A stretch of 57,889 nt of DNA, from positions 1 through 57,889 of the forward strand of contig CAMQVJ010000004.1 in the NCBI GenBank assembly GCA_947038175.1. The letters are read 5' to 3'. This document shows positions 1-57,889 of this stretch, one piece after another (position 1 is the first letter of the stretch; each line of letters starts with the position of its first letter). The DNA comes from an uncultured Desulfovibrio sp. GTDB lineage: Bacteria > Desulfobacterota > Desulfovibrionia > Desulfovibrionales > Desulfovibrionaceae. The translations under genes and the position numbers were made by a program. The notes below the pieces were generated by a model that did not search any database, was not told the DNA's origin, and saw only the letters and a program-made list of their open reading frames with translations.

Positions 1-52
1 GCTCAATCAAAAAACAACACTTGAATAAAGATGAAAATAATAAGGGTTCGTT

Positions 53-334
53 ATGAGTCAAAGTATAATTGTTATGCAAGCCGATGAACTTGATTCTTTG
101 GTTGCTCAAGCTGTGCGCAAAGGTGTTGGCATGGCGGTCAAAGATTTCAAAGCCAAGGTTTATATGTCCGAAAAAGAGGCTGGCGAATATCTAGGCCTTT
201 CTCCCTCTACCTTACGGCAAATGCGTTCGCAAGGTAGAGGCCCTGAGTTTTCCAAAATGGGCGGAAATGTTCGTTATACGGTAACCGATTTAGACAAATA
301 CAATCAAAAAAACAAGGTTATGACTCATGGTTAA
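53..334 (+). CDS. Excisionase-like helix-turn-helix DNA-binding protein
   Basis: A small 93-aa protein. Its second half (about residues 36-85) is a MerR/excisionase-type winged helix: a YMSEKEAGEYLGLSPSTLRQ helix-turn-helix, then a GRGPEFSKMGGNVRYTVTDL wing and hinge. This is typical of AlpA/Xis-like recombination directionality factors and small phage-type regulators. The first 35 residues are a less recognisable helical extension. An AAGGG ribosome site lies about 7 nt before the ATG. The gene converges on the integrase gene and their 3' ends overlap by 17 bp, the usual close pairing of integrase and directionality factor. Likely role: bias the integrase towards excision or regulate the element. 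The DNA-binding fold is fairly sure; the excisionase role is inferred from context. Confidence 0.8.
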   Translation: MSQSIIVMQADELDSLVAQAVRKGVGMAVKDFKAKVYMSEKEAGEYLGLSPSTLRQMRSQGRGPEFSKMGGNVRYTVTDLDKYNQKNKVMTHG

Positions 335-1487
335 AGAATATATTCTCAATAGCTCCTGCGGTGCTTCGACGGGCGTCGGGGAAAAGGTGGGTATAGCGTG
401 CGCTCATCTCAAGGCTCGCATGTCCAAGCAAATCTGCAATCATGGATTGCCCCTGCCCCGTCATAGCAAGCCAACTCGCATAGGTGTGGCGCATACTATG
501 AAACACCACCTTTTGACGCCTATCAGTGATAGGGGTTTGGTTCGCTGTGGTGTTAAATCCAAGCTCTGTGACCGTCCTTCCAAAGGTTTTAGAAACGCAT
601 TTTTGGGGCTTATCTCCTTCACCAACAAAGAGCAATGCCTTTGGAGGGCAAGCTGTGATGTACGTTCTAAGCTCGCTCTCAAGATGCCCCGTCATTACGG
701 CTTGCCTCGACTTTCCACTCTTGGAATCTCGCACGATAATAGTATGGGTATAAAAGTCGATGTCCTCAAAAGTGAGGGCCGCAATTTCACCAAAACGCAA
801 TCCACAATGCAAACTGATCAGCGTCTGAGTGTAAACCGTAAGGCTCTTTTTATGCAACGCCGCAAGCAAGGTTTGAGCCTCGATTGGAGTCAAAAAGCGC
901 TGCCTACTATTATTGACTTTGGGCAACGTGATTTTTCCAAAAGGCATCTGCCCTTGGTAAAATCCCCACGCCTCCATGCGGCGCATAGTTCGTTTAATTA
1001 TACCTATTACATAACAGGTGCTTTGAGGCGAAAGGCCGTTTTGTGTCATCGCAGTAATCATACTGTCAAGCATATAAGGAGTGATTTCATGCAAATTAAC
1101 ATGCAACCAGGGCGAGAGGTTTTTATAAAACATGCAAGCATCGCCTGTGTCTTTTTTTCCTCTTGCTATAAGCCACTCATTGCGATACTTTTCAAAGGCA
1201 GTGCTCAAAGTGATAGGGGTTGCTTCAGCAATGAAGTTGCCGCGCTCGGTGCTGGCTCTGTCAGTGGTCATGAGCTTGGCCCTGGCTTTATGGGCATAGA
1301 CGGCAGTGATTCCCTCACTAAGCCAGCCGATCAACTTGCGGACTCGCTTCTTCTTGCCCGTGCTGGCATCGTTGGTGTAATAATCTGCAAAATAGCAAAT
1401 GTCTGCCCTGCCGTTATGGATTCGTGTGGTGCTCGTGCGAGAGTAAACGCCCTGGTAACGCGTGGATTGAATTTTGTGTTCGCTCAT
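318..1487 (-). CDS. int: Tyrosine-type site-specific integrase (phage integrase family)
   Basis: A tyrosine recombinase of about 389 aa that would catalyse integration and excision at the adjacent tRNA-Arg attachment site. The C-terminal catalytic domain shows the full set: Arg in HCGLRFGEIAALTFED, a Lys in the SKSGKSRQAV beta-hairpin, HSMRHTYASW (His-x-x-Arg), LGHASLEMSARYTHLF with the second His and the nucleophilic Tyr. An N-terminal SAM-like core-binding region precedes it. I chose the ATG at 1487 rather than the longer frame from 1550: AGAGG lies 7 nt upstream of 1487, and the protein then starts MSEHKIQSTRYQGVY, typical of an arm-binding N-terminus. No frameshift or catalytic loss is visible, so it looks active. 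It is transcribed away from the attachment site and converges on the excisionase-like gene. Confidence 0.93.
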   Translation of the reverse strand: MSEHKIQSTRYQGVYSRTSTTRIHNGRADICYFADYYTNDASTGKKKRVRKLIGWLSEGITAVYAHKARAKLMTTDRASTERGNFIAEATPITLSTAFEKYRNEWLIARGKKDTGDACMFYKNLSPWLHVNLHEITPYMLDSMITAMTQNGLSPQSTCYVIGIIKRTMRRMEAWGFYQGQMPFGKITLPKVNNSRQRFLTPIEAQTLLAALHKKSLTVYTQTLISLHCGLRFGEIAALTFEDIDFYTHTIIVRDSKSGKSRQAVMTGHLESELRTYITACPPKALLFVGEGDKPQKCVSKTFGRTVTELGFNTTANQTPITDRRQKVVFHSMRHTYASWLAMTGQGQSMIADLLGHASLEMSARYTHLFPDARRSTAGAIENIFFNHES

Positions 1488-1670
1488 TTTAACCTCTTTC
1501 GTGGTCACTGTTTGGTCACCATGGCCACCAGCTTTGACGGACTTGGTCACCAGTTTCTAACTTATGATACATACAAATTAACACAAGATAAGAATACTTT
1601 TTGTAGCAATCACAAGACTTATACACACGCAAACACAAATGTGTCTAGCACTAAAAAGAATCACGTGCCC

Positions 1671-1715
1671 CTCCTAAGCAATAGGCCACAGGTTCGATTC
1701 CTGTCGGGCACACCA
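1671..1715 (+). other. Attachment site: 3' half of tRNA-Arg(CCU)
   Basis: The sequence folds as the 3' half of a tRNA: anticodon loop CTCCTAA (1671-1677, anticodon CCT), 3' anticodon stem GCAAT, 5-nt variable loop AGGCC, T-arm ACAGG-TTCGATT-CCTGT (1688-1704), acceptor strand CGGGCAC (1705-1711), discriminator A and CCA (1713-1715). No D-arm, 5' acceptor strand or 5' anticodon strand precedes it, so this is not a functional tRNA. The break at the anticodon loop is a common crossover position for tyrosine integrases, and the integrase gene is adjacent. It is therefore read as the attR-type remnant. Confidence 0.85.
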
Positions 1716-1724
1716 TTACATTTC

Positions 1725-1761
1725 AAGGACTTACCCTTATATATAGGGCAAGTCCTTTTTT
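1725..1761 (+). terminator. Terminator of the original tRNA-Arg gene
   Basis: Inverted arms AAGGACTT-A-CCCT and AGGG-C-AAGTCCTT enclose a short AT loop and are followed by a T run (1756-1761). It starts 9 nt after the tRNA CCA, as expected for the host tRNA transcript's own intrinsic terminator. Confidence 0.8.
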
Positions 1762-2033
1762 GTTCCTATGTCACACAAAAAATTTTAAAAAAAATCATCA
1801 CTTCTATTCATAAATATTTGAATTTACTGTCTATAATAATACTAATAATAAAAGCCCTTCGCTTCCCAACATAAACTGTCACCACACACGAGAATGAGTA
1901 TTTATTTTTAACACTATTAGCTTCCAGTTTATACATTTACTTGTATATTGACAAGATATGCGTTAATAATATAGTTTAACAGATAATACCGTGTACAGCT
2001 AAATCTGTGCGCAATAAATTTATTTGGTGCTAT

Positions 2034-2837
2034 ATGAAAAAATTACACGTTCTTTTCTCCGTCCCTCTCTTGTTTTTGATGGCATTTTCTTTTTTTGCTA
2101 TACCTATTTTTGCTAGTGAAACGGTATACGTAACTCCAAAAGGAAAAGCGTATCATGAAAAAGATTGCAGAAGCCTTTCGCGGTCAAAACAGATTATTGC
2201 GATGAGTGTTGAAAAAGCCAATAATCAAGGATATCGTGCTTGTAAAATTTGTACGCCTAAAGTGGCTTCCACAAGAAGGATAGAAACAAATAAGAACGCT
2301 TCCACTCGAGAGAAAGAAAGACATCTCGTGGGTTCAGAAAAATATGTAAGAAGTATATCAAAACTAAAATATGAATTATCCGCCTCTTCAAGCCCAAATA
2401 AACAAAGGACAAAAACCAAAAAATGGCAAGCTTTGTGTGTGGGAATTTCTGATGGTGACACAATCAAAGTTCTCAATTCAGACAATCAAGAAATCAGGAT
2501 TCGCCTATACGGCATAGATACACCAGAAAAAAAACAAGCATTTGGCACAAAGGCAACGCAAATAACAAGCGGCTTAGTTTTCCAAAAATTTCTTAGTATC
2601 CAGACCATTGATATCGACCACTACGGCAGACAAGTTGCAGTGGTAGAGCTCCCAAACGGCACTATTTTACAAGAACATTTACTTGATCAAGGTATGGCTT
2701 GGGCATATCCGCAATATTGTAAAAAAGATTTTTGTGATGAATGGGAGAAAAAAGAAGAATACGCACAGTCCGAACTCCATGGACTATGGCAAGATAAAAA
2801 CGCCATCCCCCCTTGGAAATGGCGTCGAAAAAAATAA
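2034..2837 (+). CDS. Exported thermonuclease-family (SNase-like) nuclease with N-terminal Cys metal-binding module
   Basis: A signal peptide (MKKLHVLFSVPLLFLMAFSF...) is followed by a YVTPKGKAYHEKDCRSL...GYRACKICTP module, a small Cys/His motif of the Ada metal-binding type often found on secreted SNase proteins, then a Lys/Ser-rich linker. The staphylococcal-nuclease OB-fold domain fills the C-terminal half: SDGDTIKV, RIRLYGIDTPE (catalytic Arg and Glu), DHYGRQ (second catalytic Arg) and LLDQGMAWAYPQY. Expected activity: Ca2+-dependent cleavage of DNA/RNA outside the cytoplasm. The frame is open from 2007, but the start at 2034 places the signal peptide at the N-terminus. It is the first host gene past the attachment site. 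Family assignment is firm; the biological role is unknown. Confidence 0.9.
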   Translation: MKKLHVLFSVPLLFLMAFSFFAIPIFASETVYVTPKGKAYHEKDCRSLSRSKQIIAMSVEKANNQGYRACKICTPKVASTRRIETNKNASTREKERHLVGSEKYVRSISKLKYELSASSSPNKQRTKTKKWQALCVGISDGDTIKVLNSDNQEIRIRLYGIDTPEKKQAFGTKATQITSGLVFQKFLSIQTIDIDHYGRQVAVVELPNGTILQEHLLDQGMAWAYPQYCKKDFCDEWEKKEEYAQSELHGLWQDKNAIPPWKWRRKK

Positions 2838-3015
2838 TTCAACAAGCTACAAGACACGTCTTATATTTCATGTTGTTCCAAAAAATAGTATACAAATATA
2901 GCTTTATGCATTAATATCTAAAGCAATCCTACAACTTTATACTGTCACATATATACAGCTTTGCATTGTAAAATACATCAAGAACGAAAGAATCTTCAAA
3001 GTACACTTTGGACAT

Positions 3016-3054
3016 AAAAAAAGCCCTCTACTTTTTGAACAGAAGGGCTTTTCT
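3016..3054 (-). terminator. Terminator downstream of ssb
   Basis: On the minus strand AAAAGCCCTTCT pairs with AGAGGGCTTTTTTT around a short loop, ending in a T run. It lies directly 3' of ssb; the A-rich other flank means it may also stop transcription from the upstream nuclease gene. Confidence 0.8.
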
Positions 3055-3072
3055 AATATTTTTGTCAGTCAA

Positions 3073-3552
3073 TTAAAACGGTGTATCGTCCATATCGCTT
3101 GCTTCTGATGGAAACGGTGAGCCATAATTTTCGTTATCACCTTGCTCAGGCATACTACGTTTTGCAGGAGCTTGCTTTCTTTGTTGAGGGGCGCTAAATC
3201 CACCGTCATCTCCGCCTATACGATCGCCCTTTTTATCTAAGAATTGAACACGATCGGCACGAATTTCAGTAGAATAACGATCTTGTCCTTGAGGATCTTG
3301 CCATTTTCTTGTTGCAAGTTTGCCTTCAACATATACAAGGCTACCCTTTGCTAAAAACTGCGCACAACTTTCAGCTGAGCGTTGAAAAACGGATACTCTG
3401 TGCCATTCTGTGCGATCGACTTTATTGCCTTCACGATCAGTATATGATTCATCCGTTGCTATATTTAATGAAGTAACGGGTGCACCAGCTTGAGTATACT
3501 TTAATTCTGGGTCACGACCTAAACGTCCAATGATTTGCACTTTGTTAAGCAT
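3073..3552 (-). CDS. ssb: Single-stranded DNA-binding protein
   Basis: A 159-aa SSB. Residues 1-110 form the OB fold (MLNKVQIIGRLGRDPELKYT, EWHRVSVFQRSAE, GSLVYVEGKLATRKWQD, TEIRADRVQFLD). A Gly/Gln/Pro-rich linker follows, and the C-terminus is the acidic tip SDMDDTPF that recruits RecG, RecO, PriA, Pol III chi and similar partners. It coats single-stranded DNA during replication, recombination and repair. Length matches the family. A GAGAGGA ribosome site precedes the ATG. The gene stands alone with its own terminator and an AT-rich upstream region. Confidence 0.97.
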   Translation of the reverse strand: MLNKVQIIGRLGRDPELKYTQAGAPVTSLNIATDESYTDREGNKVDRTEWHRVSVFQRSAESCAQFLAKGSLVYVEGKLATRKWQDPQGQDRYSTEIRADRVQFLDKKGDRIGGDDGGFSAPQQRKQAPAKRSMPEQGDNENYGSPFPSEASDMDDTPF

Positions 3553-4013
3553 AGAATCCTCTCAATATATTAAAAAAATTAGATGTTTTTTCACCCTAAA
3601 AAGGTAGAGGAACAATAGTCTTTTTTTTATAATAAGTACAGTAAAAAATAATCTTTTAAATCACACCAATTCACATACAAGCTTTACCATTTAAACTTAT
3701 TGTATGCCTTACTATACATAATAAATTTTAGCCTCACCAAATGAATCAAATTAACTGACAATAAACTTGTAACCCACAACATATTCTAAGAGCATGGGGC
3801 TTCTCTAAACAAGAAAGAAATCCAATGATTTACCTATACTTACACTAAAGAGTTAACACAAGGATAGGTAATAACACAAAGGTAAAAAGGAGTCACTGCA
3901 CCCCAAAGAAATCGTTTAAATCTTTTACTTGAAAGAGTTTTTCCTATGGGCTATAATTTCGAAAGAAAATATTCACTAATAATCACTTACTTTATTTAAT
4001 ATACGGAGTTTCC
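3553..4013. other. Intergenic region between divergent ssb and cysS
   Basis: About 460 bp, AT-rich, with no convincing reading frame. It must hold both divergent promoters. Only the cysS promoter is recognisable, at 3929-3957; no RNA gene was recognised. Confidence 0.6.
3929..3957 (+). promoter_or_regulatory. Sigma-70 promoter for cysS
   Basis: TTGAAA (3929-3934), a 17-nt spacer and a perfect TATAAT (3952-3957) stand about 55 nt upstream of the cysS ATG. The predicted transcription start is near 3964. Confidence 0.7.
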
Positions 4014-5480
4014 ATGCAAATTTATAATACAATGTCAAAGCACAAAGAAGAATTCACCCCTCAAGTAAAGGGAAAAGTAAGCATGTACGCTTGCGGTATC
4101 ACCGCTTATGATTTTTGTCATATAGGGCATGCTCGTTCTGCTATTGTTTTCGATGTCCTTTCAAGGTATTTAACCTACAAAGGGAATGACGTTACTTTTG
4201 TACGTAATTTCACCGATGTGGACGACAAGATAATCAATAGAGCTAATACTGAATCCACATCTCCAGAGGAAATTGCAGAGCGTTATATCGCGGCATTCCA
4301 TGAAGATATGGATCGCCTTATGGTGCGCCGTGCGACTATTGAGCCAAAAGCAACTGATTATATACAGGAAATGATTGAACTTTGCGAAAAACTCATTAAG
4401 GATGGACATGCCTATTCCACCCCATCGGGTGATGTTTATTTTCGTGTGCGTTCTTACCCTGAATATGGAAAATTATCTGGGCGAGATATTGATGATATGC
4501 GTTCTGGCGCAAGGGTTGCTATTGGAGAAGAAAAGGAAGATCCTTTAGATTTTGCTCTCTGGAAAGGTGTGAAGCCTAGCGAACCCTATTGGGAAAGCCC
4601 ATGGGGAAAAGGTCGTCCTGGTTGGCATATTGAATGCTCTGCCATGAGTGAACGTAACCTACCACTTCCATTAGATATTCACGGTGGCGGGCAAGATCTT
4701 ATTTTCCCACACCATGAAAATGAAATTGCACAAAGTGAAGCTGCTCTTGGTAAAGAGTTTGCAAAGTTTTGGGTGCATAATGGTTTTGTGCAGATAGATT
4801 CTGAAAAGATGTCTAAATCTCTTAATAATTTCAAAACCATTCGAGATATTTTAGAGCTACGCAATCCTGAAGCCCTTCGCTTTTTCCTTATCAGCAAGCA
4901 TTACCGTAGCCCCATTGATTTTAGTTTCGATACTATGGACGATGCAGAAAAAGGCTTTTTACGTGTTTATGAATGTTTCTCAGAAGCAGAAACAGCGCTT
5001 GAGCGAGAATATAATAAAAAGCTCAAGCTTCCTGCTGAAATTCAAACAGAATTTGACGATTTAAAGCAAGCTTTTTATACTGCCATGGACGATGATTTTA
5101 ATACAGCGGCAGCTCTTGGGCATATTTTTGGTATAGTCCGCTTAGTGAATAGAGTTTTAGAAGATAAAGGCTTACGAGGAAAAGACGGCACAAAAGCCTT
5201 TTTAGAAAGCTTTTTGAAAGAAAAAGACATTTGGGCAGAAATTCTTGGTGTTTTTGGAAATGCCCCAAAAAGTATTATCCATGATTTACGTCTCCTCCAT
5301 GCAAAAAGACTCAATATTAATGTTGATGAAGTGGAACGCTTATTAGAAGAGCGTAATGAGGCAAAAACTCAAAAAGATTTTGCAAAATCTGACGCTGTTC
5401 GTGAAACATTAAAGCAAATGCATGTTGAGGTTCGAGACACTCCAAACGGACAAGTTTGGGCTATATCTCAAGAAATATAA
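4014..5480 (+). CDS. cysS: Cysteinyl-tRNA synthetase
   Basis: A class I aminoacyl-tRNA synthetase of 488 aa that charges tRNA-Cys. Visible signatures are the N-terminal MYACGITAYDFCHIGHARSA (zinc-ligand Cys plus the HIGH motif), GWHIECSAMS (zinc/cysteine site), HGGGQDLIFPHHENEIAQSE and the KMSKSLNNF signature loop. A DALR-like helical domain and the small C-terminal domain follow. Length is normal. A GGAG ribosome site precedes the ATG and a strong sigma-70 promoter lies upstream. The gene appears monocistronic, with about 230 bp before the next start. Confidence 0.98.
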   Translation: MQIYNTMSKHKEEFTPQVKGKVSMYACGITAYDFCHIGHARSAIVFDVLSRYLTYKGNDVTFVRNFTDVDDKIINRANTESTSPEEIAERYIAAFHEDMDRLMVRRATIEPKATDYIQEMIELCEKLIKDGHAYSTPSGDVYFRVRSYPEYGKLSGRDIDDMRSGARVAIGEEKEDPLDFALWKGVKPSEPYWESPWGKGRPGWHIECSAMSERNLPLPLDIHGGGQDLIFPHHENEIAQSEAALGKEFAKFWVHNGFVQIDSEKMSKSLNNFKTIRDILELRNPEALRFFLISKHYRSPIDFSFDTMDDAEKGFLRVYECFSEAETALEREYNKKLKLPAEIQTEFDDLKQAFYTAMDDDFNTAAALGHIFGIVRLVNRVLEDKGLRGKDGTKAFLESFLKEKDIWAEILGVFGNAPKSIIHDLRLLHAKRLNINVDEVERLLEERNEAKTQKDFAKSDAVRETLKQMHVEVRDTPNGQVWAISQEI

Positions 5481-5549
5481 GACACATGGTATAACGGCCA
5501 TTACCTTTACCTGCATTTTAACCTTCTAGCATTTAACCTCTTTGTATGG

Positions 5550-5593
5550 GGATATTTTCTAGGGATATTTTCTGATGAAGTATCCCAATATCC
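5550..5593. repeat. Nested inverted repeat downstream of cysS
   Basis: GGATATT (5550-5556) pairs with AATATCC (5587-5593), and inside it GGGATA (5562-5567) pairs with TATCCC (5581-5586). The two left arms also form a direct repeat of GGGATATTTTCT type. There is no T run, so it may be an RNA processing or stability hairpin rather than a normal terminator. Confidence 0.45.
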
Positions 5594-5713
5594 TCGTGCA
5601 AAGAAAAATATTTCCTATTTGAAGAGCAATAAAGTTCTTCCTTCATAACTCTTGACTCACGCAAATGTCTGGTTATGTAATTGTATTTTTGCATTGGAAA
5701 TGATTGTATCACT

Positions 5714-7138
5714 ATGAGACCCCTTATTAAAAAAATATTATTCTACAATATATCTTTTGTGTTAAGCTTTCTGCTTTTATCTTATACAGAAACCTCTTAT
5801 ACCCACAAAGCCTATGCTAATTTTTTCAAAGATTTCAGTGTTGCCGATGAAAAGAAGCTTGGGAGAGAATTTGAAGTTCTCGTAAAATCACGGCTTCCCC
5901 TAGTGGAGGACCCTGAAATAAAGCTGTATGTCGTTTCTTTAATGGAAAGTATTTTAGCAGAAGTACCGCCGCAACCTTTTCAATTTGAAGCAAATGTGGT
6001 TTACAGTCCTGCCCTTAATGCTTTTGCAAGCCCTGGTGGTTTTGTTTTTGTTTTCACGGGGCTTCTCGTGGAGCTAAAAAATGAAGCGCAATTAGCAGGT
6101 ATTATGGCGCATGAAGTCGCCCACGTGACCCAGCGTCACATAGCGGCTCGCATCAATAAAGCGAAGTATATCAATATAGCCACCATCGCAGGTTTATTAG
6201 CAGGAGCATTAGCAGGTGGCAACGCATCGGAAGCCATTATTGGCACGTCTCTCGCTGCAGGACAAGCTACACAGCTAAACTATAGCAGATTCGATGAAAA
6301 CGACGCAGATAAATTTGGTCTACAATACCTTATAAAAGCGGGTTATAATCCAGTTGGTCTAGCGGAAGCCTTTGAAATACTACAAAGCAATAGCTTTGGT
6401 GTTGGCGCAGACTTCCCAACCTACTTATCAACTCACCCTGATATCAATGCTCGTATTGCAGGCGTGCAGTCGTACATTAAAACCTTATCGTCATCTGCAA
6501 AGTATAAACCCGTAATAACACCACAATTTCTCAGAGCAAAAGCGGTAGCCATGGCTTATTATGCCGATGAAAGGCATGCAGAAAATTACTTTTCAACTCA
6601 AAGTAATGCCCTTGCAAGTATGGGCTTAGGAATTATTGCTGCCAAACGCAATCAAATACAAGCGGCCTCAAAACACTTTGAAAAAGCCTTAAGAATGAGC
6701 CCGAATGATTCCTTAATACTCCGTGAAGCAGGAAAATTCTATTATGAAAAAGCAGATCCTGCACTCGCTCACAAATACTTATTAAAAGCACTCAAAATCA
6801 ATCCTGATGATTATATGGCTGTTTTCTTTTATGCTCGTCTCTTAGATTCCGAAAAGAGAAACAGCGAGGCACAATCATTTTACTTAAAAGTATTAGAATA
6901 CGCTCCTGAAGATTCGCAAGTTTATGATCTTTATGGACGATCACTAGGAAGAAGCGGTAAAGAATTTGAAGGATATCTTGCCCTTGCCACGTCTGCTATT
7001 TATTCAAATAAGGAAGGAAGGGCAAACTCATGGCTGAGTAAGGCAGACAAATTAGCCAAGTCTGACACAGAAAAAGAACAGCATAAAAAAGTAAAGGCGC
7101 TATTGGCTGAACGCAAAAAGATTTGGAAACAACAATAA
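5714..7138 (+). CDS. Periplasmic M48-family metalloprotease with TPR domain (BepA/YfgC-like)
   Basis: An exported zinc metallopeptidase of about 474 aa. After a signal peptide (MRPLIKKILFYNISFVLSFL) comes the M48 domain with AGIMAHEVAHVTQRH (HExxH zinc site), the ASPGGFVFVFTGLL segment and the distal zinc ligand in NYSRFDENDADKFG. The C-terminal third is helical with tetratricopeptide-like repeats (ALRMSPNDSLILREAGKFYY, ALKINPDDYMAVFFYARLL). This is the architecture of BepA, which in E. coli quality-controls outer-membrane beta-barrel and LPS-transport proteins. The frame opens at a TTG at 5681, but the ATG at 5714 gives a clean signal peptide; neither has a strong ribosome site. The stop lies in a (TAA)9 tract. 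Confidence 0.9.
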   Translation: MRPLIKKILFYNISFVLSFLLLSYTETSYTHKAYANFFKDFSVADEKKLGREFEVLVKSRLPLVEDPEIKLYVVSLMESILAEVPPQPFQFEANVVYSPALNAFASPGGFVFVFTGLLVELKNEAQLAGIMAHEVAHVTQRHIAARINKAKYINIATIAGLLAGALAGGNASEAIIGTSLAAGQATQLNYSRFDENDADKFGLQYLIKAGYNPVGLAEAFEILQSNSFGVGADFPTYLSTHPDINARIAGVQSYIKTLSSSAKYKPVITPQFLRAKAVAMAYYADERHAENYFSTQSNALASMGLGIIAAKRNQIQAASKHFEKALRMSPNDSLILREAGKFYYEKADPALAHKYLLKALKINPDDYMAVFFYARLLDSEKRNSEAQSFYLKVLEYAPEDSQVYDLYGRSLGRSGKEFEGYLALATSAIYSNKEGRANSWLSKADKLAKSDTEKEQHKKVKALLAERKKIWKQQ

Positions 7139-7162
7139 TAATAATAATAATAATAATAATAA
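7136..7162 (+). repeat. (TAA)9 trinucleotide repeat forming nine in-frame stop codons
   Basis: Nine consecutive TAA units begin exactly at the protease stop codon and continue in frame. The unit number could vary by slippage without changing the protein. Confidence 0.95.
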
Positions 7163-7210
7163 CGAACGAACCGAGAAAACTCAATTACATATAAGAATAA
7201 GGGAAACAAA

Positions 7211-7762
7211 ATGGAATTACACGGAACTACTATTATTGCAGTGAGAAAAAATAATGAAGTCGCAATTGCAGGTGATGGCCAAGTGACCATGGGGCAAAGC
7301 ATGGTTATGAAACATACCGCCAAAAAAGTTCGACGTCTTTATAAAGGAAGAGTTATTGGCGGCTTTGCTGGTGCAACCGCAGACGCTTTTACACTCTTTG
7401 AACGCTTTGAATCGAAGCTTGAAGAAAGCGGCGGAAACCTCATGCGAGCAGCAGTTGAACTTGCAAAAGATTGGCGTAATGATAAGTTTTTACGTAAGCT
7501 TGAAGCTATGCTTTTAGTCGCTGACAGGGAACATATTCTTATTCTAACAGGGACAGGCGATGTCATTGAACCTGATGATGGCGTTGCAGCTATTGGTTCT
7601 GGTGGTTCTTTTGCCCTTTCTGCTGCAAGGGCTCTTATAAAACACAGCGACTTAGACGCTGAAAATATTGCACGTGAAGCTATGGCCGTTGCTGGTGAGA
7701 TTTGCGTATTCACCAATACAAACGTAACCATGGAAGTTCTTAAAAAAGACGAGTCAAAGTAG
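7211..7762 (+). CDS. hslV: HslV peptidase subunit of the HslUV (ClpYQ) protease
   Basis: An N-terminal nucleophile threonine peptidase (183 aa) of the proteasome-like HslUV complex, which degrades unfolded and regulatory proteins in the cytoplasm. It begins [13 protein letters not shown], so a five-residue propeptide must be removed to expose the catalytic Thr6. The family hallmarks [54 protein letters not shown] and [18 protein letters not shown] are present. An AAGGGA ribosome site lies 6-7 nt before the ATG. The ATPase partner hslU is not adjacent on either side: the next gene points the other way. The preceding protease gene is co-oriented and may be co-transcribed. Confidence 0.97.
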
Positions 7763-7855
7763 CAGGGAAAATCTAAGTATAAAAAATCTAAGGACAAAAA
7801 ATCTTATGGTAAAGCTTGGGTAAAAACGAGCTACGGTTTTAATACGCCCTAAAGC

Positions 7856-8317
7856 TTACTCAGATAACCATACCACAAGGCCATAAGCTATAAGCCACAC
7901 AGCAGCATCAAGCAGAATAGGGGGAATAATTATCCCCTTGCTGAAATTTTTAAGTACAACATAAAACGAAAATGCTTTACCAATCAAAAGAAAAAACGCA
8001 AAGCCTAACGCTGCTAAAAAGCCTAATTGGAAGAACACAAAAATAAAGAGACCAAGACCAACAAAGCTTGGTAAGCAAGAATTATTCATATTGAATTGTG
8101 GATTAATCAAGGTATAATTTTTATACGTGTATCTTGATCCACCTTGAGAAGGCTGCTGTCTTCGTTTATCCCATCCATTGTCATCAACAATTTCAGGTTC
8201 AAGTACTTCGTCATTTTTTGGATTCTTATGCGTGTCTACTTGGTAACTCGCAATCGCTTGTCCACAGTTTGAACAAGGGTCTTCATTTGTTTCTGTTTGG
8301 CAATGGGGACATTTCAT
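7856..8317 (-). CDS. Zinc-ribbon membrane protein of unknown function
   Basis: A 153-aa protein starting with a CPHCQTETNEDPCSNCGQ zinc ribbon (two CxxC pairs). A polar Asn/Gln-rich linker follows, and the C-terminal half holds two or three hydrophobic segments (FVGLGLFIFVFFQLGFLAALGFAFFLL, AAVWLIAYGLVVWL). The layout suggests an inner-membrane protein with a cytosolic zinc finger. AGAGAGG precedes the ATG at 8317. It lies downstream of, and co-oriented with, the two HesB/IscA-like genes, 33 bp after the first of them, so all three may be expressed together. No known function is recognised. Confidence 0.85.
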   Translation of the reverse strand: MKCPHCQTETNEDPCSNCGQAIASYQVDTHKNPKNDEVLEPEIVDDNGWDKRRQQPSQGGSRYTYKNYTLINPQFNMNNSCLPSFVGLGLFIFVFFQLGFLAALGFAFFLLIGKAFSFYVVLKNFSKGIIIPPILLDAAVWLIAYGLVVWLSE

Positions 8318-8350
8318 ATTGTGACCTCTCTTTATACTACAGCAAAAATA

Positions 8351-8677
8351 CTATTTTTTACAACTTGAACTGCAAGAACCACATTGAGAATTGCATGAAA
8401 GTGTACGCTTTACAAAAGGAATAGAAGGTTCAACAACAAATCCCATATCACTCAGGTCAATTGTTACAGCACCGCACTTTTTCATTAAATCTTTGTGAAA
8501 GCAAAAACGATAGCCACTCACTTCATAAGTCATGTCTTCTTCTTGTGCATTGTCAAGCATAAGCTCAAGGCGTGAAGTATTTTCAGCAGGGGCGATATAA
8601 ATACGAATATCTTGTCTTTCATTTTCTTTAAAATGACTTTCAAAATCTGCTATAACCGCTTCACTCAGTGTAATCAT
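8351..8677 (-). CDS. HesB/IscA-like protein lacking the usual first cysteine
   Basis: A 108-aa member of the HesB/IscA-like family (Fe-S cluster assembly or binding fold). It aligns along its whole length with the upstream neighbour at 8810-9139: IRIYIAPAENTSRLELMLDN matches VRVFLAPGG-U-RGPKLSLALDE, AVTIDLSDMGFVVEP matches GVTIDISYMGFTIEP, and both end in a Cys-rich tail (here CNSQCGSCSSSC). The position that is Cys or selenocysteine in the neighbour is not Cys here, so it has diverged from the canonical cluster site while keeping the C-terminal cysteines. The ribosome site is weak. It is probably an old tandem duplicate; whether it carries a cluster is unknown. Confidence 0.88.
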   Translation of the reverse strand: MITLSEAVIADFESHFKENERQDIRIYIAPAENTSRLELMLDNAQEEDMTYEVSGYRFCFHKDLMKKCGAVTIDLSDMGFVVEPSIPFVKRTLSCNSQCGSCSSSCKK

Positions 8678-8713
8678 GAGGGCACCATAAAGACCGTAGT
8701 CTTTTTATATATT

Positions 8714-8760
8714 AAAATTCATATTCCCACTCCATTAGATACAGTGAGAATATGAATTTT
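8714..8760 (-). terminator. Long hairpin between the two HesB/IscA-like genes
   Basis: Arms of 17 nt (8714-8730 and 8744-8760) pair with a single mismatch around a 13-nt loop. It lies 3' of the selenoprotein gene and is followed on the minus strand by TTTTAATATAT. It may terminate that transcript or stabilise its 3' end. Confidence 0.6.
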
Positions 8761-8809
8761 GTATGTATTTACTACACATTCCCTAAAGGAAAAGCGTGCA
8801 TATCAATCA

Positions 8810-9139
8810 TTAAGAACCGCAAGATCCGCCAGTAGAACAACTTGAGCAAGATGAATCACTAGGATCAGAAGCTAAAGGACGATCGGGTTCAATAGTGAAG
8901 CCCATGTAAGAAATATCAATGGTTACACCACCAATAGTTCCAAGTAATGTCTTGTCGATGCAAAAAGAAAAACCATCAGATTCAATAACGCTATCTTCTT
9001 CGTTGGACTCATCCAGAGCCAATGATAATTTCGGACCGCGTCAGCCACCAGGAGCAAGAAATACTCGAACTGTGGATTTTTCTTTATCTGTAAAAAAGGC
9101 GTCAAGCTCTTTACGAGCGCCATCTGTAAGTTTGATCAT
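8810..9139 (-). CDS. HesB-like selenoprotein (in-frame UGA read as selenocysteine)
   Basis: Starting from the ATG at 9139, preceded by a near-perfect GGAGG ribosome site, the frame reads MIKLTDGARKELDAFF...VRVFLAPGG, then TGA at 9041-9043 (codon 33), then RGPKLSLALDESNEED...FCIDKTLLGTIGGVTIDISYMGFTIEPDRP and a Cys-rich tail (SSCSSCSTGGSCGS), 109 aa in all. The TGA falls where HesB/IscA-type relatives have the conserved cluster-ligand Cys, and protein similarity to the neighbouring paralogue continues without shift on both sides. A hairpin matching the bacterial SECIS pattern follows. HesB-like is an established bacterial selenoprotein family. A start after the TGA would lose the first third of the domain. 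Alternative: a nonsense mutation, less likely given the intact frame and hairpin. Sec decoding also requires selA, selB, selC and selD elsewhere. Confidence 0.88.
9003..9022 (-). promoter_or_regulatory. Bacterial SECIS-like element
   Basis: In the mRNA, UUGG-CUC pairs with GAG-(U)-CCAA: seven base pairs with one bulged U. The 5-nt apical loop is UGGAU. The loop's first G comes 27 nt after the UGA, inside the 16-37 nt range, and a G lies within the first two loop positions, as the bacterial SECIS consensus asks. It sits within the coding frame, as bacterial SECIS elements do. Confidence 0.7.
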
Positions 9140-9346
9140 AATTCCTCCGCCGCTAAAAGCGTAGTTTATTTTGTGTAAAAAGAATTTAAGTTCTGTAGGC
9201 ACTTTTGTCAATGCTTAAAGAACAGAAGAGTGGAAAAATATAAAAAGAAATGATTATTTTCTTTGCAAACACTCCTCTTTATACTAAAATACTTTTACCA
9301 TTTAGGATTTATTTCAATTCTCCCATTATATAAAGGAAAAATCACT

Positions 9347-9880
9347 ATGAAAATTCTCATGAATGACCATGATATAGCAAAAACATTAGAGCGTCTTGCT
9401 TACCAAATCATTGAAAAGCATAGCGATATGGAAAATTTGATTTTACTCGGTATTCAACGCCGTGGCGTCAATCTTTCACAAAGATTAGCAGAAATTCTAA
9501 AAACAAAAACAAAAAGCCCAATAGCCATGGGCACACTTGATATTAATTTATATAGAGACGATTGGACATCTTTAGCTAATATGCCAGCAATCGCCTCCTC
9601 TCAAATCCCCGTACCTATTGAAGGAAAGTCAATTATTTTAGTTGATGATGTTCTTTACACAGGCAGAACCATACGGGCAGCATTAGAAGCTCTTTCAGAT
9701 TATGGGCGCCCAAAATGCATAGAACTCTTGGTTTTAGTTGACAGAGGCCACAGAGAGCTGCCCATTGCCGCAAACTATGTTGGAAAACAAATAAATACCG
9801 CACGCTCAGAGCAAGTGAATGTCCTTGTAAAAGAGCGTGATGGCTGTGACGAAGTACGCCTTTTACACGCAAACGCCTAA
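9347..9880 (+). CDS. pyrR: Bifunctional pyrimidine regulator / uracil phosphoribosyltransferase PyrR
   Basis: A 177-aa type I phosphoribosyltransferase. The PRPP loop is visible in SIILVDDVLYTGRTIRAALE. LILLGIQRRGVNLSQRLAE, GTLDINLYRDDW and LVLVDRGHRELPIAANYVGK are typical PyrR segments. PyrR converts uracil plus PRPP to UMP and in many bacteria binds pyr mRNA leaders to attenuate transcription. I chose the ATG at 9347 (AAGGA about 9 nt upstream) over the long frame from 9263, whose extra 28 residues look like translated leader. No pyr genes are adjacent, so any RNA target lies elsewhere. The gene precedes prmA by 55 bp in the same direction. Confidence 0.95.
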   Translation: MKILMNDHDIAKTLERLAYQIIEKHSDMENLILLGIQRRGVNLSQRLAEILKTKTKSPIAMGTLDINLYRDDWTSLANMPAIASSQIPVPIEGKSIILVDDVLYTGRTIRAALEALSDYGRPKCIELLVLVDRGHRELPIAANYVGKQINTARSEQVNVLVKERDGCDEVRLLHANA

Positions 9881-9935
9881 TAAATAAAATTGAAATAAGA
9901 AACCTTATCATAAAAAATAAAAGCAGGATCTATAC

Positions 9936-10823
9936 ATGGAAACAGACTTGAAAGAAACAAAGTACTTAGAACGATTGGAAGTTGTAGTAACAGATGATGA
10001 CTTTGCCCTTGCAGAAGCCCTCGTTGGGCAAGCCCTCGCTTATGGCTGGGAAGAAGAAAGCCTCGCAACAGGACACACAAAACTCACCATGCACTGCGAA
10101 GAAGCCCCGCTTTTAGACGCTCTTGCGCTGGAAATTAAAGCCTATTTAGCCGATGCTCATATCACTCGTTCTCGTATCGAACAAAGCGACTGGACAAACG
10201 CATGGAAGGAATTCTTCACACCTATACATGTGGGCGATTTTCTCATTGTTCCACCTTGGCTTGCGCAAAGCAAAGATAATCCTGAACATAATCACATGAT
10301 TGTTATTGAACCAAAATCCGCCTTTGGAACAGGACACCACGCAAGTACTGTGCTCTGTTTAAAAGCTATTTCTACCCTGCACAGCGAAGGAAAAATACAA
10401 GCCACTCAGGAATTTTTAGACCTAGGCACAGGCACAGGCATTTTAGGCATTGCGTGTGTAAAATACGGATTAACAGGCTACGGGCTAGATATTGAAACTC
10501 TGGCTGTCTCGAATGCCATGGAAAATAATGAACTCAATGCCGTCCCTAAGGAACAATTCCCCGTAGAGCTTGGCAGTATTGATAAAGCATTACCAAAAAA
10601 ATACGATGTCGTCATCGCAAACATCTTGGCAGCTCCTCTTCGAGAAATGGCGCAAGATATTATGGCATGTGTCAAACCAAATGGTTGTCTTATTCTTTCT
10701 GGATTTTTGGGAGTGCAATGTGCCGATTTAGAAAAGGCATATGAAAAAATGGGAAAAGCTCGACGCTTATGCCAAGAAACTGATATGAAAGACGGCGAAT
10801 GGATATCCCTATACTGGGGATAA
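9936..10823 (+). CDS. prmA: Ribosomal protein L11 methyltransferase
   Basis: A 295-aa SAM-dependent methyltransferase predicted to trimethylate ribosomal protein L11. The N-terminal L11-binding domain holds SDWTNAWKEFF, then a short linker with the PrmA signature KSAFGTGHHASTVLCLKA. The Rossmann methyltransferase domain follows with FLDLGTGTGILGIACVKYG (motif I) and YDVVIANILAAPLREMA (the NILAxPL substrate loop). An AGGATC ribosome site precedes the ATG. Probably co-transcribed with pyrR. The large hairpin at 10868-10948 ends the unit. Confidence 0.95.
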   Translation: METDLKETKYLERLEVVVTDDDFALAEALVGQALAYGWEEESLATGHTKLTMHCEEAPLLDALALEIKAYLADAHITRSRIEQSDWTNAWKEFFTPIHVGDFLIVPPWLAQSKDNPEHNHMIVIEPKSAFGTGHHASTVLCLKAISTLHSEGKIQATQEFLDLGTGTGILGIACVKYGLTGYGLDIETLAVSNAMENNELNAVPKEQFPVELGSIDKALPKKYDVVIANILAAPLREMAQDIMACVKPNGCLILSGFLGVQCADLEKAYEKMGKARRLCQETDMKDGEWISLYWG

Positions 10824-10867
10824 AAGCATGCCTGCCAGCGCAGCAATTCCCTCTCTACATTAAAAAC

Positions 10868-10948
10868 AAAAAGCACCGATTTTGAACTGTCTCCCTTTTC
10901 CTAGGTATCAAAGAAAAGAGGAACAGTTTATTATATACGGTGCTTTTT
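10868..10948. terminator. Large nested bidirectional terminator
   Basis: An 11-bp outer stem (AAAAAGCACCG / CGGTGCTTTTT) encloses AACTGT/ACAGTT and then a CC-TTTTC / GAAAAG-GG inner stem. The A run on the left and T run on the right allow termination of both the prmA (+) and RNase E/G (-) transcripts, which converge here. Confidence 0.8.
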
Positions 10949-10980
10949 ATTTTATAATAATGTTAATCTACAATAAAAAT

Positions 10981-13695
10981 CTATTTCACATTAATTTCAA
11001 TTTTTACATCAAACTTATTTTCTAGTTCAGAAAGTCTATCACGTTTTTTGTTAAGCAAGTAAAACGCCACTTCATGTTCCACATTATGTACATAACATGT
11101 AGGGAGATTCTTTCCTGATAACTTACTCTTGATTTCTCGTAAAACACCTTGAGCTTGCCATTCTAAATTGCGGCGGAAACCTGTCCCTCTACAATGAGGG
11201 CATGGCTCAGAGGATATAGATATGGCGCTTGTGCCTGTGCGTTGTCTTACAAGTTCAAGTAAACCAAAGGAACTTAAACGGCCAACATCATGACGCGCTC
11301 TATCTCTTTTCATGGAGTTGCGCATGCATTTTTCAACTTCACGACAATGCCCACGATCACGCATTTCAATAAAGTCGATAACAACTTGTCCACCAATATC
11401 TCTTAAGCGTAAATGCCTTGCTATCGCTTCTACAGCTTCCATATTCGTACGGAAAACCATAGATTCAAAGTTTGTTTTACCTTGGGTTTTTCCAGAGTTA
11501 ATATCAATGGCCATAAGGGCTTCTGTTTGGTCAAAAACAAGACGTCCCCCCGATGGCAATATAACTTCACGCTTCGTAACTTCCTCTAATTGGCGAAGTA
11601 TATTAAAGCGCTCCCAAAGAGTATTTCTTGTGTCTTTATGTAACCTGAGAATACTTTTATTCTTCGGGAAAATGATGCTCACTAAATCGTTTAAAGCATC
11701 ACGTACCTCTTCAGAGTCCACCCATACTTCATCAATATCTTCGCTCAAATAATCACGAACAGCCCTTGAAGCAAGGTCCGCCTCTTGATAAATAAGCGAT
11801 GGCGCGTCTTCTGTCACAACTTTTTTCTGTATTTCTTTCCATGCTCGCTTCAAGAACTTCAAATCATTCTGAATATTAGCTTTGCTCGCACCCTCGCTGG
11901 CAGTACGAATAATAACACCCATATCCTCGCCAGGATTAATGCCCACCAAAAGGTCACGCAGTCTTGCACGTTCGACATTGTCTTCAACTTTTCGGGAAAC
12001 GCCAATCTGTTCTTGCCCTGGAGTAAGCACAATAAAGCGCCCTGCAAGAGAAATCCAAGTCGTTAAAAAAGCACCTTTTGAGCCTGATGGTTCTTTCACA
12101 ACTTGCACTAAAATTTCTTGTCCAACCTTTAATACTTTTTGAATAGGAGGATATTTTCCACCCTCTGTATGATGTGTTAACCAATATTCAGGGTGTACTT
12201 CATCAATTTGTAGAAAACCATTTTTACCGCAACCAAAATTCACAAACGCTGCCTGTAAATTTGTATCTACGTTATTAATAACACCTTTATAAATATTACC
12301 TCGAATTTTTGCTTGGTGTGCCATTTCAACAAAATACTCGGACACAACGCCATTTTCTGTAATAACCACTTCCACTTGCTCATCAGGAACAGAGCTTACA
12401 TAGAGAACACGAGTGACATCTTCTGCCTTTAGGGCGCTTTCTTTTTTCGCCCTATTTGCATATTTTTTAACACTCACTTCTGCTTCAAGTAAGGATAATT
12501 CTCCGCCCTCTGCAATAGGAGCATCATCATAATCAGAATTAAAATCCGCACACTCTGCTTGCTCTTCCAAATCCTTTTGTCCCACTTGGTCTAGTGGCTT
12601 AGAAGGCTTTTCTCTTGAGCGACGGCGAGAACGAGAACGGCGTGACGTCCTTGCGTCTTTTTCATTATCCGCATCAGAAACTAAAGGCAACAAGGCATCA
12701 ACCATAGGTGCTTCGTCAATAATCCCCATAACTCCAAGAGCCGCTTTTTCTCCGTATTCACCTAAAGTCTCGGAACCAACATACGCGCTTGTTCCATTAA
12801 CTCCAGCAACAAAATCAGTAACATGCCTATCTGTAGCTTGAGTATCTTCTGGTTTTTCTCGGTGTCTATTCAAAGAGTTTTGGCGTGTATTATGTCCCTT
12901 GGCTTTATAACCACGTGACTTACCAAAGCCTCGAGCTGTTCTTGCTTCCCCTTGGACACTTTGTTCCACAAGGTTTTCAGGATTTTTTTCTAAAAATATC
13001 TCATTAGTTCGAGGTGTTGCAGGTAAATGAGTACCTGCACTTTCTTCTAAAGCATAATGCTTATCTGAATTCAAAGCTTTACGCCCATGGGATTGAATAG
13101 CAAGAGACTCATGTGCCTCAATAGCCTTTACACCTCTTGTTTCAATAGATAATTGAGAGGGAACCTCAAGGGACAAGATAGGCTTATTATTTTGCTTCTT
13201 CGCAGGACGCCCTGGTTTTCTTCTTGTGCTAGTGACTTCTTTTTCTTTATTTTCTCTTGTAATATCAAGAACATAAGACTCAGAGACATGCTCGAATTTT
13301 GAAGAGGAACTTTTATTATCTACCGAACGAGAAACACGCTTATCAAAAATATCTTGAATCATCTCGGATTCATTCTCGTGTGCACGCTTCGATTTTAAAG
13401 GCTCTTTTTTTGTGCGTGGCTTCACAGGTTTAGCAGGCTCAGAAGGACTTGTTTCCTCACTACTTTTTGTACGAGGCTTTGAGCTTGTGCTCTTTTTTGC
13501 TGAAGCAGCGGGTCGACGAGAAGGTTTTTCTGTCTTGCTTTTTTCAAATGAACTTTCATCATTAGAACGAGCTTCCGCACTGGCTGCAGTAATTTTATCC
13601 TCAACAGATGCTTTATCTGCTTGATTTGTAGGCACATTCTTTCTTGGACGCCCTGGTTTTTTCAATCCAGTGGTATTCTTTTTTTCTTCACTCAT
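10981..13695 (-). CDS. rng: Ribonuclease E/G family endoribonuclease with long N-terminal extension
   Basis: The C-terminal ~470 residues are the RNase E/G catalytic core: VLYVSSVPDEQVEVVITENG, an S1 RNA-binding domain (GNIYKGVINNVDTNLQAAFV), MAIDINSGKTQGK with the metal-binding Asp near residue 727, VIDFIEMRDRGH with the second metal-binding site, and the zinc-link CPHCRGTG. It should cleave AU-rich single-stranded RNA in rRNA maturation and mRNA decay. The first ~430 residues are a low-complexity, highly charged region with two AT-hook-like cores (KPGRPRK near residue 14, KPGRPAKK near 160) and an Arg/Ser-rich stretch near residue 350. E. coli RNase E instead carries its unstructured scaffold at the C-terminus. 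AGGAT precedes the ATG. Symbol rng versus rne is uncertain. Confidence 0.93.
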   Translation of the reverse strand: MSEEKKNTTGLKKPGRPRKNVPTNQADKASVEDKITAASAEARSNDESSFEKSKTEKPSRRPAASAKKSTSSKPRTKSSEETSPSEPAKPVKPRTKKEPLKSKRAHENESEMIQDIFDKRVSRSVDNKSSSSKFEHVSESYVLDITRENKEKEVTSTRRKPGRPAKKQNNKPILSLEVPSQLSIETRGVKAIEAHESLAIQSHGRKALNSDKHYALEESAGTHLPATPRTNEIFLEKNPENLVEQSVQGEARTARGFGKSRGYKAKGHNTRQNSLNRHREKPEDTQATDRHVTDFVAGVNGTSAYVGSETLGEYGEKAALGVMGIIDEAPMVDALLPLVSDADNEKDARTSRRSRSRRRSREKPSKPLDQVGQKDLEEQAECADFNSDYDDAPIAEGGELSLLEAEVSVKKYANRAKKESALKAEDVTRVLYVSSVPDEQVEVVITENGVVSEYFVEMAHQAKIRGNIYKGVINNVDTNLQAAFVNFGCGKNGFLQIDEVHPEYWLTHHTEGGKYPPIQKVLKVGQEILVQVVKEPSGSKGAFLTTWISLAGRFIVLTPGQEQIGVSRKVEDNVERARLRDLLVGINPGEDMGVIIRTASEGASKANIQNDLKFLKRAWKEIQKKVVTEDAPSLIYQEADLASRAVRDYLSEDIDEVWVDSEEVRDALNDLVSIIFPKNKSILRLHKDTRNTLWERFNILRQLEEVTKREVILPSGGRLVFDQTEALMAIDINSGKTQGKTNFESMVFRTNMEAVEAIARHLRLRDIGGQVVIDFIEMRDRGHCREVEKCMRNSMKRDRARHDVGRLSSFGLLELVRQRTGTSAISISSEPCPHCRGTGFRRNLEWQAQGVLREIKSKLSGKNLPTCYVHNVEHEVAFYLLNKKRDRLSELENKFDVKIEINVK

Positions 13696-14373
13696 ATATT
13701 TAAAATCCTAAAATTTTGTATTCGTTTTGCGCTTAATAAAAATTATTTTTTGCTCAAAACTTTATTGGGTTTTCCCATTTCTTACATAAATTACGTTGTT
13801 ATTTTAGAGTAGCTAATTCAATCATTAACATTTTATATACTCTTAAACACTCAAAAAATTTTTACCTATAAAACTAAAAAACATAAAATTACAGTGAATA
13901 TTCGCAAGATGATAAATAGGAGAAACCATAGCTTTTGAACGTATTCAGATAAAATTCTGTTCATGTAAAATCAAAGTAGAAATGCCATCCACATCAGTTT
14001 TTTATCTCTATTTTTAAAATATTGATAATTCAGATCTAGTGGCTTCTTGGTCAAGCAAATGATTCTTCTCAATCAATTCTGCTTTTGTGAAATGCCTAGC
14101 TACAAAAATATTTTCTTATAAACCTATCTATAATAAATATATTTTCTTTAGCCAACAGGTTATTACCTTAAAAATGTATTCCTTGGCGAGTAAAGTTTAA
14201 TCAAATGAATATTAAACTCTATCAGGTTTTTTCCATAGTGAGAACTAAATAACAACACAATGGCGCATCATGCTGCTTTTAATCCGTTCATTCTATTTTG
14301 TATAAAGTACGAAGGAAAGAGAGTGTAAGAGGAAGGTAAAACCCTCCAAAGACATTGACGTACCATACCTATT
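13696..14373. other. Long AT-rich intergenic stretch, no gene recognised
   Basis: About 680 bp between the divergent RNase E/G and 5-formyl-THF cyclo-ligase genes and left of repeat element A. No open frame looks coding. AGTTTAAT (14194-14201) pairs with ATTAAACT (14211-14218). I looked for 6S RNA, which neighbours this cyclo-ligase gene in some bacteria, and saw no convincing fold. It must contain the RNase E/G promoter. Confidence 0.5.
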
Positions 14374-14614
14374 ACGTTATTCCAAATCGAGAGGCTTTGC
14401 CTCTCAAACTCTCCACCAAAGGGCATGATGCCCTTTGAAAACCTCTTATTTTAGCATTGTCTGTAAACTTTGTTTACAAAAAACACTTAATATGGGGCTT
14501 GCCTACCCAAAGGGCGACACCGTCGTTTACGTTTTCAAGGCACGAGCAAATACGTAAATAGAGAGTTCAGATGGGGAGTTCAACTCCCTCCAAAAAAACA
14601 AATTGGAATAGCGT
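14374..14614 (+). repeat. Palindromic MITE/REP-like element, copy A (most complete)
   Basis: Left terminal repeat ACGTTATTCCAAATC (14374-14388); right terminal repeat AATTGGAATAGCGT (14601-14614), whose reverse complement matches the left at 12 of 14 positions. Inside are four palindromes: GAGAGGCTTTGCCTCTC (14389-14405), AAAGGGCATGATGCCCTTT (14418-14436), TGTAAACTTTGTTTACA (14462-14478) and GGGAGTTCAACTCCC (14574-14588), plus a GGGCGAC...GTCGTTT segment shared with copy B. A possible 5-bp CCATA flank is found on both sides. No coding capacity. Confidence 0.85.
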
Positions 14615-14780
14615 GCCATATCTGCCATTGAGACAGAAAAAATCCTTGGCTTAAATAAAAAATAGAATTACAAATATCCAAGCACAATATAAAATATGCT
14701 TAAATGTTTTATATTTGATATTAGTTTTTTTTTCAAGTAAAAAATCAAAAAAATAAATATAATCTTTAAAAAATAAACAT

Positions 14781-15383
14781 ATGAACCTAAAAGAACAAAA
14801 AGATGTATTACGCAAAGACGCTTATACGAAGCGAAAAGAACTTTTTAGTAATACTATAACACATCAAAAATTCTCACTTAAAATTCAAAACCACATACTT
14901 AATTCCCACGAATATACTCTTTGTGAATTTTTATGTGTTTATGCCTCCGTCAAGGGAGAAGTTGCCACAGACTATCTTATAGCCGAAGCCTTCAAAACAA
15001 ATAAAAAAGTCCTATTCCCGCTTTGCCTTCCTCATGAAAATGGCGTAATGAATTATGCACTCTGTAAAAATAACGATGACTTACAAAAAGGGCTCTATAA
15101 TATTCCAGAACCAAAAGCCCACTGCCCTATTATAGAAACAAGCCTGCTCAACTCTCGAAAAACCCTTATCATTGTTCCAGCACTGGCCTTTGACAAACAA
15201 GGCTTTCGTTTAGGATATGGGCAAGGTTACTATGATAGATTCATGGAAAAAACACCCGATGCCATCAGCATGGGGCTTGCCTTCTCTGATCATTTATACG
15301 AAGAATTACCCCGCATGCAATGGGATAAATCCGTTAATTTTTTAATAACAGAACAAGAAATAAAAAACACTGCACACATCTAA
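14781..15383 (+). CDS. 5-formyltetrahydrofolate cyclo-ligase
   Basis: A 200-aa ATP-dependent enzyme (MTHFS, YgfA family) that converts 5-formyl-THF to 5,10-methenyl-THF and so returns the storage/inhibitor form to the one-carbon pool. The N-terminal basic helix (LRKDAYTKRKEL) and the C-terminal signature TLIIVPALAFDKQGFRLGYG followed by QGYYDRFM are clear. MGLAFSDHLYEELP matches the substrate-binding end. Length is normal. The ribosome site is poor. It is followed after 45 bp by dsbD in the same direction. Confidence 0.93.
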   Translation: MNLKEQKDVLRKDAYTKRKELFSNTITHQKFSLKIQNHILNSHEYTLCEFLCVYASVKGEVATDYLIAEAFKTNKKVLFPLCLPHENGVMNYALCKNNDDLQKGLYNIPEPKAHCPIIETSLLNSRKTLIIVPALAFDKQGFRLGYGQGYYDRFMEKTPDAISMGLAFSDHLYEELPRMQWDKSVNFLITEQEIKNTAHI

Positions 15384-15428
15384 TTTATAAAAAACAGACT
15401 AATTTCTCTGAATAAAGAACATCAAAAT

Positions 15429-17591
15429 ATGAAAAATACTCCCTCAGCTACTTTAATAAAGAACCAAGACAAAAACCATTGTGGCACATTTTTGACGTAT
15501 AAAATACTATCTTTTGCCTTTGCATTTTGCTTATTTCTAGCAACGACTCTTTTTAATTCGCAGCTTTTTAGTATCGCAAAAGCCGAAAATATACCTGAAG
15601 CAGTCTTTAGCTATGAGCATAGCTGGTCACAGTATAATGACTATACTCTCCTTACCCTCACCCTTATAGCGCAAGACGGTAACTATACTTACGCCCCAAA
15701 TCAAGCAGATGTTTATCCAACAGAGTTAACATTATATGCAAGCCCTTCACAAGAAAAACAAAAATTCCCCATATTATTTCCCATCGGAATAAAAAAGGCG
15801 GATCCTCTCAATAAATCCGTACAAATTTACGTATACGAAAAAACTCAAAATATTTTTATACTTTTCCCTAGAGCTTTTACAGTAGTAGAAGCAAAGCTAG
15901 AACTTTCTTTCCTTGCGTGTTCGGATGTGCGTTGCCAACCACTGAAAGACAGTATGCCCCTTGTAACAAACAATACTACAGGCTCTATACAAAATAAAAA
16001 CCTCTTCGGCGAACTAAAAAAAGCTGAAAATTTCCCATGGTTTAATGTTTTTGAAGAACGCTTCCTTGCCATGCAAAACAATGACAGCGCTAAAGTTAAC
16101 ATAGGAACATTATTAATAAAACCCATAAAAGTAGAAAAAAACGCACCTAACTCCACAGAATTATCTTCCGAAATCCCCTTAAACTCTTCCCAAATACCCT
16201 CCGCTCAAACTCCCCCTATAAGTTCTTTGGAAAACGGAAATAGCCAACAAAATAACGCTATAAACAATTTCGACATTGATGCACTACGAAAATCAATAGA
16301 CACCGAAAACACACAAAACAACGAACTCAAAAAAGAAAATACACCAAACGGTAAATCCTATACTTTTTCTCCCCGACCACTCAATAACGCACTTGAAGTA
16401 TCCGCCCTTTACAAGGCTTTATTATTTGGCATTTTAGCTGGTTTTATTCTCAATTTCATGCCTTGTGTTTTGCCTGTTATTGCGCTTAAAGTCAGCGCAT
16501 TTCTTAGCTCAAATCAGGACGACGAGGCAAGAAGCAAAGCATTTAGAGAACACAATATCTTTTTCGCATCAGGTATAATTACATGGTTCATGGCTCTAGG
16601 TTTATTATTAGGTTTAGCAGGCTTATCTTGGGGACAATTATTTCAAAGCCCTCTTATTGTATTGACTCTACTTGTTTTTATCTTTTCCATGGGATTATCG
16701 CTTTTTGGTATTTTTCATTTACCGATTTTAGACCTTCGTATAAATTCATCAAACCCCCAAATAAAACAAAATGAAAAACTGCAAGCCTTCACTGCGGGGC
16801 TTATGGCGACACTTCTAGCTACGCCATGCAGTGGGCCTCTTCTTGGGGCGGTTCTTGGCTATAGCCTCACCCAAAGTATACCAATACTTCTTATTATTTT
16901 CTTTTCCATGGGTTTTGGTATGGCAATGCCCTACCTCTTTTTTGCTATCAATCCTCGACTTATTCGCTTTATGCCAAAAGCGGGCAACTGGATGAATACC
17001 ATGGAGCAAATCCTTGGCTTCTTCCTTATGGCGACAAGCGTCTATTTACTTTCTATTTTACCAACAGATTGGCATATAAAAAGCTTGATTATTCTGCTTC
17101 TTGTTGCGTCGAGTGCGTATGCTTGGGGCAAATGGGGCTCTTTCCATAGTTCAGGTATTAAAAAGATTCTTATCTCGTTAGCCTGTATTACACTCATCTT
17201 CCTTCCTAGTTCTTATATACTGAAGGACAAAGAAGAAAATGTGCTTTGGGAAAATTTTACTTACGAGAACTTTGATACTCTTCTAGGAAAAGAAGTCTTA
17301 CTGCTCAAATTTACGGCAGACTGGTGCCCAACCTGCAAAATATTAGAACAAACAGTGTTTACCAAAAAGAACATGCAAGATATTGCGGAAGATTATGCTA
17401 TCCGCTTTATTTATGTTGACCTGACGCAATTCGATGAAGAAAAACAGGAACTACTCAAATCACTTGACAGCGTAAGCATTCCACTTTTAGCAGTCTTTCC
17501 TAAGGGAGATCTGTCAAAACAACCTGTCATTATACGAGATCTATACACACTTACCCAGCTAAAAGACGCTATCCGTATAGCGAACGAATAA
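15429..17591 (+). CDS. dsbD: Thiol:disulfide interchange protein DsbD
   Basis: A 720-aa inner-membrane protein that passes reducing equivalents from cytoplasmic thioredoxin to the periplasm. A signal anchor comes first, then a periplasmic DsbD-alpha domain with a LACSDVRC cysteine pair, and a Ser/Asn-rich linker (about residues 250-320). The eight-helix transmembrane domain has its redox cysteines in FILNFMPCVLPV (near residue 344) and LATPCSGPLLGAVLG (near 467). A C-terminal thioredoxin domain carries ADWCPTCK (near 633). All three cysteine pairs are present, so the relay looks complete. The alpha-domain pair is spaced CxxxxC, and the linker is longer than usual. It could serve cytochrome c maturation or DsbC-type isomerases; no such partner is in the window. 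Confidence 0.95.
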   Translation: MKNTPSATLIKNQDKNHCGTFLTYKILSFAFAFCLFLATTLFNSQLFSIAKAENIPEAVFSYEHSWSQYNDYTLLTLTLIAQDGNYTYAPNQADVYPTELTLYASPSQEKQKFPILFPIGIKKADPLNKSVQIYVYEKTQNIFILFPRAFTVVEAKLELSFLACSDVRCQPLKDSMPLVTNNTTGSIQNKNLFGELKKAENFPWFNVFEERFLAMQNNDSAKVNIGTLLIKPIKVEKNAPNSTELSSEIPLNSSQIPSAQTPPISSLENGNSQQNNAINNFDIDALRKSIDTENTQNNELKKENTPNGKSYTFSPRPLNNALEVSALYKALLFGILAGFILNFMPCVLPVIALKVSAFLSSNQDDEARSKAFREHNIFFASGIITWFMALGLLLGLAGLSWGQLFQSPLIVLTLLVFIFSMGLSLFGIFHLPILDLRINSSNPQIKQNEKLQAFTAGLMATLLATPCSGPLLGAVLGYSLTQSIPILLIIFFSMGFGMAMPYLFFAINPRLIRFMPKAGNWMNTMEQILGFFLMATSVYLLSILPTDWHIKSLIILLLVASSAYAWGKWGSFHSSGIKKILISLACITLIFLPSSYILKDKEENVLWENFTYENFDTLLGKEVLLLKFTADWCPTCKILEQTVFTKKNMQDIAEDYAIRFIYVDLTQFDEEKQELLKSLDSVSIPLLAVFPKGDLSKQPVIIRDLYTLTQLKDAIRIANE

Positions 17592-17771
17592 GTCCCCATG
17601 AGGGCTATGTTTTATGGCTAAAAATGTATATCTGACTATATTAATTTAGAATATGGTTCATGCAGTATCCTAATGGAATGCATTGACAACGCACAAAAAC
17701 CCATATATTTAACTTTATGAGTTGTAGTTGACTTAAGTTCAACATATTAATTTATAAAGGTGGGTGTTTGA

Positions 17772-19268
17772 ATGGTATTTAGCTCTCTTGAATTCATTTT
17801 GCTATTTTTACCCATTACTATCTTGATTTACTACACTTGTCTTTATTTTACTTTTTCACGATCTGCTATCATATTCCTTTTTTTAGCGTCACTTTTTTAC
17901 TACGCATACTGGAATCCAAGTCATATATGGGTCATACTCGCTTCTATTTGTTGGAATTTTGGGATTGGATCACTTTTATCCTCTATTACAATAGAAAAAA
18001 GGCCACAAGAATTATCAAGAAATACTATAGTTATTTTTTTACAACGCATCTCTGTACAGTTATCAAATCTTCGTAAACCTATTTTTTTATTAGGACTCTT
18101 TGGTAATATCGCATCACTTTTCTACTATAAATATACCAACTTCAGCCTATTATCTATAAATACTCTTATGGATACCCAAATCCCATTACTGAATATTGTG
18201 ATGCCCATTGGGATTAGTTTTTTTACTTTTCAGCAAATAGCATACCTATCAGATATTTACACAAATAAAAATGACGCCACAGATAATGGATTTATTAATT
18301 ACTGCCTCTTTGTTTGTTTTTTCCCGCAATTAGTCGCCGGACCAATAGTACATCACCAAGAAATGATGCCTCAATTTGCGGATACAAAAAACAGAAACAT
18401 TAATTGGCAAAATATTTATTGGGGCGTGATCTTACTGTCTATTGGTTTAGCAAAGAAAGTACTCATAGCAGACAATATAAGCCCCCTTGTCCGCCATGTT
18501 TTTGAGCAAAGCACAAATCTGACTTTCATGGAAGCTCTTGTGGCAAGCCTTGCCTATACATTTCAGCTTTATTTTGATTTTTCAGGCTACAGTGATATGG
18601 CTGTTGGTTGTGCTCTATTTTTTAATATTCACCTCCCTTTTAACTTTTTTTCTCCTTATAAATCCTCAAATATCCAAGATTTTTGGCGACGTTGGCATAT
18701 AACCCTTTCCCGTTGGCTCAGAGAATATATTTATATTCCACTTGGCGGAAATAAGCATGGGAAAAGCCGTACCCTCATAAATCTTTTCCTTACCTTTTTG
18801 CTGGGTGGTATTTGGCACGGTGCTGCTTGGACTTTCGTCATCTGGGGAGCCTTGCATGGATTCGCCATTCTCTTACATAGACTTTGGGTAAACGCAGGGT
18901 TTAGAATCCCTCTTATTCCTTCAATTATCATTACCTTTCTTTTTGTTAATTTTACATGGATTTTCTTCCGTGCATCAAGCTTTGACCAAGTGGCACTCTT
19001 TTGGGATGGATTCATGCTTGATAATGGATTTTGGTTTCGAAGGGAATTTCTCGAAATTATACACGATAAGGCTTGGGGAATTCTTGCTTTTGCGAGCATA
19101 TTGGTTTTTATAGCAAAAAACACAAAAGAACTCTATGTGAAAAATAAAGCGTCTACTCAACTCACTATATATAGCAATATAGTAATTATGCTATCGCTTT
19201 TGTGGCTCGTCAGATTATATATCGGCTTTCCAGACATTGAACCTGAATTTATATATTTTCAATTTTAG
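17772..19268 (+). CDS. MBOAT-family membrane-bound O-acyltransferase (AlgI-like)
   Basis: A 498-aa polytopic membrane protein with the AlgI/DltB-type signature: FFPQLVAGPIVHHQEMMPQF, FDFSGYSDMAVGCALFF, IQDFWRRWHITLSRWLREYI and the catalytic-His region LLGGIWHGAAWTFVIWGALHG. Such enzymes move acetyl groups across the membrane for O-acetylation of cell-surface polysaccharides. An AAGGTGG ribosome site lies upstream of the ATG at 17772; TTGACT at 17728 with a weak TTTATA could be its promoter. The partner gene follows 8 bp later, so the two form an operon. No alginate or polysaccharide genes surround it, so the acceptor glycan is unknown and the AlgI-type name should not be read as alginate synthesis. 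Confidence 0.93.
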   Translation: MVFSSLEFILLFLPITILIYYTCLYFTFSRSAIIFLFLASLFYYAYWNPSHIWVILASICWNFGIGSLLSSITIEKRPQELSRNTIVIFLQRISVQLSNLRKPIFLLGLFGNIASLFYYKYTNFSLLSINTLMDTQIPLLNIVMPIGISFFTFQQIAYLSDIYTNKNDATDNGFINYCLFVCFFPQLVAGPIVHHQEMMPQFADTKNRNINWQNIYWGVILLSIGLAKKVLIADNISPLVRHVFEQSTNLTFMEALVASLAYTFQLYFDFSGYSDMAVGCALFFNIHLPFNFFSPYKSSNIQDFWRRWHITLSRWLREYIYIPLGGNKHGKSRTLINLFLTFLLGGIWHGAAWTFVIWGALHGFAILLHRLWVNAGFRIPLIPSIIITFLFVNFTWIFFRASSFDQVALFWDGFMLDNGFWFRREFLEIIHDKAWGILAFASILVFIAKNTKELYVKNKASTQLTIYSNIVIMLSLLWLVRLYIGFPDIEPEFIYFQF

Positions 19269-19276
19269 GACTCTAC

Positions 19277-20398
19277 ATGCAATTTAATTACAAAAAACAA
19301 CTAAAGAACATGTTATACTCAATACCTGCTACAATATTCATAGTATGGTCTGTCTCCATGTATTACCTCTTTTTCGCTCCTCCTTTATACATTCCTGCAG
19401 AGTATTGGGTTGGAGATATCATCGTTATAAAGGACTACAATTTCCATAAAAGGGATAAAAATAAAAAAAATATCTTTATTATTTCTGGCTCAAATGCTTT
19501 GTTTGGTATATCCACAAAAATATTAGAAGAAAAATTAAATTATAATATTCATAATTTAGGAATACATGCAGGTATGCCACTTGTGTTTTATTTACATTTT
19601 GTAAAAAACTACGCAAAGAAGGGTGATATCATTATTGCACCGTTAGAATACGCTTATCATCAAAGTGATGACAAAATAAACAACTGGATATATTCACAAT
19701 TCACCACATGGGCGACACAATATCAAGCAATCCTCCCCCCTAAAATGCAATCTGAACTTTTCTATAAAAATATATATTCATACTGGGTTCGATTGATAAA
19801 AAGAGGTAGAACACTACCGAGAAAAGAAAAGACAAAGCTAGTGGAAGAAGTCAATCGTAATATTTTATTCTCAAAAGAACTCGCGTATTTAAACTCGAAC
19901 TCCTATGGTGAGTTTTTTGTTGATAAGCAACCGTCAATACTCGCTGAAAACTCCTATTTAGGAAATAGTGAGGTTAGCGCATATTTTATTCACGAAATGA
20001 CAGAGTTTCAAGCATACGCTAAGGCACAGGAAATAGAATTCTATGTTACCTATCCTGTATCCATAAAAAACCCTCTTTTTGATACTAATACACTCGAAAC
20101 ACAAACTAAGCTTAAGCAGTACCAAGAAGTATTTAAAAATATGGATATTAACTTTTTTGGTACAGATATATTTTATAACCTTAATATAAAACACTTTTTA
20201 GACACGCAGTACCACCTAAATGCCACAGGCTCGGTACTTCGCTCTCTACTTTTAGCAGAAGACATAAATACGCATATACTTGGTAAAAAACCATCCTATA
20301 ATTCCGAATCAGAAGAAAGTATACAAGATTTTTTCAAACAAAAAGAAAAAGAAGCTTTAACTATTATGAAAAAACTAAGAATAGAAAATACAAAATAG
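19277..20398 (+). CDS. Membrane-anchored SGNH-like partner of the MBOAT acyltransferase
   Basis: A 373-aa protein with one N-terminal membrane segment (IPATIFIVWSVSMYYLFF) and an extracytoplasmic domain. NIFIISGSNALFGISTKILE followed by HNLGIHAGMPLVFYLHF resembles the first SGNH block (G-S-N in place of G-D-S) and the oxyanion-region Gly of SGNH/DltD/AlgJ-like proteins. FLDTQYHLNATGS near the C-terminus would supply the D-x-x-H catalytic pair (DTQYH). It probably takes the acyl group from the MBOAT protein and transfers it to a surface polymer. It starts 8 bp after the MBOAT stop with GGA just before the ATG. The SGNH assignment rests on short motifs only. Confidence 0.8.
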   Translation: MQFNYKKQLKNMLYSIPATIFIVWSVSMYYLFFAPPLYIPAEYWVGDIIVIKDYNFHKRDKNKKNIFIISGSNALFGISTKILEEKLNYNIHNLGIHAGMPLVFYLHFVKNYAKKGDIIIAPLEYAYHQSDDKINNWIYSQFTTWATQYQAILPPKMQSELFYKNIYSYWVRLIKRGRTLPRKEKTKLVEEVNRNILFSKELAYLNSNSYGEFFVDKQPSILAENSYLGNSEVSAYFIHEMTEFQAYAKAQEIEFYVTYPVSIKNPLFDTNTLETQTKLKQYQEVFKNMDINFFGTDIFYNLNIKHFLDTQYHLNATGSVLRSLLLAEDINTHILGKKPSYNSESEESIQDFFKQKEKEALTIMKKLRIENTK

Positions 20399-20527
20399 TC
20401 AGAGATGATGTTATCTTTGGTTCTAAAAAAGAACTGGACACCATTCCTCCTAATTCTTTATCTATAAGAGCAAGATAAGCTGTAAGAAAAACAAAACAGA
20501 TTCATTCTGCTCATTAAAAAAGAAGCT

Positions 20528-22981
20528 TTATTTCATCCATGCTTTTAAAGTAGAGTACAGTTTATTAGGAAAAATTGGTTTCGTCACATGGTCGTTCATA
20601 CCAACGTCCAAGCTAATTTCACGGTCACCAGTCATGGCATGTGCGGTCATTGCAATAACAGGAAGGTCATCAAATTTCTTATCAGCTCGAAGTATTTTAG
20701 TAGCTGTTAGTCCATCCATTTCAGGCATTTGTATATCCATCAATACGATATCGTAGGTCTTCTTTTCAAGAGCCGCTAAAGCTTCTATTCCGTTATTTGC
20801 CTTATCAACAATAACACCCTTTTTGATAAGAAGTTCTGTGGCAACAATTTGATTTATCATATTATCTTCCACAAGCAAAATACGCAGACCTTTCAAGCAT
20901 GTGAAATCATCATCGGTTTTTACTTCAGTAAGTGAGTCAGATTCAAATTCGACACTGATAGCCTCTTGAGCACTGCTACTCGCATTATTGGTGGAAAATA
21001 AGAGTATAAAGGAAAATCTGCTTCCTACTCCAGCTTCACTTGTGCACCAAATATTACCACCCATAAGCTTCGCAAGATTAAGACTAATTGCAAGCCCAAG
21101 CCCTGTGCCACCATATTTGCGTGTTGTAGAGGTATCCGCTTGGGTAAAGGGGGTAAACAATTTATCAGACTGCTCTTTCGTCATGCCGATACCCGTGTCA
21201 ATTACCTCAAATAGTAATTCAGCGGCATTTTTACTATCAGATTCCTTCGATGTGCGTGTAATTTTTATCTCTACGCCACCACTTTTGGTGAATTTAAGAG
21301 AATTACTCACAAGGTTCATCAAAATCTGTTCCAAACGAAGAGGATCACCCAAAATAAGGTCTGGCACAGCAGGATCAATATTAATATCAAGAGTTAACGA
21401 TTTTTGGCTTGCTTGCACCCCAACAATGTCAAGAAAATTCTTGAGTACTTTGCTCAAAGAAAATTCAATATTTTCAATAGAAAGATGTCCTGCTTCTATT
21501 TTTGAAAAATCTAAAATATCATTAACAATATGCAACAGTGATTGCGTTGAATATTGAGCTTTTTCTAAAAAAGACTTTTGTTTTTTATTCAAAGGAGAAT
21601 CTAAAAGAATATAAGTCATGCCTAAAATAGCATTAATGGGAGTTCGAATTTCATGACTCATATTTGCCAAAAATTCACTTTTCGCCTTAGCTCTTTCTTC
21701 AGCAATATTCCGTGCATGGCGCAATTCATCGGTTGTTTTATGAATTTCTTTGAGCATGGCTTTGTGTTCACGTAAATCACGAGTATACCCAGCCATAATG
21801 ACTTTATCGTTTTGTTTTACACGAATGAGGGTTACTTCTGATGGAATCGGATCACCTTTCAAGTTTTGATGCATCCATTCAAACTTTACATACCCTTCTG
21901 AAAAAGCCATTCCAATGTATTTTTCGGCTTCTACTGCGCTTGATGAGCCATCAGGCTGAAATTCTGGGGATAAGTCGAAAAAGCGATCCATATATTCTTG
22001 TTTATTGGACAAACCAAAAAGACGTACGGCTTCTTGGTTACAGTCAATATTCTGATGGTTTTCATCCCTAAAATTACAGCATAAAGGGTTAGTATCTAAC
22101 ATGATGCGATTGCGTTCATCTGCTGCATCTTTCTCTGCAATCAATTCTTTCAACTTTCGTAAATCTTTTGTATACCCTAAAACGATATCTTCGCCAGCAT
22201 GCTTAGAGCGAACAAGCGTTATTTCGGTGGGAATAAGCTCACCATTGAGTTTTTGATGCATCCATTCAAATGTCAAAGATCCTTCCGTAAACGCTTGGCA
22301 CATAAATCTGCTGACTTTGTCCGCAGAACATTCTCCGTCAGGCTGAAACTCTGGAGTTAAATCAAAAAAACGTTCCAAGTATTCTTGTTTACTGGACAAA
22401 CCAAAAAGACGTACAGCTTCTTGGTTACAGTCAACATTCTGAAATTGAGCATTCCAAAAATTAGACGCTAAAGGTGTTGCGTCTAGCATAAGTTGCACAC
22501 GTTCATTCGACTCATTTTTTTCTTTTACAGCTAGAGTGAGCGCTCTTAAATCTTGAACATATCCTGCAACAATAAACGTACCATTCGACTCCACACGCAC
22601 AAGGGTGACTTCAGAAGGAATCGCTTCGCCAGCAAGGTTTTTATGCAACCATGAAAACTTTACTTTGCCTTCAGAAAAAGCTTTTTTAACCATTTGAATG
22701 CTTTTTTCAGAAGAAAGTGCGCCATCAGGCTGGTATTTGGGTGATATTTTATGAAAATTATCTAAACATTCTTGTTTACTGGAAAAAGAAAATAGGTTGA
22801 GCGCCTCCTGGTTACAAGCAAAAACAGAACATTTTTCATCCCAAAAAGTAGCACATAATGGCGTAGCATCGAGCATCGCCTGCATATGGTCATCATACTT
22901 ATTTTCTTCTGGGGATACAAAATCAAATGCATTTGGCTCACAACTGCTGCACACAAGAAAAGACTTCTCTTTATTATTCAT
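20528..22981 (-). CDS. Soluble hybrid sensor histidine kinase with three duplicated PAS units
   Basis: An 817-aa hybrid kinase. Three PAS-like units of about 129 residues begin near residues 36, 165 and 294, each opening with MLD(A/T)xPL, then CNQEA...LF, a KYQPDG/EFQPDG motif, F(S/E)W(L/M)H and an (I)PSEVTLV...GY...DLR end. A HisKA dimerisation domain follows with the phospho-acceptor His in NMSHEIRTPINAILG (near 442), then HATPase boxes (LMNLVSNSLKF, DTGIGM, KYGGTGLGLAIS) and a receiver domain with the Asp in IVLMDIQMPEMDG (near 750) and a conserved Lys in HVTKPI. There is no transmembrane segment, so it senses a cytoplasmic signal. No response-regulator gene is adjacent, so the output partner is unknown. 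Confidence 0.94.
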   Translation of the reverse strand: MNNKEKSFLVCSSCEPNAFDFVSPEENKYDDHMQAMLDATPLCATFWDEKCSVFACNQEALNLFSFSSKQECLDNFHKISPKYQPDGALSSEKSIQMVKKAFSEGKVKFSWLHKNLAGEAIPSEVTLVRVESNGTFIVAGYVQDLRALTLAVKEKNESNERVQLMLDATPLASNFWNAQFQNVDCNQEAVRLFGLSSKQEYLERFFDLTPEFQPDGECSADKVSRFMCQAFTEGSLTFEWMHQKLNGELIPTEITLVRSKHAGEDIVLGYTKDLRKLKELIAEKDAADERNRIMLDTNPLCCNFRDENHQNIDCNQEAVRLFGLSNKQEYMDRFFDLSPEFQPDGSSSAVEAEKYIGMAFSEGYVKFEWMHQNLKGDPIPSEVTLIRVKQNDKVIMAGYTRDLREHKAMLKEIHKTTDELRHARNIAEERAKAKSEFLANMSHEIRTPINAILGMTYILLDSPLNKKQKSFLEKAQYSTQSLLHIVNDILDFSKIEAGHLSIENIEFSLSKVLKNFLDIVGVQASQKSLTLDINIDPAVPDLILGDPLRLEQILMNLVSNSLKFTKSGGVEIKITRTSKESDSKNAAELLFEVIDTGIGMTKEQSDKLFTPFTQADTSTTRKYGGTGLGLAISLNLAKLMGGNIWCTSEAGVGSRFSFILLFSTNNASSSAQEAISVEFESDSLTEVKTDDDFTCLKGLRILLVEDNMINQIVATELLIKKGVIVDKANNGIEALAALEKKTYDIVLMDIQMPEMDGLTATKILRADKKFDDLPVIAMTAHAMTGDREISLDVGMNDHVTKPIFPNKLYSTLKAWMK

Positions 22982-23251
22982 TTATTCATTACTCATTTAT
23001 ATATTTTATAAAAACACTCACACCACAAAGTGTTCCGCTAATCTCAGGATTTTAACAATATCCAGATGCTTTGCATTTTATACTCTTAGCCATTTTGTAG
23101 TAAAACAGTCAAAAAGAAATCAATACGATTTGATTTTTTTATATGACTCATGACCAAGCAGACTCCCCACTTGACTTCATAGAAAACAAAAAAAAACACA
23201 GAAGGAAATCAACAACTTTATTTTCCAGTTATCTTATTTATTTAATTTACC

Positions 23252-23545
23252 CTACAAAGGACGTATCTCTTTGATTTTTGTTACTTCATCAAGTAACTCT
23301 TTTGCTCGTAAAATCCCAACAACAGATAAGGAGTAGAAGGTCATCTTACCTAGTTTGCGTGCTGTCACAATTCCTGCATCGCAAAGGATTTTCATATGAT
23401 GGGAGAGTGTTGGTTGTTCTATTGGCATTTGTTCAAGTAATTCGCACCCACACTTTTCTCCATTTTGTAACATGGATAAAAGCGCTAACCTATTACTATC
23501 ACAAAAAGCTTTAAATATTTTTGACGTTTTTTCATTCTCTGTCAT
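23252..23545 (-). CDS. ArsR/SmtB-family transcriptional regulator
   Basis: A 97-aa winged-helix repressor. It opens FKAFCDSNRLALLSMLQNGEK and has the recognition helix in QPTLSHHMKILCDAGIV and the wing in TARKLGKMTFYSL. A CGCELLE motif lies in the alpha-3 region where ArsR-type metalloid sensors carry their CxC ligand pair (ELCVCDL in ArsR), so thiol-metal or metalloid sensing (As, Sb, Cd) is plausible. GGA precedes the ATG at suitable spacing. No arsenic or metal-resistance gene is adjacent, so its target is elsewhere or it regulates itself. Confidence 0.9.
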   Translation of the reverse strand: MTENEKTSKIFKAFCDSNRLALLSMLQNGEKCGCELLEQMPIEQPTLSHHMKILCDAGIVTARKLGKMTFYSLSVVGILRAKELLDEVTKIKEIRPL

Positions 23546-23681
23546 AAATTTTCCATCACAAGCTTAGATTTCAAAAACGAAACTTATGTATCTTTTATAT
23601 CGAAGTTTCTCAATAGTCAATCTTTATTATCTCCAAACATGTTGTAATAAAAAACTATCACAATATGTTAGGATAAAAATC

Positions 23682-23739
23682 AAAAAAAATCCCATCCTAT
23701 AAACAAAGTAATTTTATTTTTTACTTTGTTTATAGGATG
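23682..23739 (-). terminator. Perfect 19-bp hairpin terminator
   Basis: The arms at 23693-23711 and 23721-23739 are fully complementary (19 bp, 9-nt loop). On the minus strand they are followed by GG and then ATTTTTTTT. It lies 70 bp downstream of the YbjQ-domain gene and ends that transcript. Confidence 0.85.
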
Positions 23740-23809
23740 AGAAACGTATTATTTATGTAAGGCTTCTTATATCGAATTTGAATTTTGACAGTCTTTCTTT
23801 ACGAAAGAG

Positions 23810-24517
23810 CTATTGTTGCCAACTTTGAGACGCTTGTCTTTTTTGAGACGCTAAAAGACGTTGCAATACAGGATCTTCGTCTTCTGTTGGCTGTTGTGAA
23901 AGTCTAGCAGCTTCAGATTGAACCGCTTTTTTACTTGCAATTGAAATTCCCTCTTCTGCCGCTAGCTGTGCTGCAATTTGAGCAGAATTAGACTGAGCAG
24001 GCTCATTATTCATGTTACCTAAAGCAGTATTTTGACGAGCAGCAGTGCTTGTAGTATTCAAATTGAGAGCATTCGCCCTTTCTAAATCGGTAGCAGGAGC
24101 TGCATAATTATGAGCTGGTGCAGGAGCATTAGGAATCATATTGAGAGTGTCTTTGACTGTCTTCTTATCGCTCAATAAATCGCTACGCCCTTCTCGTTGA
24201 AACATGACAGCTGTTCCAAAACAAGAAAAATATTTACTTCCATCTGGGTGAAAAGCGATATTCTCGTTATAACCAATAATACCTTGAGCGCCTTTTTTAA
24301 CTGCCATGGCAGCCATACCAAAAAACGCTTCTTCTGAGTCAAAACCACGACAACACACAAGCCCAAGCACTTTTGCTATGGGACGATTTTCAATAACTTG
24401 TGTAGTCACAACAGGAAAACGCCCTATATTGAAAAGGTCACGAGCTTCTTTAATGTTATGACCACTTGTGCTTTCTTTTTTTGCTTTTTTTTCATTTCCA
24501 CCTAATAACATAAACAT
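23810..24517 (-). CDS. YbjQ/UPF0145-like domain protein with Ala/Gln-rich tail
   Basis: A 235-aa protein. Residues about 30-120 resemble the YbjQ-type (UPF0145) fold: FPVVTTQVIENRPIAKVLGL, VCCRG, AAMAVKKGAQGIIGYNENIA and FSCFGTAVMFQ. This family was once called heavy-metal binding, and its function is unknown. The last ~110 residues are low complexity (Ala, Asn, Gln, Ser), predicted disordered or helical. GGAGG with 6-nt spacing precedes the ATG, so the start is secure. It has its own perfect hairpin terminator and is probably monocistronic. Confidence 0.82.
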   Translation of the reverse strand: MFMLLGGNEKKAKKESTSGHNIKEARDLFNIGRFPVVTTQVIENRPIAKVLGLVCCRGFDSEEAFFGMAAMAVKKGAQGIIGYNENIAFHPDGSKYFSCFGTAVMFQREGRSDLLSDKKTVKDTLNMIPNAPAPAHNYAAPATDLERANALNLNTTSTAARQNTALGNMNNEPAQSNSAQIAAQLAAEEGISIASKKAVQSEAARLSQQPTEDEDPVLQRLLASQKRQASQSWQQ

Positions 24518-28571
<4,054 letters not shown>

Positions 28572-28611
28572 TTCACGACCATGCATAGCTCTTCAATAAG
28601 ACGCTAAGTAC

Positions 28612-28653
28612 AAAAAAAGATAAACCGCCCATCAAGGCGGTTTATCTTTTTTT
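28612..28653 (+). terminator. Terminator of the PFOR gene
   Basis: GATAAACCGCC (28619-28629) pairs perfectly with GGCGGTTTATC (28636-28646), 11 bp with a 6-nt loop, flanked by a 7-A run on the left and a 7-T run on the right. It is strong and potentially bidirectional. Confidence 0.92.
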
Positions 28654-28674
28654 ATACGCAAAATTTACTTGGAA

Positions 28675-29006
28675 ACGTTATTATAATCTGAGAGGCTTTG
28701 CCTCTCGCTTTGCTCTCTATTTCCCTAAGCTTTTTTCAAAAGCTAAAGAAAACTCTCCACATTACAATCTGAGAGGCTTTGCCTCTCAGACTCTCCACCA
28801 AAGGACATGATGTCCTTTGGAAACCTCATATTTTAGTACTTTTTGTAAGCTTTCTTTACACGAAACACATACGATGGGGTTTCCTAAGGGATTCAATCCC
28901 TTAGGCAGAGGGTTTCCTACCCAATGGGCGACCTTTGGTCGTTTCAGTTTGTGAGGTACGAACAAATACTGAAATAGAGAGCAGAGCGGGAGGCAGAGCC
29001 TCCCAA
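28675..29006 (+). repeat. Palindromic MITE/REP-like element, copy B (nested composite)
   Basis: It starts with ACGTTATTATAATCT and GAGAGGCTTTGCCTCTC (28690-28706). A second left end, CATTACAATCT plus the same 17-bp palindrome, follows at 28760-28787, as if one copy had inserted into another. Then come AAAGGACATGATGTCCTTT (28800-28818), a degenerate TGTAAGCTTTCTTTACA (28844-28860), an extra CCTAAGGGATTCAATCCCTTAGG-type palindrome (28883-28905) not in copy A, GGGCGAC...GTCGTTT, and GGGAGGCAGAGCCTCCC (28988-29004). No clear right terminal repeat is seen. Confidence 0.8.
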
Positions 29007-29020
29007 AAAAAATAAAGCGA

Positions 29021-29051
29021 AAAAAAAAGGGAAAAACAAGTTTTCCCTTTT
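29021..29051 (-). terminator. Terminator downstream of the carboxynorspermidine dehydrogenase gene
   Basis: AAAAGGGAAAA (29025-29035) and TTTTCCCTTTT (29041-29051) form an 11-bp stem with a 5-nt loop. On the minus strand an uninterrupted T run follows. It lies 23 bp past the stop codon. Confidence 0.88.
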
Positions 29052-29073
29052 AAAAAATAAACCCAAACAAGCT

Positions 29074-30276
29074 TTATTTTGCTTGCGGTAATTCCACAAC
29101 CTGCCAAGGCAAGCCGTGTTTGTTAAGCTCTTCCATGAATGGGTCTGGATCAAGTTGTTCCATATTCCATACACCTGGCTTCATCCATTTATCTTGTACC
29201 ATCATCATGGCGCCAATCATCGCAGGTACGCCAGTTGTGTAGGAAATGGCTTGAGAGCCAAGTTCTTCATAACATTTTTCATGCTGACAAATATTATACA
29301 CATAAAAAGTACGTTCTTTACCGTCTTTCACACCTTGCATTACGCAACCGATGCAGGTCTTTCCTTTTGTCAATGGACCAAGGGACGCAGGGTCTGGCAA
29401 AAGATTTGCAAGGAACTGAATAGGCACAATGGATTGACCTTTGTAGTCAATAGGTTCAATACCAAGAAGCCCAACTCCACCAAAAACTTTTAGGTGATTG
29501 ATATAGTTGTCAGAGAAGGTCATCCAGAAACGAGCACGGCGAATACCTTTCAAGTTTTGCACCAAAGACTCTAATTCTTCGTGATATAAAAGGAAGCAAT
29601 TTTTTGGCCCAATAGCATCAGGAAAATCAAAGGACATTTTATAGGAAAGAGGATCTGTCTGTACCCATTCGCCACGTTCCCAATAGCGTCCTTTTGCGGT
29701 AACTTCACGAATATTAATTTCTGGGTTGAAATTAGTAGCAAAAGGTAGACCATGGTCTCCCGCATTTGCATCAATAATATCAAGCACATGAATTTCATCT
29801 AAAAGGTGTTTCTGTGCATAGGCACAAAAAACATTGGTAACGCCAGGGTCAAAGCCACTACCAAGAAGAGCCATAAGGCCTTTCTCTTTGAATTTTTCTT
29901 GATAAGCCCATTGCCATTTATATTCAAATTTTGCTTCATCAAGAGGCTCATAGTTTGCGGTATCAAGATAATGCACGCCACATTCAAGGCACGCATCCAT
30001 AATGGTGAGATCTTGATAAGGAAGAGCAACATTAATAACAAGCTTAGGTTGTACTTTATTAATAAGCGCAACTAATTCAGGCACAGAATCCGCATCAACA
30101 GAGCAAGTATCAATATGAACGCCATAACGCTCTTTCACTGCGCTTGCTATTGCATCGCATTTTGACTTTGTGCGGCTTGCTAAACAAATTTCAGTAAAAA
30201 CTTCTTTTACTTGTGCACACTTATGTACAACAACAGAACTAACGCCACCTGCACCAATGATTAAAACTTTTGCCAT
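29074..30276 (-). CDS. Saccharopine-dehydrogenase-family enzyme, probably carboxynorspermidine/carboxyspermidine dehydrogenase
   Basis: A 400-aa enzyme with an N-terminal Rossmann nucleotide-binding motif (KVLIIGAGGVSSVVVHKCAQ) and family segments GVHYLDTANYEP, GLMALLGSGFDPGVTNVFCAY and GDHGLPFATNFNPEINIREV. This subgroup (CANSDH, often labelled LYS1) reductively condenses aspartate semialdehyde with putrescine or 1,3-diaminopropane to carboxy-(nor)spermidine, which a separate decarboxylase (NspC) converts to the polyamine. The neighbour upstream on the same strand is arginine decarboxylase, which supports polyamine over lysine metabolism. AAGGAG precedes the ATG. A palindromic element now separates it from speA, and a terminator follows. 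nspC and speB are not in the window. Confidence 0.88.
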   Translation of the reverse strand: MAKVLIIGAGGVSSVVVHKCAQVKEVFTEICLASRTKSKCDAIASAVKERYGVHIDTCSVDADSVPELVALINKVQPKLVINVALPYQDLTIMDACLECGVHYLDTANYEPLDEAKFEYKWQWAYQEKFKEKGLMALLGSGFDPGVTNVFCAYAQKHLLDEIHVLDIIDANAGDHGLPFATNFNPEINIREVTAKGRYWERGEWVQTDPLSYKMSFDFPDAIGPKNCFLLYHEELESLVQNLKGIRRARFWMTFSDNYINHLKVFGGVGLLGIEPIDYKGQSIVPIQFLANLLPDPASLGPLTKGKTCIGCVMQGVKDGKERTFYVYNICQHEKCYEELGSQAISYTTGVPAMIGAMMMVQDKWMKPGVWNMEQLDPDPFMEELNKHGLPWQVVELPQAK

Positions 30277-30308
30277 TTTTTTCTCCTTAGCTATATTAAA
30301 GACGCTAT

Positions 30309-30460
30309 ATGTTTATAATGATAGAAAACTCTCCACCAAAGGCATAATTTCCTTTGGAAACCTCATATTTTAGTGTTATCTGTGAACTTTGTTTACAAAA
30401 AACACATATTGTGGGGTTTGGGGAGTTCAACTCCCCAAAAAAAGTAAATTAGAATAACAT
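30309..30460 (+). repeat. Palindromic MITE/REP-like element, copy C (between polyamine genes)
   Basis: The left end ATGTTTATAATGAT resembles the family's terminus, but the first palindrome is missing. CTCTCCACC then leads into the AAAGG...CCTTT palindrome, followed by the conserved AAACCTCATATTTTAG, the near-palindrome TGTGAACTTTGTTTACA and GGGGAGTTCAACTCCCC. The right terminal repeat AAATTAGAATAACAT lies at 30446-30460. It occupies most of the 269-bp gap between speA and the dehydrogenase gene. Confidence 0.8.
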
Positions 30461-30545
30461 GGGAAGCCCCAAGTTACACGCTTAAGATACGCCTAGTACA
30501 ATAATATTATATAAACCTATACTATACCAGTACATATTCAAAATC

Positions 30546-32468
30546 TTATCTTTCAAAATATGTATAACCACGCATACCATTTTCAAAGGCTTGCATAATA
30601 TCAAATCTATCGGAAGGGCTAATGTCTTTTCGACGCACGGCTCGTTCAGCTGAGTGTCTAATATTTTCAAGAATGCGACGAGGTTCATATTCAACATACG
30701 CTAAAATATCAGAAACAGAATCCCCTGTAACTTCGCGTACAAATTCATAAGAACCATTTTCGTCAATACGAATAGAAACCACGTTCGTATCTCCAAGCAG
30801 ATTATGCAAATCGCCGAGAGTTTCTTGATACGCACCAACAAGGAACGCACCAAGGTAATATTCTTCACCTTCTTTTAGGGAGTGTAGCTCAAGAGTTGTC
30901 TTCACGCCTTGAGGGTCGATAAAGCGAGCGATACGCCCATCACTATCACAAGTCATATCCGATAAGATACCTTGTCTCTCGGGGAATTCATCAAGACGAT
31001 GTATAGGCATAATTGGAAAGACTTGGTCAATAGCCCAAGAGTCAGGCAAAGATTGAAAGACACTAAAATTGCAATAATAAATATCTGCAAGTGTGGCATC
31101 AATTTCTTGTAATTCCTTAGGAACTGTTTTCAACTTAGTTTTTTCAGTAGCGATAGAGCGCATAATAGCCCAAAAATAACGTTCTGCCATAGTGCGCTGA
31201 CGTAATGTCACTCGCCCACCAAGGAACATTTGACGCATTTCATCATAATAATACATCGCATCATTATAACATTCTTGCAAACTGCGTAGATTAATGGCTT
31301 GAAGCGTATCTTTGAGATTATGAACAGGTTCTGGAAAATCCTCTCCTAACTCTTCGGGTAAATTACCCGCTTCAATTAAACTCACGTCTAAAATATTGAA
31401 AAGAAGTATGGAGTAATACGCCACCGTCGCACGACCAGATTCCGTAATAATATGAGGATGATCAATTTCTTGCTCATTCAAAATAGTCATTACAGATTCA
31501 ACAACGTCGGTACAATACTCATTAAGCGAATAGTTACGAGAGCTTTCATAGTTTGTATGCGAACCATCGTAGTCAACAGCAAGTCCACCACCAAGGTCAA
31601 TATACCCCATAGGTGCGCCTTCCTGAACAAGCCCTGCATAAATGCGTGAAGCTTCCATAACGGCAGAACGTATATCTCTAATATTAGGAACTTGTGAACC
31701 AAGATGATAATGCAATAGTCTCAAACAATTGAGCATGTCTTTGTCTTTTAATTTATCGACAACATCAACGATTTGAGCTGATGTTAAACCAAAAGAAGAG
31801 CGTTCGCCACCAGATTCAGACCAATGTCCACTAGTTGCTTTTGCGCTTAATTTTACACGCACACCAATTTTAGGTTTGATGCCGAGTAATTTTGCTCGTG
31901 ATAAAATAGTATCCAGTTCACCTGGCATTTCAAGCACAAAAAAGCAGTTTAAACCAAGACGCATGGCGTGCAAACCAAGGTCAATAAATTCTTCATCTTT
32001 ATAGCCATTACAAATAAGGCAAGCTTCATGGCTTTTGATTTGGGAAACCGCAGCGATAAGCTCAGCTTTAGACCCAACCTCCATCCCATGATGATACGCT
32101 GCGCCATATTCGGCAATTTCTTCAACAACTTGCTGCTGTTGATTAACCTTAATAGGAAAAACACCGCGGTATTTTCCCTTATAACCAAGCTCTGAAATTG
32201 CAGCCCTAAAGGACTGGTGCAAAAGTGCAATTTGAGAATCTAAAATATTCTCAATACGTAAAAGCACAGGCATATCATAGCCACGTTCTTTTACTTCTTT
32301 AATAACTTCTAAGACACTAACTTCAGGACTACCCTCACGCCCATAAGGACGGATAACAGTTTCACCATCAGAATTAATATCGAAATAACCAGCACCCCAA
32401 TTGCGAATACCATACAGCTCAACAGAATCTTCGCTGTCCCATTTACGGCTTGCTCTTTTTTTGCCCAA
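30546..32468 (-). CDS. speA: Biosynthetic arginine decarboxylase (TTG start)
   Basis: A PLP-dependent fold III decarboxylase of about 640 aa that makes agmatine from arginine, the first step of polyamine synthesis. Signatures: SVELYGIRNWGAGYFDIN near the start, YRGVFPIKVNQQQQVVEE (PLP-lysine region), GYKDEEFIDLGLHAMRLG, YIDLGGGLAVDYDGS and HIITESGRATVAYYS. The frame is open further upstream, but those extra residues are a translated AT-rich leader. A TTG at 32468 has GAGGAG 6 nt upstream and gives LGKKRASRKWDSEDS, the usual SpeA N-terminus. The ATG seen 4 nt earlier is out of frame. It belongs with the carboxynorspermidine dehydrogenase gene downstream. Confidence 0.95.
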   Translation of the reverse strand: MGKKRASRKWDSEDSVELYGIRNWGAGYFDINSDGETVIRPYGREGSPEVSVLEVIKEVKERGYDMPVLLRIENILDSQIALLHQSFRAAISELGYKGKYRGVFPIKVNQQQQVVEEIAEYGAAYHHGMEVGSKAELIAAVSQIKSHEACLICNGYKDEEFIDLGLHAMRLGLNCFFVLEMPGELDTILSRAKLLGIKPKIGVRVKLSAKATSGHWSESGGERSSFGLTSAQIVDVVDKLKDKDMLNCLRLLHYHLGSQVPNIRDIRSAVMEASRIYAGLVQEGAPMGYIDLGGGLAVDYDGSHTNYESSRNYSLNEYCTDVVESVMTILNEQEIDHPHIITESGRATVAYYSILLFNILDVSLIEAGNLPEELGEDFPEPVHNLKDTLQAINLRSLQECYNDAMYYYDEMRQMFLGGRVTLRQRTMAERYFWAIMRSIATEKTKLKTVPKELQEIDATLADIYYCNFSVFQSLPDSWAIDQVFPIMPIHRLDEFPERQGILSDMTCDSDGRIARFIDPQGVKTTLELHSLKEGEEYYLGAFLVGAYQETLGDLHNLLGDTNVVSIRIDENGSYEFVREVTGDSVSDILAYVEYEPRRILENIRHSAERAVRRKDISPSDRFDIMQAFENGMRGYTYFER

Positions 32469-32623
32469 TTCATTCTCCTCGAAGAATATAAAATAGTATA
32501 ATAAAATAAGTACGATAAAATAAAAATAAAACATACTTAGAACCATTATAAATCACACACTTAGAATACATTAAAACTTTCACATTGTCACTTATTTTTT
32601 AAGGTGCACAGAATCTTGATTTC

Positions 32624-32740
32624 ATGTCATTTTAATTTGTTCTTTTGGGGGAGTTGCCCCCCATCTGAGCTCTCTAAGTAAAATCATCTCTCAAAAATTT
32701 TACAAAAACAGAGAGGGGTGAACGACACAACCCCTCAAAA
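32624..32740 (-). repeat. Palindromic MITE/REP-like element, copy D (reverse-oriented fragment)
   Basis: ATGTCATTTTAATTT (32624-32638), then TGTTCTTTTGGGGGAGTTG and CCCCCCATCTGAGCTCTCTA, aligns with the reverse complement of copy A's right end. Further on, GAGGGGT...ACCCCTC (about 32714-32736) forms another hairpin. The rest of the unit is absent or diverged. It ends about 15 bp before the flgE sigma-54 promoter. Confidence 0.7.
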
Positions 32741-32754
32741 GAAAAAATCTCACT

Positions 32755-32771
32755 TTGGCACGATTTATGCT
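32755..32771 (+). promoter_or_regulatory. Sigma-54 promoter for flgE
   Basis: TTGGCACG-ATTT-ATGCT: the -24 GG (32757-32758) and the -12 GC (32769-32770) are separated by exactly 10 nt, and TGGCACG is a perfect -24 box. Hook genes are commonly sigma-54 dependent. The start would lie near 32782, giving a leader of about 175 nt before flgE. An NtrC-type activator should be required. Confidence 0.85.
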
Positions 32772-32958
32772 TATAACACTGTGAAGATGAAAAGTAGGAA
32801 AAATTTTCCTATCTTATTTAAAACCGAATATTTACTGCTGTACCCATTCACAGGTAATTCCGATTATTTGAGAATGAAAAGGATATAATTCTGAATATCT
32901 GCAACATATCGAAATATTTGATTAATAGCTATGTTTACAACCATGCAGGAGAAACGCC

Positions 32959-34473
32959 ATGATGCAAGGTCTATACACAAGCTCTACGGGAATGCAAACC
33001 CATAGCCAAGGACTTGGCATTATTGGGAATAATTTAGCAAACACAAATACCGTAGGGTTTAAGCAGCAACTTATGCTGTTTGATAATCTACAAAGCAAAG
33101 ACTTACCCGCAGGTGCAGGCTTTGGGCTTGAATCCAAGCAAGTTGGATACGGTTCTCATATTGGCTATACCCGCACTCTCTTTTCACCTGGAGCCCTTGC
33201 CGCCGCAGACAATATGACCGATTTAGCTATCGGTGGTAAAGGATTTTTTCAGGTCACCGACGGAGGGGAAACACATTACACAAGAGCTGGCAACTTTCAC
33301 TTTGACCAAGACGGCATCATGCGCACCCCTTCAAATAAAGCCCTCTCAGGTATTCCCATTATAGACGGAGTGGAAACAGGCGGACTTGGAGAAATTGATC
33401 TTGGTGCCAACAATGGCGCACTTGCCACAGATCCTGCAAAAGCAACGACACAGCTCAGCCCATTTGTAAATATGTATGCAAAAACAGACACTTTTACAAA
33501 CGAAGAAGACCCCTATTTTGCCATGATTCAATCATGGGACGGAACAAAAAGCCCTCCCATTTCAGGTTCCAATTCTGTAGGGTTTCACTACTACGATGCC
33601 GCAGGTGTTAAACAAAATTTACAACTCCATTTTGACCAAGCAAGCACAGTCAACGGCGAACAAGTTTATGAATACGCCGTTACCATGGATCCTAAACTTG
33701 ATGGACGAGCAGGCTATGCGGATACAAAAAGCGCAGGGCTACTCATGTCCGGCACCATGACATTTTCACCAGCAGGTGAACTTGTCAACATGAACTCTTT
33801 TGCTCCGAGCGGGGGCGACCTTACAACTCCAGCAGGTTGGTCGCTTGCAGGACTTACAGGTGGACTACCTAATCTTGCTATCACGCAAAAAGGACAAGCA
33901 GCCCAAAATATTAGCATAAACCTTGGTATAAAAGGGAAAAGCGATGCATGGACAAATAAAACAGGCGACCCGATAGCAGGCATCACTGCAGATGCAATTG
34001 GAAAAGATTTCACTGGCTTACCAGGAATGACTGATCCTATAATCGATAATAATGCTACCACAGCCCTGAAAACGTCCTCAGCACTCAAAGACCTACAACA
34101 AGACGGCTACCCTCTCGGTGATTTATCGATTTTACATATCGACAATGAAGGCATAGTCCATGCAGGATACACCAACGGACAAAGCCACGAACTCTATCGT
34201 ATACCCATATTTCGCTTCACAAGTGAAGATGGTCTACGCCGTGATGGCGACAACCTCTACAGCTACACAGACGACGCTGGAAAAATGGAACACGGTGTTG
34301 CTGGAACAGAAAACTATGGGAAAGTTTACAGCAACAGTCTTGAACAATCCAATGTCGATATGTCTCGAGAAATGGTGAACATGATAGTTGTCCAACGTGG
34401 CTTTCAAAGTAACAGTAAAAGTATGCAAACTATTGATACTATGATTCAAAAGGCTATTGAAATGAAAAGGTAA
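32959..34473 (+). CDS. flgE: Flagellar hook protein FlgE
   Basis: A 504-aa flagellar axial protein. The N-terminus MMQGLYTSSTGMQTHSQGLG followed by IIGNNLANTNTVGFKQQ is the rod/hook D0 motif. LAIGGKGFFQVTDGGETHYTRAGNFHFDQDG-type sequence marks the FlgE core. The C-terminus (NYGKVYSNSLEQSNVDMSRE, MVNMIVVQRGFQSNSKSMQT) is the matching D0 helix. The protein forms the universal joint linking rod and filament. AGGAG lies 6-8 nt before the ATG ATG. It is transcribed from a sigma-54 promoter and ends in its own terminator; no other flagellar gene is in the window, and no FlgD is adjacent. Confidence 0.96.
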   Translation: MMQGLYTSSTGMQTHSQGLGIIGNNLANTNTVGFKQQLMLFDNLQSKDLPAGAGFGLESKQVGYGSHIGYTRTLFSPGALAAADNMTDLAIGGKGFFQVTDGGETHYTRAGNFHFDQDGIMRTPSNKALSGIPIIDGVETGGLGEIDLGANNGALATDPAKATTQLSPFVNMYAKTDTFTNEEDPYFAMIQSWDGTKSPPISGSNSVGFHYYDAAGVKQNLQLHFDQASTVNGEQVYEYAVTMDPKLDGRAGYADTKSAGLLMSGTMTFSPAGELVNMNSFAPSGGDLTTPAGWSLAGLTGGLPNLAITQKGQAAQNISINLGIKGKSDAWTNKTGDPIAGITADAIGKDFTGLPGMTDPIIDNNATTALKTSSALKDLQQDGYPLGDLSILHIDNEGIVHAGYTNGQSHELYRIPIFRFTSEDGLRRDGDNLYSYTDDAGKMEHGVAGTENYGKVYSNSLEQSNVDMSREMVNMIVVQRGFQSNSKSMQTIDTMIQKAIEMKR

Positions 34474-34504
34474 CACAGAAATTACCTCTTAGTTGAAAAG
34501 CTTA

Positions 34505-34540
34505 AGCCCTATTCCTTGGCGTTGGAATAGGGCTATTTTT
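34505..34540 (+). terminator. Terminator of flgE
   Basis: AGCCCTATTCC (34505-34515) pairs with GGAATAGGGCT (34524-34534), 11 bp with an 8-nt loop, followed by ATTTTTATTTTT. Confidence 0.92.
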
Positions 34541-34705
34541 ATTTTTACTAGCTAATTATAAACTAAATTGCACTATTAGGGGAAACAAAAAAGTATCTCA
34601 AAAACATTTTCCCCCTCCCTCACAAATTCCTTTTCGATAATTCTACTTGCCCATCACTCAATAAAAAAGTATACATATACATTACCTGCACACAAGGAAT
34701 ATGAA

Positions 34706-35044
34706 ATGGAACAAATGCTTTTAAAAATGGCTCACCAACTCGACCAAATGGATCAAGCATCCCTTGAATCTCTTTGGGAAAAATACGCCCAAATTGTGAA
34801 TGCTTTTGAACCAACAAGCCGTTGGGAAGAAGCCGTTCTCGTGCTTTCGTTTATTCAAGCGAAAAACTGGAAGAACCAATTATTTAATACACAGTGGGCA
34901 ATGCGGTCTAAATCGTCTGCACATGTTGATTTAGACTTGGCAGGAACCTCGCAAGAATTTAGTGGTATGATGGAAGAATTTTCTAAAAAAGAAAAGAAAA
35001 AAGAAAAAGCCACTGTCTTGCAATTCGACCCTAAATCAACCTAA
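34706..35044 (+). CDS. Small conserved-looking hypothetical protein
   Basis: A 112-aa acidic-to-basic protein, predicted largely helical: MEQMLLKMAHQLDQMDQASL and LWEKYAQIVNAFEPTSRWEE followed by AVLVLSFIQAKNWKNQLFN. A run of Lys/Glu (FSKKEKKKEKATVLQF) lies near the C-terminus. No signal peptide or membrane segment. AAGGA stands 6-8 nt upstream of the ATG. Codon use matches its neighbours, so it is very probably real. The function is not recognised. It follows flgE by 230 bp but past a terminator, so it is unlikely to be part of the hook transcript. Confidence 0.8.
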   Translation: MEQMLLKMAHQLDQMDQASLESLWEKYAQIVNAFEPTSRWEEAVLVLSFIQAKNWKNQLFNTQWAMRSKSSAHVDLDLAGTSQEFSGMMEEFSKKEKKKEKATVLQFDPKST

Positions 35045-35164
35045 TTCCCCTGTCTTTTATATTATAAATTATTTTATTTAAACATATTCCAATATTTATC
35101 TTGTTATATTTCAAAAAATAGGTAAAATCCAAAAATAATCAATAATAAAGGCAAGGTAAAACGC

Positions 35165-35593
35165 ATGGCATTATTAGAAGTATCTGGTTCTTTGATGGTT
35201 ACATTGTACATTGATGTGTTGGAAAGTGACAAAGAAAATTTTTCTAAACATCTTGATCACCACCTAAAGTCTGATAACTGGGCAAAACCGCTTGAAAGCA
35301 ACTGTGTTTATTTCAAAGACAATTATATTGTTGATGATGCCACAGATTTTGAAGTGACTAAAGATACTTTTGCAAGTGATTTGCAAGATCTTTTCAATGT
35401 TTCAACAACACAGCTTGTAAAACATTGCTCAAGTAAGGAACCTATGCAAGGTGTTGCCCAACTTGGCAACCTTGGACACGTCGTCTTCAATATAAAATTT
35501 GACAAGAAGAAGAGCGCCTTTACAGTAACTTCCTCTAAATATACAAGCTATGGTGACAGCCCAGACCTTTTTGCTCAATTTGAAAACGCATAA
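35165..35593 (+). CDS. Hypothetical protein, function not recognised
   Basis: A 142-aa soluble protein (MALLEVSGSLMVTLYIDVLE..., ...GHVVFNIKFDKKKSAFTVTS) with a mixed alpha/beta look and a Cys at two places, no signal peptide. AAGGCAAGG precedes the ATG. It lies 120 bp after another small unknown gene in the same direction and has its own terminator at 35623-35660. I do not recognise a family. Confidence 0.8.
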   Translation: MALLEVSGSLMVTLYIDVLESDKENFSKHLDHHLKSDNWAKPLESNCVYFKDNYIVDDATDFEVTKDTFASDLQDLFNVSTTQLVKHCSSKEPMQGVAQLGNLGHVVFNIKFDKKKSAFTVTSSKYTSYGDSPDLFAQFENA

Positions 35594-35622
35594 ACACAAA
35601 TTTTCTGTGTTCGACAATTTAG

Positions 35623-35660
35623 AATCATTTACTAGAAACTTTTAGTAAATGATTTTTTCT
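35623..35660 (+). terminator. Intrinsic terminator after the 142-aa gene
   Basis: AATCATTTACTA (35623-35634) pairs with TAGTAAATGATT (35643-35654), 12 bp with an 8-nt loop, followed by TTTT. Confidence 0.88.
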
Positions 35661-35774
35661 ATGAGTTCCCCCAAGAAAAAGAGGGGGAATTGTGAACGCA
35701 ATAAATACTCGTAATATCAACGAATGAGCACAATACTCCTGCTCATACAAACACAAAAAACATATGGAGAATAT

Positions 35775-36899
35775 ATGCAAGAAAAATTAGAATACCGCTC
35801 TTTTTTAGGTTTATTACTTTTTGTGAGCATTGTTTTTTTTGCACTACTCGCCCCATTTTTTAATGTAATATTCTGGGCAGTTGCCATTGCAATAGTATTC
35901 ACTCCCTTACAAAACAGAATCTTAGCGTATACCAAGCGACCGAATATTTCAGCGCTTATCACCTTAAGTCTTTGTTCTTTTATCGTTGTGCTTCCTTTTC
36001 TTTTTGTCGCAAATTCCTTTTTAAACCAAGGTCTAACATTATATAAAGAATTGCAAACGGGGCAAGTTAACCTCAATCTCTATTTTGAAGAAATAAAACA
36101 AGCCTTTCCAGGTATGCAAGATTTCCTCAATAAAATAGGCCTTAACCCTGCTGAAATAAACAGTAAACTCGGTGAAGCCGCACTTTTTATAAGCAAGTTT
36201 ATCGCTCAACACACAGTGAGCATCGGACAAGGTACACTGACACTCGTGGTTCAAATTGGTATTTTACTTTATATTGCCTTTTTTATGCTCCGTGACAATA
36301 AACAGCTTATAGAATATTTACATTTGGCATTACCACTTGGTGAAGAGCGAGAGGCTTTATTCTTCAGTAAATTTTCTGAAGTAACCCGTGCGACAATAAA
36401 AGGCAGCTTAGTTGTTGCTATTGTCCAAGGTGCTCTCGGTGGTTTTATTTTTTGGGCACTTGATATTCGTGCAGCGCTCTTATGGGGGGTTATTATGACC
36501 TTTCTTTCTCTTGTACCCATGATTGGCGCTGGTTTTGTTTGGTTGCCTGTGGCTCTTTACTTATTCGCCATAGGAGATTTCACATCAGCAAGCATACTCG
36601 TCATCTTTGGCGTCATGGTTATTGGTTTGGTAGACAACATTTTACGCCCGACCCTTGTGGGACGTGATACAAAACTACCCGACTATATAGTTCTCTTATC
36701 CACCCTTGGCGGCTTTACCATGTTTGGACTAAACGGTTTTGTCATTGGGCCACTTATTGCCGCATTGTTTATTACTTCATGGAATATTTTTATAAAAGAA
36801 TTCAACTTTGAAAAAGCACGTCCTCTTGACGTGCAAGAAGAAAATACACCGCAAGAAGTAAGTAAAAATGAGACAGATAATAAGAGCATAAACAAATAG
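35775..36899 (+). CDS. AI-2E/PerM-family transporter
   Basis: A 374-aa polytopic inner-membrane protein. Hydrophobic helices: FLGLLLFVSIVFFALLAPFF, the FNVIFWAVAIAIVFTPL pair, a coiled loop, FFMLRDNKQLIEYLHLALPL, and a C-terminal set with FLSLVPMIGAGFVWLPVALYL and GLVDNILRPTLVGRDTKLPD. The last is the family signature (DNxLRPxLVG). Members include TqsA (AI-2 export), PerM and Na+/H+ antiporters, so the substrate cannot be named. I prefer the ATG at 35775 (GGAGAATAT before it) to the frame start at 35724. A terminator follows; it appears monocistronic. Confidence 0.92.
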   Translation: MQEKLEYRSFLGLLLFVSIVFFALLAPFFNVIFWAVAIAIVFTPLQNRILAYTKRPNISALITLSLCSFIVVLPFLFVANSFLNQGLTLYKELQTGQVNLNLYFEEIKQAFPGMQDFLNKIGLNPAEINSKLGEAALFISKFIAQHTVSIGQGTLTLVVQIGILLYIAFFMLRDNKQLIEYLHLALPLGEEREALFFSKFSEVTRATIKGSLVVAIVQGALGGFIFWALDIRAALLWGVIMTFLSLVPMIGAGFVWLPVALYLFAIGDFTSASILVIFGVMVIGLVDNILRPTLVGRDTKLPDYIVLLSTLGGFTMFGLNGFVIGPLIAALFITSWNIFIKEFNFEKARPLDVQEENTPQEVSKNETDNKSINK

Positions 36900-36933
36900 A
36901 ATGACAAATAGAATAATACAGTAAGAGCATAAT

Positions 36934-36965
36934 AAAAAGGGAGGCAAAAACCTCCCTTTCCTTTT
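36934..36965 (+). terminator. Terminator of the PerM-family gene
   Basis: AAAGGGAGG (36936-36944) and CCTCCCTTT (36951-36959) form a 9-bp stem with a 6-nt loop, followed by CCTTTTT. Confidence 0.85.
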
Positions 36966-37153
36966 TAAAGCATAGCTAGAACTCAAACTAAAATATATGT
37001 ATAGGGCAAAGTGCTATACCACTAAATCTTTATTTATCTTAGATTATATGCGTCACTCATAGCAAGTAATACAAGCCCGCAAAAATACTGTATTGTGCAA
37101 CCCTGCAAATACTAAGATACATATAATACATTTGAAAACCATACTTCTCTATT

Positions 37154-38602
37154 TTATAGATACGGACTAATCACCCATGCCATCGCATTCTTTAAACGCT
37201 TAAGAAGCATTTTCAAATCGGAATCATCAAACTGATAATCTTCAGGTAAGACCAGTTTTGACTTCCTAATAATTTCGTCTGCATATGCGCTTAGTTCTCT
37301 ATTAAGTTCATGGGAAAACACTTCCATATTCAACTCAAAATTAAGGCTAAGACTACGAGGATCTAAATTCGTTGACCCAAGAAAGGTATACATATCATCA
37401 ATAAGAATAATTTTTGTGTGAGCAAAAGGGGGTGGTTGTCGGTAAACTTGCACACCAGAGCACAAAATGGGAGGCAACATATGCTCCGCTGCGCATGCCA
37501 CAAAAGGATGATCTAAAACTTCAGGTAAAACAATACGCACCTCAATCCCTCTTGCCACCGCACTACCGAGGGAAATAACAAGCTCTCGTGTGGGCAAAAA
37601 ATAGGGAGTAAATATGGTCACACGTTCTTTTGCAGCACTAATAACACCACAAATTAAATTCTGAATAGGCTCATCCGCAGAACCTGGCCCATCCATAATA
37701 AGACGAGCATCCATAGAGCCACAACATTCTGGTGTAATGGACAGAGAATTGTCTGTTTCTCCCGTAAGAAATACCCAGTCTAACAAAAACGCCTCACGTA
37801 AAGTGAGCACAATGGACCCATGACATTTAAAATGCAAATCTTGTACAGGGTTTTTATATTTTTCTGCTAAAACGTTTTTATCAGATATATTCATCCCCCC
37901 TGTAAAAGCGATAGTGTCACATAAAAGTAATTTTCTATGATTACGAAGATTTACAGAAACTTGCGGTGGAAAAAGTCGAAGTGGAATAAATTTTTTAATC
38001 GCTACACCATGGGCGCATAAACGTTTTTCATGTTTCTGAAACGCTTTCATACAACCAATACCATCAACAATAATACGCACATCAACACCACGATTATGGG
38101 CATCGATAAGAGCATCTACAAAAAACTTGCCATATTTTTCACCCATAAAAATATAGGTGCATAAATAAACTTCTTTCTTTGCCATTCTAATGGCATCAAG
38201 CATAAGAGGATACGCATGGTCACCGTTGTAAAGCGGAATAATTTCATTCCCTCCTTGTCTTGGCATGGGAGTCTTTTTTGATCCTACTTTTACAATATCA
38301 TGCTCTAGTTCATTGAAGGTATATGCAAATCCAGATGTATTGACTTTTTCTTTTATTTTTTCTAATTGTGTACGTCTATGTTTCGCAACCGCAAACATGA
38401 GTTTTCCTGCTCGGCTATCTACCCTATTCATACCAAATAAATAGTAGGAAAAGGTCCCCAGATAAGGCAAAAGGATAATAGCAGCAGCCCAACCAAGAGC
38501 GGCCTGAGGGTATTTTGTACGTAAAAGACAATGCACCAAGGCAACAGCAGCGATAGCATAACCAAGTACAAACATAATAAAAGCCAAAAGTTGAACAGAC
38601 AT
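37154..38602 (-). CDS. cls: Cardiolipin synthase (phospholipase D family)
   Basis: A 482-aa membrane enzyme that joins two phosphatidylglycerols (or PG and PE) into cardiolipin. Two N-terminal membrane helices (LLAFIMFVLGYAIAAVALVHCLL, LGWAAAIILLPYLGTFSYYL) precede two PLD active-site motifs: NHRKLLLCDTIAFTGGMN and HTKIILIDDMYTFLGSTNLD, both HxKxxxxD-type. Length is typical of ClsA. I chose the ATG at 38602, preceded by GAGGGAAAT, over the frame start at 38650. It stands alone, divergent from the unknown gene at 38818. Confidence 0.94.
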   Translation of the reverse strand: MSVQLLAFIMFVLGYAIAAVALVHCLLRTKYPQAALGWAAAIILLPYLGTFSYYLFGMNRVDSRAGKLMFAVAKHRRTQLEKIKEKVNTSGFAYTFNELEHDIVKVGSKKTPMPRQGGNEIIPLYNGDHAYPLMLDAIRMAKKEVYLCTYIFMGEKYGKFFVDALIDAHNRGVDVRIIVDGIGCMKAFQKHEKRLCAHGVAIKKFIPLRLFPPQVSVNLRNHRKLLLCDTIAFTGGMNISDKNVLAEKYKNPVQDLHFKCHGSIVLTLREAFLLDWVFLTGETDNSLSITPECCGSMDARLIMDGPGSADEPIQNLICGVISAAKERVTIFTPYFLPTRELVISLGSAVARGIEVRIVLPEVLDHPFVACAAEHMLPPILCSGVQVYRQPPPFAHTKIILIDDMYTFLGSTNLDPRSLSLNFELNMEVFSHELNRELSAYADEIIRKSKLVLPEDYQFDDSDLKMLLKRLKNAMAWVISPYL

Positions 38603-38817
38603 ATTTCCCTCGTATATAGTACTTTTAACATGCAAAAGATTTCTTTTCAAATATCAAGTTGAGTCGTTTTAAAATCTCTCAACAGAAAAGAATTCTTCCT
38701 AAAAAATGACAATTCACAAACCATATAATATATATATTTTTTTTGTTTTCACCATAGACAAAAGCCAGACAAATCGTTACTTTAAATTTATTCAATAAAT
38801 ACTCACAAGGAACGCAA

Positions 38818-39777
38818 ATGTCAACCAATCAAGACATCTGGAATTTACTCGAAGAATATCAAATCGGCGATACTTTCTTAGCAGAAAAATACGAAGAAAT
38901 TTCCCCAGAAAATCGATCACGCATAAAAACGGCGATAGCCTTTCACTTTAGCCTGCATAAAGCTCAAAATGAAGAAGAATTATATTATTCCCATACAAAC
39001 AGCGGTTTATTTTATGGCATTCACCAAAAAGCTGCCCCATTTCTTGTCTGTGTTCTTGAAGAGGGTTTTGCCTCCCCAGCACAGCTCCTAGCAACACTAT
39101 GCCCTGCTGTCATTGCAGGAGTAGAAAATATTTTCATTTTTTTAGCACAAAATACTGCTGATTCTATTCTAGGAAGTCTGGAATTATGTGGTATTGAAAA
39201 CATATACCTTCTTCATGAAAATACTTCCAAAATACAAGAAAAAGAAAATATTCAGATTATCATAAATTCCTTGGAATTACTGGCAGGAAACAATAAAAAT
39301 GAAGTAGGACGCCTTGTGCTTTTCTCAAAATGTGAACACATAAATGATTCCTTCATTTCATTAGAAGAAACAAGCACCAAGCTTTCCATCAAAGCTCATA
39401 TAGAAAAACACAGCCCAAGTGTATACGCAGAGCAAGAAAATTATAGTTACATCAATTTTGCCTATACATCTCCAACCCTTATGCCTTTCGACACGCTTTC
39501 TTCTGACTCTATGGGAGAGGAGTTGATCCATAATAACCATACAAAACTTTATGCCGACAACAACGCAAAAGCTTTTATAACACATCGCCATAAGGCCGCT
39601 ATCAACTTCAGCGTATCACAAACCCCTATCGCAGACATTTCCTTTGTTCCTCATAAGTCAGGTATTCAAAATTATGAGGAAGGCATGGAACTCTGTTATT
39701 TACATGCAAGTATTGATACTAATTTTTTCCTTAATAAGAAAATATCCGCACAAATGCCATGTACTGATATATCATAA
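38818..39777 (+). CDS. Unknown protein with a histidinol-dehydrogenase-like segment
   Basis: A 319-aa soluble protein. Around residues 75-130 the stretch PFLVCVLEEGFASPAQLLAT followed by LCPAVIAGVENIFIFLA and LELCGIENIYLL resembles the nucleotide-binding core of histidinol dehydrogenase or aldehyde-dehydrogenase-like folds (a PA-hxxAG pattern). The zinc- and substrate-binding motifs of HisD are not seen, and the protein is about 100 residues shorter. AAGGAACGCAA precedes the ATG. It lies before the EF-G paralogue in the same direction (160-bp gap). The gene is almost certainly real, but its role is unknown; the HisD resemblance is weak and by eye. Confidence 0.82.
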   Translation: MSTNQDIWNLLEEYQIGDTFLAEKYEEISPENRSRIKTAIAFHFSLHKAQNEEELYYSHTNSGLFYGIHQKAAPFLVCVLEEGFASPAQLLATLCPAVIAGVENIFIFLAQNTADSILGSLELCGIENIYLLHENTSKIQEKENIQIIINSLELLAGNNKNEVGRLVLFSKCEHINDSFISLEETSTKLSIKAHIEKHSPSVYAEQENYSYINFAYTSPTLMPFDTLSSDSMGEELIHNNHTKLYADNNAKAFITHRHKAAINFSVSQTPIADISFVPHKSGIQNYEEGMELCYLHASIDTNFFLNKKISAQMPCTDIS

Positions 39778-39934
39778 GGGTATCAAGGATATCTCAGTAT
39801 ACCATCTCATTTCATTCAATCACATACCACTTTATATAATTGAATAAATCCGTTTTTTTTTAGTTGAGACTTTAGCACAGATATAAAATTCACCTTCTTG
39901 CTATCACGCATTCTGGTGAATAAAAGAGACATAT

Positions 39935-42109
39935 ATGAAAAAAGAGTTAGCACGTTTGGAAAAGATAAGAAATGTCGGTATTATAGCCCATATTGATGCA
40001 GGAAAAACCACTGTTTCTGAACGTATGCTCTATTATACCCATAAAATTCACCGCATGGGCGAAGTGCACGACGGAAACGCCACCATGGACTTTATGCCAG
40101 AAGAACAAGAAAGAGGCATAACCATTACAGCGGCCAGTACTTTTTGTGAATGGGATAATCACGACATCAATCTTATTGATACCCCTGGACACGTGGACTT
40201 TACCATTGAAGTAGAACGCTCTCTGCGTGTACTTGATGGCGCCGTTGGGATTTTTTGCGCAGTGGGTGGCGTTGAACCACAGTCAGAAACTGTATGGCGA
40301 CAATCCGAAGCTTTAGGTGTTCCGAAATTAGCGTTCATTAATAAAATGGACAGAATAGGTGCAAATTTTGAAATCGTATTAGAAGCGATTAAAGAACGCC
40401 TTGGAGCAAACCCTCTTGCCATTCAAATTCCTCTTGGGGAAGGTGAAGAATTTTATGCAGTTGCAGACCTTATTAAGAAAGTAAAACTTGAGTTTGACGA
40501 AGAAGACCAAGGGGAAACCTTTTATACTCGTGAACTTGAGGGAGAAGAAATTGTTCTCGTTGATATGTGGCGAGAAAAAATGCTCGAATCCCTTGCCGAT
40601 ATTGATGAAACCTTTTTAGACATTTACATTACAGAAAAGCACAGTGAAGCAGACATTATACAAGCCCTTAGACGGGTTTGCATTGCACGCCTAGCCACAC
40701 CAACACTCATGGGTTCAGCCCTCAAAAATACAGGTATACAACCCCTTCTCGATGCACTTTGCATGTATTTGCCCTCCCCTCTTGATGTTGAGCCTCTTAG
40801 GGAGCTCTACTCCCCATACATACAAAGCAATCAAGAAAAAGCTGAAAAGAAGACGACGCCCAATAAAGAAGAGTGTGCTGAAGTAAAAAACACGAACCCC
40901 TTCCAAGCGCTTATATTTAAAGTGATTTTAGAAAACAAGAGAAAAATTGCCCTCTTGCGTCTTTATAATGGCACACTCAATGAAGGTATGCCTATACGAA
41001 ATATCACACAAAACTCCGATGAACGCATATCACATATGTACCGCTTGCATGCGGACTTTAGGGAAGATATTGAAACGGCAAAAGCAGGCGATATTGTTGC
41101 TGTTATGGGAATGAAAATGGCAAAAACAGGCGACACCCTTGGCATGCATGGTGATGATCATTTGCTTGAAAACCTCTTTGAATATAAGCCTGTTATTTCT
41201 CTAGCTTTTGAACCAAAAAATTCAGAAGACGCAGATGTCCTTGATGAAGCTCTTGAACGATACGCCCTAGAAGACCCCACTCTTACAGTGCAACTTGAAG
41301 AAGTTTCAGGAAACCGTTTAGTCTCTGGAATGGGAGAGCTTCACCTCGATGTTTTACAAGAACGTATAGTACGTGAATATAAAATTCAAGCACGGGTAGG
41401 CAACCCACAAGTTGTTTTACGAGAAACTATGCAAGACACTAACCCCATCCAAGCGCATGTTATTTTCAATAAAGAATTAGGTGAAGCAACCCATCACGGA
41501 GATATCACCCTCACCTTATCCGCCCGTAAGCGTGGAGAAGGCAATCTTATTGAATTTGCAAAGGATTTACAAGAATCCGAAGTATCTGAAAAATCACAAA
41601 ATAAATCAACACAAGCGCATAAAAAAAACGTGAAAGAAAACTCCACGCTCGCTCCTCAAAAAAAGCTCATAAAGGAGTTACAAGTCTTTCAAGCAGAGAT
41701 TTTACAAAGCATACACGACACCCTGCTTTCTGGCCCACAAACAGGCTACCCCTTGCAAGATATACATCTCACAATTACAGCAATGAACAAAACGAACATA
41801 AGCACCCAAATTGGCTTTCAAATGGCGACAAGCTTGGCCATAAAAGAAGCGCTCACAAAAGCAAAGCTTCTTATTTTAGAGCCGATCATGAGTGTTGAAA
41901 TCCAAGCTTATGATGAAAATTTAGGTGCATGCATCAACCTTTTCAACACATGCGGTGGTAAAGTGGAAGAAGTTCAGGATAGAGCAGGACTCAAATGCGT
42001 TTCAGGACTAGCCCCTATGCGTGAACTCTTCGGTTTTTCTACCCGCTTGCGCTCCGTAAGCCAAGGGCGTGCAGGGCTGCTCATGCGTTTCCATTCTTAT
42101 AATAATTAA
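39935..42109 (+). CDS. fusA: Elongation factor G paralogue
   Basis: A 724-aa translational GTPase: G1 AHIDAGKTTVSERML, switch RGITITAAST, G3 DTPGHVDFTIEVERSL, G4 INKMDRIGANF and G5 GSALKNTG, then EF-G domains II-V ending LFGFSTRLRSVSQGRAGLLM. It should promote ribosomal translocation or a related step such as recycling. Features unlike a typical str-operon EF-G: a charged insertion in domain II's approach (SNQEKAEKKTTPNKEECAE), a 35-residue Lys/Ser/Gln-rich insertion in domain IV (about 545-580) and no rps/tuf neighbours. It is therefore probably a second EF-G, though without the rest of the genome this is not certain. The ribosome site is weak (AAAAGAGACATAT). Confidence 0.93.
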   Translation: MKKELARLEKIRNVGIIAHIDAGKTTVSERMLYYTHKIHRMGEVHDGNATMDFMPEEQERGITITAASTFCEWDNHDINLIDTPGHVDFTIEVERSLRVLDGAVGIFCAVGGVEPQSETVWRQSEALGVPKLAFINKMDRIGANFEIVLEAIKERLGANPLAIQIPLGEGEEFYAVADLIKKVKLEFDEEDQGETFYTRELEGEEIVLVDMWREKMLESLADIDETFLDIYITEKHSEADIIQALRRVCIARLATPTLMGSALKNTGIQPLLDALCMYLPSPLDVEPLRELYSPYIQSNQEKAEKKTTPNKEECAEVKNTNPFQALIFKVILENKRKIALLRLYNGTLNEGMPIRNITQNSDERISHMYRLHADFREDIETAKAGDIVAVMGMKMAKTGDTLGMHGDDHLLENLFEYKPVISLAFEPKNSEDADVLDEALERYALEDPTLTVQLEEVSGNRLVSGMGELHLDVLQERIVREYKIQARVGNPQVVLRETMQDTNPIQAHVIFNKELGEATHHGDITLTLSARKRGEGNLIEFAKDLQESEVSEKSQNKSTQAHKKNVKENSTLAPQKKLIKELQVFQAEILQSIHDTLLSGPQTGYPLQDIHLTITAMNKTNISTQIGFQMATSLAIKEALTKAKLLILEPIMSVEIQAYDENLGACINLFNTCGGKVEEVQDRAGLKCVSGLAPMRELFGFSTRLRSVSQGRAGLLMRFHSYNN

Positions 42110-42153
42110 TTCACATCACAATCAAAAACACAACAAATCAAAAAGGTTATACC

Positions 42154-42963
42154 GTGCCACAATACAAAGCAACAGTAGTCGCAAAAAAAAGCTTAGGCCA
42201 ACACTTTCTCAAAAACGACAGTGTTATACAGCGTATTATTAATCTTGGAAATATCCAAGAAGACGAACAAGTTATGGAGATAGGACCAGGACCAGGAGCT
42301 CTTACCAATCTTTTGCGAGATTTGCGCTGTAGTAAATTATGGCTTTTAGAAAAAGACGACGCCTTTGCTCTTAAGCATGAAGAATACGCCGAAACAAAAA
42401 AACTTGAGCACATGAAAGTTTTTCATATGGATGCGCTCACTTTTGATTGGAAAAGCCTAGAAGGCGAATGGAAAATTATGGGGAATTTGCCCTATAACGT
42501 GGCGTCTCCACTTATGTGGGATATTGTGAGCCAAGTCCCCCAGCTAAAGAGCGCTGTATTTATGATTCAAAAGGAAGTTGCTCAACGCATTCGAGCCGCA
42601 GAAGGAAGCAAAACCTACGGCGCTTTATCTGTTTGGATACAAAGCTATTGCAAAGTTGAAAAGGGTTTTATTGTGAGCCCCACTGCTTTTTCGCCGCCGC
42701 CTAAAGTAGATTCCGAAGTTATTATTTTGAAACCGCTTCCAAAAGAAGCGCTCCCGAAAGACCCTAAAAATCTTTCACGCCTCATAAAAATAGGCTTTCA
42801 ACAACGAAGAAAACAGCTACACGGACTTTTGCAAAAAGCACTGCCTAAGGAATATAATCCCAATATATGGGATATTCTTGAACTTGATATGCATTGCCGA
42901 GCCGAAACCCTTAGTCCGCAAAAATTTCAACAATTATGCGCACTTCTTTTTCCGCAAAAATAA
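42154..42963 (+). CDS. rsmA: 16S rRNA dimethyladenosine transferase RsmA/KsgA
   Basis: A 269-aa SAM-dependent methyltransferase that dimethylates A1518 and A1519 of 16S rRNA during late 30S maturation. Motifs: KKSLGQHFLKNDSVIQRI, MEIGPGPGALTNLL (motif I), MGNLPYNVASPLM (the NLPY catalytic motif), VFMIQKEVAQRI and SPTAFSPPPKVDSEVI. The start is GTG at 42154 with AAGG upstream. It begins 44 bp after the EF-G paralogue in the same direction, so the two translation-related genes probably share a transcript. Confidence 0.96.
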   Translation: MPQYKATVVAKKSLGQHFLKNDSVIQRIINLGNIQEDEQVMEIGPGPGALTNLLRDLRCSKLWLLEKDDAFALKHEEYAETKKLEHMKVFHMDALTFDWKSLEGEWKIMGNLPYNVASPLMWDIVSQVPQLKSAVFMIQKEVAQRIRAAEGSKTYGALSVWIQSYCKVEKGFIVSPTAFSPPPKVDSEVIILKPLPKEALPKDPKNLSRLIKIGFQQRRKQLHGLLQKALPKEYNPNIWDILELDMHCRAETLSPQKFQQLCALLFPQK

Positions 42964-43011
42964 GAAAGCAAAAACAAAAAAATAATACTATTAGCACTTG
43001 GAATAATAACA

Positions 43012-43647
43012 TTACCACCAGTAACGAGGATATTTCTTTGTTCTAGACACATTATTGATAATCACACCAAACAAAACAAGAATAGTAGTACTTGTTACGC
43101 AAGGCGTTAAAACAAACCAATAGCCAATATCTTGGAAACTTTCAGAGCCAATAACAGCAAGTAAAGCGGTAGCGCCCCCTGGAGGGTGCATAGTCCTTGT
43201 TAGAAACATAAGTGCCAAAGCAAAAGAAACGGCAAAAGCCGCAGCAAAAATAGGCTCGTTATAGAGAAGCTGATACGCCGTCACACCTGAAAGTGCGGAA
43301 ATAAAATGCCCACCCACAACATTTCTTGGTTGGGAATAGATGCTGTCAGGCAAACCAAAAATAAGAACAGCGCTTGCCCCCATGGACGCAAAAAGTAAAG
43401 GATGTTCATCAGTTACAGACCTAAACTGTGAATCCATATAAAATATAAATGCAACACTAATAAACACACCACACCATGCCAAAAGTATGCTCAGAATATC
43501 TTCACGGGGAGGAACGGCTTCGCCACCTTTCATTTTGAGCAAATATTTTTTTAATCCAATCCGCTTACGTTCATAATCTTCCATGGAAGATGCGTTTTGG
43601 CGCAATTTCTTTTTTCGTATTACTTTTGTTTTCATATTTTTATCCAT
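43012..43647 (-). CDS. HPP-family integral membrane protein
   Basis: A 211-aa protein with a basic N-terminus and four or five membrane helices. The family signature is TRTMHPPGGATALLAV, and the upstream MGASAVLIFGLPDSIYSQPRNVVGGH is also typical. HPP proteins are usually annotated as CBS-associated membrane proteins; some act in nitrite transport in plants and cyanobacteria. No CBS domain is present here. Two start choices exist (43647 and 43635), neither with a strong ribosome site. It converges on rsmA with a 48-bp gap. The function is not established. Confidence 0.88.
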   Translation of the reverse strand: MDKNMKTKVIRKKKLRQNASSMEDYERKRIGLKKYLLKMKGGEAVPPREDILSILLAWCGVFISVAFIFYMDSQFRSVTDEHPLLFASMGASAVLIFGLPDSIYSQPRNVVGGHFISALSGVTAYQLLYNEPIFAAAFAVSFALALMFLTRTMHPPGGATALLAVIGSESFQDIGYWFVLTPCVTSTTILVLFGVIINNVSRTKKYPRYWW

Positions 43648-43988
43648 TTTTACTTACTTTTCATTATTATAAAGGATAAAAGCCTTATTTCAATTACTTT
43701 CTATGGGAAATTATTTTTTAGTATTTACAAAAGAAAAGAAAACCAAGCAAAACCTAAAAACGTACTTTGCTTCCTATTCTCATGTTTTTTAACACACAAT
43801 CATATCAGTACAAACTACTCTAACTCTATACTTTACGCAAGTAAACTCCTAACCATGTCGAGCCAATGCGTATTGACTTAATAAAAAACACACCTAATGT
43901 ATCTATATAGGTTTTTACACAGACCAATAATTACCTCTATGCTTCAGTAATAAAATTTATAACAGCAAATATATAAGGCAGACATATT
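43648..43988. other. Intergenic region between divergent HPP and ferredoxin-like genes
   Basis: About 340 bp, AT-rich, no coding frame. CCTA-atgtatctata-TAGG (around 43892-43910) is a weak dyad. No recognisable FNR/HcpR-type palindrome or sigma-54 site. Confidence 0.4.
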
Positions 43989-44882
43989 ATGATGAGACAA
44001 ATGATAAAAATAAACCTTGATAAATGTAATGGATGCGGAATATGCATACAAGCGTGCCATGAAGGGGCGCTCGAACTTATTGATGGAAAAGCACAAATTA
44101 TCAAAGATGATTATTGCGACGGGTTAGGCAATTGCCTACCTGTCTGTCCTATGGATGCTATTAGTTTTGAAATGAGAGAGGCTGTTGATTTTGATGAAGA
44201 AGCGGTCGTGGAAAATATGATAAAACTAGGCAAGGAAGTTCCAGACGATTTAAAATCTTTTATAAAAAAAGACAGTAAACAACAAAAGAACGTAGAACAA
44301 AGCCAGTCACAAAACAAAAATACAGCGACTGAGAAGAATCTCCTAACACCAACAAAAGCAGGAACGCCACTCAAAGAGATATCATTAACACAAAATAATA
44401 CTCCACATAAATGCCCAGGGTCAATGGCAAAATCTTTTTCTCCCCAAAATTCTTCCCTGCAAAGTCTAAGCAATCATCAAAGTCCCCAAGAATCAAACCA
44501 CGAACAATCACAATTGCGACAATGGCCAGTACAAATTAAACTTGCCCCAAGCAATGCTTCCTTCTTTGATAATGCCCATTTACTTATAGCCGCAGACTGC
44601 TCCGCCTATTCCTACGCAAATTTTCATAAGGATTTTATGCGTAATAAGGTAACTCTTATTGGGTGCCCTAAATTAGACGATGTGGACTATACAGAAAAAT
44701 TAACAGAAATCATATCAAACCATAGCATAAAAAGTGTCACCCTTGTTCGCATGGAAGTACCTTGCTGTTCAGGTATGGAAAAAGCCGTCGTGAACGCATT
44801 AAAGAGAAGCTTACAAAAAACAGATATACTTATTCCTTGGAACATCGTTATTCTCAGCACTGATGGCAAAATTATAGAATAA
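43989..44882 (+). CDS. Two-cluster 4Fe-4S ferredoxin protein with a C-terminal Cys domain
   Basis: A 297-aa protein. The N-terminal ~65 residues are a 2[4Fe-4S] ferredoxin (CNGCGICIQACHEGALEL, then CDGLGNCLPVCPMDAISF). A ~100-residue polar, probably disordered linker follows, with a CPGS motif near residue 138. The C-terminal ~110 residues (NAHLLIAADCSAYSYANFHKD, VTLIGCPKLDDVDYTEKL, VRMEVPCCSGMEKAV) carry three conserved-looking Cys sites. Proteins of this layout are common in anaerobes and often annotated only as ferredoxin-like. An electron-transfer or redox-sensing role is inferred; no partner enzyme is next to it. AAGGCAG precedes the ATG; starts at 43992 and 44001 are alternatives. A large terminator follows. 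Confidence 0.88.
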   Translation: MMRQMIKINLDKCNGCGICIQACHEGALELIDGKAQIIKDDYCDGLGNCLPVCPMDAISFEMREAVDFDEEAVVENMIKLGKEVPDDLKSFIKKDSKQQKNVEQSQSQNKNTATEKNLLTPTKAGTPLKEISLTQNNTPHKCPGSMAKSFSPQNSSLQSLSNHQSPQESNHEQSQLRQWPVQIKLAPSNASFFDNAHLLIAADCSAYSYANFHKDFMRNKVTLIGCPKLDDVDYTEKLTEIISNHSIKSVTLVRMEVPCCSGMEKAVVNALKRSLQKTDILIPWNIVILSTDGKIIE

Positions 44883-44957
44883 ATATAAACCATGAATAAC
44901 ATTATGGCATAATAAATGTCTGTTATCAAATAAAAAAGTATACCTTTCCCTAAATAA

Positions 44958-45016
44958 AAAAACTTCACTCTCATTATAATTTTCGTAAGGGAAATAATAA
45001 CGGGAGTGAAGTTTTT
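44958..45016. terminator. Large nested bidirectional terminator
   Basis: A perfect 13-bp outer stem (44958-44970 with 45004-45016) encloses an ATTAT/ATAAT and ATTTTC/GAAAT inner hairpin. The A run on the left and T run on the right suit termination from both sides of this convergent junction. Confidence 0.78.
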
Positions 45017-45096
45017 ATATATCTATAAGAGACAGAAGGGTAGCAAGAAAAAAAATTGCTTTTCTTGCAAAATCTAAACACTGTTCTCACTATTAC

Positions 45097-45128
45097 AAAA
45101 AAAAAGGAAAGAGATTTTACTCCCTTCC
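45097..45128 (-). terminator. Terminator downstream of the ZraP-like gene
   Basis: On the minus strand GGAAGGGAG, a 6-nt loop and CTCTTTCC form an imperfect stem followed by nine T. It lies about 170 bp past the stop codon of the ZraP-like gene. Confidence 0.6.
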
Positions 45129-45152
45129 CTTCTTGATGCAGCTATCATTTGT

Positions 45153-45167
45153 AGATAGTTATTATCA
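45153..45167. promoter_or_regulatory. Fur-box-like sequence
   Basis: AGATAGT-T-ATTATCA matches the 7-1-7 Fur consensus TGATAAT-N-ATTATCA at 12 of 14 positions. It is flanked by a further CTATC...GATAG dyad on the left. Oddly, it lies between two convergent genes and not before any annotated start. Confidence 0.35.
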
Positions 45168-45297
45168 ATTGTGATTAGTTATGCACACATTCGTGCTTGC
45201 CTCCAGATACACCTGACATGAGTATTATACAATAGACGTTTAGCCTTTGATTACCATAGAAGCATCTTGATAAATAACTCGTAAAATGAAGCGCTCT

Positions 45298-45864
45298 TTA
45301 CATATTATTGTGCATTTGCATATTGCCATGACCTTGGCCGTTGCCTTGCATATTGCCATGACCTTGGCCATTTCCTTGCATGTTACCATGGCCTTGGCCG
45401 TTGCCTTGCATATTACCATGACCTTGGCCGTTGCCACGACCGTGATACTTACCATGCATGCCATCACGCCCGCTCATACGATGACCATAAGCGGAATATT
45501 CAATCCCAAGCTTTGATTCTACATCTTTAGAGAACGCCATATGATTGTCTTCCATTTTATCATTCAAGACAGTGATTTCTTTAGCTAATTTTGAAATATA
45601 TTCAGGACTTGCATTACCATTATTCCTCAAAGCCTTAAGCTCCATACGCTTCGCTCTTAGCTCGCTTCTAAGTGGTCGCATTGTATTATAATTATCTTCA
45701 CACATCACATCGAGTTTACTTTGCTGCTCTTCTGAAAGTTGAACAGAAGCATGATTATTACCATAATTATTATGTCCTAAAGAATTAGCATCCGCATAAC
45801 CTGCACCCAAAGTAAGAACACCAAGAACCGCCAAACTAGAAATAATTGTATTTATTTTCATCAT
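45298..45864 (-). CDS. ZraP/Spy-like periplasmic protein with Gly/His/Asn/Met/Gln repeat tail
   Basis: A 188-aa exported protein. Signal peptide (MMKINTIISSLAVLGVLTLGAG, cleaved after ADA), then a helical domain with LSEEQQSKLDVMCEDNYNTM and RPLRSELRAKRMELKALRNN, typical of the zinc-resistance-associated (ZraP) or CpxP/Spy periplasmic chaperones. The C-terminal ~45 residues are four copies of a GNGQGHGNMQ decapeptide, rich in His and Met and so a plausible metal (Zn, Cu, Ni) buffer. GGAG precedes the ATG ATG. No two-component zraSR genes are adjacent. The domain identification is moderately firm; metal binding is inference. Confidence 0.88.
   Translation of the reverse strand: MMKINTIISSLAVLGVLTLGAGYADANSLGHNNYGNNHASVQLSEEQQSKLDVMCEDNYNTMRPLRSELRAKRMELKALRNNGNASPEYISKLAKEITVLNDKMEDNHMAFSKDVESKLGIEYSAYGHRMSGRDGMHGKYHGRGNGQGHGNMQGNGQGHGNMQGNGQGHGNMQGNGQGHGNMQMHNNM
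45316..45435 (-). repeat. Four 30-bp tandem repeats (GNGQGHGNMQ coding)
   Basis: Four exact 30-bp periods at 45316-45345, 45346-45375, 45376-45405 and 45406-45435, differing from one another at only a few positions. All stay in the frame of the ZraP-like gene, so copy number changes would lengthen or shorten its metal-binding tail in ten-residue steps. Confidence 0.95.
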
Positions 45865-46392
45865 AAACTCCTAACTGTTATATTATTTGATTTTCCAAAA
45901 CATACTTAGCCTATAGCAAAAGCTGTGCCAACACATACAAAACACACTATAACACATTGAATATTCAGATATATTTAAAAAATCATAATAGTTTTCTAAA
46001 CCTAATCGAAGAGATAAAAACGGAAAACGGGACAAAAGGAAACAAAACAAATAAAATCTGATTCCTTTTTACACACTCAAAAACACTCAACACAAATCGG
46101 GAGCGTAAAACAGAAAAAAAAAAGGGGGGGGGGCACGTACATACGTAAATAATTATTACAACTTGCTATTCATAAAGGTCATTTTTATTAGAGTGATTTC
46201 CCTATGACGCCTATAATAAAGAATCATAGAAAAAGACTGCCAGTATTCAACTGACAGGCAAAAAAAGGGAAAAAAAAGGGAAATAAATACTTCAAAATAG
46301 AAACTTTAGAGTTTTTCTTGAGTTTTTTTGAATAATGGTATAAAGTTTTTTTCGACTATCTTTATAATGATTAATTATAAAAAGGAATACCT
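45865..46392. other. Intergenic region upstream of the ZraP-like gene and the 140-aa gene
   Basis: About 530 bp between divergent genes, no coding frame. It holds the A10G10 tract (46114-46133). CTGCCAGT-attca-ACTGACAG (about 46239-46259) forms an imperfect hairpin followed by AAAAAAAGGG repeated twice. No RNA family recognised. Confidence 0.5.
46114..46133 (+). repeat. A10G10 homopolymer tract
   Basis: Ten A followed by ten G in otherwise AT-rich non-coding DNA, about 260 bp before the ATG at 46393. Long G runs are slippage-prone and are often phase-variation switches or assembly trouble spots. Confidence 0.9.
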
Positions 46393-46815
46393 ATGCCCCA
46401 AGTTGCTGCTCGCATAAATGATGATCAAGAAAAATGGTTAAAAGATTATTTTCGCACAAAGAGTGCTGGTGCTGAATTCATTTTGCCCTGGGCTGTTGAC
46501 ACATTCTTTCGTGCTTTAGGCGCTATCCGAGCCATGTTCACAGAAGCTGAACTTAAAACCATTGTTGAATCACACAAAGACACAAGACTTATGCCAGACC
46601 ATACCCGCTTGTCCTATCTTCTTGTGCGAGTCATGGACGTCTGCGATACCAATGGATTACATAAAAAACACGGCGCAAGTCGTACAAGTTTGGAAACAAA
46701 ACTAAAGCAATTAGACGACACTCAAGCCACTGCACTCATGATTTGGGCAGCAGCTTTTTGGGTGAGCAGAAATTGTTCCGCAGAAAGCCTCGATACGTAC
46801 GTTAGTGCACAATAA
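46393..46815 (+). CDS. Hypothetical helical protein
   Basis: A 140-aa soluble protein, strongly helical: MPQVAARINDDQEKWLKDYF, AVDTFFRALGAIRAMFTEAE, RLSYLLVRVMDVCDTNGLHK, ATALMIWAAAFWVSRN. The first 20 residues look like a ribbon-helix-helix or CopG-type start (ARINDDQEKWLKDYF), which would make it a DNA-binding protein, but the rest is not recognised. AAGGAATACCT lies before the ATG. The metallophosphoesterase gene follows 14 bp downstream, so the two are probably co-transcribed. The function is unknown. Confidence 0.82.
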   Translation: MPQVAARINDDQEKWLKDYFRTKSAGAEFILPWAVDTFFRALGAIRAMFTEAELKTIVESHKDTRLMPDHTRLSYLLVRVMDVCDTNGLHKKHGASRTSLETKLKQLDDTQATALMIWAAAFWVSRNCSAESLDTYVSAQ

Positions 46816-46829
46816 TACACGCATAATAA

Positions 46830-48017
46830 ATGAGTATGGCACACAAAACAACAAGAAATCGCCTCTTTCACTTTGCGAGCGCTTTCATTATGCTAGGATT
46901 TGGGTTCTATATTTTCGCCCATCTATTCTATTTTCTTGACATCCCTTTTCTTATCAAATTTATTATATCTATCGCCTGCTTTGCACTCTCTCAGTGCATG
47001 ACAAGTATGCGTTATATTGTGGCATTCACCCCACACATGTCCTATATTGCCTTACGTATTACAGGAGCGTTATCCGCTTTTTTCATGACACTTGTCAGTA
47101 TTATTATGTTATATGATTTTTTCATACTTCTCTTTTTTGCCACACGCTCTTTACTGGGCATAGAGACAGCAAACTACCTCGCATGGCTTAGTAACGGGCC
47201 GCTCACAATAACGATACTTAGCATCGCACTTTTTGTAAGCTATACTGGTTGTAAGCACGCCCTGCGTTGCCCACTTACGGTGGAGCGAGAGTTACTCGTC
47301 AAAAATCTTCCCCAAGAACTACAAGGCTTACGTATCGCCCACCTGAGTGATTTACATATGGGATCAACTTTTGACGGAAAATGGCTTTCACAACTGGTGA
47401 AGAATACCAACGAATTACAAGCAGATCTTATTCTGATTACGGGCGATTTAGTAGATGGTTCACCATCAAAAATAGCCTCCGACGTCGAAGAACTCAAGCA
47501 ACTAAGCGCAAAATACGGTGTACATATTTCACTTGGCAATCATGAATTTTATTGTGGCCCTAAGCCATGGATTGAAACGTGGACTTCATGGGGATTATCC
47601 GTACTGGTAAACAGAAATGTTAGACTTGAACATAATGGATATCCCTTCGTTCTTTCTGGTGTTGCAGATAGAGAAGGTAGGAAATTCAAAGGAATGCTCA
47701 GACCAGACATGAGCGAAGCGCTCAAAGATGTGACGGATTCAGACTTTGTTATTTTTATGGAGCATCAACCTAAAAATGCAGACAAAAATGCAAAAAGAGG
47801 CGTTAATGTTCAACTTTCAGGGCACACACACGGCGGACAATATTTCCTTCTCTTCCCGCTCGTCAAATTTCTTAATGGCGGACACAGAGTAGGCTTTTAT
47901 TATCTAGACGATATGACTCTCCACGTAAGTCCAGGCACAGGACTTTGGGGATACGCACCCGTCCGTGTGGGATCAAGAAACGAACTCACCTTACTCACAC
48001 TAGCAAACAAAGACTAG
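46830..48017 (+). CDS. Membrane-anchored metallophosphoesterase (calcineurin-like)
   Basis: A 395-aa protein with three or four N-terminal membrane helices (residues about 15-155), then a calcineurin-type dinuclear metal phosphoesterase domain: IAHLSDLHMGSTFDG (DxH), LILITGDLVDGS (GDxxD), VHISLGNHEFYCG (GNHE), DFVIFMEHQP and VQLSGHTHGGQ (GHTH). This is the YkuE/YaeI-like arrangement of a membrane tail plus catalytic head; relatives act on phospholipids or UDP-sugar lipids, but the substrate here is unknown. ATG at 46830 or 46836 are both possible and neither has a good ribosome site, which fits translational coupling to the gene 14 bp upstream. Confidence 0.92.
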   Translation: MSMAHKTTRNRLFHFASAFIMLGFGFYIFAHLFYFLDIPFLIKFIISIACFALSQCMTSMRYIVAFTPHMSYIALRITGALSAFFMTLVSIIMLYDFFILLFFATRSLLGIETANYLAWLSNGPLTITILSIALFVSYTGCKHALRCPLTVERELLVKNLPQELQGLRIAHLSDLHMGSTFDGKWLSQLVKNTNELQADLILITGDLVDGSPSKIASDVEELKQLSAKYGVHISLGNHEFYCGPKPWIETWTSWGLSVLVNRNVRLEHNGYPFVLSGVADREGRKFKGMLRPDMSEALKDVTDSDFVIFMEHQPKNADKNAKRGVNVQLSGHTHGGQYFLLFPLVKFLNGGHRVGFYYLDDMTLHVSPGTGLWGYAPVRVGSRNELTLLTLANKD

Positions 48018-48082
48018 CTCAAGCGTAAAAGACTCGTTCATCTCATCACCTACAAATTTTCTGCCTATATAATACTATAAGA

Positions 48083-48101
48083 GCACGAAGCTTTATCGTG
48101 C
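48083..48101 (-). terminator. Weak hairpin downstream of gntR-type gene
   Basis: GCACGA (48083-48088) and TCGTGC (48096-48101) form a 6-bp stem between the convergent phosphoesterase and GntR genes. There is no clean T run, so function as a terminator is doubtful. Confidence 0.35.
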
Positions 48102-48125
48102 CCCCCACCATAAAATAAGAGACTA

Positions 48126-48797
48126 CTAATTTAAACTTTTTTGCTCGTCAGCTATAGCACATGAAATATACCGTGCAACATCTTGATAATGTTCACGAAT
48201 AAGGTGTTCAACTTGTGCTTTGTCTTTATTTATCACTGCCTGCGTAAGCCCATAATGATGTTCATAAAAATCATGAGGAGTACAAGAATTCAACCAGTGA
48301 CGGTAACATAAAAATTTTGAAATATTTGAAGAGGAAAGACGAGCGATAACAACAAGTTGCTCATTTTCACAGTGAACGAGTAAAGCATCATGAAACATAT
48401 CGTCAAGCTCTGCCATCTTTTCAAGGCTAGAACTTTTTTTACTGCGTATTTCAATCATATCGAGAATATCTTGTAAATTATCAATATCCTTTTGCGTCCA
48501 TTTTCCAAGAGAATCTGCGACACCAGCCCCCTCTAAAATCCCACTGACGGCATAGCCATTCAAGACCTCGTGAGGGTTTAGTTGTCGAACTGTTTTCCCT
48601 TTTTGCGGTTCAGATGTTATAAGACCATCCTGCACAAGTATTTGCAAAGCTTCACGTATAGGAGCACGGCTGATGCCAAGCTCTTTAGAAAGCGAAACTT
48701 CTTTCACCTGATCGCCTGGTTTTAAAACAGAGGTTTGTATTAATGTTCGTATAAATTGACTTACCTGAGTTGAATAGGTTTGGCGCTTAAAGTCCAT
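48126..48797 (-). CDS. GntR-family regulator, FCD type
   Basis: A 223-aa regulator. The N-terminal winged helix reads VLKPGDQVKEVSLSKELGIS followed by RAPIREALQILVQDGLI. The C-terminal domain is all-helical FCD type, with Asp/His residues (MAELDDMFHDALL, HYGLTQAVINKDKAQVEHLI, REHYQDVARY) that in this family bind a metal and a small organic acid. I chose the ATG at 48797 (GGGAG 7 nt upstream) over the frame start at 48845. It is divergent from the desulfhydrase gene with a 304-bp shared control region, so it very likely regulates that gene and itself; the ligand may be the enzyme's amino-acid substrate. Confidence 0.92.
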   Translation of the reverse strand: MDFKRQTYSTQVSQFIRTLIQTSVLKPGDQVKEVSLSKELGISRAPIREALQILVQDGLITSEPQKGKTVRQLNPHEVLNGYAVSGILEGAGVADSLGKWTQKDIDNLQDILDMIEIRSKKSSSLEKMAELDDMFHDALLVHCENEQLVVIARLSSSNISKFLCYRHWLNSCTPHDFYEHHYGLTQAVINKDKAQVEHLIREHYQDVARYISCAIADEQKSLN

Positions 48798-48844
48798 CAA
48801 ATCTCCCAAAAAGATAATAACAGTGTTCATAAAAATGTTAATCA

Positions 48845-48861
48845 ATAGACTTCTAGTCTAT
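48845..48861. promoter_or_regulatory. Operator-like palindrome in front of the GntR gene
   Basis: ATAGACT-tct-AGTCTAT, a perfect 7-bp inverted repeat. It lies downstream of a TTGACA on the minus strand (48873-48878), i.e. over the predicted core promoter of the regulator gene, as an autorepression site would. Confidence 0.5.
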
Positions 48862-48941
48862 AATATGTTATTTGTCAACGTGAGTCCTCAACTTCCCTAC
48901 TATTCTCATAAAAAACTTCTACATTTTTTTTATTTAAAGTC

Positions 48942-48970
48942 TTGACTATTAAAAAGGGAAGGCTTATTAT
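48942..48970 (+). promoter_or_regulatory. Sigma-70 promoter for the desulfhydrase/sulfo-lyase gene
   Basis: TTGACT (48942-48947), a 17-nt spacer and TATTAT (48965-48970). The predicted start is near 48977, giving a leader of about 125 nt that includes two small hairpins (GCGCACC...GGTAACGC around 49023 and AGGTATTTATACCT at 49059-49072). Confidence 0.72.
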
Positions 48971-48973
48971 CTG

Positions 48974-48985
48974 AATGTCGACATT
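48974..48985. promoter_or_regulatory. Perfect 12-bp palindrome at the transcription start
   Basis: AATGTCGACATT is fully self-complementary and begins 4 nt after the -10 box. Its GT..AC core has the form common for GntR/FCD operators, so it is the best candidate site for the divergent regulator. Confidence 0.5.
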
Positions 48986-49101
48986 ACAACAATGATTGCA
49001 ATGTCCCTAGCAAATAAAACGAGCGCACCTTTTGGTAACGCCCGACCAGTATACAAACAGGTATTTATACCTTAAACCATAAACCTTCCTAGGAGAATGA
49101 C

Positions 49102-50103
49102 ATGAATCTCGCACAATTTGCACGCCGTGGCTATGTACCAACCCCAACGCCTCTTGAATTTTTGCCTAATTTCACCAAAGCTCTTGGTGGCAATGTTAAC
49201 ATTTATATCAAACGTGACGACCTACTCCCAGGAACTTCTGGCGGTAACAAAACTCGTAAGCTCGACTTTTGTATCGCAGACGCTTTAGAAAAGAAAGCTG
49301 ACACAATCATCACTTGTGGTGCTGTTCAATCAAACCATTGCCGTCTTACTCTTTCATGGGCAGTAAAAGAAGGCCTTGATTGTCACCTTATTCTTGAAGA
49401 ACGCGTTAAAGATAGCTACAAAGCTACAGCTTCTGGTAACAACTTTCTTTTCCAAATCCTTGGCGTAAAGAGCGTTACTGTTGTTCCTGGTGGAACTAAC
49501 ATGCTTGAAGCTATGGACAAATTATCAGCAAAGCTAGCATCTGAAGGTAAAAAACCTTATATCATTCCTGGTGGCGCTTCTAATACTATTGGTGCACTTG
49601 GCTATGTTAGCTGCATGGAAGAAATCATGCAACAAATGTTTGAACAACAATTACGCATTGATCACTTGGTAGTTCCAAGTGGTAGTGCAGGCACACATGC
49701 TGGTATTATCGCTGGTATGGTTGGTAACAACATCAATATTCCTGTAACAGGTATTGGCGTAAACCGTGCTAAAGCTGTTCAAGAAGATGTTGTACTTAAG
49801 CTTGCAAACAAAACTCTTGAACTTATCGGCGCTAAAGTTGAAGTAACTAAAGAACAAGTTGTTGCTTTTGACGAATATGTTGGATCTGGCTACTCATTGC
49901 CGACTGATTCAATGGTAGAAGCTGTAAAACTTCTTGCTACAACAGAGGCTATTCTTCTTGACCCAGTTTACTCAGGTAAAGCTATGGCTGGCCTTATTGA
50001 CCTTGTAAGAAAAGGACATTTCCCTAAAGGCTCTAATGTTGTTTTCTTGCATACTGGTGGTTCTCCAGCACTTTATGCTTACCTTGATTGCTTCCAAAAA
50101 TAA
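49102..50103 (+). CDS. dcyD: D-cysteine desulfhydrase / L-cysteate sulfo-lyase family enzyme
   Basis: A 333-aa PLP enzyme of the fold II tryptophan-synthase-beta family. IKRDDLLPGTSGGNKTRKLD holds the PLP lysine, and CGAVQSNHCRLTLSWAVKEG the catalytic SNH. Conserved blocks follow: IIPGGASNTIGALGYVSC, VPSGSAGTHAGI, LDPVYSGKAMAGLIDLVRKG, FLHTGGSPALYAY. DcyD turns D-cysteine into pyruvate, H2S and ammonia. Close relatives (CuyA) act on L-cysteate and release sulfite, which a sulfite-respiring host could use; sequence alone does not separate the two. AGGAG precedes the ATG. Codons are strongly biased, like those of PFOR, indicating high expression. ridA follows in the same direction and the GntR regulator is divergent. 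Confidence 0.9.
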   Translation: MNLAQFARRGYVPTPTPLEFLPNFTKALGGNVNIYIKRDDLLPGTSGGNKTRKLDFCIADALEKKADTIITCGAVQSNHCRLTLSWAVKEGLDCHLILEERVKDSYKATASGNNFLFQILGVKSVTVVPGGTNMLEAMDKLSAKLASEGKKPYIIPGGASNTIGALGYVSCMEEIMQQMFEQQLRIDHLVVPSGSAGTHAGIIAGMVGNNINIPVTGIGVNRAKAVQEDVVLKLANKTLELIGAKVEVTKEQVVAFDEYVGSGYSLPTDSMVEAVKLLATTEAILLDPVYSGKAMAGLIDLVRKGHFPKGSNVVFLHTGGSPALYAYLDCFQK

Positions 50104-50173
50104 GACTATACTTCCTTAATAATTGAGGGGAAAGAAACAAAATTTCAATCCCCTTGATTATAGAATATTCCTT

Positions 50174-50217
50174 TTTTTGCCTTTTGAATATTATATCAAG
50201 AGGCAAAAAGTTTTTTT
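50174..50217 (+). terminator. Terminator of the desulfhydrase/sulfo-lyase gene
   Basis: TTTTTGCCTTTTGA (50174-50187) pairs with TCAAGAGGCAAAAA (50196-50209) at 13 of 14 positions and is followed by GTTTTTTT. A smaller AGGGG...CCCCT hairpin lies just before it (50125-50154). Confidence 0.85.
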
Positions 50218-50288
50218 GTTTTAAAACACCAAGAATTATCTTAGGGTAAATCTACTTCTAACACACTAAAAATTCAGGAGAACACTTC

Positions 50289-50675
50289 ATGTCAAAGCAA
50301 GTTATCATAAACACAGACAAAGCGCCTGCAGCTATTGGACCTTACTCTCAAGCTGTTGCATATAACGCAATGGTATATACATCAGGCCAAATTTCTCTTT
50401 CTCCTTCAACTGGTGAAATTGTTGGATCTAACGTAACTGAACAGTCAGAACAATGCATGCAAAACCTTAAAGCTGTTTTAGAAGCTGGAAATTCTGGTCT
50501 TGCAAACGTGATCAAAACCACAGTATTCCTTAGCACAATGGACGATTTTGCAAACTTTAACGCTGTGTATACAAAATACTTTTCTAGCGACTTTCCAGCT
50601 AGATCATGTGTTGCAGTAAAGACTTTGCCTAAAAATCTTTTGGTAGAAATTGAAGCGATTGCATATCAAAACTAA
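50289..50675 (+). CDS. ridA: RidA-family 2-iminobutanoate/2-iminopropanoate deaminase
   Basis: A 128-aa trimeric RidA/YjgF protein that hydrolyses reactive enamines/imines such as 2-aminoacrylate, which PLP enzymes release, to the keto acid plus ammonia. Start VIINTDKAPAAIGPYSQAVA, YTSGQISLSP, LANVIKTTVFLSTMDDFANF, and FPARSCVAVKTLPKNLLVEI with the catalytic Arg in the PARS motif. CAGGAGA precedes the ATG. It lies just after the desulfhydrase/sulfo-lyase gene, whose reaction passes through 2-aminoacrylate, so it probably protects the cell from that intermediate. A terminator lies between the two genes, so co-transcription would need read-through. Confidence 0.95.
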   Translation: MSKQVIINTDKAPAAIGPYSQAVAYNAMVYTSGQISLSPSTGEIVGSNVTEQSEQCMQNLKAVLEAGNSGLANVIKTTVFLSTMDDFANFNAVYTKYFSSDFPARSCVAVKTLPKNLLVEIEAIAYQN

Positions 50676-50705
50676 TTGAAAATAGTCTCTTTTTCCAGTA
50701 TATAC

Positions 50706-50777
50706 AAAACTCGTACAGGCTCCATTTGGGCTTAGATGCTTTTGCTTCCTTGCAAAAACACGCTGTACGAGTTTTTT
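50706..50777. terminator. Large nested terminator after ridA
   Basis: AAAACTCGTACAG (50706-50718) pairs perfectly with CTGTACGAGTTTT (50763-50775), 13 bp, around a 44-nt interior with its own TTTTGC...GCAAAA hairpin. A T run follows. Confidence 0.8.
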
Positions 50778-50903
50778 ATTTATGCAAAGTTCTCAAAAAT
50801 TAAATCTTTTTTAATCTTGCTGAATATGAGAGTCTGTAGTAAAAGAATGTGTTTCGGTTAAGCTCACTGTCCTTCACAATTAATTATTTTGCCTAGGGTA
50901 TTT

Positions 50904-51425
50904 ATGTATTTAAACAAACCTCTTTTCCTTATAGGCCTTAGAGCAAGCGGAAAAACAGCTTTAGGCAAAAATCTTTGTAGGCATTTCTCTGTCCCATTTT
51001 ATGACACAGATTCACTCATTACAGACAAATGCGGACAGAATATTGCGGCCATTGTAGAAACCTACGGGTGGCAATATTTTCGAGAACAAGAAACGCATGC
51101 TCTAAAAAATATCCCTCTTGAAACGTCCATAGTCTCTACTGGAGGCGGCATTATTTTAGACACGCATAATCGTAAATATATCAAAGAAAATGGCATTTGT
51201 ATTTTTTTAGACCCACCTCTATCTATCATATGTGGGAGACTACAAAGAAACCATTTATCCTCACAGCGCCCTGCTTTTGCCAATGAAAGCATTGAAGAAG
51301 AAGTAACACGCCTTCACAATGAACGTGAACAACTATATCGAGATACTGCGACGTTACGAGTGGATAGTTCAAAAAGAATGAACGCACTCGTAGCAGAAAT
51401 ACAGAGATTTGTGGATACATTATGA
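50904..51425 (+). CDS. aroK: Shikimate kinase
   Basis: A 173-aa P-loop kinase that phosphorylates shikimate at the 3-OH in the chorismate pathway. LFLIGLRASGKTALGKNLCR is the Walker A region, VPFYDTDSLITDKCG the shikimate-binding DxD, YFREQETHAL, then IVSTGGGIILDTHNR (GGG motif) and the lid Arg in LSSQRPAF. The frame opens at a TTG at 50889, but the ATG at 50904 has TAGGG 5-6 nt upstream and gives a normal start (MYLNKPLFLIGL). It overlaps aroC by four bases (ATGA), so the two are translationally coupled. Confidence 0.94.
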   Translation: MYLNKPLFLIGLRASGKTALGKNLCRHFSVPFYDTDSLITDKCGQNIAAIVETYGWQYFREQETHALKNIPLETSIVSTGGGIILDTHNRKYIKENGICIFLDPPLSIICGRLQRNHLSSQRPAFANESIEEEVTRLHNEREQLYRDTATLRVDSSKRMNALVAEIQRFVDTL

Positions 51426-52522
51426 GTAGTAGTTTTGGAAAAATATTCACCCTTACCAGCTTTGGCGAATCCCACGGAGCTGGAATAGGTGGCATTATTG
51501 ACGGATGTCCATCTGGAATTCCTATTGATTCTGACTTCATACAAAATGAATTAGATAAAAGAAAACCAGGGAGCGACTTCGCCAAACTTGCAGGAACGAC
51601 ACGCAAGGAATCGGACACATTAAAGATATGCTCAGGTGTTTATGAAGGAAAAAGCACAGGGACTCCCATCTCTTTTTTCCTTGAAAATCAAAATCAGCAT
51701 TCTTCTGACTATGCAAATTTAGCGCAAGTCTATCGCCCTGGGCATGCCGATATTGCCTACGACTTGAAATACGGTTTTAGAGATCCACGTGGCGGCGGAC
51801 GCTCTTCTGCTAGGGAAACGGCTGCAAGAGTTGCTGGCGGTGCTATCGCTCAACTTTTTCTAAAAACACTTGGCATAGAAATTTATGCCTACACATACGC
51901 CATTGATAGTATTTTTGCATCAAGTTACGGCGACCTCAATATTAAAGAAGCCTCTCAAAAAACTTTTTTTGCTCCAAACGATGAAGTCATTCCCCACTGG
52001 GAAGAACGCATACGTCAAGTGCGTAGCGAAAAAGACACCCTTGGTGGACTTGTTAAAATAGAAGTTCATCACGTACCTGCTGGGCTTGGTGAACCTGTTT
52101 TCCATAAATTAGACGCCATGCTTGCTTCTGCCCTTATGGGTGTTGGAGCTGTGAAAGCTGTGGAAATTGGCGATGGTTTTTTATGTGCCCAAAGTCGTGG
52201 TAGCCTCAATAATGACAAGATTACTCTTTCCGACACGGGTGATATTGAATTTAAAAGCAATCATGCTGGTGGTATTTTAGGTGGTATTTCAACTGGACAA
52301 AATATTCTTCTCACCGCAGCAGTAAAACCGATACCGTCCATAGCTCAAGAACAAGACACCATAAATCAACAAAAAGAAGCTATCAAACTTTCCATTGGTG
52401 GTCGGCACGATATTTGCGCCATACCACGAATTGTCCCCGTTCTCACGGCAATGACAGCCCTCACTATTGCTGACATGGTTCTCTTGCAAAGACGTATGCA
52501 CGACCCAGCCAATGTCAGTTAG
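51422..52522 (+). CDS. aroC: Chorismate synthase
   Basis: A 366-aa FMN-dependent enzyme that converts EPSP to chorismate, the last shared step towards aromatic amino acids, folate and quinones. Signatures: FGKIFTLTSFGESHGAGIGG (motif 1), YRPGHADIAYDLKYGFRDPR followed by GGGRSSARETAARVAGGAIA (motif 2), and the C-terminal SIGGRHDICAIPRIVPVL (motif 3). Length is normal. It begins inside the aroK stop (ATGA overlap). recD2 starts 94 bp downstream. Confidence 0.97.
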   Translation: MSSSFGKIFTLTSFGESHGAGIGGIIDGCPSGIPIDSDFIQNELDKRKPGSDFAKLAGTTRKESDTLKICSGVYEGKSTGTPISFFLENQNQHSSDYANLAQVYRPGHADIAYDLKYGFRDPRGGGRSSARETAARVAGGAIAQLFLKTLGIEIYAYTYAIDSIFASSYGDLNIKEASQKTFFAPNDEVIPHWEERIRQVRSEKDTLGGLVKIEVHHVPAGLGEPVFHKLDAMLASALMGVGAVKAVEIGDGFLCAQSRGSLNNDKITLSDTGDIEFKSNHAGGILGGISTGQNILLTAAVKPIPSIAQEQDTINQQKEAIKLSIGGRHDICAIPRIVPVLTAMTALTIADMVLLQRRMHDPANVS

Positions 52523-52615
52523 CTTTTAATCATATTTAGTTTCAATGATTTATAGATTACGTACAAAGAAAAAAGACGACAGAACCAGTGCATATAGATT
52601 ATGCAAGGATATACG

Positions 52616-54967
52616 ATGACAAATAGAAAACAAAGCCTCATGGATAGCACAAAAAATGCTGACACTCAAGAACTGCGAGGTTCTTTAGAGCGTGTCGTAT
52701 TCCACAATGAAGAAAATGGATATACCATTTTCCGCTTGCGCCCTGAAGGAAAAGTAGACGTTGAAACGGTGGTGGGCACCATGCAATCCCCACAAACAGG
52801 TGCACATTTATGTATACAAGGTCGCTATACCAATCATCCAAAATTCGGGCGACAATTGCAAATGGACACCTATTCAGAAGAACGCCCTTCCACCTCCGAG
52901 GGTATACGCCTCTTTTTAGCTTCGGGTTGTATTAAAGGAATAGGTCCAAAATGGGCAGAACGCATAGTGGTGCATTTTGGGACAGAGACCTTTCAAGTTT
53001 TAGACACAGACCCTGACAAACTTCTTGATATCGCACGTTTTGGGCAAAAAAGATTAGACGCTGTAAAAATTTCTTGGGCAAAACATAAAGGCATCCGAGA
53101 CCTCATGGTGTTTCTACAAGAACACGGTATTGGGCCAGCCTTTTCCTTTAGAATTTATAAGCATTACGAACAAGCATCCCTCACCGTTGTCAAAGAAAAC
53201 CCTTATCGTCTCGCCATGGATATTTTTGGCATAGGCTTTCACACGGCGGATAATTTGGCTTTGCGCCTTGGTTTTGAGCATAATAGCGCCCTTCGTGCTG
53301 AAGCAGGGCTTTTATATACGCTCATGGAAATAACCAATGAAGGACATATTTATTACCCTAAAGATAAATTAATTGACAAAACATCAAGCACTCTTGATAT
53401 CGATCACGACTTAGTCACTGGTGCCGTGGCCATGCTTCTACGTGATGAGCGCATTATCGTTGAAGATTTTGGCGACCACGAAGGTGTATATCTTACCCGC
53501 TATCATACCTATGAATCAAAAATAGCCTTTTACCTAAAACGGCTTTTGCTTTCCCCTCGTTCCATTCATTTTAAAGACGCAAAAAGCACCGTGGAAAATG
53601 TTCTTGCTAAAATGAAAATCAATTTAGCGGAAGAACAAAAAGAAGCTGTTTTCACATCAACCCGTTCAAAAGTTATGGTTTTAACAGGTGGGCCTGGAAC
53701 AGGAAAAACAACGATTCTTAATGCCATTATTCAGGTATTTCAAAGCTCTGCTGCAAAAATATTATTAGCAGCCCCAACGGGACGAGCCGCAAAAAGAATA
53801 ACTGAAACAAGTGGCTGTGAAGCAAAAACCATTCACAGACTTTTAGAATTTAGTCCAAAAGAAGAAGGCTTTGGCAGAAACGAAAATAACCCTTTAGCAT
53901 GCGGTTTATTGGTTGTTGATGAAGCTTCCATGATGGACACCATGCTCATGTTTCAGCTTATCAAAGCCGCTCCAATGGGGGCAACTATCATCTTTGTTGG
54001 TGACATAAACCAGCTCCCATCTGTTGGCCCAGGCAATGTGCTGCGAGATATTATAGCCTCTGGCGCTGTGCCTGTTGTTGAACTGGTCGAAGTTTTCCGT
54101 CAAGCGGCAGAAAGCGATATTATTTGCAACGCTCACATGATTAATAAGGGTGAATTCCCCGTTATTCGAAAAGGTTTAAAAACAGATTTCTTCTTTTTCA
54201 AACAAGACGACGGTGAAAAAGTAGTCGATCTTATTGTTGATTTAATTAAAAATAGAATACCGAAAAACTTTAAGTTTAAGCCCGATGAAATTCAAGTGCT
54301 TTGTCCTATGACAAAAGGAAGCACAGGCACAATAAACTTAAATAAACAGCTTCAGCTCGCTTTGAATAGCAATACAGTCAATATTGCTCGTGGGGAAAAA
54401 GTATTCAAACTCCACGATAAAGTAATGCAAATACGGAACAATTACGATAAAGATGTCTTCAATGGCGATATGGGACATATTATTATCATGGATCCAGAAG
54501 AGCGTGAACTCACCATTCGATTTGATGATAGAAATGTACTGTATTCCTTTGAGGAATTAGATGAGGTTGTCCCTGCCTACGCCATCACAATTCACAAATC
54601 ACAGGGCGGCGAATATCCTGTGGTTATTATACCAATTCTCATGCAACACTATGTCATGCTTGAAAGAAATCTTATTTATACTGCGGTGACACGTGGTAAA
54701 AGTCTGGTAGTTTTAGTAGGGCAAACAAAAGCCTTGCAAATGGGTGTTCATAATAATAAAATCCGTAAGCGTTATACATGGCTTGCTCGAAGACTTGCTG
54801 AAAATGACGAGTCATTACGAATGGACATGCTGCCTCTTACAAAAAAAGAAGATCGAGAAGAAGTTTCACCTTCCATGCCTTTAGATTATGACGATGATTA
54901 CAATAACCTCCAACCTTTAGATGAAGAAATTCCGTTTTTTGATGATTTTGAACCAGAAAATGGATAA
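52616..54967 (+). CDS. recD2: RecD2-type ATP-dependent DNA helicase
   Basis: A helicase of about 783 aa, superfamily 1B, 5'-3'. The N-terminal OB-like and helix-hairpin-helix region (GCIKGIGPKWAERIVVHFG) is typical of RecD2 and absent from RecBCD RecD. Motif I is VMVLTGGPGTGKTTILNAII, followed by APTGRAAKRI, LLVVDEASMMD (II), FVGDINQLPSVGPGNVLRDI (III), VELVEVFRQAAES (IV), AITIHKSQGGEYPVVIIPIL (V) and IYTAVTRGKSLVVLVGQ (VI). It acts in DNA repair outside RecBCD. AAGGA lies 6 nt before the ATG at 52616, better than the ATG at 52601. The C-terminal acidic tail is short. NlpC/P60 follows 31 bp downstream. Confidence 0.94.
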   Translation: MTNRKQSLMDSTKNADTQELRGSLERVVFHNEENGYTIFRLRPEGKVDVETVVGTMQSPQTGAHLCIQGRYTNHPKFGRQLQMDTYSEERPSTSEGIRLFLASGCIKGIGPKWAERIVVHFGTETFQVLDTDPDKLLDIARFGQKRLDAVKISWAKHKGIRDLMVFLQEHGIGPAFSFRIYKHYEQASLTVVKENPYRLAMDIFGIGFHTADNLALRLGFEHNSALRAEAGLLYTLMEITNEGHIYYPKDKLIDKTSSTLDIDHDLVTGAVAMLLRDERIIVEDFGDHEGVYLTRYHTYESKIAFYLKRLLLSPRSIHFKDAKSTVENVLAKMKINLAEEQKEAVFTSTRSKVMVLTGGPGTGKTTILNAIIQVFQSSAAKILLAAPTGRAAKRITETSGCEAKTIHRLLEFSPKEEGFGRNENNPLACGLLVVDEASMMDTMLMFQLIKAAPMGATIIFVGDINQLPSVGPGNVLRDIIASGAVPVVELVEVFRQAAESDIICNAHMINKGEFPVIRKGLKTDFFFFKQDDGEKVVDLIVDLIKNRIPKNFKFKPDEIQVLCPMTKGSTGTINLNKQLQLALNSNTVNIARGEKVFKLHDKVMQIRNNYDKDVFNGDMGHIIIMDPEERELTIRFDDRNVLYSFEELDEVVPAYAITIHKSQGGEYPVVIIPILMQHYVMLERNLIYTAVTRGKSLVVLVGQTKALQMGVHNNKIRKRYTWLARRLAENDESLRMDMLPLTKKEDREEVSPSMPLDYDDDYNNLQPLDEEIPFFDDFEPENG

Positions 54968-54998
54968 TTTTTAGATATAGAAAAAACAGGACACAAGC

Positions 54999-56435
54999 AT
55001 GAATACGAGAGCCTTGATAAACTTCTTGAGAACCTCCCCGTCCTTATTGTCAGAGAAAGGATTTGGAGTCATAGAGAAAAATTATAATCCCTTTTTACAA
55101 AATACAATGCGCATTTTCATGCTTTGTCTTTTCTTAGGAATTTCTGCCTGCTCAACAAGCTCCAAGGTCGAGATTGCAGACGGACTAAACCACGAAATTG
55201 ACGACGTGAGAAATATTCCCCAAAATCCGCTGTTCTTTTTAACGAATAATAAGACACAAAACCCAGACGCCCTTCTTATTTCTCAAGAAAAAAGTGCCGA
55301 AGAATTAGAAAAATTCCGAACCATGTTTTTTAGTGCTTGGCAACAAAACAAGGTAACAAAAGGGCATATCCCTTATTTCAAATCAATACTGAATGTACCT
55401 TATGCTAAACGTGGCTATGCCGAAAATTTACAAAAATGGACCAATGCTCATTTTGCAGTTCTTGCTCGTAATGCCGATTACGAAAACGCACCAACAATGG
55501 CAAAAAATGCGATTATAACAAGCTCTACAGCATTACGAGTCGCACCAACAACACGCCCTTATTTCTATCAGCCTAAAAAACCGGGGACTGCCTACCCTTT
55601 TGATATGTTCCAAAATTCCTCATTATCCCTTGGTACGCCGATAAAAGTCTTTCATGTCTCTAAGGATAAGCAGTGGTATTATGTAGAATCAGCAAGTGCA
55701 GCGGGTTGGGTTTTTACCAAAGATTTAGCCTTTGTTGACGAGTCATTTATGGCTTTGTGGCAGAAGAGCGCTCAGTTTGCCGCCATCACGCAAGATGAGC
55801 TTGAATTCACTTCAGACGATTTTCAAGCCCTTGTTTCCATGGGAACAGTTCTGCCTATTATCACGAACAATAAAGAAACCTTTACGGTTTCTTTTCCCTA
55901 TCGCAGTATATCAGGAAATGTAGGCACAAGCATTATTGATATTTCAAAAAAACAAGCAGCCTTACAGCCACTTCCTTTTACCGCTAGAAACATGGCAGAG
56001 TTAGGCTCTTCCTTAATGGGAAATCTCTATGGATGGGGCGGATTATATGGGAATAGAGACTGCTCCTCTACCCTGCAAGATTTATGCACAGTTTTCGGTA
56101 TTTGGTTACCTAGAAATTCTAGGGCACAAGCCCAAATAGGCGAAGTTATTTCTTTGGCGAATATGACAACTAAGGAAAAAGAAAAGGAAATTTTGAAAAA
56201 AGCAATTCCTTTCCAAAGCTTCATTTTTCTACCAGGTCACATCGGTTTATACGTCGGGGAATATAAAGGGCAAGCCGTTATGCTGCATAATGTTTGGGGC
56301 ATACGCCTAAAAAATAATGGACGCTTTGTGGTTGGTAAAACGGTTATCACTTCTTTATACCCTGGCATGGAAAACCCCGCTGCAGTGCAGAGCCTCATGA
56401 AGCGAGTACAGTCTTTCAACATAATCGCCCGATAA
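54999..56435 (+). CDS. NlpC/P60-family lipoprotein with SH3b domains
   Basis: A 478-aa exported cell-wall peptidase. The lipobox LFLGISACS lies at about residues 44-52. An N-terminal cap region comes next, then an SH3b domain (STALRVAPTTRPYFYQPKKP, WYYVESASAAGWVFTKDLAF), a second SH3b-like segment and the C-terminal NlpC/P60 domain with the catalytic Cys in NRDCSSTLQDLCTVFGIWLP (near 354), His in GHIGLYVG (near 413) and the third residue in VMLHNVWGIR. This is the clip-SH3b1-SH3b2-NlpC layout known from a structurally solved Desulfovibrio vulgaris gamma-D-glutamyl-diamino-acid endopeptidase. ACAGGACACAAGC precedes the ATG at 54999; a later ATG nearer the lipobox has no ribosome site, so a ~35-residue extension precedes the signal peptide. 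Confidence 0.91.
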   Translation: MNTRALINFLRTSPSLLSEKGFGVIEKNYNPFLQNTMRIFMLCLFLGISACSTSSKVEIADGLNHEIDDVRNIPQNPLFFLTNNKTQNPDALLISQEKSAEELEKFRTMFFSAWQQNKVTKGHIPYFKSILNVPYAKRGYAENLQKWTNAHFAVLARNADYENAPTMAKNAIITSSTALRVAPTTRPYFYQPKKPGTAYPFDMFQNSSLSLGTPIKVFHVSKDKQWYYVESASAAGWVFTKDLAFVDESFMALWQKSAQFAAITQDELEFTSDDFQALVSMGTVLPIITNNKETFTVSFPYRSISGNVGTSIIDISKKQAALQPLPFTARNMAELGSSLMGNLYGWGGLYGNRDCSSTLQDLCTVFGIWLPRNSRAQAQIGEVISLANMTTKEKEKEILKKAIPFQSFIFLPGHIGLYVGEYKGQAVMLHNVWGIRLKNNGRFVVGKTVITSLYPGMENPAAVQSLMKRVQSFNIIAR

Positions 56436-56594
56436 AGCAATTTTTCCCTTTCAAAGTACTTAATTATGGCTGCAAAGTTAATCAATATAAATTTTAGTCT
56501 ATTAACAAATATTGAAAAGTATTTTTAAACGGGAAAAATCCCTCTTCTAAATTGATATATAAAGCAATAATATAATATTTCTACGGAGAAAAAT

Positions 56595-57479
56595 ATGAGT
56601 AAACTTAAAAGCATGACTGGTTTTGGGCGTTCTGTTCAAAATAAAGATAATTATAATCTTATTTTTGAAGTGCGCAGTGTGAATGGACGCTTTCTTGACA
56701 TAAAATGGCGTTTACCGTCCCTCGTACGTTCCTACGAAAATCTTTTTGAAAAAATTGTTCGTCAATACGCATCACGTGGTCGTGTCGAAATTTCCCTCTC
56801 CTTACAAAACAACGCAAAAGCAGATTCCGTTAGTTTCGACAGCATACAAGCAACTACAATGATTGACTCATTGTCAAACTTTGCTCAAAACCGTAAGGAA
56901 ACATTCTCACTCGATTATAATAACTTATTGCGCATTTCTTCTTTATGGACAGGAAGCGAAGAAGAAATAGGTGATGATTTTATTCAATTTACTCAAGACG
57001 CCCTCAAGGAAGCTTTGGCAGATTGGAGCAGCTCACGAATGAGCGAAGCAAGCGACCTAAGTGAAGACCTACAAAAACGATTCATAAGAATGCAAGACTG
57101 GCTACGTCAAATTGAAGAACGTGCACCCCAAATAAAAGAAGCACGCTTTGCATCTGTTAAAGACAGATTACAGGAAGTGCTTGTTTCCCTAGAAAGTACT
57201 TTAGATGAAAGTCGTTTTTTACAAGAAATGGTTATCTTATCTGACAAATTAGATGTGAGCGAAGAAATGACAAGACTGCATTCCCATTTCAAACGCCTTG
57301 ATACCCTTCTAAAAGCAGGTGATGATGCAGGCAGAAAACTTGATTTCACTTTGCAAGAATGTTTTCGAGAAATAAACACCTGTGGCAATAAAATTCAAGA
57401 CGCAGAACTTTCTATATTAGTCGTAGAATTTAAAAATGAACTCGAAAAATGTCGTGAACAAGTTCAAAATTTAGAATAA
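56595..57479 (+). CDS. yicC: YicC-family endoribonuclease
   Basis: A 294-aa member of the YicC/YloC family, shown in E. coli to be an RNA endonuclease acting on small RNAs. The start [18 protein letters not shown] with [17 protein letters not shown] is the YicC_N domain. The end [20 protein letters not shown] with [20 protein letters not shown] and CREQVQNLE is the DUF1732 domain. ACGGAGAAAA precedes the ATG. It lies 11 bp before remA. In many bacteria yicC-remA-gmk is a conserved run; gmk would be expected next but the window ends. Confidence 0.94.
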
Positions 57480-57490
57480 AAGAGGAATAT

Positions 57491-57826
57491 ATGGCAAATG
57501 AAAATCTTGTAAATATCGGTTTAGGAAACTATATTCTCACGTCAAGAGTGGTCGCTATTCTAAACCCTGCTTCCTCCCCCATGCGTCGCCTTCGTGAAGA
57601 TGCCAAGACAGAAAGTAGACTCGTGGACGCAACTCAAGGTAGAAAAACAAGATCCATCATAGTACTTGACTCTAACCATGTGGTTTTATCCTCTGTTTTG
57701 CCAGATACCATGGGACAACGCTTTCTCTCTGCAATTCATAATATTGACAATAAAGAAAGCTATCTAGATGACGCCGATGAAAATGAAGAAAACGATAACG
57801 AGGAAGAAGACAGTAAATTGAAATGA
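57491..57826 (+). CDS. remA: RemA-like DUF370 protein with acidic tail
   Basis: A 111-aa protein. Residues 1-85 match the DUF370/RemA family ([61 protein letters not shown]). RemA regulates biofilm matrix genes in Bacillus by binding DNA as a ring-shaped oligomer; in other phyla the role is less clear. The last ~20 residues are a strongly acidic tail ([19 protein letters not shown]) longer than the usual ~90-aa protein. AGAGGAATAT precedes the ATG. It is co-transcribed with yicC. A palindromic element starts just after it. Confidence 0.92.
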
Positions 57827-57840
57827 CATGTCTCGTAAAT

Positions 57841-57889
57841 ACGTCATTCCAATCTGGGAGGCTCTGCCTCCCAGTCCCTCCGCCAAAGG
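57841..57889 (+). repeat. Palindromic MITE/REP-like element, copy E (cut by window end)
   Basis: ACGTCATTCCAATCT (57841-57855), GGGAGGCTCTGCCTCCC (57856-57872) and CCGCCAAAGG reproduce the left end of copy A. The remainder lies past the right edge, 14 bp and more after the remA stop. Confidence 0.75.

Follow-up and report, generated by a model that had tools for sequence, protein, structure and literature searches.

An in-frame TGA in a HesB-like gene of an uncultured Desulfovibrio species very probably encodes selenocysteine

Introduction

A minus-strand gene in a 57,889-nucleotide stretch of DNA from an uncultured Desulfovibrio sp. (the window) almost certainly encodes a protein of the IscA/HesB family in which selenocysteine (Sec) is inserted at an in-frame UGA codon. 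A conserved hairpin, the presence of Sec machinery, and the TGA-free state of the gene where selA and selB are both absent lead us to regard it as a Sec-encoding gene rather than a pseudogene. The gene is real and well supported but not new in kind, as HesB-like selenoproteins have been published, including from close relatives since the mid-2000s. Specifically, a 2006 survey reported 11 members, among them proteins of D. vulgaris, D. desulfuricans and others (PMC1794560), and a 2007 study describes the recovery of DVU_1382 of Desulfovibrio vulgaris through an independent stop-codon scan (PMC1914089). The surprise implied by the initial annotation is therefore not supported, given that catalogues from 2006-2007 already listed such proteins in Desulfovibrio. 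More recently, the HesB-like family has been tabulated with the motif UxGP (PMC13188914, 2026). The family member from Methanococcus maripaludis has been established as a selenoprotein by mutagenesis and 75Se labelling, and its disruption mutant shows no nitrogen-fixation defect (PMC11097638).

Results and discussion

A reading frame hidden by one TGA codon

The initial annotation had described a minus-strand frame with a GGAGG ribosome site that is open except for one TGA and would be missed by ordinary gene calling. Direct reading and translation bear this out. Between the ATG at 9139-9137 and the TAA stop, the TGA at 9043-9041 is the sole interruption, and the ribosome site lies just upstream (Table 1). 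The table-11 list of open reading frames (at least 80 amino acids) has no minus-strand gene here and offers only a spurious plus-strand frame at 8919-9164 instead. In the read-through product, U falls within VRVFLAPGG-U-RGP, and the motif runs APGG-U-RGPKLSLALDE.

Table 1. Coordinates of the HesB-like gene and associated features in the window
Feature	Position	Strand	Details and basis
hesB-like selenoprotein gene	8810..9139	-	109 aa, Sec at residue 33, stop TAA 8812-8810; frame read, NF038090, PF01521
In-frame TGA, codon 33, very probably read as selenocysteine	9041..9043	-	First conserved Cys position of IscA; profile alignment to 1r94
Bacterial SECIS-like hairpin	9000..9025	-	Core 9022-9003, loop UGGAU 9015-9011, bulged U 9007
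Ribosome-binding site GGAGG	9144..9148	-	4 nt before ATG; direct reading
Promoter-like TTGACA-17-TAAATT upstream of hesB-like gene	9183..9211	-	Consensus match only; such matches occur at chance level
Tandem HesB/IscA-like paralogue	8351..8677	-	108 aa; motif Cys/Sec missing (APAENTSRL), Cys-rich tail kept; NF038090 57.3 bits, below cut-off
Divergent pyrR	9347..9880	+	Start codon inferred; PyrR profile match; same divergent neighbour in many relatives

The read-through protein matches NCBIfam NF038090 (IscA_HesB_Se) over positions 1-100 of 101 with 99.5 bits, above the curated cut-off of 85, and Pfam PF01521 with a score of 35.8 (cut-off 26.3). With NF038090 it shares Sec or Cys at the HesB motif and a short C-terminal Cys-rich tail; nothing of substance sets it apart, such that the window gene is an individual member of this family. 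What does differ, in the window and its genus alike, is a bulged U on the 3′ side of the SECIS stem, due to a TCC (Ser) codon rather than CCN (Pro) after GAG. The match to TIGR01911 (HesB_rel_seleno), at 43 bits against a cut-off of 66.35, places the protein outside that subfamily; Sec in a UxGP motif and a HesB-like fold are nevertheless common to the window protein, TIGR01911 and the 75Se-labelled M. maripaludis protein. The entries from D. vulgaris and D. desulfuricans (PMC1794560) and DVU_1382 (PMC1914089) come from the same order and likewise have a TGA in a HesB-family gene, the likeness to DVU_1382 being one of gene name and TGA.

The placement of the TGA at the conserved Cys of HesB/IscA-like proteins is also upheld. 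A profile built from 14 Sec copies matches the solved A-type proteins 1nwb, 2apn, 1r94, 1s98 and 1x0g, and in this alignment Sec33 falls in the Gly-Cys-x-Gly motif of IscA.

Sec machinery and its co-occurrence with TGA copies

The genome from which the window derives (2.73 Mb in 149 contigs, 96.7% complete) carries all four genes that the initial annotation had suggested looking for. Profile searches recover selA (595.8 bits), selB (377.7 bits) and selD (290.5 bits), the last with its own single in-frame TGA at SAG-U-G. The tRNA-Sec (selC) is found as well, and ARAGORN also calls it, with anticodon TCA. The joint presence of selA, selB, tRNA-Sec and a TGA-containing selD means that this organism reads UGA as Sec, provided that the whole set is not a relic.

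Among 111 relatives with a completeness of 90% or more and no more than 5% contamination, eight lack selA. Seven of these (G011, G013, G040, G060, G068, G081 and G113) also lack selB over the cut-off, and their HesB copies are all TGA-free. The eighth, G099, has both selB and a TGA copy, so the absence of selA there appears to reflect a gap in the assembly. Two genomes with selA (G046 and G067) have only Cys in the main copy; thus the Sec form can be lost while the Sec trait is retained. One further genome of the window's own genus, G001, has selA over the cut-off, no selB over the cut-off and no HesB copy; its assembly may have a gap, or else Sec decoding was lost recently.

Exchange of Sec and Cys, foreseen by the initial annotation for codon 33, is evident among 149 genomes of the same genus, family and order. 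A match to NF038090 is present in 137 of them, over the cut-off in 130 of the 137. The best copy contains a single in-frame TGA in many genomes and no TGA in others, and the same codon specifies U or C across copies. Relatives therefore show TGA or Cys at this position, not random stops. Neither of the genomic outcomes that the initial annotation had named as refuting it, a lack of selB/selC or relatives all with a stop or frameshift here, came up.

Some genomes carry additional, divergent copies. G006, of the same family, has nine HesB-like copies (including L061, L067, L071, L073, L075, L076 and L077), several of them divergent. Three contain an in-frame TGA, with the motifs GGUGG, CGUGG and CGURA, and the GCTCTGG hairpin core is also present in L067. 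Further divergent HesB-like copies with TGA occur in genomes G057 and G017 (L068, L069 and L074). L068 and L069 share the same hairpin and the motif CG-U-(K/R)GS, and the motif of L074 is GCGV-U-SS.

A conserved hairpin downstream of the UGA

The bulged hairpin with loop UGGAU and a G at +27 that the initial annotation had proposed is present as described. Counting from the base after the UGA, positions +19-25 pair with +31-33 and +35-38, leaving U34 bulged and the UGGAU loop at +26-30. This structure fits the bacterial SECIS criterion as worded in PMC1088965, which calls for a hairpin just 3′ of the UGA whose small apical loop includes a G. Against shuffled sequences the window hairpin alone is borderline over a 32-nt stretch (z = -1.9) and not significant over 45 nt (z = 0.07). 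No match was returned in the window by Rfam at gathering thresholds, which is not a fair test of bacterial SECIS elements, as these are short and varied. The hairpin by itself is weak evidence, and it is the comparison among copies that makes the case for it compelling.

Because the copies were collected by a protein profile and not by the hairpin, this comparison is not circular. Its informative sites are the synonymous ones only, since LALDE is conserved in both the TGA and the Cys sets. All 51 distinct TGA copies read GCT CTG GAY GAG (one with GGA for GAY), and all 51 form a 5-bp stem closing a G-rich 5-nt loop at a constant distance from the TGA, whereas none of the 31 Cys copies has the stem (Fisher p = 2.7e-23, with relatedness ignored). 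Likewise, the Ala codon is GCT in 51/51 TGA copies versus 2/31 Cys copies (Fisher p = 3.7e-20, again with relatedness ignored), the Cys genes using GCC, GCG and others. At the fifth pair (columns 24/38), G-C is replaced by U-A in 9 of 39 aligned sequences and no sequence is unpaired, which amounts to a compensatory change. The covariation score of 0.202 is above those of all 500 shuffles, and slid registers reach at most 0.076. In the window and its genus, RNAfold accommodates the TCC that replaces CCN after GAG by means of the bulged U in the 3′ arm. A single occurrence of the GCTCTGGAYGAG core in the entire genome implies that its other selenoprotein genes, selD for example, rely on different hairpins.

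Judged by these nucleotide patterns, the hairpin is under strong nucleotide-level constraint in TGA copies only, and the comparison shows that UGA codon 33 is under selection for Sec decoding together with its hairpin. The comparison thus supports decoding of this codon as Sec through SelB and tRNA-Sec, which we regard as very probable, with direction from a hairpin that has its loop at +26-30.

That the UGA is read as another residue such as Trp, or by unspecific read-through, is exceedingly improbable and was rejected on conservation and co-occurrence with SelA/SelB: homologues have Cys and not Trp at this codon, only TGA copies carry the hairpin, and the genome has the complete set of Sec genes, in whose absence HesB copies are as a rule free of TGA.

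Only marginally better is the prospect that the TGA is a true stop in a decaying or mis-sequenced gene whose work is done by the neighbouring paralogue. The standard code does interrupt the frame, and the adjacent paralogue is intact. However, the same codon is TGA in 51 distinct copies from many genera, with the hairpin every time, and the supposed working copy is the one that has lost the motif Cys. Moreover, purifying selection acts on the sequence beyond the TGA. Comparisons within the genus give a dN lower than dS on either side of this codon, although several dS values are saturated and exact ratios are unusable. After the TGA, for example, L052 and L053 give a dN of 0.092 against a dS of 1.752, dS in such comparisons being partly saturated. 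For the partner gene, L053 and L055 give 0.243 against 2.833. Conservation and co-occurrence with SelA/SelB led us to reject the pseudogene as well.

Possible function of the Sec protein

A-type carriers bind iron or a cluster through the Cys of the motif and a pair of C-terminal Cys residues. The window protein has the motif residue and the C-terminal Cys residues of these carriers, and shares with IscA, SufA and ErpA the fold family PF01521 and the first ligand position. Sec stands in for the first of the three binding Cys residues, and the Cys-rich tail would supply the others; in an anaerobe, Sec33 and the C-terminal Cys residues could together make up an iron or Fe-S site that includes a selenolate. 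The likeliest role would be to bind, deliver or protect iron or a labile Fe-S cluster, the selenolate acting in redox or as a ligand that exchanges readily. We lean modestly towards such a carrier role. Sec is not essential for the role of the fold, because several Desulfovibrionaceae keep the Cys form alone.

A serious rival for function, to which we assign a smaller though substantial probability, is that the selenoprotein acts in redox chemistry or in selenium or heavy-metal handling, the IscA fold reflecting ancestry only. The IscA, SufA and ErpA equivalog models give just 24.8, 27 and 32 bits, far below their cut-offs of 150.6, 136.2 and 117. A poly-Cys tail and recurring sets of Sec, Cys and Cys-less paralogues are also unlike an ordinary IscA, and most uncharacterised selenoproteins are presumed to be redox proteins (PMC13188914). 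It is the retention of the ligand position and C-terminal Cys residues of A-type carriers that speaks against this rival and for iron or Fe-S carriage.

Gene neighbourhood and Cys-less paralogues

Gene neighbourhoods were compared at 80 named loci on genome contigs, some of which end too early to judge. The loci include Mailhella, Desulfovibrio, Bilophila, Halodesulfovibrio, Nitratidesulfovibrio, Pseudodesulfovibrio, Humidesulfovibrio and others. A divergent pyrR lies at most 1 kb from the Sec gene at 43 of the 80 (among L110-L189) and in the window, and just past 1 kb at three more. This divergent layout of pyrR and the Sec-containing hesB is conserved over many Desulfovibrionaceae genera for no obvious reason.

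The usual neighbour of the Sec gene in relatives is a Cys paralogue. In the window's genus, the neighbouring paralogue lacks the motif Cys, reading APAENTSRL in the window and APGEQSSRL or APGNISSRL in others. The initial annotation had held that homology to this neighbour runs through the TGA. The two proteins do align throughout the region, but the alignment leaves a gap of one residue opposite Sec, and the paralogue has no Cys there. The paralogue therefore does not itself support Cys/Sec exchange; other genera do.

Cys-less paralogues beside or near a Sec copy occur in at least three lineages with differing motifs (L053, L055, L056 and L110-L112; L144, L151, L152 and L154; L029, L033, L039 and L187). 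In Nitratidesulfovibrio, the D. vulgaris lineage, the neighbour reads PRGSKGP or PRGSRGP and its Cys-rich tail is also gone. An additional copy in a third set of Desulfovibrionaceae carries SFMSESGP or a similar motif; one row of this set, L029_1400, was labelled Cys owing to a Cys just before the motif. The Cys-less sequences form separate tree groups, with well-supported branches that require two changes or more, most deep forks being unresolved because the protein is short.

Speculatively, a Cys-less paralogue could form a hetero-oligomer with the Sec protein as its structural partner. In the window's genus, and separately in Nitratidesulfovibrio and the third Desulfovibrionaceae group, a Sec-HesB protein and a dedicated Cys-less paralogue might then make up an asymmetric complex in which a chalcogen ligand comes from the Sec subunit alone, the partner playing a structural or regulatory part. 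We consider this arrangement possible but rather unlikely. The asymmetric pairing is nonetheless the less expected feature of the system and the only lead that goes beyond the cited literature.

Conclusions

The window gene is a well-controlled example of a real gene hidden by a stop codon, and of a SECIS element that strongly fixes synonymous codons. Because Sec, Cys and Cys-less versions often stand side by side in Desulfovibrio-type bacteria, these organisms lend themselves naturally to the question of why Sec should replace a Cys that binds a cluster.
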